Shown here: piece by piece, positions 1-49,169 of the stretch
How positions within the stretch are numbered: the stretch's first letter is position 1
Layout: each line of letters opens with the position of its first letter
Assembly: GCA_025451035.1 (NCBI GenBank)
Contig: JANWLE010000012.1
Span: 1 to 49,169, forward strand
Direction: 5' to 3'
Source of the DNA: Solirubrobacteraceae bacterium
GTDB lineage: Bacteria; Actinomycetota; Thermoleophilia; Solirubrobacterales; Solirubrobacteraceae
Length of the DNA: 49,169 nucleotides
Made by a program: the position numbers and the translations under genes
Notes under the pieces: generated by a model
Databases searched by the model: none
Seen by the model: the letters and a program-made list of their open reading frames with translations, nothing else
Told to the model about the DNA's origin: nothing

Positions 1-156
1 ATCGAGGTCGGCGGCCACTACGGCAACGTGGCGCGCTTTCTGCCTCCGCTGGTCATCTCACGCAAGCTGCTGCTGCGCGGCACGGAGATCTTCATCGAGT
101 CTGTGCGCGAGGCCGAAGGCGCCCTAGGGCGCGCAGCCACGCTTGTCGCTGGCTAG
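1..156 (+). CDS. C-terminal end of a class III aminotransferase (partial)
   Basis: Frame 1 is open from the left edge to a TAG at 154-156, giving 51 residues. The fragment contains GGHYGNVARFLPPLVIS, which resembles the C-terminal strand and helix of PLP-dependent class III (omega/4-aminobutyrate type) aminotransferases, where a G-x-x-G-N-V-x-R-x-x-P-P-L pattern is conserved. The arginine in this motif normally helps bind a substrate carboxylate. The catalytic lysine and PLP-binding parts lie outside the window, so the substrate cannot be named. The gene converges on the dCTP-deaminase-like gene that ends at 173. Family assignment is reasonably sure; the subfamily is unknown. Confidence 0.75.
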   Translation: MEVGGHYGNVARFLPPLVISRKLLLRGTEIFIESVREAEGALGRAATLVAG

Positions 157-172
157 CGCACGCGGCAAGCGC

Positions 173-1426
173 TCACTGCAGCGGGGGCGACATCGACTCG
201 AGCGTCTGCTGCGCGGCGGCCGGCGCTCGCCGCGGCACACCCGCGGTCTGCTCGGCGAAATGCTTGCTCAGCATCGTCTGCTGTCCCTGGTAGTTGGACC
301 CCACATCCTCGCCGTAGAGCACGTCTGGCTCGCCCGCCATGTGCTCAAAGGCCAGCTTGCAGACAGGCTGGCGGTGCTCGACCATGAAGGACACGTCGCG
401 GGCGCGAACCTCGAGTGCCGCGCGGCTGCCGTAGGTTGAGCTGCTGCGCGTGTACCCAAAGCCGGGGTCAAAAAAGCCCGCGTAGTGGGTGCGCAGCTCG
501 CCCGCCGTAGGATCGTAGGCGAGCATCTCGGCGGCATACGCGGGGGGAATGCTGACCCCCTCGGCGCTAAGCAACAGATAGAAGACCTCAGGCTCGAGCA
601 CTATCCGTCCGCCGGCCTCGGGATGAACGGGATCCCAGAAGTCCTGCCATTTGAGTGCTCCGATCTGTGTCAGGTCGATCGGCAGGCTGTTGCGCTTCGC
701 GCGGTAGCCGACGATAGCGTCGGCTGAGCCGGAGACGTCGAGACTCAAAAAAAGGCCGTCGGCAAACGACAGTTCAGATTCGCCCAAGGGCCGGGAGTCC
801 AGGTACAGCAAGGGAAACTGCTGGTGTACCTGACCGATCCGCGTATCGGTCAGGCGCGCGTCGCCGCGGACGAGCCGCACCTGATTCAGCGACAGACCGG
901 TCTTCACCCGGATCGCGAACGAGCGCGGGACAACCTCAAGGTACAGCCGTCCCTCATAACCGGCGGCGATCTCGTCGAAGCGGTGATTGCAGTCAGTGAG
1001 CACGCGCGTAAAGACATCCAGACGCCCGGTCGAGCTCTTCGGGTTGGCGCGCGCCCGGATCTCTGCCGGCAGTTTGAGCTCCTCGATCAGTGGGACCAGG
1101 TAGGGGCGGTCGCGCTCGAAGGTCGCACCGTCGCGCAGGTCGATGCGCTGGAAAGCGATGTTCTCGATCTTCTCCTCGACGGTCGAGTTCGAGTCCGGTA
1201 GGAAGCTGCACCGCAGCGCCCACGCGAACTCGCCCAGACGCAGGTCGATGCTCGCCGGCTGGATCGACTCCGGCGGGATCCGCCACTGGCCGGCGCTGAC
1301 CCACCCCTGCGCGACGGCCTGGCGCAGAGCCTGCGATGGCAGCACTCCGGTCGCCCGATCGTTCTCGCCCGGTCCTGGTCGCGTGGCGGCGCTCACCGCC
1401 CCAGCGAGAGGCTGCGCGTCGGTCAT
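173..1426 (-). CDS. dcd: Long two-domain dCTP deaminase family protein
   Basis: This matches the long form of 2'-deoxycytidine 5'-triphosphate deaminase, which hydrolyses dCTP to dUTP for dTMP synthesis. The core starts at TGVLPSQALRQAV. It contains NPKSSTGRLDVFTRV, the dUTPase-fold substrate loop, and GYEGRLYLEV, with the catalytic-type Glu. A second half repeats the fold (RAKRNSLPIDL, and later VEHRQPVCKLAFEHM). The family is usually about 360 residues; from the ATG at 1426 this protein has 417, with roughly 25 poorly conserved N-terminal residues. A GTG at 1495 would add 23 more low-complexity residues. A GTG at 1396 is also possible and would trim the protein towards family length. No clear ribosome site decides between them. 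It is followed by no other nucleotide-metabolism gene, so its role rests on homology alone. Confidence 0.82.
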   Translation of the reverse strand: MTDAQPLAGAVSAATRPGPGENDRATGVLPSQALRQAVAQGWVSAGQWRIPPESIQPASIDLRLGEFAWALRCSFLPDSNSTVEEKIENIAFQRIDLRDGATFERDRPYLVPLIEELKLPAEIRARANPKSSTGRLDVFTRVLTDCNHRFDEIAAGYEGRLYLEVVPRSFAIRVKTGLSLNQVRLVRGDARLTDTRIGQVHQQFPLLYLDSRPLGESELSFADGLFLSLDVSGSADAIVGYRAKRNSLPIDLTQIGALKWQDFWDPVHPEAGGRIVLEPEVFYLLLSAEGVSIPPAYAAEMLAYDPTAGELRTHYAGFFDPGFGYTRSSSTYGSRAALEVRARDVSFMVEHRQPVCKLAFEHMAGEPDVLYGEDVGSNYQGQQTMLSKHFAEQTAGVPRRAPAAAQQTLESMSPPLQ

Positions 1427-1526
1427 GCCCTGTCGTTGGGATCGTCGCTGTCTATCTGCATAACCCGAGTGTATGGGTGGAGCACGACTGGTCACCTGCC
1501 AGCTGGTGCTTTACACGCCTTCTCTG

Positions 1527-1850
1527 TCAGCTCGACTGGCCGGTTTGGGGGCTCAGCGCGAACGCGATCGCCTCTAGCGCCGGCTCGTGCTCGGCGAGCG
1601 AGACCGACACTGTCAAGCGAAGATCCTGCTGCACCCAGTGAAGGTCGAAGAAAGGGCAGCACGCCCGCTCGACCTCGAGTGCCTCCTCGACGAGCGTGCC
1701 CGCCACCCCCGGTGCGAGCTGCACCACCAGACGCCGCGGGCTGCGCTCGAGGACCCGCGCGCCGCGCCCGACGCTACGGTAGCGCTCGTACTGCAGGCGC
1801 AGACCGTCCTCATCTAGCGCGCAGCTGGGCGCCATTGGAAGTGGCTTCAC
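1527..1850 (-). CDS. Small conserved protein with an ACCPFF cysteine motif
   Basis: A 107-residue soluble protein. Its recognisable feature is EVERACCPFFDLHW near the middle. A CCPF/CCPFF motif after a leucine/valine-rich helix is seen in a widespread family of small uncharacterised bacterial proteins, some encoded near metal- or mercury-related genes; no biochemical function is established that I know of. The adjacent cysteines could bind a metal or form a redox pair (inference). The start is GTG at 1850. TAGGAT lies 6 nt upstream on the same strand with no Shine-Dalgarno site, so the transcript may be leaderless. The tRNA-Thr gene lies 16 bp upstream on the same strand. Confidence 0.65.
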   Translation of the reverse strand: MKPLPMAPSCALDEDGLRLQYERYRSVGRGARVLERSPRRLVVQLAPGVAGTLVEEALEVERACCPFFDLHWVQQDLRLTVSVSLAEHEPALEAIAFALSPQTGQSS

Positions 1851-1866
1851 GGGCTAATCCTACCCA

Positions 1867-1940
1867 AGCCGGAGAGGGGATTCGAACCCCTGACCCCCTG
1901 TTTACAAGACAGGTGCTCTGGCCAACTGAGCTACTCCGGC
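1867..1940 (-). tRNA. tRNA-Thr (anticodon TGT)
   Basis: Read on the minus strand the 74-nt sequence folds as a cloverleaf. The acceptor stem is GCCGGAG/CTCCGGC. The D-arm is GCTC..GAGC with an AGTTGGCCA loop, and the anticodon stem is CCTGT/ACAGG around loop CTTGTAA. The T-arm is AGGGG-TTCGAAT-CCCCT. The anticodon TGT reads ACA and other ACN threonine codons. The discriminator base is U and CCA is not encoded; the following genomic bases are TGG. No second tRNA is adjacent. Confidence 0.97.
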
Positions 1941-1989
1941 GTACTCGCATCGTACAGTCGCCGCGCGCCTCTCTAGCCGTCCTTCGCCC

Positions 1990-2520
1990 CTACAGGATCT
2001 GCGCTGCGTGCTCCAGCTTGCCGTGGCCGTTGGTGGAGATCGCCTGTTCGAATACGGGCATCTCGATCGCGTTCTGAGCGTTCAACGCCCGCTCGAGCTC
2101 GCCCAGCACGACCCCGAACAGCAGATGCCGCCACGTCGCCTGCGCCAGCGCCCGCGGGTTTGAGAAGCTCGCCTGCATCTCGCCCCGCGCGGGATGCAGG
2201 CGGTCGCTCACCGCTGTGAGCGGCCACGTGCCGAAGTTCTCGGCCAGTGCGAGCGTAGGCGCGCGCATCCACGAGGGCAGCGGGATGCGCGGTGCAATGT
2301 TCGCGTACGCGGCGCCGAGCAGCGCGCCGTTCTGCACGTGCAGGGCCCAGCCGATCGGACGCCACGAACGCCGGCGGGTGACCGCCTTGCCGAGCAGTTC
2401 GACATCGTCGAGTTCGGATCCGAACAGGCGCTTGTCCAGCGGCATCTGCAGAGCCCACACGGCGGCCGCGACCGCACCGGCGACGGCGCCACGAATGGTC
2501 TTGCCCTGATCTACACGCAT
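1990..2520 (-). CDS. Conserved hypothetical membrane protein
   Basis: A 176-residue protein that I do not recognise by function. It begins MRVDQGKTIRGAVAGAV, a small-residue-rich hydrophobic helix. Further weakly hydrophobic segments occur around NGALLGAAYANIA and HLLFGVVLGELERAL, so it is probably membrane-associated. The frame stays open to 2661, but that would overlap the divergent acyltransferase start at 2570. The ATG at 2520 leaves a 49-bp divergent promoter region. TACAGT lies 11 nt upstream of this ATG and no Shine-Dalgarno site is visible. It could share regulation with the acyltransferase; nothing else hints at its role. Confidence 0.65.
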   Translation of the reverse strand: MRVDQGKTIRGAVAGAVAAAVWALQMPLDKRLFGSELDDVELLGKAVTRRRSWRPIGWALHVQNGALLGAAYANIAPRIPLPSWMRAPTLALAENFGTWPLTAVSDRLHPARGEMQASFSNPRALAQATWRHLLFGVVLGELERALNAQNAIEMPVFEQAISTNGHGKLEHAAQIL

Positions 2521-2569
2521 CACGCACAAGCACTGTAACGGGCGTGGCGCGCACGGTGTATCAACAGGC

Positions 2570-3349
2570 ATGCAGACGCAGCCACGCCGCCAACCAGGCT
2601 CCGCGCCGGGACGGTCGCGAAACGGCACGCGGGCCGAGCTGAGCAGCCTTCGCAAGCGCACACGGGAGCGGGGCGTAAACCCAGTCCTGTACCTGCTGGC
2701 GAGAGCCGTGCTGGTTCCGTTCTTTCGCCTTTATTTTCGCCTTGAGGCGATTGGCTCAGAGCAGCTGCCGCGCTCCGGTTCGCTGCTGATCGCCTCAAAC
2801 CACCGCTCTTTCCTCGACCCGTTCGTGATCGGGGCGATCGCTCGCCGGCCGGTCTACTACGTTGCCAAGCGCGAGCTGTTCGAGCGCCGCCTGCAGGCGT
2901 GGTTCCTCAGCAGCCTCGGGGCCTTCCCGATCGATCGTGGGGCCGGTGACGAGGAGGCGATGGCGACAGCACGCGAGATACTCGACCGTGGCGATTGCGT
3001 CGTGATCTTCCCTGAGGGCACGCGCGTGCGTCCCGGGCCGCTGGGCTCCCCGCGCAGCGGCGTCGGCCGGCTTGCGCTCGAGAGCGGAGCGCGTGTGGTG
3101 CCGGTGGCGCTGATCGGCACCGAAGACGTGCGCAGGGGCTGGCGCATCCGCCCTCGCAAGGTTCGCATCCGCTGCGGGCTGCCGCTGCGCTTGGCGCGTG
3201 CCGAGCGTCCCAGCCGGGACCTCGCGGCCGCCGCCACCAAACGCATCTGGGCGTGCATAAACCTGCAATGGGAGTGGCTCGGTGGCGCCAAGGCGCCTCG
3301 CGCGTCCGCCGAGCGCGCCGCGCCGCGCGAGCGGGCGCGGGCGGCCTGA
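2570..3349 (+). CDS. plsC: 1-acyl-glycerol-3-phosphate acyltransferase (PlsC family)
   Basis: Predicted to transfer an acyl group to lysophosphatidic acid or a similar lysophospholipid at the membrane. The family motifs are present: NHRSFLDP at residues 77-84 (the HX4D catalytic motif, His78/Asp83), FPIDR at 119-123, and FPEGTR at 147-152, the glycerol-phosphate binding motif. A hydrophobic segment (about 37-56) precedes the catalytic motif. The first 35 residues are basic and unlikely to be structured, so a later start is possible, although no good alternative codon with a ribosome site is seen. The C-terminal 25 residues are Ala/Arg-rich. Length (259) fits the family. It is divergent from the membrane protein at 1990-2520 and upstream of an ECF sigma factor. 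The exact acyl acceptor is not predictable. Confidence 0.88.
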   Translation: MQTQPRRQPGSAPGRSRNGTRAELSSLRKRTRERGVNPVLYLLARAVLVPFFRLYFRLEAIGSEQLPRSGSLLIASNHRSFLDPFVIGAIARRPVYYVAKRELFERRLQAWFLSSLGAFPIDRGAGDEEAMATAREILDRGDCVVIFPEGTRVRPGPLGSPRSGVGRLALESGARVVPVALIGTEDVRRGWRIRPRKVRIRCGLPLRLARAERPSRDLAAAATKRIWACINLQWEWLGGAKAPRASAERAAPRERARAA

Positions 3350-3386
3350 GCCTGTCTTTGAGCCACGGAGGGGTAGGGTGCAATGA

Positions 3387-3953
3387 GTGACAGAGCACGT
3401 CCCGCAGAAGCCCAAGCGCCAGCTGGACGCGGAGTTCTCCGAGCTATACCGCGAGCACCTGCGGGATGTCTACAGCTACGCCTACTACCGGGTCGGCAAT
3501 CATCACGACGCCGAGGATCTGACCGAGCAGACCTTTCTGCAGGCCTACCGTCACTTCGAGCGTGCCCAACGCGAGTCGGATGGGCGCCCCTTGCGGCCGT
3601 GGCTGATTCGCATCGCCCACAATCTGGCGGCAAACCTCTACCGCGATCGCTCACGCCGGCCGGCATCATCGATCGAGCAGGCGGAGGAGCCGGTTGCCTC
3701 GCACACCACCGAGGAACTCGTCGAGGGACGCGAGCGTCTCAGCAGGATCCTCACAGGCGTCGAGCAGTTGCCCGACGACCGGCGCGAGGCGCTGATCATG
3801 CGTTTTGCGCTGGGGATGGACAATCGCGAGATAGCGCGCGCGATGGGTCGCACAGACGGGGCCACCAAGGTGCTGATCCACAGGGCCATCAAGCAGCTAG
3901 AGGGAATTGTGCACAGCGCCGCAGAGACCACCGTGGTCAACGGCCATGAGTGA
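3387..3953 (+). CDS. ECF-type RNA polymerase sigma factor
   Basis: A 188-residue sigma-70 family protein with only regions 2 and 4. Region 2 is at about 20-60 (YAYYRVGNHHDAEDLTEQTF, the core-binding and -10-recognition helices). Region 4 is at about 128-175 (LPDDRREALIMRFALGMDNR followed by a helix-turn-helix ending in KVLIHRAIKQL). The start is GTG at 3387: GGAGGGG at 3367-3373 and AGGG at 3375-3378 lie upstream. An ATG at 3383 is in another frame and gives a shadow product. Its stop overlaps the next gene's ATG by eight bases, so the two are translationally coupled. The partner is not a classical zinc anti-sigma protein. The regulon cannot be predicted. Confidence 0.92.
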   Translation: MTEHVPQKPKRQLDAEFSELYREHLRDVYSYAYYRVGNHHDAEDLTEQTFLQAYRHFERAQRESDGRPLRPWLIRIAHNLAANLYRDRSRRPASSIEQAEEPVASHTTEELVEGRERLSRILTGVEQLPDDRREALIMRFALGMDNREIARAMGRTDGATKVLIHRAIKQLEGIVHSAAETTVVNGHE

Positions 3954-4293
3954 GGCGCTGCCGAACTTCGAGGGGCTGCTGCGTGAGGCGCTCGCGCCGG
4001 TCGAGCCGCCACAGGACATGGTCGCGCGGCTGGAGGGGGCGCTGCAGAGCCTGACCGAGATCGCGGCGGAGGAGCTCGAGTCGTGGGAGCTTTCGGCGAT
4101 GCGCGACCCGCGCAACTGGGTTCGCCCGGTCGCGGCGGTCGTGGTCGGCTCGAGTGCCGGCGCGGCGCTTGTGGTGCTGCGGGCACGCCACCGTCAGCGC
4201 TCATTGTCGAACGCGGCCGAGCTGCGTCAGACGGCTGGCCGCGCGCTGGGCCAGGCACGGGAGCACACACGCAAGCTGCTCGAGCGCCGCTGA
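3946..4293 (+). CDS. One-TM protein coupled to the ECF sigma factor
   Basis: A 115-residue protein from the ATG at 3946, which sits inside the end of the sigma gene. The N-terminal part (1-60) is acidic and helical. One transmembrane segment follows (about 66-84, VRPVAAVVVGSSAGAALVV), then a basic, helical C-terminal tail. Coupling to a sigma gene and a single TM helix suggest a membrane anchor or anti-sigma partner. However, the HxxxCxxC zinc motif of common ZAS anti-sigma factors is absent, so this role is inference. Sixty-eight residues at the N-terminus are too few for a large sensor domain. It could also be a simple membrane protein of unrelated function. Confidence 0.72.
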   Translation: MSEALPNFEGLLREALAPVEPPQDMVARLEGALQSLTEIAAEELESWELSAMRDPRNWVRPVAAVVVGSSAGAALVVLRARHRQRSLSNAAELRQTAGRALGQAREHTRKLLERR

Positions 4294-4348
4294 CGGGCGC
4301 TCCGCCACCCGCTTGACCGGCGGACGCTGCTGGTAGCGTCTGCTGACC

Positions 4349-5242
4349 ATGGCCACCTGCTACCGACACCCTTCCCGCGAGACGGCGGTCTCGTGCTCGA
4401 ACTGCGGCAGGCCGATCTGCCCCGACTGCATGACCACGACACCGGTCGGGATGCGCTGCCCGGAGTGCGCCAAACAGCGGACCAAGGTGACACGCATGCG
4501 CGACATGTCCGCCGGCCCGCAGCTCACCTACACGCTGATCGTGATCAACGTGATCGCGTTCCTCGCCGAGGGTGGGCGCGTGTTCACTTTCGGCGGCGGC
4601 GAAGGCGGCACGCTCATACGCAAGGGGGCAGTGCTGGGAAGCAGCGACAATCCACTGCTCGCCGGCGAAGGCGTCGCGCACGGACAGCTCTGGCGGCTCG
4701 TCACCGGCGGATTTCTGCACGAGAACCTGCTCCACATCGGCTTCAACATGTACATCCTGTACATACTCGGGATGCAGCTCGAGCCGGTCCTCGGGCGCCT
4801 GCGGTTCGGTGTCATCTACGCCGTGTCGCTGCTCACCGGCTCGCTCGGGGCGCTGATCGTCTCTCCGCACGCTGTCACCATCGGAGCGTCGGGAGCGGTG
4901 TTTGGGATTATGGGCGCGTTTGCCGTGGAGTTGCGCGCGCGTCGAATGCCACTGATGCGGGGCGGCTTCGGCGGGATCGGCGGCCTGATCCTGATCAACC
5001 TGATCTTCAGCTTCACTTTCCCTGGAGTCTCGTGGGGCGGGCACCTCGGCGGGCTGATCGGCGGAGCGCTGGCCGCCCTGCTTCTGCAGCTGGGGGAACG
5101 CAGACGCCTGCGCGCGCTGGCGCTCGCCGGCTGCGCAGTGATCGCCGCGGCCGCCATCGCAGGTTCGATCGTTACCTCCAAGTCAAGCGAAGTCGGGCCC
5201 CTCAGCCAGGCCCCCGCGACCATCTTCAGCCCCGAACCCTGA
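4349..5242 (+). CDS. Rhomboid intramembrane serine protease with N-terminal zinc-binding domain
   Basis: Residues 4-40 carry a B-box-like zinc-binding pattern (C4, H7, C16, C19, C24, C27, C37, C40). The rhomboid core follows with about six TM helices: HENLLHIGFNMY at 124-135, the catalytic serine in GASGAVFG (Ser181), and the catalytic histidine in GGHLGG (His232). Rhomboids cleave substrates within the membrane; the target here is unknown. The N-terminal zinc domain is common in actinobacterial rhomboids. TAGCGT at 4334-4339 lies 9 nt before the ATG and overlaps a GACGCT/AGCGTC dyad (4323-4340). The gene converges on the cobalamin-binding-like gene, with an 18-bp gap holding a hairpin. Confidence 0.93.
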   Translation: MATCYRHPSRETAVSCSNCGRPICPDCMTTTPVGMRCPECAKQRTKVTRMRDMSAGPQLTYTLIVINVIAFLAEGGRVFTFGGGEGGTLIRKGAVLGSSDNPLLAGEGVAHGQLWRLVTGGFLHENLLHIGFNMYILYILGMQLEPVLGRLRFGVIYAVSLLTGSLGALIVSPHAVTIGASGAVFGIMGAFAVELRARRMPLMRGGFGGIGGLILINLIFSFTFPGVSWGGHLGGLIGGALAALLLQLGERRRLRALALAGCAVIAAAAIAGSIVTSKSSEVGPLSQAPATIFSPEP

Positions 5243-5243
5243 G

Positions 5244-5258
5244 GCGCCGAGGCGGCGC
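5244..5258. terminator. Candidate bidirectional terminator hairpin
   Basis: GCGCCG-AGG-CGGCGC forms a perfect 6-bp stem with a 3-nt loop between two convergent stop codons (5242 on plus, 5261 on minus). No T-run follows, so termination strength is uncertain. Confidence 0.45.
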
Positions 5259-5260
5259 TC

Positions 5261-6163
5261 CTAGCCGGCGAGCTCCACGCTCAGCGCGCGGGCGCCAGTA
5301 GGCGGGCTGCCGAGAAGCTGCGGATGAAGGATGTGGGCCAGCAGCTCCAGGCCGTCGGTCAGACGCGGCCCTGGACGCGAGAAGTACGCGCCGGCGTCGA
5401 CCGCCACTATCCGCCGAGCGCCGAGCGAGGCGAGCTCCCCTGCGTGGGCGAGTGCCTCCTCGTGCGCGCGCCGTGCGTCATATCCGCAGGGCATCACCAC
5501 GACGAGCTCAGGCTGCGCTGCGCGCACCTCCTCCCAGCTGACTGTGTGGGAGGGCTCGCCCGCTAGACCCAGCACGTCGAGGCCGCCGGCGAGCTCGATC
5601 AGTTGAGGGGTCCAGTGGCCGGCGGCGAACACGGGGTTGAGCCACTCGAGCGCCGCGACACGCAACCGCGGCGCCCGTCTGACAGCGAGCTTCACCCGGT
5701 CGATTCGCACCGCGCTCGCGTGCACCAGCTCGACTCCCGCATCGCGGCGAGCGGTGGCCTGCGCGAGCGTGCGCACGTCGCCGAACGTCTCGCCAAAGGT
5801 CTTCGGGTCGAGCGCAATCACGCGCGGCCTGCACGGCAGCTCGCGTGCGAGCAGCGAGACCTCCTCGTAAGACACCGCGCACACCGGGCACAGCGCCTGG
5901 GTGACGATCAGATCCGGTTCGAGCTGCCCGAGCATCTCGCGGTCCAGCTCATAGATCGTCTCCCCGGCGAGCGTGCGCTCACGCACCGCAGCGTCGATCT
6001 CATGGGCCCCGAGCCCCCCTGGCAGTGCGTCACGGGTCAGCTTGGGCAGATCGCCCGCCTCGGGCGGATAGTCGCACTCGTGCGTGACCGCGATAACCTG
6101 TGAACCGAGGCCGAGCGCGAACAGCAGCTCGGTGGCGTGAGGAACGAGACTGGCTATCCGCAC
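5261..6163 (-). CDS. Cobalamin-binding (BtuF-like) periplasmic-binding-fold protein without signal peptide
   Basis: A 300-residue protein beginning RIASLVPHATELLFALGLG, the typical opening of class III substrate-binding proteins of the BtuF/FepB type. CPVCAVSYEEV and PDLIVTQ are characteristic of proteins annotated as cobalamin-binding. It lacks an N-terminal signal or lipobox, and no BtuC/BtuD transporter genes are nearby. A cytoplasmic role, perhaps corrinoid or other cofactor binding, is therefore as likely as transport (inference). The GTG start at 6163 has TAGAGT 9 nt upstream and no Shine-Dalgarno site. It is divergent from the pterin dehydratase, with only 15 bp between start codons. 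Confidence 0.78.
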   Translation of the reverse strand: MRIASLVPHATELLFALGLGSQVIAVTHECDYPPEAGDLPKLTRDALPGGLGAHEIDAAVRERTLAGETIYELDREMLGQLEPDLIVTQALCPVCAVSYEEVSLLARELPCRPRVIALDPKTFGETFGDVRTLAQATARRDAGVELVHASAVRIDRVKLAVRRAPRLRVAALEWLNPVFAAGHWTPQLIELAGGLDVLGLAGEPSHTVSWEEVRAAQPELVVVMPCGYDARRAHEEALAHAGELASLGARRIVAVDAGAYFSRPGPRLTDGLELLAHILHPQLLGSPPTGARALSVELAG

Positions 6164-6178
6164 AGTGGACTGACTCTA

Positions 6179-6457
6179 ATGGGAACGCTCGCAAACGAAC
6201 AGATAGCGGAACGCCTGCGCGAGTCCGCTTGGCGGCATGAGGGCAACGCGATCGTGAGGGATCTCGAGTTCCAGGACTTCAAGCAGGCGATGGCGTTCGT
6301 CAACCGTGTCGCCGAGGAGGCGGAGCGGGCGAACCACCACCCGGACATCCTCGTGCACGGCTGGAACAAGGTTCGCCTGGAACTGTCCACACACTCCGAG
6401 GGTGGCCTGACGCCGGCCGACTTCGAGATGGCTGGGCGGATAGACGGGTTGATCTAA
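6179..6457 (+). CDS. phhB: Pterin-4a-carbinolamine dehydratase
   Basis: A 92-residue protein matching the PCD/DCoH family. It dehydrates 4a-hydroxytetrahydrobiopterin formed by aromatic amino acid hydroxylases, and some members have other pterin or molybdopterin-linked roles. The signature HHP at 53-55 follows a helix (AFVNRVAEEAERANHHPDI). The downstream WNKVRLELSTH segment (62-72) supplies the other conserved residues. The ATG at 6179 matches the family N-terminus; an in-frame codon at 6137 would run back through the divergent gene's start. No phenylalanine hydroxylase is in the window, so the substrate pathway is open. A strong hairpin follows the stop. Confidence 0.9.
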   Translation: MGTLANEQIAERLRESAWRHEGNAIVRDLEFQDFKQAMAFVNRVAEEAERANHHPDILVHGWNKVRLELSTHSEGGLTPADFEMAGRIDGLI

Positions 6458-6480
6458 CCAGCCGCGGCGCGCGTCGCTGG

Positions 6481-6500
6481 GCGACGAGACGGCTCGTCGC
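6481..6500 (+). terminator. Hairpin terminator after the pterin dehydratase
   Basis: GCGACGAG-ACGG-CTCGTCGC is a perfect 8-bp stem with a 4-nt loop, beginning 23 bp after the stop codon at 6457 and followed by TGTTTG. It is a plausible intrinsic terminator with a weak U tract. Confidence 0.6.
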
Positions 6501-6682
6501 TGTTTGCGCAGCTCGAATCTGGCCATCGCTCCTGCTACCGTTTGGCGGGTCGGCAATCGATGAATGACGACCAACCTCCACGAAGTAGCGCGTCCCCGGA
6601 ACTGAGGGGGCGCCCAGACGCCGTTTGGCGGGCCTTCCATTGGGGCCAGGCCCCTCGAGCGCAGACGCGCCTCTGAGCTGGC

Positions 6683-8008
6683 GTGAACGGCCTCAAGCTC
6701 ATCTTCACCGCGGTGCTGATCGCGCTGAATGCGTTCTTCGTGATCGCCGAGTACGCGCTGGTGCGCGCTCGCCGAGCGCGCCTTGAAGTGATGAGTGACG
6801 AAGGGCAGCGCGGCGCCGCGCTCGCGCTGCGCCAGCTCGACCAGATCAACGACTACATCTCCGCCGTGCAGATCGGCGTCACGATGACCTCGATCGGCAT
6901 CGGTGCGCTTGGCGAGCCCGCGCTGGCGAGCATCCTGAAGGGAGCCTTGGGCAACGCCGTCAGCCACGGCGTGGCGGTCGTGATAGCGGTCGTCGTGGCC
7001 TACCTAGTGATCACGGCGACACAGCTGATCGCCGGCGAGATGGTGCCGAAGTTCTATGCGATCGACCGCGCCGAGACTGTCGCCAGGCGCGTAGCCGCCC
7101 CGTTGCGCACGTTCAGCCTCGCCTTCCGTCCCGTGATCGTGGGGCTCACTGCGCTGTCCAGCCGCATCCTGCGGCTGCTCGGCGTTGACATGAACCGCAT
7201 CGAGGCGGGCGGCTCTTCGGAGGAGCTCAAGCGCCTCATCTCCGAGTCGCATGCTGGTGGCCACATCGACCCGGGGGAGGCGGGCATGCTGCGCGGCGTC
7301 TTTCACCTGCACGAACAGGAGGCCCGTCAGGTGATGACGCCGATCCCGGCCGTGGTCACGGTCGGCGTCTCGCAGGACGTCAAGACGGCGCTCGAGCTGT
7401 GCATCTCCTCTGGCCACACCCGCTTGGTCGTGATCGAGGATGACAATCGTGACCGCGTGCGCGGGCTCGTGCACGCCAGCTCGCTCGTGCGCGCGCTGAT
7501 GAGCGAAGGACCGCAGACCTCGCTCCAGCAGCTCGTGCACGACGCCCCGATCGTCCCCGAGACAAAGCCGCTCGACGACCTGCTCGCGGACCTGCAGCGC
7601 GAGCGCACTTCGCTTGCTGTCGTGGTGGACGAGTACGGCCGCGTCGTCGGGATAGTGACCGTCGAGGACATCATCGAGGAGATCGTCGGTGAGATCGCCG
7701 ACGAGACCGATCCGACCGCCGGCGAGGTACGCCGTCTAGCCAACGGGGACTGGCTCGTGCGCGGCCACGTTTCGGTCACCGACCTCGCCGACTACGGCCT
7801 GCAGCTGCCTGTCGACAGCGACGCGTACAACTCGATCGGCGGCTTCGTCTTCGCCGAGCTCGGTCGCCTGCCCAAGCGCGGTGACACTGTCGCCTCCAAC
7901 GGGTTCTCGATCCGTGTCGAGTCGGTCCACGACAACCGCATCGAGGCGGTGCGGATCCGTGACCGTCACCCCGTCTTGCCGCGCCAGAGCCAAGAGCCCG
8001 GTGCCTGA
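6683..8008 (+). CDS. CNNM/CorC-family membrane protein (hemolysin C-like)
   Basis: A 441-residue protein with the standard order for this family. The DUF21/CNNM membrane domain (about 1-190, four hydrophobic stretches) comes first, then two CBS domains (about 210-330). The CBS region includes VVDEYGRVVGIVTVEDIIEE, which is the hallmark of the second CBS. A CorC_HlyC transporter-associated domain (about 350-425) is last. Homologues are implicated in magnesium/cobalt efflux or resistance; the older label hemolysin is misleading. The start is GTG at 6683, where the hydrophobic N-terminus begins; no strong ribosome site is visible. A 225-bp gap upstream holds a terminator and a repeated 12-mer but no gene. 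Confidence 0.9.
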   Translation: MNGLKLIFTAVLIALNAFFVIAEYALVRARRARLEVMSDEGQRGAALALRQLDQINDYISAVQIGVTMTSIGIGALGEPALASILKGALGNAVSHGVAVVIAVVVAYLVITATQLIAGEMVPKFYAIDRAETVARRVAAPLRTFSLAFRPVIVGLTALSSRILRLLGVDMNRIEAGGSSEELKRLISESHAGGHIDPGEAGMLRGVFHLHEQEARQVMTPIPAVVTVGVSQDVKTALELCISSGHTRLVVIEDDNRDRVRGLVHASSLVRALMSEGPQTSLQQLVHDAPIVPETKPLDDLLADLQRERTSLAVVVDEYGRVVGIVTVEDIIEEIVGEIADETDPTAGEVRRLANGDWLVRGHVSVTDLADYGLQLPVDSDAYNSIGGFVFAELGRLPKRGDTVASNGFSIRVESVHDNRIEAVRIRDRHPVLPRQSQEPGA

Positions 8009-8029
8009 GGCACACCGCCCCGAAAACAA

Positions 8030-8058
8030 GTCCGGCCCGCGGGGGCTGCGGGCCGGAC
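8030..8058. terminator. Long perfect hairpin between convergent genes
   Basis: GTCCGGCCCGC at 8030-8040 and GCGGGCCGGAC at 8048-8058 form an 11-bp perfect stem with a 7-nt loop, 21 bp after the CNNM-family stop codon. No poly-T follows. It probably ends transcription of the plus-strand gene and may act in both directions. Confidence 0.6.
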
Positions 8059-8190
8059 GTGTGCACTGGGAGGAGGCGGGTTGTGCGTTTGCGATTTTTG
8101 ATCGCACGACGAGTATGCCCAGGTTGGATCAACGCAACCTAAAAGCCACCTCAGCCAAGCTAAATTCTCGATGAGGAATTACCGAGAATC

Positions 8191-8985
8191 TCAGTAAGTG
8201 TGAAATCCGCTGCCGCTCTTGCGCCCCAGTGCGCCCTGGTCGATCAGCTCGTTCACGCGCGCGGGGATCGTCTCCCCGATCGTCTCCCCGATCGCCTTGG
8301 AGACATCCAGGCCAACTAGGTCGAGCAGCGCGAGCGGCCCCATCGGGTGGCCGGCGCCGAGCTTCATGCACGTGTCGATCGAGTTGGCGTCCAAGCCGGT
8401 CTCTTCCTGCAGCCGCACGGCACTGAACAGGTAAGGGAACAGCAGGCGGTTGACCACGAAGCCGGGGACATCGGGGATCTCCACAGGGACCTTCTCGAAC
8501 GTGTCGCACAGTGCGAGCGCCCGCTCGCGTGTCTGTTGCGAGGCGGCCTTGGGAAACACGAGCTCGACGAGCTTCATCCTCGTAACCGGGTTAAAGACGT
8601 GCAGCCCGAGGAAACGCTCCGCGCGGCCGGATGCCTGCGCGAGCTGCTCGACCGAAAGCGATGAGGTGGTGGATGCCAGTACGGCGTCCGCGGGCGCGAT
8701 CCCGTTCAATTCCGCCAACAGCGGCGCCTTCACGTCCATGTCCTCGACGACCGCCTCCACGACGAAGGTGGCATCGGCGAGTGCCTGCACGTCGGTGACG
8801 ACCTGCACATGCCCGGGGTCGACCTGTGCTTCCATGCGGCTGAGGGTCTTCTCCACTGTGGTCTTGGCGCGGTCGGCTGAGCTCTGTGAGCGTGCCAGCA
8901 GCAGCACCGGCCCATGGTGTGCGGCGGTTGACGCGAGGCCGCAGGCAATGGCCCCGCTGCCGACTATGGCTAGACGCTCGTTCAC
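8191..8985 (-). CDS. 3-hydroxyacyl-CoA (3-hydroxybutyryl-CoA) dehydrogenase
   Basis: This catalyses NAD-dependent oxidation of 3-hydroxyacyl-CoA, or the reverse reduction in butyrate-type pathways. The Rossmann motif is VGSGAIACGLA (8-18). The catalytic region is GLHVFNPVTRMKLVELV (His129, Glu141), followed by PGFVVNRLL and the C-terminal GHPMGPLALLDLVGLD and GRKSGSGFHTY. At 264 residues it is about 20 shorter than typical 283-residue PaaH/Hbd enzymes, with a compact N-terminal domain. The GTG start at 8985 has AAGGAG about 9 nt upstream. A 12-bp tandem duplication at 8266-8289 encodes IGETIGET near the C-terminus. It is divergent from the thiolase at 9193, and the two would catalyse successive steps. 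Confidence 0.92.
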   Translation of the reverse strand: MNERLAIVGSGAIACGLASTAAHHGPVLLLARSQSSADRAKTTVEKTLSRMEAQVDPGHVQVVTDVQALADATFVVEAVVEDMDVKAPLLAELNGIAPADAVLASTTSSLSVEQLAQASGRAERFLGLHVFNPVTRMKLVELVFPKAASQQTRERALALCDTFEKVPVEIPDVPGFVVNRLLFPYLFSAVRLQEETGLDANSIDTCMKLGAGHPMGPLALLDLVGLDVSKAIGETIGETIPARVNELIDQGALGRKSGSGFHTY

Positions 8986-9039
8986 GCGTGTTGCTCCTTC
9001 TGACCGTGGTTTTCTCGTGGTATTGTGCGGCTCCCAAGA

Positions 9040-9059
9040 ACTGGCTGACTAGCCAGTCA
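9040..9059. promoter_or_regulatory. Operator-like inverted repeat between hydroxyacyl-CoA dehydrogenase and thiolase
   Basis: ACTGGCT-GACT-AGCCAGT (9040-9057) is a perfect 7-bp inverted repeat with a 4-nt spacer. TGACT-AGCC-AGTCA (9046-9059) is a second, overlapping dyad. It lies in the 207-bp divergent region. Size and symmetry fit a TetR-family operator, as is common for fatty-acid genes, but no regulator gene is adjacent, so the binding protein is unknown. Confidence 0.5.
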
Positions 9060-9192
9060 AGCTTGGGTGCGCCGAGCGAAACAGTAGACGACGGTGGGCA
9101 CGGAGTGGCTTCCAAACACGGCCGATGCCGTCCCGCCGAGTGGATGCTCGAGCTGCGGCGCCCCCCAAACGGCGAGGCAAAGGACTTCCACC

Positions 9193-10365
9193 ATGAGGCA
9201 ACCAGAGGGTCGCGAGGTAGTGATCGTGGAGGCGGTGCGCACTCCGATCGGCCGTGGCCACAAGGAAAAGGGCTACTACAAGGACACCCATCCCAACATG
9301 CTCCTCGGCAAGGTCTACACCGAGGTGATCGAGCGGGCGGGGATCGACGCGGCCGAGGTCGAGGATGTCATCGCCGGCTGCGTGCAGCAGTTCGGTGAGC
9401 AGGGCTTCAACATCGCCCGCAACGCGTGGCTGCAGGCCGGACTGCCGATCGAGACTCCCGGCACGACCGTTGACCGCCAGTGCGGATCCGCCCAGCAGGC
9501 CGTGAACTTCGCCGCGGCGCTGATCGCTGCGGGAGTTCACGACGCGATGATCGGCGGTGGCGTCGAGCACATGGGCCACTTCCCGTTCGCGGCGGGCATG
9601 AAGACCCAGCAGGAGTTCGGCATGGCCTTTACCCCAGAGCTGATGGAAAAGCACAACATCGTCGGCCAGGGCCTCGGCGCGGAGATGATCGCCGACGAGT
9701 GGGAGATCCCGCGCTCGGAGCTCGACGAGCTGGCGGTGCGCTCGCACAAACTGGCCCACCGGGCGACCGAGGAGGGTCGCTTCGAGCGCGAGATCGTCCC
9801 GATCTCCGTCAATGGCGACACGTTCATCACCGATCAGGGCATCCGTCCCGACACCAATCTGGAGTCCCTGTCTCAGCTGAAGCCGGCGTTCAAGCCCGAC
9901 GGCAAGATCACCGCCGGCAACAGCTCGCAGATCTCCGACGGCGCCGCGGCCGTGCTGCTGATGAGCGCCGAGAAGGCCAAGGCGCTCGGGCTGAAGGCCC
10001 GCGCGCGGATCGTTGACCAGACGACGGTCGGCTGCGACCCAGTGAAGATGCTGGAGGGGCCGATCCCGGCGACCGCAAAGATCCTCGAGCGCAACAAGAT
10101 GAAGATCGACGACATCGACCTGATCGAGATCAACGAGGCGTTCGCCCCGGTCATAGCGGCGTGGGCGCGGGAGCACCACCCCGACATGGATCGCGTCAAC
10201 GTCAACGGCGGTGCGATGGCACTCGGGCACCCGCTCGGGTCCACCGGCGCGCGGCTGATCACCACACTGCTGCACGAGCTGGAGCGCTCCGACAAGGAGA
10301 TCGGCTTCGTGACGATGTGCTGCGGCGGGGGTCTGGGCACCGCAACGCTCATTCAGCGCGTCTGA
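9193..10365 (+). CDS. Thiolase (acetyl-CoA acyltransferase)
   Basis: A 390-residue thiolase. The nucleophilic cysteine is Cys97 in DRQCGSAQQAV, the histidine is His346 in GGAMALGHPLGSTGAR, and the C-terminal catalytic cysteine is Cys376 in MCCGGGLGTA. NEAFAPV is also conserved. It either cleaves 3-ketoacyl-CoA in beta-oxidation or condenses acetyl-CoA; sequence alone does not decide. The ATG at 9193 aligns with the family N-terminus, and AAAGGA lies about 9 nt upstream. An in-frame ATG at 9094 would add 33 unlikely residues. The divergent neighbour is a 3-hydroxyacyl-CoA dehydrogenase, supporting a shared pathway. A strong terminator follows. Confidence 0.94.
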   Translation: MRQPEGREVVIVEAVRTPIGRGHKEKGYYKDTHPNMLLGKVYTEVIERAGIDAAEVEDVIAGCVQQFGEQGFNIARNAWLQAGLPIETPGTTVDRQCGSAQQAVNFAAALIAAGVHDAMIGGGVEHMGHFPFAAGMKTQQEFGMAFTPELMEKHNIVGQGLGAEMIADEWEIPRSELDELAVRSHKLAHRATEEGRFEREIVPISVNGDTFITDQGIRPDTNLESLSQLKPAFKPDGKITAGNSSQISDGAAAVLLMSAEKAKALGLKARARIVDQTTVGCDPVKMLEGPIPATAKILERNKMKIDDIDLIEINEAFAPVIAAWAREHHPDMDRVNVNGGAMALGHPLGSTGARLITTLLHELERSDKEIGFVTMCCGGGLGTATLIQRV

Positions 10366-10388
10366 GTCAAGGGCGCGTTTGACTCTTT

Positions 10389-10412
10389 GGGGCCGGCCTC
10401 AGAGCCGGCCCC
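10389..10412. terminator. Intrinsic terminator after the thiolase
   Basis: GGGGCCGGC-CTCAGA-GCCGGCCCC is a 9-bp perfect GC-rich stem with a 6-nt loop, followed by TCGTCGTTTT. It lies between the convergent thiolase and the secreted protein gene and is the clearest intrinsic terminator in the window. Confidence 0.8.
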
Positions 10413-10449
10413 TCGTCGTTTTGGCCGGCGGCCCTCAGCGCGGCCGGCG

Positions 10450-11979
10450 TCAGCCCTTCGGGCCTTTGCCCGTCCAGTCGACTGCTACCGGGGTGAGAGC
10501 CAGCAGCGCCTGCCAGGTCGCCGCTTCGGTGTGGCCGCTCACCGTGATGCCGTGGGAGCTCTGGAACTGTTCGAGATTTGCCCGGGTCGTCGCGTCGAAG
10601 ATCCCGGTCGTTTCCTGCGAGGGGGTCGCGGCGGCTAGGTGCTCCTGCATCCACAGCACGGGGTCGCCCTTGCTGCCCTGCGAAAGTTCAGAGTAGGAGG
10701 GGTTGGGGGTCACGCTGGAAAGGGCTTCGAGCGGCGCGGCGAGCGTCTTCCAGCCCGAGGTTGAGGTCTCCTGGAAGTCCCACCAGGAGATGCCGCTGGC
10801 ACCGTAGAGCGGCGCCTCCTCGCGGAAGCGCAGGAGATCCTTGCTCGACGGTTCTTCGTAGGTCTGGCCGAGCGGAAAGATCGCCCGGCCGTAGATGCGG
10901 TTTGAGATGAACGTGTTGGCGTACACGGTGTCCACGGAGTTGCCGATCGCCTTCCAGTACATCTGCGGCAGGTTGTATTGAGCGCCACCCGGGCCGAGGA
11001 ATACCGAGTAGGGCTCGGCCGTGTGGTAGTACACGTACGGGAACGTCGCCAGGCCCAGCGGGTATTCGGGGCCGATCTTCGCCCGCAAATCGGCGATATA
11101 GGCTTGCGCGGCACCGTAGCGTCCTTCGTACTCGGCCTCGGCGTCGATCACCAGGCAGTCCGCTCCGGACGCCACCGCACGTGCTCCCATTTCCGCCTCA
11201 CCTTCCGGGTTTGACCCGTACACGTACTGCCACGCGCATGCCTTCAGGCCGGCGGCGTGCAGTTCGCTCACCAGCTGGGAACTGAACTGGCTCCAGTAAT
11301 TCGAGGAGCCGTCTGAGCTCTTGATGTAGAGCGTGCTCACCCCGGCGGCGTGAGCCTGCGCGACGATTGCCGGCACTTCGCCGCCGGCTGACTTGCTCAC
11401 GTACCAGATCCACATTCCCTGACCGTCGAAGGGACTCGAACCAGCGGGCGTGCTCGGCGGCGCCGGCGGCGCGGCAGGCGTTTTTTTGGCGGGCGGGTGA
11501 AGCGTGTGGCGCACTACGTGGATCGGCCCATAGGCGTTGGAGTAGTGGCCATGCGCGAGCACCTCGATGCGCCCGGAGTGGGCGCTGCGAGGGACCGCGA
11601 CGACCAAACCGAACTTGGTGGGGTGTAGGTGTGCGCTCGGCGAGTTGCGCGCGATGCGCGCGCCGGGGGAACGGGGGAACTCGACGACCATGCCGCGGCC
11701 GATGCCCGACCCGCTTAGCGCCAGCCGCCCGCCGGTAGAGACTTCATGTGGGTTCGCGCTGCAGCTGCCGGCTGGTACGCAGCGCACGCTCGAGATCATC
11801 ATCGACGGGCCGCGGTGCACCGGTCGCGGCTTGGCTGCTTTGGCGGGCGCCCCAGTCGTCGGCGCGGTGCCGCCGGAGCTCGCCTGTGCCGAGGCGCACA
11901 ACGCGCCGGCCGCACTTGAGATTGCAAGCAGCGCGATCGCTCCTAGCGACCTTGCTCGTGTCTGGATCGTGGCGCTCAC
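10450..11979 (-). CDS. Secreted TIM-barrel glycoside-hydrolase-like protein with C-terminal peptidoglycan-binding domain
   Basis: A 509-residue exported protein. A signal peptide (about 1-29, ending CASAQA) comes first. A beta-rich domain follows, possibly IPT-like (about 55-155), then a Pro/Ala linker. A TIM-barrel-like domain (about 180-410) begins GQGMWIWYVSKS and contains CLVIDAEAEYEGR; the acidic cluster resembles the active site of GH25-like barrels. A peptidoglycan-binding-type domain (about 420-495, SQGSKGDPVLWMQEHL..) is last. It probably acts on or binds cell-wall glycan (inference). The GTG at 11979 was chosen because GGAGGACGAGAAGG lies just upstream and the signal peptide then starts properly; the frame is open back to 12036. 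It converges on the thiolase. Confidence 0.8.
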   Translation of the reverse strand: MSATIQTRARSLGAIALLAISSAAGALCASAQASSGGTAPTTGAPAKAAKPRPVHRGPSMMISSVRCVPAGSCSANPHEVSTGGRLALSGSGIGRGMVVEFPRSPGARIARNSPSAHLHPTKFGLVVAVPRSAHSGRIEVLAHGHYSNAYGPIHVVRHTLHPPAKKTPAAPPAPPSTPAGSSPFDGQGMWIWYVSKSAGGEVPAIVAQAHAAGVSTLYIKSSDGSSNYWSQFSSQLVSELHAAGLKACAWQYVYGSNPEGEAEMGARAVASGADCLVIDAEAEYEGRYGAAQAYIADLRAKIGPEYPLGLATFPYVYYHTAEPYSVFLGPGGAQYNLPQMYWKAIGNSVDTVYANTFISNRIYGRAIFPLGQTYEEPSSKDLLRFREEAPLYGASGISWWDFQETSTSGWKTLAAPLEALSSVTPNPSYSELSQGSKGDPVLWMQEHLAAATPSQETTGIFDATTRANLEQFQSSHGITVSGHTEAATWQALLALTPVAVDWTGKGPKG

Positions 11980-12132
11980 GAAAACCTTCTCGTCCTCCCC
12001 GAGCCCGAGGTTTAGTCTCGCACCGAAACGCGGCAACCGCTGAAGCCCCTCACACGAGAGCGGCTGCGAACGAGGGTAGCGACTATGCGGGTTTCAACCG
12101 CGGGGCGGGATAGAAGTTGCGCCGGTTGGCGG

Positions 12133-13182
12133 CTAAGACCAGCGGAAGCCGAGCTCAGCCGGCGCGGGCTCGAGCGGGCTCGGCGGCAGGTCCGGCGGCG
12201 GCTCGGGCAGGTTGAATGCCGACGGGGCGACGTCGTTCGGCGCGTCTGGGTGAAACAGGGAGGCGAGGTACTGGATCTGCCCGCGGCCAACCCCGAGCTC
12301 GGACTGCCCGCCGCCGTAGCACTCGATTCCCTGCTCGGCGCAGTAGTCGTAGGTGTCCAGCAGAGACTGCAGACCGCCCAGGCGCGAGGGCTTGATGTTG
12401 ATCATGCGAGGCTTGACCGACAGGGCCTGGATATCCGCCACGCCGTGGATCGGCGCATCCCAGGTCACGCGTTGCATGTGCTGCTCGAGCACCGGGCGCG
12501 TCTGGTCGGTCAACCGCGGATCCTCGATCCAGGCCTGCGGGAACCCTTCGGCCACCAACCGGTAGAGGCGCGGGTCAGCGGGGTTATCGACGATTGTCCC
12601 TTCATAGAAGCCCTTGAGATCGACCGAGTCGACCGCCCCCAGGTCCGCGAGCTGGGCGATGAGATGCTCGTCCCAGGAGGCGGTGGGATCCAGCTTGAAG
12701 CGCAACGAGGGGACGATCGCAAGCCGCGCGAGCAGCGGCTTGAGCGAGGGCGGCTCGCCGAGCCGCAGCGAGGCGACGAACGTGAGCGGGCGGGGATCGC
12801 GCCCGAGCGCGGCGTGCAGTGTCGTTCCCGCCTGCCTGAGAGCGAGGTCGAGCGCTGCGGAGTCGAACGCCCAGTTGCGGTAGTGACGGAAGTCATCGCG
12901 CTCGGGTGCGACGGGGAAGAGGTCGAGCGAGCGGATGTGCTGCGCGAACGAGGCGAGCGTAAAGCGGCCTGTGATTGGCGCGACCGCGCCGGCACGTTGC
13001 AGCGCGTCCTGGTCAGAGGGAGAGTAGGTGACGTCTTCGCCGAGCCCCTCGTGCCCCTCGCCGTGCATGCGGATGACAGTGGTCTTGCGGATGAACTCGC
13101 TGGAAAAGGCGACCTCGAGACCCTCGAGCTCATAGCGCTCCACCGTCAGCGTCAGCTGTGCAAGCGCATCCCAGGTGCTCAC
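12133..13182 (-). CDS. Enolase-superfamily enzyme, specificity unknown
   Basis: A 349-residue protein with the capping domain plus barrel architecture of the mandelate racemase/muconate lactonizing/OSBS branch. Catalytic and metal residues are in order: Lys163 in RFKLDP, Asp188 in VDLKG, Glu220 in WIEDP, Asp250 in GVADI and Lys264 in NIKPSRLGG. These enzymes abstract a proton alpha to a carboxylate using a divalent metal. The reaction cannot be inferred from context: no menaquinone or sugar-acid genes are adjacent. The C-terminus is Pro-rich (LPEPPPDLPPSPLEPAPAE). The start is GTG at 13182, with a GGCGGGG stretch upstream. The intergenic space to the next minus-strand gene is about 150 bp, so co-transcription is uncertain. 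Confidence 0.82.
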   Translation of the reverse strand: MSTWDALAQLTLTVERYELEGLEVAFSSEFIRKTTVIRMHGEGHEGLGEDVTYSPSDQDALQRAGAVAPITGRFTLASFAQHIRSLDLFPVAPERDDFRHYRNWAFDSAALDLALRQAGTTLHAALGRDPRPLTFVASLRLGEPPSLKPLLARLAIVPSLRFKLDPTASWDEHLIAQLADLGAVDSVDLKGFYEGTIVDNPADPRLYRLVAEGFPQAWIEDPRLTDQTRPVLEQHMQRVTWDAPIHGVADIQALSVKPRMINIKPSRLGGLQSLLDTYDYCAEQGIECYGGGQSELGVGRGQIQYLASLFHPDAPNDVAPSAFNLPEPPPDLPPSPLEPAPAELGFRWS

Positions 13183-13206
13183 GTGCGCGCCCCGCCGGTT
13201 CTGGCA

Positions 13207-13227
13207 TCACCCGTACAGCGCGGGTGA
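13207..13227. repeat. Perfect inverted repeat upstream of the enolase-superfamily gene
   Basis: TCACCCG-TACAGCG-CGGGTGA, 7-bp arms with a 7-nt loop, in the 214-bp divergent region between the minus-strand start at 13182 and the plus-strand start at 13397. It could be an operator or an RNA hairpin. Nothing else in this gap is recognisable. Confidence 0.35.
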
Positions 13228-13396
13228 GCTGACGGTGAGCAGCCGATCATCGGTTGAGCATACGTGCTCGAGCGGCTCTTCGGGGGCCGCTGCGATACGG
13301 CCCGCTTGCCACCGGCGCTGTGTACGATCGGATGGTGCCGTCAAGTTCGCGACCATCGCCGGCGCCCGCGCGGCGAGCAATCCCATAGGAGCGCTT

Positions 13397-14008
13397 GTGG
13401 GCGCACGTCGCAGGGACCGCCGCGGCCAGGCGCGCAAGCGCCGCTCGGCCGCACGCCCGTCCGGGACGTCGTCGCAGCTGCCCGTCTCAGGCGCCCAGGC
13501 TTCCCGCAAGCGCAAGTCCAGGGGGCTCGCCGTCGCTGAGCCCGGCTCGAGCACACCAAAGGCAAAGCCGCCCGCCATCGGGGGGGAGGCCGATGACGGC
13601 CGCCCACGGCCGCCGTGGTACCCGCTGCCGCTATCGGAGATCCTGATCTTCGTCGGTGTGATCGCTACGGTGATCGCGTTCTTGCGCGGTCTGCCGAGCT
13701 CAGGGCCGCCGGTGGCGCTGATCGCCGGGATCGGGGCCGTCACGATCGGCACGCTCGAGACGATGTGGCGCGATCACTGGGGCGGGTACCGCTCGCACAC
13801 GATCATGTTCTCGCTGCTGCCGGCGGTCGTCTTCCACACGACAGCGGTGCTCGTGGCGTCGACGTGGACGACCGTCACCCGCGGGCTGATCGTCGCCCTG
13901 TTGCCGGTCGACCTGATCATCGTCGTCGTGATGTTCAGGCTGCTGCGCGCGCGCTTCATCGACGCGCGCCACCAGCGCCTGTACCGTGGCGGGCGAGCGC
14001 GAAGCTAG
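13397..14008 (+). CDS. Four-TM membrane protein with basic N-terminal tail
   Basis: A 203-residue protein of unknown function. Residues 1-70 are Arg/Lys/Ser-rich and probably disordered in the cytoplasm. The rest holds about four TM helices: EILIFVGVIATVIAFLRGL, PVALIAGIGAVTIGTLE, IMFSLLPAVVFHTTAVLVA and LIVALLPVDLIIVVVMF. The GTG at 13397 was chosen because AGGAG at 13387-13391 sits 5 nt upstream; the frame is open back to 13175, but that would overlap the enolase-superfamily start. Its TAG stop shares the four bases CTAG with the stop of the convergent gene at 14005. Confidence 0.7.
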   Translation: MGARRRDRRGQARKRRSAARPSGTSSQLPVSGAQASRKRKSRGLAVAEPGSSTPKAKPPAIGGEADDGRPRPPWYPLPLSEILIFVGVIATVIAFLRGLPSSGPPVALIAGIGAVTIGTLETMWRDHWGGYRSHTIMFSLLPAVVFHTTAVLVASTWTTVTRGLIVALLPVDLIIVVVMFRLLRARFIDARHQRLYRGGRARS

Positions 14009-14298
14009 TCGGCCAGTGTGCCGACGCTCAGGGACGGCAGTGGCCGCTCCCCCTCCGCTGCGCCCTCGCCGCGGGTCTCGCCGAGCACACCCAGTCGCTG
14101 CAGTCGCTCGATCTCGCGTTCACCTTCCACGCGCGCGGGGTGATTGGGCGCCAACCCTGCGATCAATGCACGGATGCGGTTGCGCAACTGCAGCGCGAAG
14201 TGGGGGGTGGAGGCGCCCATCAGCTGGCGCACGTCCTCGAGCGTCACCTCGTGGGCTTGTCCGCGGCGGACACGGCGTGGATCCTCGGCTTGGCTCAT
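14005..14298 (-). CDS. Small hypothetical protein coupled to the CWB2 lipoprotein
   Basis: A 97-residue soluble, charged, mostly helical protein that I do not recognise. The segment VTLEDVRQLMGASTPHFALQLRNRIRALIAGL is the best-ordered part. Its ATG overlaps the stop of the upstream CWB2 lipoprotein gene (ATGA, 14295-14298), so the pair is translationally coupled and likely functionally linked. The stop shares CTAG with the convergent membrane-protein gene. No domain or catalytic motif is visible. Confidence 0.68.
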   Translation of the reverse strand: MSQAEDPRRVRRGQAHEVTLEDVRQLMGASTPHFALQLRNRIRALIAGLAPNHPARVEGEREIERLQRLGVLGETRGEGAAEGERPLPSLSVGTLAD

Positions 14299-15497
14299 TG
14301 TTCGAATTCCTGGGGTTCTGAAGTGGCTGGCGGGTTCCCCGGCGGACTGGGGCGCTTGGTTATCTCAAGCAGTGAGTCTAGTTCCGCCTGCGTAGCCGGC
14401 GAGATCGCCTGCTCGTCGCCGATCACCCAGCCGTGATTGTAGACGCCGTGCACCGGCCGGTACTGGGGTTCGCTGGTGTAGCCCGGCTGAATGCCGCGCA
14501 GGTAGGCTGCGAGTTCGCCGGGAATGCGCCCTTCCCCTTCGAGCAGCAGCAGCGGAGCGTAGTCACCGCTGGCGGACAGGGCAGCCGCCGCTGGCGCGTC
14601 CAGTGGACGGGACGCTGTGGCGAAAACCAGCCCGTGACCGGGTTCTTCGACGCCCCAACCGAACGAGCCGTCGCTGAAACGGGCGACCGCGATGGCATTC
14701 GAGGACGCATCCCCACCGTTTATGCGCGCGACCCGACCGTAGCGTCCGAGTTCTTCGGCGACCCGCTGGCTGACGGCGCCCGTCGGACCGACGATGTAGA
14801 TCCGCGGTTGCCTGAGCCGTCTCAGCACTACCCTGGTGGCCGCCGGGACCGTGCGCGCGTTCACGAGCAGGATCGGCGCGCCGGTCTGCGCCGACAGCCC
14901 GGCTGCTGGCATCTCGAGCGCCGCGGGCGCGTCGCTGCTGGCGATGATCACATCGCGTGGCTGCACGCCGGAGGCCCTCACCGCCAGTCGCTCGATCGCG
15001 CCCGCAGCGCGCGCGGCTTCCCCCGCCGGCACGGCACGTCTGCGGTAGGCGCCCGGTGACGCGGCACTTGAGATCGTGATCACCTGCGAGTAGCCGAGCC
15101 GCGGAACCCCTGTGGGTCTCATTGCCGCGAGGGCCTGGGCGCTCGCGGACGGCAGCGAGTCGCCTTCGGTGTAGAGGATCGGCGCGCGTAGCGGCGCGCC
15201 CGCCAGCACCGATGCGGCGAGCGCAGCCGGCCAGTCGCGCTCATCTACAAGCACCACCGCCCGCGGTCGGGTCCCATCCGTCAAGCCGGGATAGACAGTG
15301 CGCGCGACCGCGGCAGCGTCGAGCACGGCGCTCGCGCCGCCCAGCCTGGTCGTGTTGGCCGTGGCCAGGCCGCTCGCGCCGTCGCGGCCTGTCGTTTCCA
15401 CGCCGAGTTTTGTCCCGGACAGCGACTTGCCGCAGCCGCCGAGCGCGAGCCCCACGAGCGCAAGCGACGCTAGCCAGCGGAGCTCCACACCTCTCAT
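14295..15497 (-). CDS. Lipoprotein with cell-wall-binding repeat 2 (CWB2-like) domains
   Basis: A 400-residue predicted lipoprotein. A signal with lipobox LGGC makes Cys22 the lipidated residue. Two to three repeats of about 100 residues follow, with the CWB2 hallmarks: TANTTRLGGASAVLDAAAVAR, then PRAVVLVDERDWPAALAASVLA, APILYTEGDSLP, and later TGAPILLVNARTVP and IYIVGPTGAVS. In clostridia, CWB2 modules bind anionic cell-wall polymers; here the ligand is inferred. The ATG at 15497 starts the signal peptide cleanly; TAATCT lies 8 nt upstream. The open frame continues to 15656 through the neighbouring riboswitch region, which argues against the longer form. It is divergent from the c-di-AMP-controlled NlpC/P60 gene. 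Confidence 0.85.
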   Translation of the reverse strand: MRGVELRWLASLALVGLALGGCGKSLSGTKLGVETTGRDGASGLATANTTRLGGASAVLDAAAVARTVYPGLTDGTRPRAVVLVDERDWPAALAASVLAGAPLRAPILYTEGDSLPSASAQALAAMRPTGVPRLGYSQVITISSAASPGAYRRRAVPAGEAARAAGAIERLAVRASGVQPRDVIIASSDAPAALEMPAAGLSAQTGAPILLVNARTVPAATRVVLRRLRQPRIYIVGPTGAVSQRVAEELGRYGRVARINGGDASSNAIAVARFSDGSFGWGVEEPGHGLVFATASRPLDAPAAAALSASGDYAPLLLLEGEGRIPGELAAYLRGIQPGYTSEPQYRPVHGVYNHGWVIGDEQAISPATQAELDSLLEITKRPSPPGNPPATSEPQEFEQ

Positions 15498-15589
15498 CGT
15501 CTGGCAGATTACCGCGCGCCATGGCGGATTTTGCGCACAAAGCACCGCCGCCGTCGTGCAAGTATCCGTGCAGTCTGCTAGCGTCCCCG

Positions 15590-15728
15590 CGCGAACGCCG
15601 AATCCTTGACCAGGTGTCAAGGAACGGGGGACCCAAGTTGTTGGGGCGAATCCCACGGTGAAACCGTGAGAAGCGCAGGCTCTTTCAGCGCTAGCCCGTC
15701 AGCTAACCCCGCAGGCCGACGAAAGAGG
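15590..15728 (+). ncRNA. Cyclic di-AMP riboswitch (ydaO/yuaA motif)
   Basis: The leader contains the conserved blocks of the ydaO element in order: CCGAATCCTTGACC, then GGAACGGGGGACCCA, GGGGCGAATCCC, a variable hairpin (CACGGTGAAACCGTG), GAAGCGCAGGCTC, then CTAGCCCGTCAGCTAACCCC and GCAGGCCGACGAAAGAGG. This RNA class binds c-di-AMP and usually turns off expression of cell-wall hydrolase or potassium/osmolyte genes. The last bases (AAAGAGG) are also the ribosome site of the downstream NlpC/P60 gene, so control could act on translation or by upstream termination. Boundaries are approximate. Confidence 0.92.
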
Positions 15729-15733
15729 TTGCT

Positions 15734-16471
15734 TTGCGGCTGAAGACGATCAGCGCCACGTTTTTGAGCATGGCTTGCGTCGCGGGATGCTCATCGCCCG
15801 CGTTTGGTAGCGCTGGCGGCACCGCCGCCGACGGCCTGTCTCCTGTAACTACCCCGGCGCCGGCAGCCCATAACGCTCCGGTCACCGCGAAATCTTCGAG
15901 TCTCCACTACAAAGGGCCGGTGTATGAAATGACCGCCGCCGGCCAGGTCGTCAGCTACAGTCCGCCCGGGTCGGCCAGCCGCATGGGGGCGATCACCGGC
16001 GGCAGCATCGTCAGCGCCGGCGCTGTCTTGAAGCCGAAGCTGCTGGTCCCAGGGCTGCGCGCCCGCGTGATCGACGGTATGGCCGCAGCGCCGATGCAGG
16101 CGCCGGCAGCCGTTCAGAACATGATCTGGACCGCAAACCAGATCATCGGACTGCCCTACATCTGGGGCGGCGGTCACGCCTCGTTCGTCTCCCCTGGCTA
16201 TGACTGCTCGGGCACCGTTTCGTTCGCGCTGCACGGCGCGGATCTCCTGTCCACGCCGATGGACTCCTCGGAATTCATGCGCTGGGACTCCAAAGGCATC
16301 GGCCAGTGGGTGACGATCTTCACCAACCCCGGCCACGCCTACATGACGATCGCCGGGGTTCGCCTGGACACCAGCGCCGCGGATGACCCCTCCAACCAGC
16401 AGGGGCCCCGTTGGCGTCCGCTGCGGCCGGCGAACGCAGGCTTCAGGGTTCGCCACCCGACCGGGCTGTAA
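15734..16471 (+). CDS. NlpC/P60-family cell-wall endopeptidase, predicted lipoprotein
   Basis: A 245-residue exported protein controlled by the c-di-AMP riboswitch. The start is TTG at 15734, placed 5 nt after AAAGAGG. The signal peptide ends in VAGC (16-19), which fits a lipobox, so Cys19 may be lipidated. A linker region follows. The NlpC/P60 domain (about 125-240) has QIIGLPYIWGGGH, the nucleophile Cys158 in GYDCSGTVS and the histidine His201 in NPGHAYMTI. The family hydrolyses gamma-D-Glu-diamino-acid bonds in peptidoglycan stem peptides. The riboswitch links its expression to turgor/c-di-AMP signalling, as in other actinobacteria. Weak point: a signal-peptidase I site (AFGSA) could also be used, giving a secreted form. 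Confidence 0.9.
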   Translation: MRLKTISATFLSMACVAGCSSPAFGSAGGTAADGLSPVTTPAPAAHNAPVTAKSSSLHYKGPVYEMTAAGQVVSYSPPGSASRMGAITGGSIVSAGAVLKPKLLVPGLRARVIDGMAAAPMQAPAAVQNMIWTANQIIGLPYIWGGGHASFVSPGYDCSGTVSFALHGADLLSTPMDSSEFMRWDSKGIGQWVTIFTNPGHAYMTIAGVRLDTSAADDPSNQQGPRWRPLRPANAGFRVRHPTGL

Positions 16472-16561
16472 GCACGCCGCCAGACCGTGGTCACCTACAG
16501 CGCGTGAGCTCTAGGCTACGCTTGTAGTCCCTTTTCACGCTTCGAAGTTCAGGAGGATCAG

Positions 16562-17332
16562 ATGGCCGGTTTGGCTGGGCGCATGTCTACCGTCGTGAAG
16601 GCGAAGGTGTCCAAGCTCTTGGATCGCGCTGAAGATCCAGCCGAGACCCTCGACTACAGCTATCAAAAGCAGGTCGAACAGCTCCAGAACGTCAAGAAGG
16701 GGATCGCGGACGTCGTCACGGCCAAGAAGCGGCTGCAGCTGCAGGAGACCACGATGCAGCAGCAGCTCGTGAAGCTCGACACGCAGGCCCGCCAGGCGCT
16801 CGGCACGGGCCAGGAAGATCTCGCCCGTCAGGCGCTCGAGCGCAAGAACGTCGTGCAGACCGAGCTGCAGTCACTCGACACCCAGGTCTCTGAACTGGAA
16901 GACCAGCAGCAGAAGCTGACCGACTCAGAGCAGAAGCTCAGGGCCAAGATTGAGGCGTTCCGCACCAAGAAGGAGGTCATCAAGGCCCAGTACTCGGCGG
17001 CGGAGGCCCAGGTGAGAATCTCCGAGGCCGCGACGGGTGTGGGCGAGCAGATGGCCGATGTCGGTCTCGCGATGCAGCGCGCGGTCGACAAGACAGAAAA
17101 CATGCGCGCGCGCGCAGACGCCGTCTCGGAGCTGGAGTCGGCGGGGACGTTCGAGGACCTGACTGCGCTTGGCCAAGGCGAAGACGACATCGACCGTCAG
17201 CTGAAGGCGCTCTCCTCCAAGTCCGCCGTCGATGACGAGCTCGCCAAGATGAAGGGCGAAGTGGGTAAGGGCTCCCCGCCCGGGCAGATCGGCGCGCCGC
17301 AGGGCGAGCAGGGCGCGGGGGGCCAGGCATGA
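16562..17332 (+). CDS. pspA: PspA/IM30 (phage shock protein A) family protein
   Basis: A 256-residue, almost wholly alpha-helical coiled-coil protein of the PspA/Vipp1 (ESCRT-III-like) family, which binds and stabilises stressed inner membrane. It opens MAGLAGRMSTVVKAKVSKLLD and continues EDPAETLDYSYQKQVEQLQN, the typical amphipathic helix and first hairpin. The C-terminal 30 residues are Gly/Pro/Gln-rich. AGGAGG at 16551-16556 gives a strong ribosome site. TACGCT at 16517-16522 may be a -10 element. Its TGA overlaps the ATG of pspAA by four bases. The convergent genes encode HtpX and PspAB, so the whole module is in one place. Confidence 0.94.
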   Translation: MAGLAGRMSTVVKAKVSKLLDRAEDPAETLDYSYQKQVEQLQNVKKGIADVVTAKKRLQLQETTMQQQLVKLDTQARQALGTGQEDLARQALERKNVVQTELQSLDTQVSELEDQQQKLTDSEQKLRAKIEAFRTKKEVIKAQYSAAEAQVRISEAATGVGEQMADVGLAMQRAVDKTENMRARADAVSELESAGTFEDLTALGQGEDDIDRQLKALSSKSAVDDELAKMKGEVGKGSPPGQIGAPQGEQGAGGQA

Positions 17333-17604
17333 TCGTCCGTATCTCCGGTGAGGACCAGTACCGCCTGCCAAGCGCGGACGGGCGCCTGAACGATCTCGAC
17401 AACGCCGTCGTCGCCTCGGTGCAGGCGGGGGATGAGCCCGGTTTCCACAAGGCCCTGGACGAACTTCTGGACTACGTGCGCGCGAGCGGCACCCCGCTAG
17501 CTGAGGATGAGCTCGAGGTCTCGGACATCATTCTGCCGCCGGCCGACATCACGCTCGATGAGGCTCGGGGTGAGTTCACCGGAGAGGGTCTGATCCCAGA
17601 CTGA
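17329..17604 (+). CDS. pspAA: PspA-associated protein PspAA
   Basis: A 91-residue protein that starts MIVRISGEDQYRLP and ends in LPPADITLDEARGEFTGEGLIPD. Both ends are characteristic of PspAA, a small partner encoded directly after pspA in many actinobacteria. The ATGA overlap with pspA makes stoichiometric, coupled translation likely. The middle (DLDNAVVASVQAGDEPGFHKALDELLDYVRASG) is helical. The molecular function is not established; a role in modulating PspA at the membrane is inferred from gene neighbourhood. Confidence 0.9.
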   Translation: MIVRISGEDQYRLPSADGRLNDLDNAVVASVQAGDEPGFHKALDELLDYVRASGTPLAEDELEVSDIILPPADITLDEARGEFTGEGLIPD

Positions 17605-17871
17605 CCCTCCCGCGGATGGTCTCGGACACCGGGTCAGCGGTAGAGGCGCGTCATCTACCTGAGGTGTGCGCTCTATCTCGACGGTGAGTAGATACAGGTC
17701 TGAGGTCTGAGCTTGCCTCATCGTCGGGGTCAAGGTATGGAAGCCGAGGCGTTCGGCCGGCGTCGGGCATAAGCGGTGAGTGCGCTGGCTACCACTGCCC
17801 GGCAGGCAGCCTTGGCGTGGGCTCCTGAGCGTTGGCTCGGTGTGCCGCACCGAGCGTGGCCCCGACGGAGG
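17605..17871. other. 267-bp convergent intergenic region (pspAA / pspAB)
   Basis: No convincing gene is present. It holds a tandem GGTCTGA x2 at 17697-17710 and a hairpin at 17835-17855. Short open frames crossing it have no recognisable domain. Confidence 0.4.
17835..17855. terminator. Hairpin near the 3' end of pspAB
   Basis: GCTCGGTG-TGCCG-CACCGAGC, an 8-bp perfect stem with a 5-nt loop, lies 16 bp beyond the pspAB stop on the minus strand. No U tract is seen on either strand. It is a plausible terminator. Confidence 0.45.
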
Positions 17872-18447
17872 CTAGATTGGTATTCCCCACAACGGGAACC
17901 AGCGCTCGAGCTCCGGCTCGATCGGCAGTTCAGTGGAGACCTGCGCCTTGACCTGCAGCTCGCGCTCGGTGTCGCGCTCGCCGTCGCTGCCCTGCCGAGG
18001 GCAGAACGGATACCAGTACCCACGCTTGTAGTTGTAGATGAAGTAGGTCGGCCGTCCCTGCCCGTCCTTGAAGGCGAACACGGCGCACAGCAGGCGCTCG
18101 CCATGGCCAGCGGTCTCGATCGAGCCAGAGACCGCGTTGATGCCGACCGCGAGATCTTCGATCGAGCTGTCGCTCAAAATCATCCAGCGGTAGCCGAACG
18201 AGTCGTCCTGCGTGTGGACCTTGGTGTCGTTCTCGCCGCCGGTGGCCTTCACGACATCTTCCATGTCCTTGATCGTCGCTTCGAACTCGCTTGTTTTCAG
18301 CGACTGAAAGACGATCGCGGCGTCTCCCGCCGGTGTGATCTGGTGTTCGGTTTCCATGCCCACGTAGGCGGTCGTGATCGCGAACAGCCTGTCGGGAGCC
18401 GGGCCCTTGACCTCGTGGCGGCCGGTGAGGATGTCGCGCAGTCCCAT
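17872..18447 (-). CDS. pspAB: PspA-associated protein PspAB
   Basis: A 191-residue soluble protein beginning MGLRDILTGRHEVKGPAPDRLFAITTAYV, which matches PspAB, a protein found next to htpX and/or pspA in actinobacteria. It contains DSFGYRWMILSD, YFIYNYKRGYWYPFCP and ends LERWFPLWGIPI, all typical. Function is unknown; association with HtpX suggests it helps couple protease activity to membrane stress (inference). Its ATG directly follows the HtpX stop (TAGATG), so translation is probably coupled. It converges with pspA-pspAA. Confidence 0.9.
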   Translation of the reverse strand: MGLRDILTGRHEVKGPAPDRLFAITTAYVGMETEHQITPAGDAAIVFQSLKTSEFEATIKDMEDVVKATGGENDTKVHTQDDSFGYRWMILSDSSIEDLAVGINAVSGSIETAGHGERLLCAVFAFKDGQGRPTYFIYNYKRGYWYPFCPRQGSDGERDTERELQVKAQVSTELPIEPELERWFPLWGIPI

Positions 18448-19365
18448 CTAGGAGGCGCCCTGGAGCTGTGACTCCAGGCGAGCGAGCGCCGCCAGGCGCT
18501 TTTCCAGCGAGGGATGGTCGGAGAAGAGGTTCATCATCGACTGCTTGGCCCGTGCCGGCACGATGAAGAAGGCGCTCATGCCTTCCGCCCGGCGCAGGTC
18601 CTCCCTCGGGATGCGTTCAACCGTGCCGCTGATCTTGATCAGCGCTGAGGCGAGCGCGCTCGGTCGGCCGGTCAAGACGGCCGAGCCGCGGTCTGCGGCG
18701 AACTCGCGGTAGCGCGAGAGCGCCTGCAAAAGCAAGAACGAGACGGCGTACACCAAGATCGAGACCAGCATCACCAGCTCGATCCCCGCCTCTTCTTCAC
18801 GGCTGCGCCCGTAACCACCAAAACCGCCGAAGAAGAAAGAGAACTGGATGATCAGAGCTGCCAGCGTGGCGAAGAACGACGCGAGCGTCATCACCATCAC
18901 GTCGCGATTGATCACGTGCGTGAGCTCGTGCGCCATCACGCCTTCAAGCTCAGAGGTGTCGAGCATCTGCAGGATGCCGCTGGTGGCGCATACCGTTGCG
19001 GACTTCTGCGAGCGGCCCATCGCGAACGCGTTGGGCATCGCGGTATTCATCACGAACACCCGCGGCTTGGGCAGGTCGGCCTGTACGCACAGACGCTCGA
19101 TGATCCCGTGCAGCTCCGGCTCTTCCTGCGGCGAGACCTCTTTCGCGCCGAGTGTGGCCAGCGCGATCTTGTCTGAGGCGAAGAACTGGACGAACAGCAT
19201 GACCCCAGCTACGACCGCGATCATCACCGCTCCCGCGCCGGCGGCGAACAGGATGCCGACGAAAATCACGTAGACGAGGCCGAGCAGGAACATCGTCAAG
19301 AGCATCCGGGCCTGCAGGCCGGCGTCTTTGCCAAAGGCGCTGCGTCTAGAGGAAGCGCGAGCCAT
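18448..19365 (-). CDS. htpX: HtpX membrane zinc metalloprotease
   Basis: A 305-residue M48-family protease. Two N-terminal TM helices (about 21-63) are followed by the zinc site MAHELTHVINRD (HELTH at 146-150), with further TM segments around 160-210 and the third zinc ligand Glu in SRYREFAADRGSA. It cleaves misfolded or damaged membrane proteins in the cytoplasmic membrane. A short Gly/Tyr loop (FFFGGFGGYGRSREEEAG) lies between TM segments. CACAAT lies 8 nt upstream of the ATG at 19365; no Shine-Dalgarno is visible. It forms an operon with pspAB and is divergent from lgt. Confidence 0.95.
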   Translation of the reverse strand: MARASSRRSAFGKDAGLQARMLLTMFLLGLVYVIFVGILFAAGAGAVMIAVVAGVMLFVQFFASDKIALATLGAKEVSPQEEPELHGIIERLCVQADLPKPRVFVMNTAMPNAFAMGRSQKSATVCATSGILQMLDTSELEGVMAHELTHVINRDVMVMTLASFFATLAALIIQFSFFFGGFGGYGRSREEEAGIELVMLVSILVYAVSFLLLQALSRYREFAADRGSAVLTGRPSALASALIKISGTVERIPREDLRRAEGMSAFFIVPARAKQSMMNLFSDHPSLEKRLAALARLESQLQGAS

Positions 19366-19415
19366 TAATCGTGATTGTGCCAGACGGAGCTTGCGCTTCC
19401 CTAAAGTACAGCGCA

Positions 19416-20210
19416 GTGCAACCTGAAATCCACCTGCTCGGCATCTCCATCAAGACCTTCGGAGTGATGTTTGCGCTCGGCTTTTTGGCGTGCGGGATGG
19501 TGATCGCCCGGCGCCTGCGCGAGCTCGGCAAGCCCGTCGACTGGGCCTATGAGATCACGTTCGCTGCGCTGCTGGGCGGCCTCGTCGGCGCGCGCGGCTA
19601 CTACGTGATCCAAAATTACAGCCAGGTCAAGCACGATCTGCTCGGCTCCATCTTCTCCGGCTCTGGGCTGGTCTGGTATGGCGGCGCGATCGGCGGCGCG
19701 ATTGGCGTGCTCCTCTGGATGCGCTGGCGGGAAATGCTGAACCTCGTGGCGCTCGACATGTGCGCGACCGTGCTCGCCCTCGGCTACGCGATCGGCCGCA
19801 TCGGCTGCCAGCTCTCCGGTGACGGCGACTACGGCATCCGCTCCAAACTGCCGTGGGCGATGGGCTACCCACACGGCACCGTGCCCACTCCCAGCGGGGT
19901 CAGAGTGCAGCCCACGCCGATCTACGAGACCATCGCGATGGGGCTGGCCGCCTACCTGCTGTGGCGCCTGCGTTACCGGGTGCGCCCCGGAGTAGTGCTA
20001 GCCCTCTACTGCGTCCTGAGTGGGGTGGAGCGCTTTCTGGTCGAGTTCATCAGACGCAACAAAGAGGTGCTGATCGGGCTGACCGCCGCGCAGCTCGAGA
20101 GCATCGCTCTGACTGTCATCGGGCTGCTGTGGCTGGCGGCGATCGTCCGTGTGCGCGGCTTTGCCGGGCTGCGACCGGCCGCGAATGCGGCAGCCGTCCC
20201 AGCCAACTAG
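19416..20210 (+). CDS. lgt: Prolipoprotein diacylglyceryl transferase (Lgt), atypical signature
   Basis: Lgt transfers diacylglycerol from phosphatidylglycerol to the lipobox cysteine, the first step of lipoprotein maturation. From GTG 19416 the product is 264 residues with about seven TM helices. It has GLVGARGYYV, SGLVWYGGAIGG and GVERFLVEFIRR, which hold conserved family residues. The signature region reads GRIGCQLSGDGDYG rather than the common GRxGNFxNxExxG form. I associate the GRIGCQxSGDGD variant with Bacteroidetes-type Lgt, which may mean transfer or an ancient variant. TAAAGT at 19402-19407 lies 8 nt before this GTG. An in-frame GTG at 19371 would add 15 residues and leave only 5 bp to htpX. 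The several predicted lipoproteins in the window are likely substrates. Confidence 0.9.
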   Translation: MQPEIHLLGISIKTFGVMFALGFLACGMVIARRLRELGKPVDWAYEITFAALLGGLVGARGYYVIQNYSQVKHDLLGSIFSGSGLVWYGGAIGGAIGVLLWMRWREMLNLVALDMCATVLALGYAIGRIGCQLSGDGDYGIRSKLPWAMGYPHGTVPTPSGVRVQPTPIYETIAMGLAAYLLWRLRYRVRPGVVLALYCVLSGVERFLVEFIRRNKEVLIGLTAAQLESIALTVIGLLWLAAIVRVRGFAGLRPAANAAAVPAN

Positions 20211-20270
20211 CGCACCCCCAGGCCGCGGCCTTGGCCGTCCCGGGACGGCGGATGCCCGATAATCACCCCG

Positions 20271-21545
20271 ATGGCTACAGCTTCCAGCGTCTCACACGTC
20301 TTTCCCCTTGCCAGCCGCGTCAACGAGCGGGGGCGCCTGGAGGTGGGCGGCTGCGACCTGGTCGAGCTTGCGCGCGAGTTCGGCACTCCCGCCTATGTCG
20401 TCGCCGAGGACGATTTGCGGGCCCGCGCGCGGGCGTTCCGCTCCGCTGGCGCGCAGGCAGGCCACGAGGACTTTCATGTCGTGTTCGCCTCCAAGGCGTT
20501 TCCCTGCACCGCCGTGCTGGAGGTGTTTGCACAGGAGGGCCTGTGGTGCGACGTGGCCTCCGAAGGCGAGCTGCACCTCGCGCTCGCAGCCGGCTTTCGG
20601 GGCGAGCGGATCGTCCTGCACGGCAACGCCAAGTCACCGCAGGAGCTCCAGATGGCGCTCCAAGCCAAGGTCGGCTTGATCGTCATCGACAACCACGACG
20701 AGATCGACCACCTGCAGCGCCTGCTGGCGGAGCGAGACGGGGCGATCCAGCAGGTCTTGGTCCGGCTCACGCCGGATGTGCGCGGCGACACGCACGAGAA
20801 GATCTCAACCGGCCAGGCCGACTCGAAGTTCGGTTTCGCAATGGACGAGGCGCATGAGGTGATAAGCCGTGTGCAGAGCGTCGATGGCCTCGAGCTCGTG
20901 GGTGTCCATGCCCACATCGGCTCGCAGATATTCCAGCTCGACCCGTTCGTCAGGTCCGCGCGTGCACTGAGCGAGGCGTTCGACTTCCCGGTGCTCGACG
21001 TCGGCGGCGGGCTAGCAGTGGCCTACACCACCGACCAGCACCCGCCGCCGATCGAGGACTTCGTGACATGCGTGATCGCAGCCACTACCCGCCACGGGGC
21101 GGGCTCCGGCCGCCGCCTTCTGATTGAGCCGGGCAGGGCGCTTGTCGCCAACGCCGGCGTGACCCTCTACACGGTGCAGAGCGTCAAGCGAAAAGTGTCC
21201 CACTGGGTGGCCGTCGACGGCGGCATGTCAGACAACCTGCGGCCGATGCTCTACGGCTCGGTGTATGAAGCCCACGTCGTCGAGCGCCCTGGCGGCTCGA
21301 GCGAGTGCGTGCTCGCCGGCAAGCACTGCGAGTCTGGTGACGTGATCGTCCGCCACGCGCTGCTCCAGGACCCCAAGGCCGGTGATGTGATCGTGACGCC
21401 CGCCACCGGCGCGTACGGCTACGCGATGGCGAACAACTACAACGGCGTTCTGCGCGCACCCGTCATCTTCTGCCGCGACGGGCAGGCCCGCGAAGTGGTC
21501 CGCCGCGAGACTCTCGACGACCTCACCGCACGCGATGTCCGCTGA
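20271..21545 (+). CDS. lysA: Diaminopimelate decarboxylase
   Basis: A 424-residue fold-III PLP enzyme that decarboxylates meso-diaminopimelate to lysine. The PLP lysine is Lys75 in FASKAF. HAHIGSQIF and the glycine-rich DVGGGLAV bind PLP phosphate, IEPGRALVANAG is the Arg-containing phosphate/substrate loop, and CESGDVI with the Tyr in GAYGYAMANNYNG completes the site. GATAAT at 20258-20263 lies 7 nt before the ATG with no ribosome site, suggesting a leaderless message. It heads an operon with hom-thrC-thrB: hom starts 11 bp before the lysA stop. This puts lysine and threonine branches of the aspartate pathway under one promoter. Confidence 0.95.
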   Translation: MATASSVSHVFPLASRVNERGRLEVGGCDLVELAREFGTPAYVVAEDDLRARARAFRSAGAQAGHEDFHVVFASKAFPCTAVLEVFAQEGLWCDVASEGELHLALAAGFRGERIVLHGNAKSPQELQMALQAKVGLIVIDNHDEIDHLQRLLAERDGAIQQVLVRLTPDVRGDTHEKISTGQADSKFGFAMDEAHEVISRVQSVDGLELVGVHAHIGSQIFQLDPFVRSARALSEAFDFPVLDVGGGLAVAYTTDQHPPPIEDFVTCVIAATTRHGAGSGRRLLIEPGRALVANAGVTLYTVQSVKRKVSHWVAVDGGMSDNLRPMLYGSVYEAHVVERPGGSSECVLAGKHCESGDVIVRHALLQDPKAGDVIVTPATGAYGYAMANNYNGVLRAPVIFCRDGQAREVVRRETLDDLTARDVR

Positions 21546-22755
21546 GTTCAAGATCGGCGTGCTCGGCGCGGGCACCGTCGGCTCCGCCTTCGCCGGTCTG
21601 CTCCAGGAGCGGGCCAGCGAGGTGCAAAGCCTAACCGGACGCACGCCGGTTCTCTGCGGGGTCCTGACACGCGACAAAGGGAGCTTCCCGGAGATCCTCG
21701 CCGAGGCAGAGCTGATCGTCGAGTTGATCGGCGGCATCGAACCCGCCCGCGAATACGTGCTGCGGTCGCTCACTGCCGGCAAGCACGTCGTGTCCGCCAA
21801 CAAGCAGCTGCTCTCCCAGCACGGCGAGGAGCTCTTCGAGGCCGCCTCCGAGCACGGCGCGCAGCTTCGCTACGAGGCGGCCGTGGCGGGCGTGGTGCCG
21901 GTGATCAGGGTCTTGAGCGAGTCGCTTGCCGCGACCCGCATCGAGCGCATTCACGGGATCGTCAACGGCACCACCAACTTCATCCTGACCGAGATGGAGC
22001 GTGGGGCGAGCTACGAGCAGGCGCTCGCCGAGGCTCAGCGCCAGGGGTATGCGGAGGCGGACCCGAGCGACGACGTCTCCGGCCGCGACGCGGCGGCGAA
22101 GATGGCGATCCTCGCGCGCTTGGCGTTCGGCGCGCCGGTGCGCCTCGACCAGGTTCCCTACGAGGGCATCGAGCATCTGCAGAGCGACGATCTGCGCTAC
22201 GCCCGCGAGCTCGGGCTCGGATTGAAGCTGATCGGAACCGCCGAGCGCCTGAATGGCGGCCTGTCGGTGCGCGTGCATCCTGCTTTCCTGTATGCCGGGC
22301 ACCCGCTGGCGTCGGTGAGCGGCCCGTTCAACGCGGTGACCGTCGAGTCCGACGCGATTACCGAGATCACGATGTCCGGTCCCGGCGCGGGGGGCGTGCA
22401 AACCGCGAGCGCGGTGCTGGGCGACCTCGTCAGCGTGATGCTGACGCCAGCCGCGAAGATCCCGCCAGCCACGTCGTTCGAGCTCCTCGGCGACGTGCGC
22501 AGCGCCTTCTACATCCACATGGAGGTCGCCGACCGCCCCGGCGTGCTCGGGACCGTCGCGCATCTGCTCGGCGACGTCGGTGCCTCGATCAAGTCCGTCG
22601 CGCAATGGGGGCTCGGCGATAATGCACGCCTGGTGATGGTCATCCATCCGCTCGAGGAGTCACGGTTGCGCTCCGCGCTCGCGCGCATCGCCGAGCTTGA
22701 CTTTCTGCACTCGACCCCGCGCGCGATCAGGGTCATCGAAGAGGAGTTCGTATGA
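21535..22755 (+). CDS. hom: Homoserine dehydrogenase
   Basis: A 406-residue NAD(P)H-dependent enzyme reducing aspartate semialdehyde to homoserine. The Rossmann motif is [12 protein letters not shown] (8-19), and the active-site region has [19 protein letters not shown] and [14 protein letters not shown]-terminal ACT domain (about 320-400, [19 protein letters not shown]) suggests feedback control by threonine, as known for the family. The ATG at 21535 lies inside lysA, and the TGA overlaps the thrC start (ATGA). Length fits the monofunctional ACT-containing form. Confidence 0.96.
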
Positions 22756-23801
22756 GCACAGACCCCGTACGTCTTACCGCACGACATGTGCCGCTGATCG
22801 AACGCTACCGCGACCGCCTGCCCTTTGCGGAGGGAGACCCGCTGATCACGCTGCAGGAGGGCTCCACGCCGCTGCTGCGCGCGCCGCTGCTGTCGGAGAT
22901 GGTCGGTGCCGAGGTGCGCCTCAAGCTCGAGGGCGCCAACCCGACCGGCTCTTTCAAGGACCGCGGCATGACCTGCGCGGTGTCCGCGGCGGTCAGGGAG
23001 GGCGCCGAGGCCGTCATCTGCGCCTCGACCGGCAACACCGCAGCGAGCGCGGCCGCATACTCTGCGCGCGCCGGCATCCGCTGCGCGGTGATCGTCCCCG
23101 AGGGCAAGATCGCCGAAGGCAAGATGGCGCAGATCCTGATCCACGGGGCGCGCGTCATCGCGCTGGACGGGAACTTCGACCGCGCGCTGGCGCTCGTGCG
23201 CGAGCTGACCGACAAGCATCCGATCGCGCTCGTGAACTCCGTCAACGAGTACCGCCTGGAAGGGCAGAAGACCGCCGCTTTTGAGATCGTCGAAGATCTC
23301 GACCAGGAGCCCGAAGCCCTGTTCATTCCAGTCGGCAACGCCGGCAACGTCACAGCCTATTGGCGCGGCTTCCGCGAGATAGGAGTCGCCCCGCGGCTGT
23401 TCGGGATGCAAGCGGCCGGCGCCGCGCCACTTGTGCTCGGGCACCCCGTCGAGCACCCGGAGACCGTCGCCAGCGCGATCCGTATCGGCAACCCCGCGCG
23501 TTGGGAGGACGCGATGGCGGCGATGACCGAGTCGCGAGGCGCGATCCGCGCCGTCTCAGACGAGGAGATCCTCACCGCATACCGGCTGCTGGCCGCCAAG
23601 GAAGGAATGTTCTGCGAGCCAGCGTCGGCGGCGTCGGTCGCCGGCCTACTGAAGTACGGCGCCGACGGCGCCAGCCAGGTCGTGTGCGTGCTCACGGGCC
23701 GCGGGATCAAGGATCCGCACACCGCGATCGAACACAACGACGGCATGATTATCCGCTGCCGTGCGCAGATGGACGTGCTTGAGGAGGCGGTGCTGGGGTG
23801 A
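22752..23801 (+). CDS. thrC: Threonine synthase
   Basis: A 349-residue fold-II PLP enzyme converting O-phosphohomoserine to threonine. The PLP lysine is Lys69 in [28 protein letters not shown] is the substrate/phosphate segment, and [12 protein letters not shown] binds PLP phosphate. It is the short actinobacterial/Gram-positive form without the long N-terminal domain of E. coli ThrC. Translation is coupled on both sides (ATGA with hom, GTGA with thrB). ENR-type regulatory motifs are not visible. Confidence 0.96.
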
Positions 23802-24649
23802 CCCGCAGGCGGGTGGTGCGGGTGCCGGCGTCATCAGCCAACCTCGGCCCCGGCTTCGACACGTTCGCCGCCGCCCTGTCGCTGCATTTGGAGCTCGAAG
23901 TAGTCGAGACCGGCAGATTCTCGGTGCAGAGCGAGCTGCCGATCTCCCACGGCCGTGAGAATCTCTGCGTCAGGGCGTTCGAGCGCCTCGCGAGCGCCGA
24001 CGCCTTCACGTTCAAGATCCGCTCGGAGATCCCGCTCGAGGGAGGTCTGGGCTCGAGTGCCGCCGCGATCGTCGCAGGACTGACAGCCGCTGACCACCTG
24101 TTCGAGCTCGACAGCGACCTGCTGGCGCTCGCGACCGAGATCGAGGGTCACGCCGACAATGTCGCGGCCGCATTGCACGGCGGCTTTGTCATCTGCGCCG
24201 ACGGCGAGGCCACCCGCTTTGAAGCGCCCACGGGCCTCGAGGCCCTAGCCGTCGTCCCTTTCGAGGCGGTCAGGACCCACGCGGCACGGGCCGCGCTGCC
24301 CGCGCAAGTGCCGATCGAGCAGGCCGTGTTCAACATCTCCCACGGCGCGCTCTTGACCCTTGGTTTGGCGCGCGGCGACTGGGATGTGCTGGCACGTGGC
24401 CTGGCCGACAAGATCCACCAGCCCCGCCGCGCGCACCTCTTCCCGCGTTCGATCGAGCTGGTCACCGATGCGCAGGAGCTCGGTGCGCTGGGAGCCACAA
24501 TCTCCGGCGCCGGACCAACCGTGCTCGTGTGGTGCTTCTATGAGCAGACCGGGGCGGTCGTCGAGGCGCTGCGTCCCCGCGTGCAGGGATGGGCCCGCGT
24601 TCTGCGGGTGCCGTTCGAGTCCCAGGGCGCTTACGTCAGGGAGCTGTAG
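23798..24649 (+). CDS. thrB: Homoserine kinase
   Basis: A 283-residue GHMP-family kinase that phosphorylates homoserine for threonine synthase. The ATP-binding motif is [13 protein letters not shown] (79-91). The N-terminus ([17 protein letters not shown]) is the canonical GHMP motif 1, and [14 protein letters not shown] is the C-terminal motif 3. The start is GTG 23798, overlapping the thrC stop by four bases. It is the last clear gene of the lysA-hom-thrC-thrB operon. The next gene starts 12 bp later and could be read through. Confidence 0.95.
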
Positions 24650-24661
24650 ATTTCTCTGACC

Positions 24662-25540
24662 ATGGGCGAGGACTGCTACTTCCCGCGCGGGCGCTCAATC
24701 CTGCGGATGGTGCACGAAGAGAAGGCGGTCGGCCTGATGTACGGGCAGCGCGCATTGTGTGTCGGCGCCGTGAAGCCGCTCAACTACGTTGGCACGACAG
24801 AGCACACGCACAACAAGCGCACGCCGTTTCGGCGCATCACCCACACCGGCGAGATGTTCGAGGCGGTGTTCTTCGGCTCCCGCGCCCGCGCCGACCATGT
24901 CATTGCCGCGGTGGACGCGATGCACGCGCGCGTCGTCGGCGAGCTCCGCGAGGACGCCGGAACCAGCTACCCGGCGGGCACTCCCTACTCGGCGTTCGAT
25001 CCGGAGCTGATGCTGTGGACGGTGGCGGTCATAGCCGACTCGGCCGAGTGGTTCTACGACCGCCTGGTCCGGCCGCTCAGCATGCAGGAGCGCGAAGCGC
25101 TGTGGCAGGACTATCTGCGCTTCGCCGAGCTGTTCAAGATGCCGCGCTCGGCCGCACCAGGCACCTACCGCGAGTATCGCGAGTGGTATGAGGCGCAGCT
25201 CGCAGGCGAGGACCTCCATCTCACGGAGGAGGCCCGCTATATGGGCTACGCCTCGGCGTTTCAGATCCCGCTGCCCGCGAGCCGGCAGGCCGCGAAGAGC
25301 GTGCATGATCTGGTGATGCTCGGCTCGCTGCCGCAGCGCGTGCGCGAACTGTACGGCCTCTCCTACACCCGTGCCCAGGCCGCGGTGTGCGAGGCCGTGA
25401 TCAGGAGCGCTCGGCTCGCACGGTTGCTTCTGCCTGGCTCGCTCAAGCGGGGCTCGTGCATCCCCGAGTTCCAGCTGGTCGCCGCGACGGAGCGCCGACG
25501 GATCGAGTGCGGTCAGCCGACGCCCCAGTTGGCGGCCTAG
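24662..25540 (+). CDS. Oxygenase MpaB family protein (DUF2236)
   Basis: A 292-residue helical protein of the MpaB/latex-clearing-like family (DUF2236), a group of heme-containing or heme-like oxygenases and uncharacterised proteins. Typical segments are FRRITHTGEMFEAVFFGSRA, YSAFDPELMLWTVAVIADSA and WQDYLRFAELF. A TAGATT at 24647-24652 (its TAG is the thrB stop) lies 9 nt before the ATG, so it may have its own leaderless promoter or be part of the thr operon. The substrate is unknown. It converges with parA, and a long-looped inverted repeat lies between them. Confidence 0.85.
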   Translation: MGEDCYFPRGRSILRMVHEEKAVGLMYGQRALCVGAVKPLNYVGTTEHTHNKRTPFRRITHTGEMFEAVFFGSRARADHVIAAVDAMHARVVGELREDAGTSYPAGTPYSAFDPELMLWTVAVIADSAEWFYDRLVRPLSMQEREALWQDYLRFAELFKMPRSAAPGTYREYREWYEAQLAGEDLHLTEEARYMGYASAFQIPLPASRQAAKSVHDLVMLGSLPQRVRELYGLSYTRAQAAVCEAVIRSARLARLLLPGSLKRGSCIPEFQLVAATERRRIECGQPTPQLAA

Positions 25541-25575
25541 ACGCCGCCATCCTCGCGTGGGCTAGCTGGCGGCGT
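25541..25575. terminator. Inverted repeat between convergent MpaB-family and parA genes
   Basis: ACGCCGCC (25541-25548) and GGCGGCGT (25568-25575) form an 8-bp stem with a 19-nt loop; the second arm is inside the end of parA. It is a possible bidirectional terminator; the long loop and lack of a U tract make this weak. Confidence 0.35.
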
Positions 25576-26365
25576 GCTCAGGGCGCACGGGGGTGATCTC
25601 TTCGAGCTGGCGGCGCGCCTGCTCGAAGCCGCCCACGCGCGCGAGTACCTCGTCGGCGAGCGCGAGGTAGTCGCGCGCGAGGTCCGGGCGGTAGTCGACG
25701 ATCGACACGGCCCGCTCGGCGGACTCCGCATAGGCGATCGAGGAGCGGATCACCGAGGAGAACACCTTGCCGGGGAAGCTCTCCTGCAGCGAGGCGAGCG
25801 CCTCCCGCGAATGGACCGTGCGCATGTCGGCAAGGCCGAGCAGGATGCCGAGCAGCTCGAGCTCCTCGTTCAGCGTCTCGCGCGCCAACTCGACGACCTC
25901 CATCGCCTGCTCAACCCCCTGTAGCGCGAAATACTGACCCTGGGCGGTCACCAGCGCGTAGTCGGCGGCGACGAGCGCGTTCACGGTCAGCAGCCCCAGC
26001 GAAGGAGGGCAGTCGATCATGATCAGCTCGTACTCCTCCGGCGCCTTCGCGAGCGCCCGCCTCAGCGTCAGCTCGCGCCCGATCTTGCCACCGAGCGACA
26101 GCTCCGCCTCGGCCAGGTTCAGGTTGGCTGGGATCACGTCGGCGTATGTCGCCTCGCTCGGCGTAGCGCCGCCCATCAGCATGTCGGCGACCGTCGGCGC
26201 GGTCTCGGGTGGCACGTCGAAATAGTCCGACAGGTTGCCCTGTGGGTCGAGGTCGACCGCAAGCGTCGCGACGCCGACGCGCCGCAGGATATCCGCGAGG
26301 GTACGGACCGTCGTCGTCTTGCCCGTGCCGCCCTTCTGGGAGAGAACCGCGATCGTGGCCGTCAT
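25562..26365 (-). CDS. ParA/Soj-family ATPase
   Basis: A 267-residue deviant Walker ATPase: KGGTGKTT at 11-18, then VDLDPQGNLSDYF, and IMIDCPPSLGLLTVNAL. This family segregates chromosomes or plasmids or positions protein complexes by dynamic DNA or surface binding. No parB, oriC or dnaA genes are in the window, so it is an orphan ParA and may position another cargo (inference). The next gene downstream of its promoter, on the same strand, encodes a zinc-ribbon FHA protein. TAGTAT at 26375-26380 (minus strand) lies 9 nt before the ATG. Confidence 0.92.
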   Translation of the reverse strand: MTATIAVLSQKGGTGKTTTVRTLADILRRVGVATLAVDLDPQGNLSDYFDVPPETAPTVADMLMGGATPSEATYADVIPANLNLAEAELSLGGKIGRELTLRRALAKAPEEYELIMIDCPPSLGLLTVNALVAADYALVTAQGQYFALQGVEQAMEVVELARETLNEELELLGILLGLADMRTVHSREALASLQESFPGKVFSSVIRSSIAYAESAERAVSIVDYRPDLARDYLALADEVLARVGGFEQARRQLEEITPVRPEHAAS

Positions 26366-26451
26366 CTGAAGGCGATACTACTCGTGCGTGCACGGACGCT
26401 CGTTGCTGACACCTGGCGGCGAGCGTGTTCGCGCGCCGAACCCGGAATGCG

Positions 26452-27024
26452 CTAGATCGCCGACAGCGCTTCGGCTGGGCTCACGGCCGGCTCCTCGGTG
26501 CAGCTGAGGAAGCTCAGGCGGTAGCGGCCGACGACGATCTCGTCGCCGTCTTTGAGAGCCCGCCATTCGATGCGCTCGCCATTGACGAAAACGCCGTTGA
26601 GGCTGCGGTCGTCGAGCACCCGCACCTGGTCGGGTTGGCGCACGACCAGCGCGTGGCGGCGCGACACCGTCGGGTCATCGAAGCGTATGTCAGCCGCGAG
26701 GCTGCGCCCGATGCGGGTCCACTCGCGCTCCAGCGGGACCAGCCGCAGCTGTCCCTGGTCTTCGAAAGCCAGATAGTCACCCGGCGCGGCCACCTGCATG
26801 CGGGCGTGGGTGAGCCACTCCTCCCGCTCGATCAGATCGGCCTGTACCGGCACGTCTCGGGCGAGGCTGCCGGTGGCAAACATGGAAGCACGCATAAAGT
26901 CGTCTCCCCCGCAGTCAGGACATTTCGTGAGCACGTCCGGGGCCGTCAACGTCAGCACATATCCGCATCGCTGGCAGCGAAAAGAGCCTACGCCCGCCAT
27001 GGTGCCCGACATCAATGACTTCAT
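26452..27024 (-). CDS. Zinc-ribbon plus FHA-domain protein
   Basis: A 190-residue protein. A zinc ribbon (Cys17/Cys20 in CQRC and Cys35/Cys38 in CPDC) is followed by a linker and an FHA domain (about 95-175). The FHA motifs are RIGRSLAADIRF, SRRHALVV and SLNGVFVNGERI. FHA domains bind phosphothreonine, so it should read a Ser/Thr kinase signal; no kinase is in the window. The ATG at 27024 was chosen because GAGGGA lies 6 nt upstream. It is 86 bp upstream of parA on the same strand. Confidence 0.85.
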   Translation of the reverse strand: MKSLMSGTMAGVGSFRCQRCGYVLTLTAPDVLTKCPDCGGDDFMRASMFATGSLARDVPVQADLIEREEWLTHARMQVAAPGDYLAFEDQGQLRLVPLEREWTRIGRSLAADIRFDDPTVSRRHALVVRQPDQVRVLDDRSLNGVFVNGERIEWRALKDGDEIVVGRYRLSFLSCTEEPAVSPAEALSAI

Positions 27025-27254
27025 CACAGATCCCTCACTCAGCTGCGCTCTCGCGCCCTTAAAGTCCAACAATGGGAACGGAAGCTTGTGGCAATCATAA
27101 CGAGCGTGTCAAGTGGGATACGCGTCCAGGTTAGGTGCTCTCGACCGTCTCGCTCGCCTCTAAAAATGTCCTACCCGTCTGGCGAAGAAGGCAAACGCGG
27201 GCCTCACGCGCCGGCGGTGGAAGGAGCTCTCGCGTCCCTGGCGAACCCCTAAAC
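27025..27254. other. 230-bp divergent intergenic region
   Basis: Lies between the FHA gene and the small zinc-motif gene. The minus strand contains TTGACA (27106-27111) and TATGAT nearby, but at a spacing too short for a standard promoter pair. No gene or strong hairpin is seen. Confidence 0.35.
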
Positions 27255-27515
27255 GTGGCGCGCATATCGTCTGACGTCGAACAGCTCGAGCGCTTGCTTC
27301 TGCGGCGCGGTCTCGGCCTGCTCGCCGCCGACCGCCACCGTTGCAGCGACTGCGGGCGCACGCCGCTCGAGGGTGAGCTCGTGCACACCTACGACGGCAG
27401 CCGCATCGTCTGCGAGCTGTGCCGTCCGCAGTGCAGCAAGCAGCCCCTGAGCAGCGAGATCGTGCGTCATTCAGAGCTCGGGCACACGGTCCGGCTCGTT
27501 GCGCGCGCCGCCTAG
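27255..27515 (+). CDS. Small protein with paired CxxC motifs
   Basis: An 86-residue protein starting GTG (VARISSDVEQLERLLLRRG). Cys30/Cys33 (CSDC) and Cys53/Cys56 (CELC), with an extra Cys60, suggest a zinc-ribbon fold; HTYDGSRIVCELC resembles zinc-binding knuckles. The frame is open back to 27135, but that upstream part is Arg/Ser-rich and lacks a ribosome site, so the GTG at 27255 is preferred. Function is unknown. It lies 29 bp upstream of the SRPBCC gene on the same strand. Confidence 0.65.
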   Translation: MARISSDVEQLERLLLRRGLGLLAADRHRCSDCGRTPLEGELVHTYDGSRIVCELCRPQCSKQPLSSEIVRHSELGHTVRLVARAA

Positions 27516-27544
27516 CGGGGCGCGCTTATAGACTGCCGGGCATT

Positions 27545-28039
27545 GTGGATCCGGTCACGGCCTCGATCGTCATCGACGCTCCGCGTGAGCGGGTGTTCGA
27601 TTACCTGCATGACATCGCCAACCACCCGGAGTTCACCGACCACTACCTCGTTGACTGGCGCCTGACCCGTATCGACTCCGTCGGGGAGGGGGCGGGGGCG
27701 CGCTTCCGTGTGAAGGCGCCCGGCGTGCGCTTCAACTGGGCCGACGTAACCTTCAGCGAGGTGCAGCGGCCGCATCGCATCGTCGAGACGGGCCGCGCTG
27801 GCAAGGGCAACCGCATCCGTACGCTTGGTGTGTATGAGCTGACGCCCGCCTCGGCTGGCACGACCCGCGTGCAGTTCACACTGCAAACCGAGCCGCGGAT
27901 GCTGTCCGACCGCCTGATGGAGTCTTTCGGCGCCCGCTGGTGGCTGCGACGCAAGCAGACACGCGCGCTGCGGCGGCTGCGGTCGATCATCGAGCTCGGC
28001 GAGGGACGCGGCGAGCGCATCACCGTCGCCGGCGGGTAA
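27545..28039 (+). CDS. SRPBCC (START-like) domain protein
   Basis: A 164-residue single-domain protein of the polyketide cyclase/dehydrase-like SRPBCC superfamily, which binds hydrophobic ligands in a helix-grip cavity. It opens TASIVIDAPRERVFDYLHDI and continues ANHPEFTDHYLVDW, the typical first strand and helix pair, and ends in a basic helix (WWLRRKQTRALRRLRSI). GTG 27545 was chosen; the longer open frame from 27419 gives a low-complexity extension overlapping the previous gene. TAGACT at 27529-27534 lies 10 nt upstream. The ligand is unknown. Confidence 0.8.
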   Translation: MDPVTASIVIDAPRERVFDYLHDIANHPEFTDHYLVDWRLTRIDSVGEGAGARFRVKAPGVRFNWADVTFSEVQRPHRIVETGRAGKGNRIRTLGVYELTPASAGTTRVQFTLQTEPRMLSDRLMESFGARWWLRRKQTRALRRLRSIIELGEGRGERITVAGG

Positions 28040-28052
28040 ACTGCCGCCTCGC

Positions 28053-28640
28053 ATGAGAACACCACTGCACAAGCTGATCCTCTTGCTGTCCGCGCTCGGC
28101 GTGTGTCTAGCGCTCGGCGCCTGCGGTGACTCGCACACCAAGGTCACGGGCGGAACCTACGCCGGAGAGTCCGGCGCGAACGCTCCCTACCTTGACGTCG
28201 GCCCGCTGGTCTACGAGGTCCAGCTCTCGCGTCAGCTGAACCCCAACAACGCCGAAGACAGCGTGTACCTAGAAGGGCTCAGTCCTACGCAGCGCGCCCT
28301 CGGCGCCGGCGAAGAGTGGTTCGCGGTTTTCATGCAGATCTACAACCATTCCGGGCGCACCGAGCCGGTCTCCAGGAGCCTCACGATCAGCGACACCCAG
28401 GGTGACGTCTACTTCCCGGTGGTACCCGGCGCCTCCAACCCGTTCGCTTACCGCGGCGGGCAGCTAGCCGCGAAAAGCCGTCTGCCAGAACTGAACACCA
28501 CCGCCGCCGATGGCCCAACTCAGGGCACGCTGTTGCTCTACAAGATCAAAATCACCTCGCTCGACAACCGCCCGCTGCTGCTGAAAATCGTCGACCCGAG
28601 CGACAGCTCGCGGACCGCAACCGCCGAACTCGACGTCTGA
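28053..28640 (+). CDS. Predicted lipoprotein
   Basis: A 195-residue exported protein. The signal sequence LILLLSALGVCLALGAC ends in a lipobox (LGAC), so Cys24 should be lipidated. The remainder is beta-rich with an immunoglobulin-like pattern (GEEWFAVFMQIYNHSGRTEP and SRSLTISDTQGDVYFPV), similar to DUF4352-type extracellular domains (tentative). TAAACT at 28037-28042 lies 10 nt before the ATG. It is 13 bp after the SRPBCC gene and convergent with the PBP gene. Function is unknown. Confidence 0.82.
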   Translation: MRTPLHKLILLLSALGVCLALGACGDSHTKVTGGTYAGESGANAPYLDVGPLVYEVQLSRQLNPNNAEDSVYLEGLSPTQRALGAGEEWFAVFMQIYNHSGRTEPVSRSLTISDTQGDVYFPVVPGASNPFAYRGGQLAAKSRLPELNTTAADGPTQGTLLLYKIKITSLDNRPLLLKIVDPSDSSRTATAELDV

Positions 28641-28650
28641 CGCTCATCCT

Positions 28651-30462
28651 TTAGAGGTGAGCCTGCAGCGCGCTCTCGAGCACTTCGTGGGCGATCGGGG
28701 CGGCCGTGTCGCCGCCCGCCCCGTCTTTCACTAGCATCACGCCGACCGCGATCTTCGGGTCAAGCGCCGGCGCAAACGCGGCAAACCACGCATCGGTGTT
28801 GTTCGTGGCAGCGGAGCCGGAGCAACCCTGCGCCGATTCTGAAGTCGAGCTCGTTTCGTTTTCTGAAGCGGAGCCCGTTTCGCTTGCTTCCCCGTTGTGC
28901 TGGCAGGAGCGGGGGCTACCCAGTTCAGCTGTCCCGGTCTTGCCCGCGACCGTCACCCCAGGGATCGCCGCGGCGGTGCCGGTGCCCTCGCGCACCACTG
29001 CGATCATCATCTTGCGCACCTGCGCGGCGACGACGGGCGTCGTGACCCTGCGCATCGGGGTCGTTGAGCTGCCCGGGCCGAAGGTCGGGGTGGGGCGCTC
29101 GCCGTGGTCGGCAATCGTGGTGGCGACCAGCGCCATCTGCAGCGTGGAGGCCTGCACCTGTCCTTGGCCGATCGCGCTTGAGCCTAGATCCAATTCGCCC
29201 TGGATCGCGCTGGCCGCGGGCAGCGTGCTAGCGGCGGCGCCGGTGATCGGCTGCCCCTGGTTGAAGCCGAACCGTTCGGCAACGGCGACGAGCCGCTGCG
29301 CGCCGAGCTTGACCCCCAGCGGAGCGAACACCGAGTTGCAGGAGACCGCGAACGCGAGTTCGAGGCTGCCGCCGCATTCCTCGCCGTTGGCGTTCGCGAG
29401 CTTCACCCCGTCGAGCGTCGCGTAGGTCCGGTAGGGGAACCGGCTATCCGGGTGGGCGATGCCTGCTTCGAGCACCCCCGTGACCGTGACCATCTTGAAT
29501 GTCGAGCCGGGCGGCTGCAGAGCGTCCAGCGCGAGCCCGGCGACAGCGAGGATTTCCCCGGTATGTGGCACCAGCGCCACCACGCCGCCGAGGTGGCTGC
29601 CCATCGCGACCACGGCGGTGCGCTGCAGTTGCGGGGAGATAGTGGTGCGCACCGGTGGCGAGAGGACCGCTTTGACGCTCGCCAGCACGCGCTGGCCCGC
29701 CAGCAGCTCACCGCCGGGACGCCCGCGCAACTTGTCGTCGAACGCGAGCTCAAGCCCGCTCGTGCCGACGGTCGAGTCGCTCGGCACGCCTTGCGCTTCC
29801 AGTGCCGCGCGCTCCGAGGATGGAATCGGCCCGACGGTGCCGACCACGGCGTCTGCCGCCACGCCAAGCGGCGAGGGACGTTCGCCGGTCCCGCTGCCGC
29901 TCGACACTTCGCCGCTGGCGAGAGTCGAGCCGTCGCGTGCGAGCAGCGCCGCGCGTGGGGGCAGCGATGCGTTGCGGGTAAGCCGCTCGCCGACATGCAG
30001 GCCGGGGAAGACTAGCGACCGGTTCCACGCGACGCCCTCCTGCGAGCCGCCCTCCACGCGTAGGCGAAAGCTCTGGCGCAGCGTGCCAAACATGTGGGTT
30101 CTGACCACGACCGGCACCGTGACTTCGCCGGTCGAAAGCGCACGTGCATGACCGGCGAGTGAAGCCCGCTCGGCGGTCACGGTGCTTTGCGCGGCCCTAT
30201 AGGCGTCCGCGAAGTCCGCCAGCGAGACCACGCGACGTGAGGCGGGGGTGAGATCGGCGTACATCTGCGGGTAATCGCCGCGAATCCAGGCTTTGACGAA
30301 ATCGAGCGCGAGCGTGGAGGCACCCGAGGAGCCGTGCTGTGCTCCGACGATCGCCCCTGCCAGGAACGCCACGAGCGCGAAGGCGAGCACCGGACGGGCA
30401 CGCCGGTTCGGCCTGTGTAGCTGCTCGTGGCGGTGCCGTTGGTTTACGAGTCCTCTAGCCAT
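28651..30462 (-). CDS. Penicillin-binding protein (class B-type transpeptidase)
   Basis: A 603-residue membrane-anchored enzyme that cross-links peptidoglycan. One TM anchor (about 24-41) comes first. An NTF2-like N-terminal transpeptidase domain follows (48-145), then a dimerisation region, then the transpeptidase. The catalytic motifs are S320-T-F-K323, S374-C-N376 and K508-T-G510. Two oddities stand out. Residues about 515-552, between KTGTAEL and NTDAWFAAF, are a Ser/Glu/Asn-rich insert containing two cysteines (C520, C547). The catalytic region also has C363 and C375. The gene is divergent from marP, with a 68-bp spacer containing a dyad. Confidence 0.92.
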   Translation of the reverse strand: MARGLVNQRHRHEQLHRPNRRARPVLAFALVAFLAGAIVGAQHGSSGASTLALDFVKAWIRGDYPQMYADLTPASRRVVSLADFADAYRAAQSTVTAERASLAGHARALSTGEVTVPVVVRTHMFGTLRQSFRLRVEGGSQEGVAWNRSLVFPGLHVGERLTRNASLPPRAALLARDGSTLASGEVSSGSGTGERPSPLGVAADAVVGTVGPIPSSERAALEAQGVPSDSTVGTSGLELAFDDKLRGRPGGELLAGQRVLASVKAVLSPPVRTTISPQLQRTAVVAMGSHLGGVVALVPHTGEILAVAGLALDALQPPGSTFKMVTVTGVLEAGIAHPDSRFPYRTYATLDGVKLANANGEECGGSLELAFAVSCNSVFAPLGVKLGAQRLVAVAERFGFNQGQPITGAAASTLPAASAIQGELDLGSSAIGQGQVQASTLQMALVATTIADHGERPTPTFGPGSSTTPMRRVTTPVVAAQVRKMMIAVVREGTGTAAAIPGVTVAGKTGTAELGSPRSCQHNGEASETGSASENETSSTSESAQGCSGSAATNNTDAWFAAFAPALDPKIAVGVMLVKDGAGGDTAAPIAHEVLESALQAHL

Positions 30463-30481
30463 CCCCCGGATCTCCGGGAAT

Positions 30482-30495
30482 TTCCATAGCTGGAA
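30482..30495. promoter_or_regulatory. Dyad in the divergent PBP/marP promoter region
   Basis: TTCCA-TAGC-TGGAA is a perfect 5-bp inverted repeat with a 4-nt spacer, central to a 68-bp divergent region; CCCGGA-GA-TCCGGG lies closer to the PBP start. An operator is possible; the short arms make this weak. Confidence 0.3.
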
Positions 30496-30530
30496 CCGTA
30501 GAGTATGGCCCGGGTGTAAGGTCGCCGAGC

Positions 30531-31676
30531 ATGACAGGGCTTGACTGGCTAATCGTCGCGTTCGCTGGCCTATCCGGCCTATTCGGCTTGCGCCAAGGCT
30601 TCATTGTCGGTCTGCTCTCTCTCGTCGGCTTCGCGGCCGGTGCATTTCTAGGTACCCGCCTAGGTCCCCTGCTGCTGCCGCAGGGATCCTCCTCGCCGTA
30701 CGCACCCGTATTCGGCCTGTTCGGCGCGGTGCTGCTCGGCACGATCATGGCGACCAGCTTCCAGGGAGTCGCCCTCAGGGCCCGGCGTGCGCTGGCGCTG
30801 AGCGGCCTGCGAGTCCTCGACGGGGTGCTCGGGGCGGTCTTCAGCGTCGTAATCGGTCTCGGCGTCGTGTGGATCGCGGCGGCGGTCGTGGCGCAGGTGC
30901 CGCAGCTCACCAAGCTGCGCGTGGACATCCAGCGCTCGCTGGTCCTCAGGGAACTGAATGATCTGCTGCCGCCGTCGGGGTCGATTCTCAACGCGCTCGC
31001 GCGCCTGGACCCGCTGCCGCAGATTCAGGGCCCCACGCCGGGTGTCGCGCCGCCGCCGCCCGAGGTCGCCCGCTCACCCGCGATCCGTACGGCGGCACAC
31101 AGCGTCGTGCGCGTGATCGGGATTGCCTGCGGGCTGGCGGTCGAGGGCTCGGGCTGGGTCGCGGGAAGCGACGTGGTGCTGACGAACGCGCATGTCGTCG
31201 CGGGCGAGAGCGAAACGCTGGTGCAGGTCGGCGGCCATCAGCCCGACCTGCCGGCGCAGGCGATCGCCTTCGACCCGCGTGACGACCTGGCGGTGCTGCG
31301 CGTGCAAGGCCTCGACCTGCCGCCGCTTCGCCTCGCCTCAAACCCCCCGTCCGGCGCCAGCGGGGCGATCCTCGGCTACCCCGAAAACGGTCCGCTGGAC
31401 GCACGGGCGGGACGGGTCGGGCAGACCCAGAACGTGGTCACAGACAACGCTTACGGCGAAGGGCCTGTGACGCGGCTGCTCACCCCGCTGCGCGGTGTGG
31501 TGCGCCCCGGCAACTCCGGCGGGCCGCTCGTCGGCACGGGCGGGGAAGTCCTCACCACCGTCTTCGCTGGGACCACCGGCGCCGGACCGCGCGGGGGCTA
31601 CGGCGTCGCGAACTCGACCGCGAGCGCGGTGCTGGCGAGTGCCGGCAGGACCGTCTCCACGGGGCGCTGCGTGTAG
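30531..31676 (+). CDS. marP: MarP-type membrane serine protease (CvpA plus trypsin-like domain)
   Basis: A 381-residue protein. The N-terminal CvpA-like domain has four TM helices (about 5-125). A periplasmic trypsin-like protease carries His221 in LTNAHVV, Asp252 in DPRDDLAVL and Ser329 in RPGNSGGPL. Mycobacterial MarP protects against acid and oxidative stress and activates a peptidoglycan hydrolase; its extracytoplasmic domain is stabilised by a disulfide. Here Cys200 and Cys380 are the equivalent candidates (inference from position). TAAGGT at 30517-30522 lies 8 nt before the ATG. It is divergent from a PBP, consistent with a cell-wall role. Confidence 0.93.
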   Translation: MTGLDWLIVAFAGLSGLFGLRQGFIVGLLSLVGFAAGAFLGTRLGPLLLPQGSSSPYAPVFGLFGAVLLGTIMATSFQGVALRARRALALSGLRVLDGVLGAVFSVVIGLGVVWIAAAVVAQVPQLTKLRVDIQRSLVLRELNDLLPPSGSILNALARLDPLPQIQGPTPGVAPPPPEVARSPAIRTAAHSVVRVIGIACGLAVEGSGWVAGSDVVLTNAHVVAGESETLVQVGGHQPDLPAQAIAFDPRDDLAVLRVQGLDLPPLRLASNPPSGASGAILGYPENGPLDARAGRVGQTQNVVTDNAYGEGPVTRLLTPLRGVVRPGNSGGPLVGTGGEVLTTVFAGTTGAGPRGGYGVANSTASAVLASAGRTVSTGRCV

Positions 31677-31740
31677 TAGCTACACCGTCCGGTAGGGCCC
31701 TGGTCACAAAGCGCCACCGCCAACCGCTACGCTGAGCCCG

Positions 31741-33978
31741 ATGGCAAAGACCCTTGTAATCGCCGAGAAGCCCTCCGTCGGGCGTGACCTGGCACGCGTG
31801 CTGCCGGGGCCGTTCGCTAAGCAGGACGGCTGGCTCGAGGCGGATCAGTATGTGATCACCTGGGCCGTCGGGCACCTGGTGCAGCTCGCCGAGCCCGAGG
31901 AATACGACCCCAAGTACAAGCGCTGGCGGATGGCGGATCTGCCAATCATCCCCGTGCACTTCAAGCTGATCGTGCGCGACGAGCGTTCGCGCAAGCAGAT
32001 GTCGGTCGTCTCCGGCCAGCTGCGCCGCAACGACATAGCCGAGGTCGTCAACGCCTGCGACGCCGGCCGTGAGGGGGAGCTGATCTTCGCCTACCTGTAC
32101 GAGAAGGCGAAAGCGCAGAAGTCGGTGCGCCGGCTGTGGCTGAACTCGATGACCAACGCCGCGATCAAGCAAGGCTTCGCGTCGCTACGTCCCGCCTCCG
32201 AGTTCGCGCAGCTCGAGGAAGCGGCCCGTTCGCGCTCCGAGGCCGACTGGATAGTTGGCATGAACGCGACCCGTGCCGCCACGATCCGCCTGCGTGCGTC
32301 CTTCGACGGCGCCGTGTCGCTCGGCCGGGTGCAGACGCCGACGCTCGCGATCGTCGCCCGTCGTGAGGAGGAGATCCGCGCGTTCAAACCCGAGCCGTAC
32401 TGGGTCGTCGATGCCGCCTTCGCCGCCGAGCCGCTCAAGCAGGAAAAGACCGAGCGCGTCTACTCGGGGCGTTTTCACGCCGGCTCCAAGCCGCGCATCG
32501 CAAGCGAGCAAGAGGCCGTCGCGATCGTGGAGGCGTGCCGTGACCAGCAGGGCACGATCACCAAGCTCGAGACCAAAGAACAGCGTGACCGCCCACCGTT
32601 GCTGTATGACCTTACGTCGCTGCAGCGCGACGCCAACACGCGCTTCGGCTTCTCCGCCAAGCGCACGCTGGCGGCCGCCCAGAGGCTGTACGAGGAGCAC
32701 AAGGCACTGACGTATCCGCGCACCAACTCGCGCTTTTTGACCAGCGACATGATCGACGAGATCAAGCCGACCGTCGAACTGCTCGGCGTGCATCCTGAGT
32801 ACGCCCAGGCCGCCGCATACGTCGCGAGCCTCGATCTGCTGCCGCTCAAGCGCGTTGTGTGGAACGAGAAGGTCACAGACCACCACGCGATCATCCCCAC
32901 TCGCTCGGAGCACAACATCGAGAAGATGAGCGACGACGACCGGCGCGTCTACGACATGGTCGCCCGCCGCTTCCTCGCCGTGTTCCACCCCGAGGCGGTG
33001 TTCGAGAACACGCGCGTGGAGACCACCGTCCGCGACCACGTCTTCCGCACCCGCGGCAAGCTGCTGCTCGTGCCGGGCTGGCGCGGCGTCTACGGCGAGC
33101 TGGCAGAAACCGAGGGACGCTCGGATGACGACGAGGGATCCGACCAGCAGCTACCACGGCTCGTGGACGGGGAGACCGTACAGACACGCAAGATCGACGG
33201 CGAGCGCAAGGAAACCAAGCCGCCGCGCCGCTACACCGATGCGTCGCTGCTGGGCGCGATGGAGACCGCCGGCAAGCTTGTCGACGACGACGAGCTGCGC
33301 GAGGCGATGAAGGAATCTGGGATCGGGACCCCCGCGACCCGCGCGGCGATCATCGAGCGTCTGATCCAGGTCGGCTACCTCGAGCGCGACGGGCGCGCGC
33401 TGGTTGCCACCGAGAAGGGCCTGAACGTGATCCGCCTGCTCAACGAGCACATGCTCACCTCGCCGGAACTGACCGGCAACTGGGAGCACCGCCTCGGCAA
33501 GATCGAGCGCCAGGAGGACACCCGCGATGGCTTCATGAACGACATCGCGCTGTTCGCGCAGCAGACGGTGCAGGAGCTGGACGCTAAGCTCAAGGACGTA
33601 CGCATCCCGCGTGCGAACCTCGGCCCCTGTCCGGTCTGCGGCAAAGACATCGTCGAGAACCGCAAGGGCTACTCCTGCTGGGCGCGTCAGGACCCGGGTT
33701 GCGGTTTTGTCATCTGGAAGTCCAAGGCTGGCAAGCAGCTGAATGTCAGCGTCGCGCGTGAGCTGATCAAAACCGGCTACACCGCGCAACCCGTCAGCGG
33801 CTTCCGCGGCCGTTCCGGCCGCAGCTTCCGCGCGCGGCTGGCGCTCAGCCAGGGCGAGGACGGCAAATGGCGGGTGGAGTTCAACGAGGCCTGGGCCAAG
33901 GAAGGCGTCAAGACCCCGCAAGCAGACACCGGCGAGTCAGAGCTCGTCAGCGCCGTCGGCGCTATCGGTGCCGCCTGA
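31741..33978 (+). CDS. topB: DNA topoisomerase III (type IA)
   Basis: A 745-residue type IA topoisomerase. The Toprim domain (1-140) has Glu9 in IAEKPSVGRDLA and DAGREGELIF at 107-116. The catalytic tyrosine is Tyr325 in KALTYPRTNSRFL. HAIIPT and TDHH motifs follow. A C-terminal zinc-binding segment (CPVCGKDI.., about 627-651) precedes a final Topo_C-like repeat (FRGRSGRSFRARLAL). It decatenates and processes single-strand crossovers with RecQ-type helicases in other bacteria. TACGCT at 31728-31733 lies 7 nt before the ATG. It is directly upstream, on the same strand, of the AddB/AddA-like pair, so a shared recombination role is plausible. Confidence 0.92.
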   Translation: MAKTLVIAEKPSVGRDLARVLPGPFAKQDGWLEADQYVITWAVGHLVQLAEPEEYDPKYKRWRMADLPIIPVHFKLIVRDERSRKQMSVVSGQLRRNDIAEVVNACDAGREGELIFAYLYEKAKAQKSVRRLWLNSMTNAAIKQGFASLRPASEFAQLEEAARSRSEADWIVGMNATRAATIRLRASFDGAVSLGRVQTPTLAIVARREEEIRAFKPEPYWVVDAAFAAEPLKQEKTERVYSGRFHAGSKPRIASEQEAVAIVEACRDQQGTITKLETKEQRDRPPLLYDLTSLQRDANTRFGFSAKRTLAAAQRLYEEHKALTYPRTNSRFLTSDMIDEIKPTVELLGVHPEYAQAAAYVASLDLLPLKRVVWNEKVTDHHAIIPTRSEHNIEKMSDDDRRVYDMVARRFLAVFHPEAVFENTRVETTVRDHVFRTRGKLLLVPGWRGVYGELAETEGRSDDDEGSDQQLPRLVDGETVQTRKIDGERKETKPPRRYTDASLLGAMETAGKLVDDDELREAMKESGIGTPATRAAIIERLIQVGYLERDGRALVATEKGLNVIRLLNEHMLTSPELTGNWEHRLGKIERQEDTRDGFMNDIALFAQQTVQELDAKLKDVRIPRANLGPCPVCGKDIVENRKGYSCWARQDPGCGFVIWKSKAGKQLNVSVARELIKTGYTAQPVSGFRGRSGRSFRARLALSQGEDGKWRVEFNEAWAKEGVKTPQADTGESELVSAVGAIGAA

Positions 33979-34121
33979 GGCTCGGGGGGCCTCGGGGCCA
34001 GCGCCGCCACGCGGAGACAACGGCTCGTCGGGTCGGTGCGCGAGTATGAGTGCATGCTCCGACAAACGCGACCATGGTGGTCGGTACGCCCCGCAGGCGT
34101 GTCCCAGGGGGGAGGGCGCTA

Positions 34122-37049
34122 GTGACGCTCGCGCTCCTCACGGGCCCAGCGAACGCCGGTAAGGCGGAGCTGGTCCTCGACGCCATCTGCGCCCACGTCG
34201 CTCGCGGCGCGGAGCCGCTGCTGATCGTTCCAACCAGCGCCGACGTGCACCGCTACCGCCGTGAGCTGGCTGAGGGAAGACTCGTGCTGGGGGCACGCAT
34301 AGAGCAGTTCGAGGGTTTGATCGAGGAGATGGCCAAGCGCGCGCAAACGACGCCGCGGACAATCAGCCCGATCACGCGTGAGCACATCCTCACGCAGCTA
34401 CACCGCCGCGTGCGGCCCGATCAGCCCGCGGCTGACAGCCGCGGCTTCGCGCGCGCGCTGGCGCGCTTCATCGGCGAACTGGAGAGCGAGCATGTAACTC
34501 CCCAGCGGCTGCGCGCCGCGCTCGGCACATGGAGCGCGGCCGCCGGGAACCTTTCCGGCGCCGCCGACGAGGGCGAGTGGCTGGGCGAGCTGTTCGTCGC
34601 CTACCAGGAGGTGCTCGCGGGCATGGACCGCGCCGACAAGGAGCTGCGCGCGGTGTGGGCGCTTGACGAGCTGCGCCGCACGCCTGCGCGCTGGGGCGCA
34701 AAGCCGGTCTTGTTCTACGGTTTTGACGACCTCACCACGCTTCAGCTGGACGCAATCGAAACGCTCGCCGCGGTCGTCGACGCGCCGGTCACCGTCTCCC
34801 TCGCCTACGAGCCGGGTCGCCGCGCGTTCGCGGGACGAGCCGGTGCGTTTCACCGGCTGGAGCCGCTCGCGGACGAACATACGCGGCTGCAGCCGCGCGC
34901 GGACTATTACGAGAGCTCCTCACGGGAGGCGCTGCATCACCTCGAGCGCGCCCTGTTCGAGGAGAACGACACGCGTGTCTGTCCCGGGCGGGCGGTGCGC
35001 CTACTGCAGGCCGGAGGCGAGCGCGCCGAACTCGAGCTGATCGGCGGTGAGATCAGGGTGCTGCTGGACCGTGGCTCAGACCCCGCGCAGATCGCGGTGG
35101 TGCACCGCTCCCCGAGGACGATAGTGGCGCTGCTGGAGGATGTCTTCGGTCAGTACGCGATCCCGTTTGCGCTCGAACACGAGCGCGCCTTCCGCGACAC
35201 CTCCCTCGGGGCCGGGCTGCTCGGCTTGCTGCACTGCGCACTGGGCGGCGCGAGCAGCCAGGAGTTGCTGCGGTGGCTGCGCGTACCGGGCTTGTTGAGC
35301 AGCCCGCAGCTCGCCGACCGCCTGGAGCTCGAATGCCGCCGCACGGGTGCTCGCAGCGCAGCCGCCGCGCGCGAGATCTGGGAGCGCGAGCACTGGCCGC
35401 TGGAGACGATCGACCATCTAGCCGCGGCCGCCGCTCGCGGGCCGCTCGCGCTGATCGCGCGTCTGCAGCGGGAGGCGGAGTGGCTGTTCGCCGCCGCTCG
35501 GCGTCGTGCTGCGCGCGTGCTCGAGCCCGCGGAGCTGGACGAGGCGCGGGCGCTCGTCGCCGTCTCGAGCGCCCTCGCGGAGCTGCGTGAGCTCGCCGGC
35601 GGTGGGCAGTTGACGATCACAGCCGGCGAGCTGACCAGCGTGCTCGAGGAGCTCGAGCTACAGGAGCAGGAGCACTACGCCCCGGGTGCCGTAGCGGTCC
35701 TCGGCCCACTCGCGCTGCGTGCGCGCCGCGTCCGCACGCTATTTCTCTGCGGCCTGCAGGAGGGCGTCTTTCCACAACCGCTGCCGAGCGAGCCGCTGCT
35801 CGGTCCCGAGCAGCGACGCGGGCTCGCGCAGGCCGCGGGGCTCTTGATCGGCCCCCACAGAGACCAGCTCGCGAGCGAGCGCTACCTGCTGTACGCGTGC
35901 CTCTCGCGGCCAGAGTCAGAACTCGTCTTGAGCTGGCACGACGCGAGCGACGATGGCACGCCATGCGCGCCATCCCTGTTCATCGAGGACATCTGTGACG
36001 TTTTCGACGATTCGCTGCGCGTGGACGCCAGGCGTCGCTCGCTGGGCGAGCTTCACTGGCCCGGGCCGGGGCCGCTGCCCGCGGCGCTCGCCTACCGCGA
36101 GCGCGCGTTGGCCTGCGAGCCGCGCAGCCCACGGGCGATCGACCCTCTCACCGAGCCGATGCTGCTGAGCGAGCTCAAGGACAGCACGGTCTGGTCCGCG
36201 TCCGCGCTTGAGACGTGGGCGCGCTGTCCGGTGCGGTGGTTCGTGGAGCGCATGTTGAGAGCGAAGGACGTCGAGCCAGAACCAGAGCCGATGAGCCGCG
36301 GCGCGCTGGCCCACGCTGTGCTGAAGGACACGCTCCACGAGCTGAAAGAGACCACGGGCTCGGCCCGCCTGACACCCGACAACCTCACAGCGGCGCTCGA
36401 GCTGCTGCGCGCAAAGCTCGAGCAGCTCGCCGGCTCGTTCAAACTATCGGCTTCCCCGGAGCGCGCGGCGGGCGCGCTGCGGCGCCTGCGCGCCGACCTC
36501 GAACGCTACCTGGAGCACGCCGCCGAGATCGAAAGTCCACTCGAGCCGACCCACCTCGAGCTCGAGTTCGGTTTCGAGCAGGACGGACTGCCGTCGCTCG
36601 AACTCGGCGAAGGGGTCCGCCTGCGCGGGCGCATCGACCGCATCGACGTGGACGACGACGGCCGCGCAGTCCTCTACGACTACAAGAGCAAGAGCGCCGC
36701 CGCGCAGAGCAAGTGGCTCGCCGACGGCCACTTTCAGCTGCCTCTCTACATGCGGGCCGCCAGGGAGCTGCTTGGGCTCGAGCCCGTCGGCGGCTTCTAC
36801 CAGCCGCTGTCGGGCGCGGATCTGCGGGGCCGCGGCGTGCTCAGAGACGACCAGGCGCTCGAGCTCCCATGCGTACGCTCTGACCTCGTCGGGCCGGACG
36901 TGTTCGTGGCGCTGATGGAGGAGACTCTCACGGCAGCGCGCGTCGCCGCCCGGCAGGCGGCGCAGGGGGCGCTCGAGCCGCGGCCGGAGAGCTGCGACTG
37001 GGAAGGCGGACGCTGCATGTATCCATCGATCTGTCGCTGCGGACGTTGA
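34122..37049 (+). CDS. addB: AddB-like helicase/nuclease subunit
   Basis: A 975-residue protein with an inactive-looking SF1 helicase fold and a C-terminal PD-(D/E)XK nuclease. The N-terminal nucleotide site reads TGPANAGKA (7-15): the Walker A lysine is present but the Ser/Thr after it is Ala. The nuclease core includes RGRIDRIDVDDDGRAVLYDYKSKS and QLPLYMRAARELLGLEP. A cysteine in ETWARCPVRWFVERML, with C958, C965, C971 and C973 at the C-terminus, could bind an iron-sulfur cluster as in AddB. The GTG at 34122 is preferred because GGGGGGAGGG lies just upstream; the open frame continues to 34050. It overlaps the next gene by four bases. Together they would resect double-strand breaks. Confidence 0.85.
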   Translation: MTLALLTGPANAGKAELVLDAICAHVARGAEPLLIVPTSADVHRYRRELAEGRLVLGARIEQFEGLIEEMAKRAQTTPRTISPITREHILTQLHRRVRPDQPAADSRGFARALARFIGELESEHVTPQRLRAALGTWSAAAGNLSGAADEGEWLGELFVAYQEVLAGMDRADKELRAVWALDELRRTPARWGAKPVLFYGFDDLTTLQLDAIETLAAVVDAPVTVSLAYEPGRRAFAGRAGAFHRLEPLADEHTRLQPRADYYESSSREALHHLERALFEENDTRVCPGRAVRLLQAGGERAELELIGGEIRVLLDRGSDPAQIAVVHRSPRTIVALLEDVFGQYAIPFALEHERAFRDTSLGAGLLGLLHCALGGASSQELLRWLRVPGLLSSPQLADRLELECRRTGARSAAAAREIWEREHWPLETIDHLAAAAARGPLALIARLQREAEWLFAAARRRAARVLEPAELDEARALVAVSSALAELRELAGGGQLTITAGELTSVLEELELQEQEHYAPGAVAVLGPLALRARRVRTLFLCGLQEGVFPQPLPSEPLLGPEQRRGLAQAAGLLIGPHRDQLASERYLLYACLSRPESELVLSWHDASDDGTPCAPSLFIEDICDVFDDSLRVDARRRSLGELHWPGPGPLPAALAYRERALACEPRSPRAIDPLTEPMLLSELKDSTVWSASALETWARCPVRWFVERMLRAKDVEPEPEPMSRGALAHAVLKDTLHELKETTGSARLTPDNLTAALELLRAKLEQLAGSFKLSASPERAAGALRRLRADLERYLEHAAEIESPLEPTHLELEFGFEQDGLPSLELGEGVRLRGRIDRIDVDDDGRAVLYDYKSKSAAAQSKWLADGHFQLPLYMRAARELLGLEPVGGFYQPLSGADLRGRGVLRDDQALELPCVRSDLVGPDVFVALMEETLTAARVAARQAAQGALEPRPESCDWEGGRCMYPSICRCGR

Positions 37050-40000
37050 GCACGCAGGTGAGCCCACCCGCCGCGGGATCCGGCCCGACCGAGGAGCAGC
37101 GCCAGGCGATCACGCGCCGGCGGGGGCCGCTGCTGCTCGCCGCGGGAGCCGGTAGCGGCAAGACCTCGGTGCTTGTCGAGCGCTTCGTGGAAGCCGTGCG
37201 CTGTGACGGGATAACGCCCGCGCGGATCCTCGCGATCACCTTCACCGACCGTGCCGCCGCGGAGCTCCGCCAGCGCATCCGCGAGCGGCTGCTCGAGCTC
37301 GGCGAGCGTCACGCCGCCACCGAACTGGAAGGCGCCTTCGTCGCGACGTTCCACGGCTTCTGCGTACGGGTGCTTCGCTCAGACCCGCTGCGCGCGGGGC
37401 TCGATCCGGACTTCACCATCCTCGAAGAGGGGCTCGCCGGGCGGTTGCGTGCCAGCGCGTTCGCGCAGGCGCTCGAGGGCTTTCTCGCCGACGGGGGTGA
37501 GCAGGCGCTGGAGCTGCTCGCCGCCTACGGCGCCGAGCGTACGCAATCGATGATTCTCGACGTCTACGGCGAGCTGCGAAGCCGCGGCCAGCGCGAGCCC
37601 GCGCTGGCCGTACCACGCCCACGCCTTGATGTCGAGATGACGCGCGCCGAGCTCGAGCGGGCGCTCGCGGGCGCGCTCAGCGACGTGCAGCAGGCGCTTT
37701 CAGAGCGTCCCGGCCCGCGTCTAGAGGGCGCGTTTGAGCGTCTCGCCTACGGCGCCGCGCTGCTCGGGCCCGGCTCGAGCGCGCCGTCTGTGGCGTCCCA
37801 GCGCGCGCTCGAGCGGGCGAAGCTCCCCGGCGCCTCCAGTGGTGTTCTCGCTGACGAGGCCTGTCAGCTTTATCGTCAGGCGCTCGCCGAATATGCGCGA
37901 GCGTGCGCTGAGCTTCACGGCGCGCAGACGTGCGGTGTGATCGGCGAGCTGCTGAGACGGTTCGCCGCGAGCTACGAGCAGCTCAAGCGGTCGCGAGGGA
38001 CGCTCGACTTCGACGACTTGGAGCTGTGTGCCCGAGACCTGTTGCGCGCCAATGATGATCTGCGCTCCAGCTGGGCCGAGCGCTTCGAGCTGCTGATGGT
38101 GGACGAGTTCCAGGACTCAAACCAGCGTCAGCTGGAGATCCTCGCGGCGCTCGAGCGTGCGAACCTCTGCACCGTCGGCGATGAGTTCCAGTCGATCTAC
38201 GGCTTCCGTCACGCCGATGTGCGTCTCTTCCGCGCGCGGCGCCAAGAGCTAACGACGGAAGACCGCGTACTGACCCTCGCGCGCAACTTCCGCGGGCGGC
38301 CGGAGCTGCTGGATGTCGTCAACGCCGTCTTCTGTGTGCGTTTCGGTGAGCAGTACACGCCGCTCATCGCCGGCCGCGAGGATCCCGCTTCGCTCGGCGA
38401 TGACGGACCCCTCACCGAGCTGCTGCTGACCGACAAGCAGGGGTGGGAGCAGGCGCACGGCTTCGATGACGAGGCGCCGCCGACACAGGCGTGGCGCTGG
38501 GCGGAGGCGCGCCTGTTGGCGCAACGTATAGCGGAGCTCATCGACTCTGGGCAGGCGCGCGCCGCCGACATCGTCGTGCTGCTGCGCAGCCTCGGAGACG
38601 CCGAGGTGTACGAGCGCTCGCTCGAGCGCCACGGCATCCAGACGATCGCGGCGGTCGGCGGGTTCTGGCGCCACCAGCAGGTCGAGGATCTCATCGCCTA
38701 CCTGCGGGCGCTCTGCAACCCCCTGGACGCGCTCGCGCTCTACGGCGCACTCGCGAGCCCGCTCGCCGGCCTCTCGAGCGACAGCCTGGCGCTACTCGCG
38801 CAGCATGCGCGCCTACACGAGGTATCGCTGTGGGAGACGATCACGGACCCCGGCTCAGACCACTGCCAGCGTCTCTGTGCACAGGACCGCGTCGCGTTGG
38901 CGGGCTTCTTGGAGCACTTCACCGCAGAGCGCTCAAGTCCAGGTCGACCGCTCGCGCAGCTGATCGAGCGAGTCGTTCTCGCACTGGGCTACGACGAGCA
39001 TGTCCTGCGCCTACAGGGCGCAAACAGGCGACTGGCGAATATCCACAAGTTGCAGCGCATCGCGCGGCAATTCGAATCCAGTGAGGGGCGGGATCTGCGC
39101 GCTTTGCTCGACCACATCGAGCATCTGCGCAGCTCGCGTGAGGCCTCAGAGCCAGACGCGCCGGTCGCTGATGAGGCGCTCGACGCCGTCCGCCTGATGA
39201 GCATCCATGCCGCCAAGGGGCTCGAGTTCCCGGTCGTCTGCGTAGCCGACCTGGGTCGTGGCGGCAACTCGAGAATGGCGGATTTGCTTCTCGGCGAGGA
39301 CGACGGGGACCCGAAGGTAGGCCTGCAGCTGGTGGGCCTCGATGGGTCAGCCGCCGTCGGCGCGCTCGACTTCGACGAGCTGCGACATCAGCGCCTGCTG
39401 CGCGAAGCCCAAGAGGAGGAACGGATCATCTACGTCGCTATGACCCGCGCGCGGGAGCGGCTGCTGCTGAGCGGCGCCGCGGACTTCGCGAACTGGCCGC
39501 AGGAGAAGCCGCTCGCTGCCTCGATCTGCTGGCTCGCCCCGGCGCTTGTCGAGGATCTTCAAGCCCTCTTGGCTGACCCACAAGCCGTCTCGGACGAGCC
39601 GGTGCCTGGGACTGGGCTTGCGCACGTACGCTGCTGGCTGAACATGCCGACGACGCTGCCGCGGCTCATCGAGCGCGAGCACGCTCGCGAGCGCTCAACC
39701 GGGGGCGCGCCGCGCCCCGCGCCAGCGCACGAGACTCCGGCGACGCCTCAGGGCGAGCTGGCCGGTCCGCGGCCGGTGTTCGCCTCCGAGCGTTCGCTCA
39801 GCTACAGCACGCTGGCTCAGTTTGAGCGCTGCGGATACGGCTACTACCTGCGCCACGTTCTCGGGCTACCCGAGGATCGCACCGCGCCCACCGCGAGGCC
39901 CGCCAGCGAGCCGGGCATTCATGGCCGCGCGCGTGGCTTGATCGTCCACCGCCTGCTCGAAGCCGTCGATTTCTCGAGCTTTACGCGCCCAAGCGCCGGG

Positions 40001-40597
40001 GAGGTCTCTCGCGCCGCGCGCGAGCTCTCGATCGATATCGACGCCGCTGAGTGCGAGCAGCTCGCGCAGTTCCTCGCCGCGCTCGCCGGCAGCGAGCTCG
40101 CGCTGCGTCTGGCGGACGCGGAGAGCGTCGCGCGCGAGCAGCCGTTCGCCTTCTCGATGAGCGCGCACGAGCCGATCTTCACCGGGGTACTCGACACCGT
40201 CGCGCGTGAGCGCGACGGCGGCTGGCTCGTCGTCGACTACAAGAGCGACCATCTCACCGCCGAGCAGGATCTCGAGCGGCTCGTCGAAAGCGAGTATTCG
40301 CTGCAGCGGCTGCTGTACGGGATCGCGGCGCTGCGCGCCGGGGCGCCGCATGTATCGGTCGTACACTGGCTTTTGGAGCGACCCGCCGAACCGGTGGGCG
40401 TCCGCTACACCCAGCAGCAGATCAGCCAGCTCGAGCAGGAGCTCACCGCGCGCATCGGGCGGATGCGAGCCGCCTCCTACGCGGTGTCCGAGCGCCCACA
40501 CCGCGAGCTGTGCATGACCTGCCCGGGTAGGCGCGGGCTGTGCTCCTGGCCGGAAGAGCGGACGCTCGCGCCGCTATCGCGAAGCCCAGACGGGTAG
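37046..40597 (+). CDS. addA: AddA-like UvrD/RecB-family helicase-nuclease
   Basis: A 1183-residue SF1A helicase fused to a PD-(D/E)XK nuclease. Motif I is AAGAGSGKT (32-40) and motif Ia is AITFTDRAAAELRQRI. Motif II is MVDEFQDSNQRQ, with GDEFQSIYGFRHAD as motif III. Motifs V and VI are SIHAAKGLEFPVV and YVAMTRARERLLL. The nuclease has GRARGLIVHRLLE and LVVDYKSDHL. It also has FERC and a final CMTCPGRRGLC (Cys1156, 1159, 1166), resembling an Fe-S-bearing nuclease. The TTG at 37046 overlaps the stop of the AddB-like gene (TTGA), so they are translated together. It is the likely motor subunit of the pair. Confidence 0.88.
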   Translation: MSTQVSPPAAGSGPTEEQRQAITRRRGPLLLAAGAGSGKTSVLVERFVEAVRCDGITPARILAITFTDRAAAELRQRIRERLLELGERHAATELEGAFVATFHGFCVRVLRSDPLRAGLDPDFTILEEGLAGRLRASAFAQALEGFLADGGEQALELLAAYGAERTQSMILDVYGELRSRGQREPALAVPRPRLDVEMTRAELERALAGALSDVQQALSERPGPRLEGAFERLAYGAALLGPGSSAPSVASQRALERAKLPGASSGVLADEACQLYRQALAEYARACAELHGAQTCGVIGELLRRFAASYEQLKRSRGTLDFDDLELCARDLLRANDDLRSSWAERFELLMVDEFQDSNQRQLEILAALERANLCTVGDEFQSIYGFRHADVRLFRARRQELTTEDRVLTLARNFRGRPELLDVVNAVFCVRFGEQYTPLIAGREDPASLGDDGPLTELLLTDKQGWEQAHGFDDEAPPTQAWRWAEARLLAQRIAELIDSGQARAADIVVLLRSLGDAEVYERSLERHGIQTIAAVGGFWRHQQVEDLIAYLRALCNPLDALALYGALASPLAGLSSDSLALLAQHARLHEVSLWETITDPGSDHCQRLCAQDRVALAGFLEHFTAERSSPGRPLAQLIERVVLALGYDEHVLRLQGANRRLANIHKLQRIARQFESSEGRDLRALLDHIEHLRSSREASEPDAPVADEALDAVRLMSIHAAKGLEFPVVCVADLGRGGNSRMADLLLGEDDGDPKVGLQLVGLDGSAAVGALDFDELRHQRLLREAQEEERIIYVAMTRARERLLLSGAADFANWPQEKPLAASICWLAPALVEDLQALLADPQAVSDEPVPGTGLAHVRCWLNMPTTLPRLIEREHARERSTGGAPRPAPAHETPATPQGELAGPRPVFASERSLSYSTLAQFERCGYGYYLRHVLGLPEDRTAPTARPASEPGIHGRARGLIVHRLLEAVDFSSFTRPSAGEVSRAARELSIDIDAAECEQLAQFLAALAGSELALRLADAESVAREQPFAFSMSAHEPIFTGVLDTVARERDGGWLVVDYKSDHLTAEQDLERLVESEYSLQRLLYGIAALRAGAPHVSVVHWLLERPAEPVGVRYTQQQISQLEQELTARIGRMRAASYAVSERPHRELCMTCPGRRGLCSWPEERTLAPLSRSPDG

Positions 40598-40761
40598 ATA
40601 GAGCACATCGGCGCTGCGGCTCGACAGAGAAGCATGGGAAAATGAAGTCGGCCGTGAGAACGGCTGCGTCGCTACGTCACACTGGTTGTGATCGCTATTG
40701 ATCTCGCCCGCATCTTCGTCGACCGATCGTCCGCTGGGTTGAGCAAACGAGGTTTTTCCAG

Positions 40762-41598
40762 ATGTCATCAGAGCAACCAGAGGCGAGACGAGACGAGACA
40801 CCGAGCTTGCTGCAGAGCTCGGTGTCGGTCACCCATCCGCCCGACGCGGAGCTCTTCAGGCGGGCGCGCGAGCAGGCTGACGGGCACGCGCGCGAACAAC
40901 TGATCGAGCGTTACCTGCCGCTCGCCAAGCGGCTGGCGCGCCGCTACCAGCGCGCTGAGGAGCCGATCGAGGATCTCGTGCAGGTCGCCTCACTGGGGCT
41001 CGTGAAGGCGATCGACCGCTTCGACCACGGGCGCGAGGTCGTCTTCTCGAGCTATGCGGTGCCGACGATCCTGGGGGAGCTCAAGCGCCATTTCCGTGAC
41101 CGCACGTGGTCTGTGCGCGTACCGCGCGATCTGCAAGAGCTCGCGTTGCGCGTCGACCGGACGATCACCGCGATGTCCGACGGCAAGCGCCGGTCCCCGT
41201 CGGTGAGCGAGATCGCCAAAGCTCTCGATGTCTCCGAGGAGCAGGTGCTCGAGGCGCTGGAAGCCGCCGGCGCCTACCGGGCTGGCTCGCTGGACGCCCC
41301 CCGTTCACCCTCCGGCGAGGAATCCGAGGAAACTCTCGTGGATGTCATCGGCAGCGAGGACGCCGGCTTTGACCGCGCCGAGCAGCGCGCCACGATCGAG
41401 CCGCTCTTCACCCGCATCACAGAGCGCGAGCGGCTTGTGCTGCGCTTGCGCTTTAGCGAAGACTTGACGCAGGCGGAGATCGGCGAGCGCATCGGCGTCT
41501 CACAGATGCAGGTCTCGCGCCTGATCCGCCAGGCGCTGGCGCGGCTGCGCGCGGGGCTCGGCCCCGAGGACGCGGGTTCGCGCAAACGAAAGCAGTGA
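40762..41598 (+). CDS. SigB/SigF-family alternative sigma factor
   Basis: A 278-residue group 3 sigma factor with regions 2, 3 and 4. Region 2 has ERYLPLAKRLARRYQ, DLVQVASLGLVKAIDRFD and FSSYAVPTILGELKRHFRD. Region 3 is around RVPRDLQELALRVDRTI. Region 4 has ITERERLVLRLRFSEDLTQAEIG and a helix-turn-helix (VSQMQVSRLIRQAL). Such sigma factors drive general stress or sporulation regulons and are held by RsbW-type anti-sigma kinases; one is encoded convergently at 42017. GAGG lies about 10 nt before the ATG. The 164 bp upstream hold no gene. Confidence 0.93.
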   Translation: MSSEQPEARRDETPSLLQSSVSVTHPPDAELFRRAREQADGHAREQLIERYLPLAKRLARRYQRAEEPIEDLVQVASLGLVKAIDRFDHGREVVFSSYAVPTILGELKRHFRDRTWSVRVPRDLQELALRVDRTITAMSDGKRRSPSVSEIAKALDVSEEQVLEALEAAGAYRAGSLDAPRSPSGEESEETLVDVIGSEDAGFDRAEQRATIEPLFTRITERERLVLRLRFSEDLTQAEIGERIGVSQMQVSRLIRQALARLRAGLGPEDAGSRKRKQ

Positions 41599-41606
41599 GC
41601 CGCGCG

Positions 41607-42020
41607 CTACGGCAGGTTCATCGCGAGCAGCAGTTCAGCGCTCTCGCCGTCTGGCGAGGGGTCCACCCGCAGCTCGTCGCTCATGTGCTCGAGCACGTTG
41701 CCGATCTCGGGCAGCACCGCGTCCTGCACGAGGCATTCGGCGCTAATCGCGGTCATCTCGCCGACGCGCAGTTCCAGCCGGCCCTCCCGCACGCTGACTT
41801 TCAGCGCCAAGTGCTCGTCACGCACGTGCGCTGGCGCGTGCGCGCACAACGCGTCGCAGAGCAGCATCGCGTCGTCGAGGCGGTCGAGTGGGCAGTCGGC
41901 GCGGGCGAGCATCATCGAGACGACACGGCACAGCACCGGCGCGCTGAGAGGCCCCGCGCTGATGCGCAGCTCAGCCGAGTTCTCCGCCGCTGTTTCTGGA
42001 GCCTCGCCGCCGTCTGTCAC
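41607..42020 (-). CDS. Degenerate RsbW-like protein (HATPase fold without ATP motifs)
   Basis: A 137-residue protein whose strand/helix pattern can be laid over the RsbW encoded just upstream. LRISAGPLSAPVLCRVVSMM matches the first strand and helix, LDDAMLLCDALCAH matches the N-box helix, and LALKVSVREGRLELRVGEM matches the paired strands. AVLPEIGNVLEHMSDELRV matches the last helix. The ATP-binding residues are missing: the ExxxN motif becomes CDALCAH, DxGxG becomes GEMTA, and GLGLG becomes QDAVL. So it probably no longer binds ATP but may still bind sigma, RsbW or an RsbV-type protein (inference). Its GTG overlaps the rsbW stop (GTGA), and it faces the sigma gene eight bases away. Confidence 0.72.
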   Translation of the reverse strand: MTDGGEAPETAAENSAELRISAGPLSAPVLCRVVSMMLARADCPLDRLDDAMLLCDALCAHAPAHVRDEHLALKVSVREGRLELRVGEMTAISAECLVQDAVLPEIGNVLEHMSDELRVDPSPDGESAELLLAMNLP

Positions 42021-42514
42021 GGCTCGGTTGATGGGGCTGAGTGTCGTGGCTTGTCCTCTGCGAGAAGCTGATCCTGATCAGGTCCGTTCGCCGCGCCGAA
42101 CTTCGCCTGCAGGTCGTAGGGATGTTCGTTGCTGAGCGAGAACGTCATCTGTACTTCGGTTCGCTCGTGCTCGTCGCGCCCGAGGTTCACCGACTCAGCT
42201 AGTGAAGCTATCAGGGGCAATCCCAGCCCGAGGCCGGGGCTGTCGGGCCGCGGCGTGATGCCCTTGCCCTCGTCGCGGACGATCACGTGAAGCTCTTTGT
42301 CGGTCAGGTTCGCGAAAACCTCCATCGGCCCTTGGCTGCCGTCCGGGTAGGCGTGCACCACGACGTTGGTGCACGCCTCGGTGACGGCCAAGCGGACATC
42401 CGAGAGGATCTGCGAGTCCATCGCGAACGCTTCGCCGAACGCCCCGAGCGCGTGACGCACGATCGCGATGTTCTCGGGGCGCGCCGGGAGTGTTAGCTGC
42501 ATATCGGGCCTCAT
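42017..42514 (-). CDS. rsbW: RsbW-type anti-sigma factor / serine kinase
   Basis: A 165-residue HATPase (GHKL) protein that should sequester the SigB-type factor and phosphorylate an RsbV-like antagonist. The N-box is EACTNVVVHAYP, G1 is RDEGKGI and G2 is GLGLGLPLI. The tail (130-165) is polar and unrelated to the family core. No anti-anti-sigma (STAS) gene is in the window. It is translated before, and coupled with, the degenerate paralogue. The promoter lies in the 283-bp region shared with gltB; no Shine-Dalgarno site is obvious. Confidence 0.9.
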   Translation of the reverse strand: MRPDMQLTLPARPENIAIVRHALGAFGEAFAMDSQILSDVRLAVTEACTNVVVHAYPDGSQGPMEVFANLTDKELHVIVRDEGKGITPRPDSPGLGLGLPLIASLAESVNLGRDEHERTEVQMTFSLSNEHPYDLQAKFGAANGPDQDQLLAEDKPRHSAPSTEP

Positions 42515-42797
42515 TGAGTCTGGCGCCTGTGTAGGCGGGCTTTCGTCTTCGATGATGGTGCCCTGGCGGGTCGCTCTTTACACATCTTGTGTTCCCTGCT
42601 GGATAAACGATTTTCCGCGGTAGCGGTCGGGAAAATGTGTAGGCCGCTAGGCAAGAGCATACGCCAGCCTTCGGTTAAGAGGCCTCATACGCCTGCTTGG
42701 CGATGCTACGCTTTCTGGCTCCGCCTCAGGTGCCACTCGCTCTTAGAAGGCGTGTCGGCGCTGCTTTCGCCTGCCGCCCAAGAGCACTCCACTGCTA
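42515..42797. promoter_or_regulatory. 283-bp divergent region upstream of rsbW and gltB
   Basis: No gene is seen. It contains two inverted repeats: ACACA-TCT-TGTGT (42580-42592) and ATTTTCC (42610-42616) with GGAAAAT (42630-42636), the latter around a 13-nt centre. TGCTACGCT (42704-42712) could be an extended -10 for gltB. The AT-rich dyads stand out against the GC-rich background and are candidate regulator sites. Confidence 0.4.
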
Positions 42798-47491
<4,694 letters not shown>

Positions 47492-47492
<1 letters not shown>

Positions 47493-49066
47493 TGGGCAAG
47501 CTCGGCGGATTTCTGCAGATCAAGCGTCACGGGATCGTCTACCGCGACCCCAACGAGCGTGTCCGCGACTACCAAGAGTTCGTGCTCGAGCGCACCAACG
47601 AGGAGCTGCGCGAGCAGGGCGCCCGCTGCATGGAATGCGGCGTGCCGTTCTGCCACAACGGCTGCCCGCTCGGCAACCTGATCCCGGACTGGAACGACCT
47701 CATCTATCGGGACCGCTGGCGCGAGGCGATCGTGCAGCTGCACGCGACGAACAACTTCCCCGACTTCACCGGCCGGCTTTGCCCCGCCCCCTGCGAGGCG
47801 GCGTGCGTGCTCGAGATACGTGAGGGCGAGGCGGTCACGATCAAGCAGATCGAGCTCGCGATCATCGACCGCGCCTTCCGCGAGGGGTGGGTCAAGCCGG
47901 AACCGCCGCGTCACGAGACCGGCCAGTCGGTCGCGGTCGTAGGCTCCGGCCCCGCCGGCATGGCCGCCGCCCAGCAGCTGCGTCGCGCAGGGCACGCCGT
48001 GACCCTGTTCGAGCGCGACGAGGCCGCTGGTGGGCTGGTGCGCTTCGGCGTGCCCGACTTTAAGATCGAAAAGCGGGTGGTCCAGAGGCGCGTCGAGCAG
48101 CTCCTCGCCGAGGGCATCGAGCTGCAGTGCGGCGTGGATGTCGGCGTTGACATCACCGTGGCCGAGCTGCGCGAGCGCTTCGGCGCGGTCGTGCTCGCGA
48201 CAGGGTCGCGTGTGCCGCGCGATTTGCCGGTCGCTGGGCGCGAGCTTGGAGGCATCCATTTCGCGATGGACTACCTGTATGGGCGCAACCGCTATGTAGC
48301 CCGCACGGAGGGCCCGGAGCCGAGCGCGCCTCAGCCCCAGCACGAGCCGATAACGGCCGCCGGTAAGCACGTCGTCGTGATCGGCGGAGGGGACACCGGC
48401 GCTGACTGCGTCGGCAACTCGCTGAGGGAGGGAGCGGCCTCGATCGTGCAGCTCGAGCTGCTGCCAGAGCCGCCCGAGCGTCGGCCGGACGACCGTACGC
48501 CATGGCCGGAGTGGCCGCTGAAGTTTCGCCTCTCATACGCGATGGAAGAGGCGAAGAGGGCGGGCGTCGGCGAGCAGGACTACTCGATCACCACCACCTC
48601 GCTCTCGGGCGACGAGCACGGCAACGTCGCGGCGCTGCACATCGCCCACGCGGAGCTCGCGCCGCCGTTCGCGCCTGTCGCGGGGACCGATCGGGAGCTG
48701 CCCGCTCAGCTGGTGCTGCTGGCGATGGGCTTTCTGCACCCTGAACAGGAGCTGCTTGACCAGCTCGGCGTCGAGAAGGACCAGCGCGGCAACGTCAAGG
48801 CCCTCGCGCCGTACACCACCTCCGTCGAGGGCGTGTTCGCCGCCGGTGACGCGCGCCGCGGGCAGTCGCTGATCGTATGGGCGATCAACGAGGGGCGCCA
48901 GTGCGCACGGATGGTGGACCGCTACCTGGCGGGCAGACGCAACGGGCAAGCCAAGCTCGCTCAAGTCGAGGATGAGGGGCTCGCTGGCCACGCCGACGCC
49001 GACGAAGGGTCGGAGGGACCACCCCGCCACGCAAGCCCTGGCGTCCAGGCACAAGAGCTCCGCTAG
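47492..49066 (+). CDS. gltD: Glutamate synthase, small (beta) subunit
   Basis: A 524-residue FAD-dependent oxidoreductase that feeds electrons to GltB. N-terminal Fe-S cysteines occur in [17 protein letters not shown] and [10 protein letters not shown]. The FAD-binding motif is [17 protein letters not shown], and the NADPH-binding motif is [17 protein letters not shown]. The C-terminal FAD motif is [20 protein letters not shown]. About 30 extra residues at the C-terminus are acidic/polar and poorly conserved. GAGGAGGA lies about 9 nt before the ATG, inside the end of gltB. It is the last gene of the operon and is followed by a hairpin. Confidence 0.96.
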
Positions 49067-49085
49067 CCGCCGCGCTCTGGGCGGC
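49066..49085 (+). terminator. Terminator after gltD
   Basis: GCCGCC (49066-49071) and GGCGGC (49080-49085) form a 6-bp GC stem with an 8-nt loop, followed by GCGAGG and TTTTCTC. It starts in the last base of the gltD stop codon. Confidence 0.6.
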
Positions 49086-49114
49086 GCGAGGTTTTCTCTA
49101 GGCTTCTGGCCTAG

Positions 49115-49169
49115 ATGAGCGGTCAGTCGCAGAGCACGATCTCCCCTGTGCGCTCCTCGGGGCGGCGCG
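49115..49169 (+). CDS. Possible start of a further gene (partial)
   Basis: An ATG at 49115 opens a frame that runs to the right edge (MSGQSQSTISPVRSSGRR). TAGGCT at 49099-49104 lies 10 nt upstream, the same arrangement seen before many genes in this window. Only 18 residues are visible, with no recognisable domain. Confidence 0.35.
   Translation, partial: MSGQSQSTISPVRSSGRR

What the first reader, a model, noticed from the sequence alone, without database searches (positions are those of the whole stretch)
41607..42514. RsbW followed by a translationally coupled, ATP-site-dead RsbW-like paralogue
The 137-residue partner follows the RsbW fold pattern from first strand to last helix, yet all three ATP-binding boxes are replaced (ExxxN, DxGxG, GLGLG). 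It is coupled by a GTGA overlap and sits next to the SigB-type sigma gene. A pseudokinase partner could form a heterodimer with RsbW, act as a decoy or tune partner switching without an encoded RsbV nearby. I do not know of this arrangement being described.
Basis: inference. Interest (0 to 1): 0.62.

Follow-up and report, generated by a model that had tools for sequence, protein, structure and literature searches.

The report
Kinase RsbW paired with dead RsbW
In a soil actinobacterium and many relatives, the kinase-type protein thought to hold a stress sigma factor in check is encoded together with, or fused to, a second copy of the same fold that has lost its ATP site; this second copy most resembles the kinase-less anti-sigma proteins (UsfX type) of other actinobacteria, so one switch may divide kinase and sigma-holding work between two halves.

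Summary
Window 42017-42514(-) is an intact RsbW-type kinase/anti-sigma protein. It overlaps by GTGA a 137-aa ORF (41607-42020) whose three ATP boxes are all replaced; a SigB/F-type sigma gene ends 8 bp away (convergent). The partner has no Pfam or NCBIfam match, but its predicted structure matches RsbW, SpoIIAB and UsfX (Z 13.5-15.2), well above ordinary GHKL kinases (8.2). The unit is conserved: 141 of 300 class genomes carry the partner domain. In 51 paired loci every first domain keeps the key ATP-box residues and no second domain keeps the set. 31 pairs are separate genes (24 with a 4-bp overlap), 20 are fused, including a second copy in the same genome beside its only other SigB/F-type sigma gene. 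In many relatives an RsbV-like STAS gene follows directly. The dead domain is not a recent copy of its neighbour: it scores closer to kinase-less UsfX-type anti-SigF proteins. Best reading: a two-part anti-sigma module, a kinase subunit for RsbV plus a UsfX-like subunit that helps hold sigma, probably a 1:1 pseudo-dimer. Complex formation and sigma binding are inferred, not shown. New variant of a known kind.

The parts
42017..42514 (-). RsbW-type serine kinase / anti-sigma protein (165 aa), ATP site intact
   Evidence: PF13581 E 4e-26; PDB RsbW 6m36 E 1.4e-11; N, G1, G2 boxes intact
41607..42020 (-). ATP-dead RsbW-fold partner (137 aa), UsfX-like
   Evidence: No Pfam/NCBIfam match; AF2 model pLDDT 78, pTM 0.68; Foldseek 1.8e-6 to RsbW, VIA Z 15.2 to UsfX and RsbW; 38 bits to UsfX-like profile against 2.4 to intact RsbW
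42017..42020 (-). GTGA stop/start overlap coupling the two genes
   Evidence: Sequence; a 4-bp NTGA overlap occurs in 24 of 31 split pairs
40762..41598 (+). SigB/SigF-type sigma factor (278 aa), convergent with the pair, likely target
   Evidence: TIGR02980 E 1.3e-81, over cut-off; one of only two over-cut-off sigma genes in the genome, each beside such a unit

Best explanation
The two genes encode one anti-sigma module built from two RsbW-fold subunits. The first is an ATP-competent RsbW that phosphorylates an RsbV-type STAS protein. The second is an ATP-dead, UsfX-like subunit that provides (half of) the sigma-holding surface. They are made 1:1 by translational coupling or by fusion and probably assemble as a heterodimer (a pseudo-dimer when fused) that sequesters the neighbouring SigB/F-type sigma. 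When a SpoIIE-type phosphatase dephosphorylates the STAS protein, it binds the kinase half and sigma is released. Shown here: fold (predicted), loss of ATP boxes, conservation, 1:1 gene arrangement, fusion, genomic link to sigma and STAS genes, closeness to UsfX-type proteins. Inferred: heterodimer, sigma binding, kinase activity, release.
For: Fold. Key ATP-box residues present in 51 of 51 first domains; the set absent in all 52 second domains. Conserved gene order, 24 of 31 overlaps, 20 natural fusions; AF2 model of a fusion has pTM 0.82 over both domains, suggesting a defined inter-domain arrangement. Helix alpha1, which with beta1 forms the RsbW dimer interface (PMC7340262), is as conserved in the dead domain as in the live one (0.52 and 0.52), while most other elements are less conserved in the dead one. 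STAS gene directly downstream in 15 of 21 deep-flank modules, with a D-S-T/S motif; one relative has sigma - RsbW - partner - PAS/GAF/SpoIIE phosphatase. UsfX-like profile match: hhalign E 1.8e-12, 27% identity, against 4.5e-5, 10% for the adjacent RsbW type. Tree groups dead domains with UsfX-like proteins, 99/97. M. smegmatis divides these jobs between RsbW1 (no kinase activity, binds SigF) and RsbW2 (kinase, does not bind SigF) (PMC7693655, PMC10950880).
Against: No interaction, kinase or sigma-binding data. The dead-domain profile finds B. subtilis RsbW weakly (E 0.046) but not M. tuberculosis UsfX among PDB sequences. UsfX-like proteins grouping with the live domain is not rejected (p-AU 0.36), and long branches could attract dead sequences to each other. 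The invariant Arg of the dead domain aligns one position off the equivalent of RsbW Arg23, which contacts RsbV.
Confidence: 0.5

Rival explanations
1. Division of labour without a heterodimer: the dead protein alone (as a homodimer) is the anti-sigma factor, as UsfX/RsbW1 is, and the adjacent RsbW only phosphorylates RsbV, as RsbW2 does in M. smegmatis.
For: UsfX-like profile; lone ATP-dead homologues sit directly beside sigma genes in related families; M. smegmatis precedent (PMC7693655).
Against: Strict 1:1 coupling, frequent fusion and equal conservation of the dimer helix are not explained.
Confidence: 0.25
2. Antagonist or booster: the dead protein titrates RsbW by heterodimerising and so frees sigma, like RsbW3 of M. 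smegmatis.
For: RsbW3 lacks kinase activity towards RsfB, binds RsbW1 and raises SigF output when overexpressed (PMC7693655).
Against: A titrating antagonist needs a variable ratio and its own control; here it is coupled or fused 1:1. No SigF-type promoter pattern was found near the pair.
Confidence: 0.12
3. The dead domain does not bind sigma but is a nucleotide-independent sensor or scaffold, for example for STAS or phosphatase proteins.
For: Highly conserved residues unique to it (AARA, DR, DAL) have no assigned role.
Against: UsfX-like relationship and sigma linkage suggest a sigma role.
Confidence: 0.1
4. A decaying duplicate without function.
For: ATP motifs lost.
Against: Found in 141 of 300 class genomes, one clade (100/99), with conserved motifs of its own.
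Confidence: 0.02

Closest known systems
UsfX / RsbW1 (mycobacterial anti-SigF; M. smegmatis RsbW1 showed no kinase activity)
   Same: RsbW fold, ATP boxes degraded, linked to a SigB/F-type sigma gene; its actinobacterial relatives are the closest profile to the partner
   Different: UsfX-like genes elsewhere stand alone beside sigma; here the protein follows, overlaps or is fused to an intact RsbW, and has also lost the N-box Glu that UsfX keeps
M. smegmatis RsbW1-RsbW2-RsbW3 SigF partner switching (PMC7693655, PMC10950880)
   Same: Kinase and sigma-binding jobs on different RsbW paralogues; an RsbW-RsbW heterodimer is proposed
   Different: There rsbW2 lies with rsfB and the three RsbW genes bear separate locus tags (MSMEG_1803, 6129, 1787); no fusion or 1:1 coupling is described
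B. subtilis RsbW / SpoIIAB
   Same: First subunit: PF13581, intact N, G1, G2 boxes; the known dimers use beta1/alpha1 (PMC7340262)
   Different: Canonical systems use two identical active subunits per sigma
Rv1364c-type RsbU-RsbW-RsbV multidomain proteins
   Same: Partner-switching domains fused in one chain
   Different: Fuses phosphatase, kinase and antagonist, not two RsbW domains

Membership tests
RsbW/SpoIIAB kinase anti-sigma family (ORF 42017-42514) | HATPase_c_2 domain with intact N, G1 and G2 boxes | tested here: met
   PF13581 E 4e-26; motifs in sequence
RsbW/SpoIIAB kinase anti-sigma family (partner 41607-42020) | RsbW-type Bergerat fold | tested here: met
   VIA Z 15.2; Foldseek 1.8e-6, prob 1.00, on a predicted model
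RsbW/SpoIIAB kinase anti-sigma family (partner 41607-42020) | Intact ATP-binding boxes | tested here: not met
   E to A, N to H, G1 lost, G2 changed; the set is absent in 52 of 52 relatives
UsfX-type kinase-less anti-SigF | Sequence relationship to UsfX-like proteins | tested here: met
   Profile-profile E 1.8e-12; 38 bits; clade 99/97 but alternative not rejected; no direct PDB sequence match to M. tuberculosis UsfX
UsfX-type kinase-less anti-SigF | Linked to a SigB/F-type sigma gene | tested here: met
   8 bp, convergent, in the window; 35 of 51 paired loci have sigma within about 1.5 kb
UsfX-type kinase-less anti-SigF | Binds sigma directly | not testable with these tools
   Needs a binding assay
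RsbW3-type antagonist | Expression from a SigF promoter | tested here: inconclusive
   GTTT-N12-18-GGGWA not found near the pair; the promoter consensus in this class is unknown
RsbW3-type antagonist | Physical heterodimer with an RsbW | not testable with these tools
   Only indirect evidence: natural fusions, fusion model pTM 0.82

The most novel reading that the evidence does not exclude
The unit is an obligate asymmetric anti-sigma pseudo-dimer, one live RsbW and one UsfX-like dead subunit, conserved over an actinobacterial class as coupled genes or as a single protein, in which only one half can bind ATP and RsbV while sigma is held by both.
Probability: 0.4. Interest if true: 0.65.

Novelty: new variant of a known kind. 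Interest (0 to 1): 0.52.

Why it matters
In the SpoIIAB and RsbW systems one sigma sits on a dimer of identical subunits, which makes it hard to tell which half does what. A natural pair or fusion with one kinase half and one dead half would let kinase, RsbV-binding and sigma-binding roles be tested separately, and would show how the kinase and sigma-binding functions that mycobacteria keep on separate genes can be joined in one module. It would also suggest a function for an unannotated family (window member without a Pfam or NCBIfam match) found in about half of the class genomes sampled.

Tried and rejected
A relative-wide profile (A1) was too diverged for the genome contigs pattern scan; a narrower one (A3) found 14 loci, naming the group Solirubrobacterales/Solirubrobacteraceae. 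Pfam on 29 partner homologues gave only 2 weak HATPase_c_2 hits. I first took the phylum-level hits L117-L132 for canonical RsbW; reading them showed lost ATP boxes and a UsfX relationship. Single origin of the fusion: the best tree needs 2 changes, one origin is not rejected (p-AU 0.19). A SigF-type promoter pattern near the pair: none. Literature searches for an RsbW pseudokinase pair, tandem RsbW, or Solirubrobacter/Thermoleophilia anti-sigma gave nothing describing it; the library lacks most subscription journals. Structure search with the fusion model mainly tested its first domain.

Full report
OBSERVATION. The RsbW ORF (42514-42017, minus strand) and the 137-aa partner (42020-41607) share GTGA. 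RsbW matches PF13581 (E 4e-26) and solved RsbW (E 1.4e-11) and has all three ATP boxes. The partner has no Pfam or NCBIfam match at E 5, and its aligned box positions are A (for E), H (for N), EMTAI (G1) and EIGN (G2). A SigB/F/G-type sigma gene (TIGR02980, over its cut-off) ends 8 bp away on the other strand.

FOLD. AlphaFold2 with 14 homologues gave beta-alpha-alpha-beta-beta-alpha-alpha-beta-beta, pLDDT 78, pTM 0.68. The nearest solved structures are all RsbW, SpoIIAB, UsfX or the RsbU-RsbW protein Rv1364c (Foldseek best 1.8e-6; VIA Z 13.5-15.2). Next come LvrC (11.3) and the RsbW-like SiaB (11.0), then ordinary GHKL kinases from DesK at 8.2. The partner is an RsbW-fold protein.

CONSERVATION. 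Homologues occur in 29 of 41 close genomes and 141 of 300 genomes of the class (107 of 216 good ones). In 52 non-redundant loci, 51 have an intact-box RsbW directly upstream (the other is at a contig end). E and N of the N box, and D and the first G of the G1 box, are present in 51 of 51 first domains; no second domain keeps the set. 31 are separate genes, 24 of these with a 4-bp NTGA overlap, and 20 are fused in one ORF of about 280 aa. The window's genome has exactly two over-cut-off SigB/F/G sigma genes; one is beside the split pair, the other directly upstream of a fused copy on contig C28.

CONTEXT. In the window no RsbV gene is near. In relatives with larger flanks (8-20 kb), a STAS gene, with a D-S-T/S motif where that stretch was read, follows the pair on the same strand in 15 of 21 modules, 74-512 bases after the partner domain. 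These loci were chosen largely because sigma was not within 1.5 kb, so the fraction is not an unbiased estimate. One relative has sigma - RsbW - partner - PAS/GAF/SpoIIE phosphatase with a STAS gene opposite. The window's genome has five STAS and three good SpoIIE genes, one STAS-SpoIIE pair lying beside phoU. I infer a partner-switching system whose antagonist is encoded elsewhere in this genome.

ORIGIN. Proteins found by the partner profile in other actinobacterial classes sit beside SigB/F-type sigma genes and have also lost N, G1 and G2; one of them matches M. tuberculosis UsfX at 1.3e-14. Partner against this UsfX-like set: hhalign E 1.8e-12, 27% identity; partner against the neighbouring RsbW type: 4.5e-5, 10%. 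All 52 dead domains score higher on the UsfX-like profile than on the intact-RsbW profile; the window partner scores 38 against 2.4 bits. In a careful tree the dead domains are one clade (100/99) grouped with the UsfX-like proteins (99/97), but UsfX-like with live domains is not rejected (p-AU 0.36). So the partner is best seen as a strongly diverged UsfX-type protein rather than a recent duplicate of the adjacent RsbW.

MECHANISM. [quoted passage not shown] In M. smegmatis RsbW1, without kinase activity, binds SigF; RsbW2 is the kinase and does not bind SigF; RsbW3, also without kinase activity, is proposed to act by a heterodimer with RsbW1 (PMC7693655, PMC10950880). Joining a kinase RsbW and a UsfX-like subunit 1:1, often in one chain, suggests one module with divided roles, most simply a hetero- or pseudo-dimer. 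Supporting but indirect: fusion model pTM 0.82, and alpha1 equally conserved in both domains while most other elements are weaker in the dead one. Not shown: complex, kinase activity, sigma binding.

NOVELTY. Parts and principle are known; the conserved coupled or fused live-plus-dead RsbW pair was not found in the searched literature. I rate it a new variant of a known kind.

Noticed in passing
L159 5632-5955; L160 8443-8694; L161 8272-8607: Lone ATP-dead RsbW-like proteins directly beside SigB/F-type sigma genes, with no intact RsbW adjacent, in other families of the same class.
   Followed up: partly
L144 8474-10117: A third arrangement: sigma(-), an RsbW-like gene(+) and a partner-type gene(-) converging, in a genome that also has the standard pair.
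   Followed up: no
L153 (G000:C48) 4521-5809; L154 (G000:C93) 1518-2748: Two SpoIIE phosphatase-RsbW fusion ORFs, each followed by a STAS gene, in the window's own genome.
   Followed up: no
L155 (G000:C85) 5620-10138: STAS and SpoIIE phosphatase genes lie directly after phoU and before a response-regulator-like gene, hinting at a link between phosphate sensing and partner switching.
   Followed up: no
window 41607-42020 (model mdefe93671ac6): Leptospira LvrC (9qih), titled a response regulator, matches the RsbW fold at Z 11.3, the best hit outside the RsbW group.
   Followed up: no
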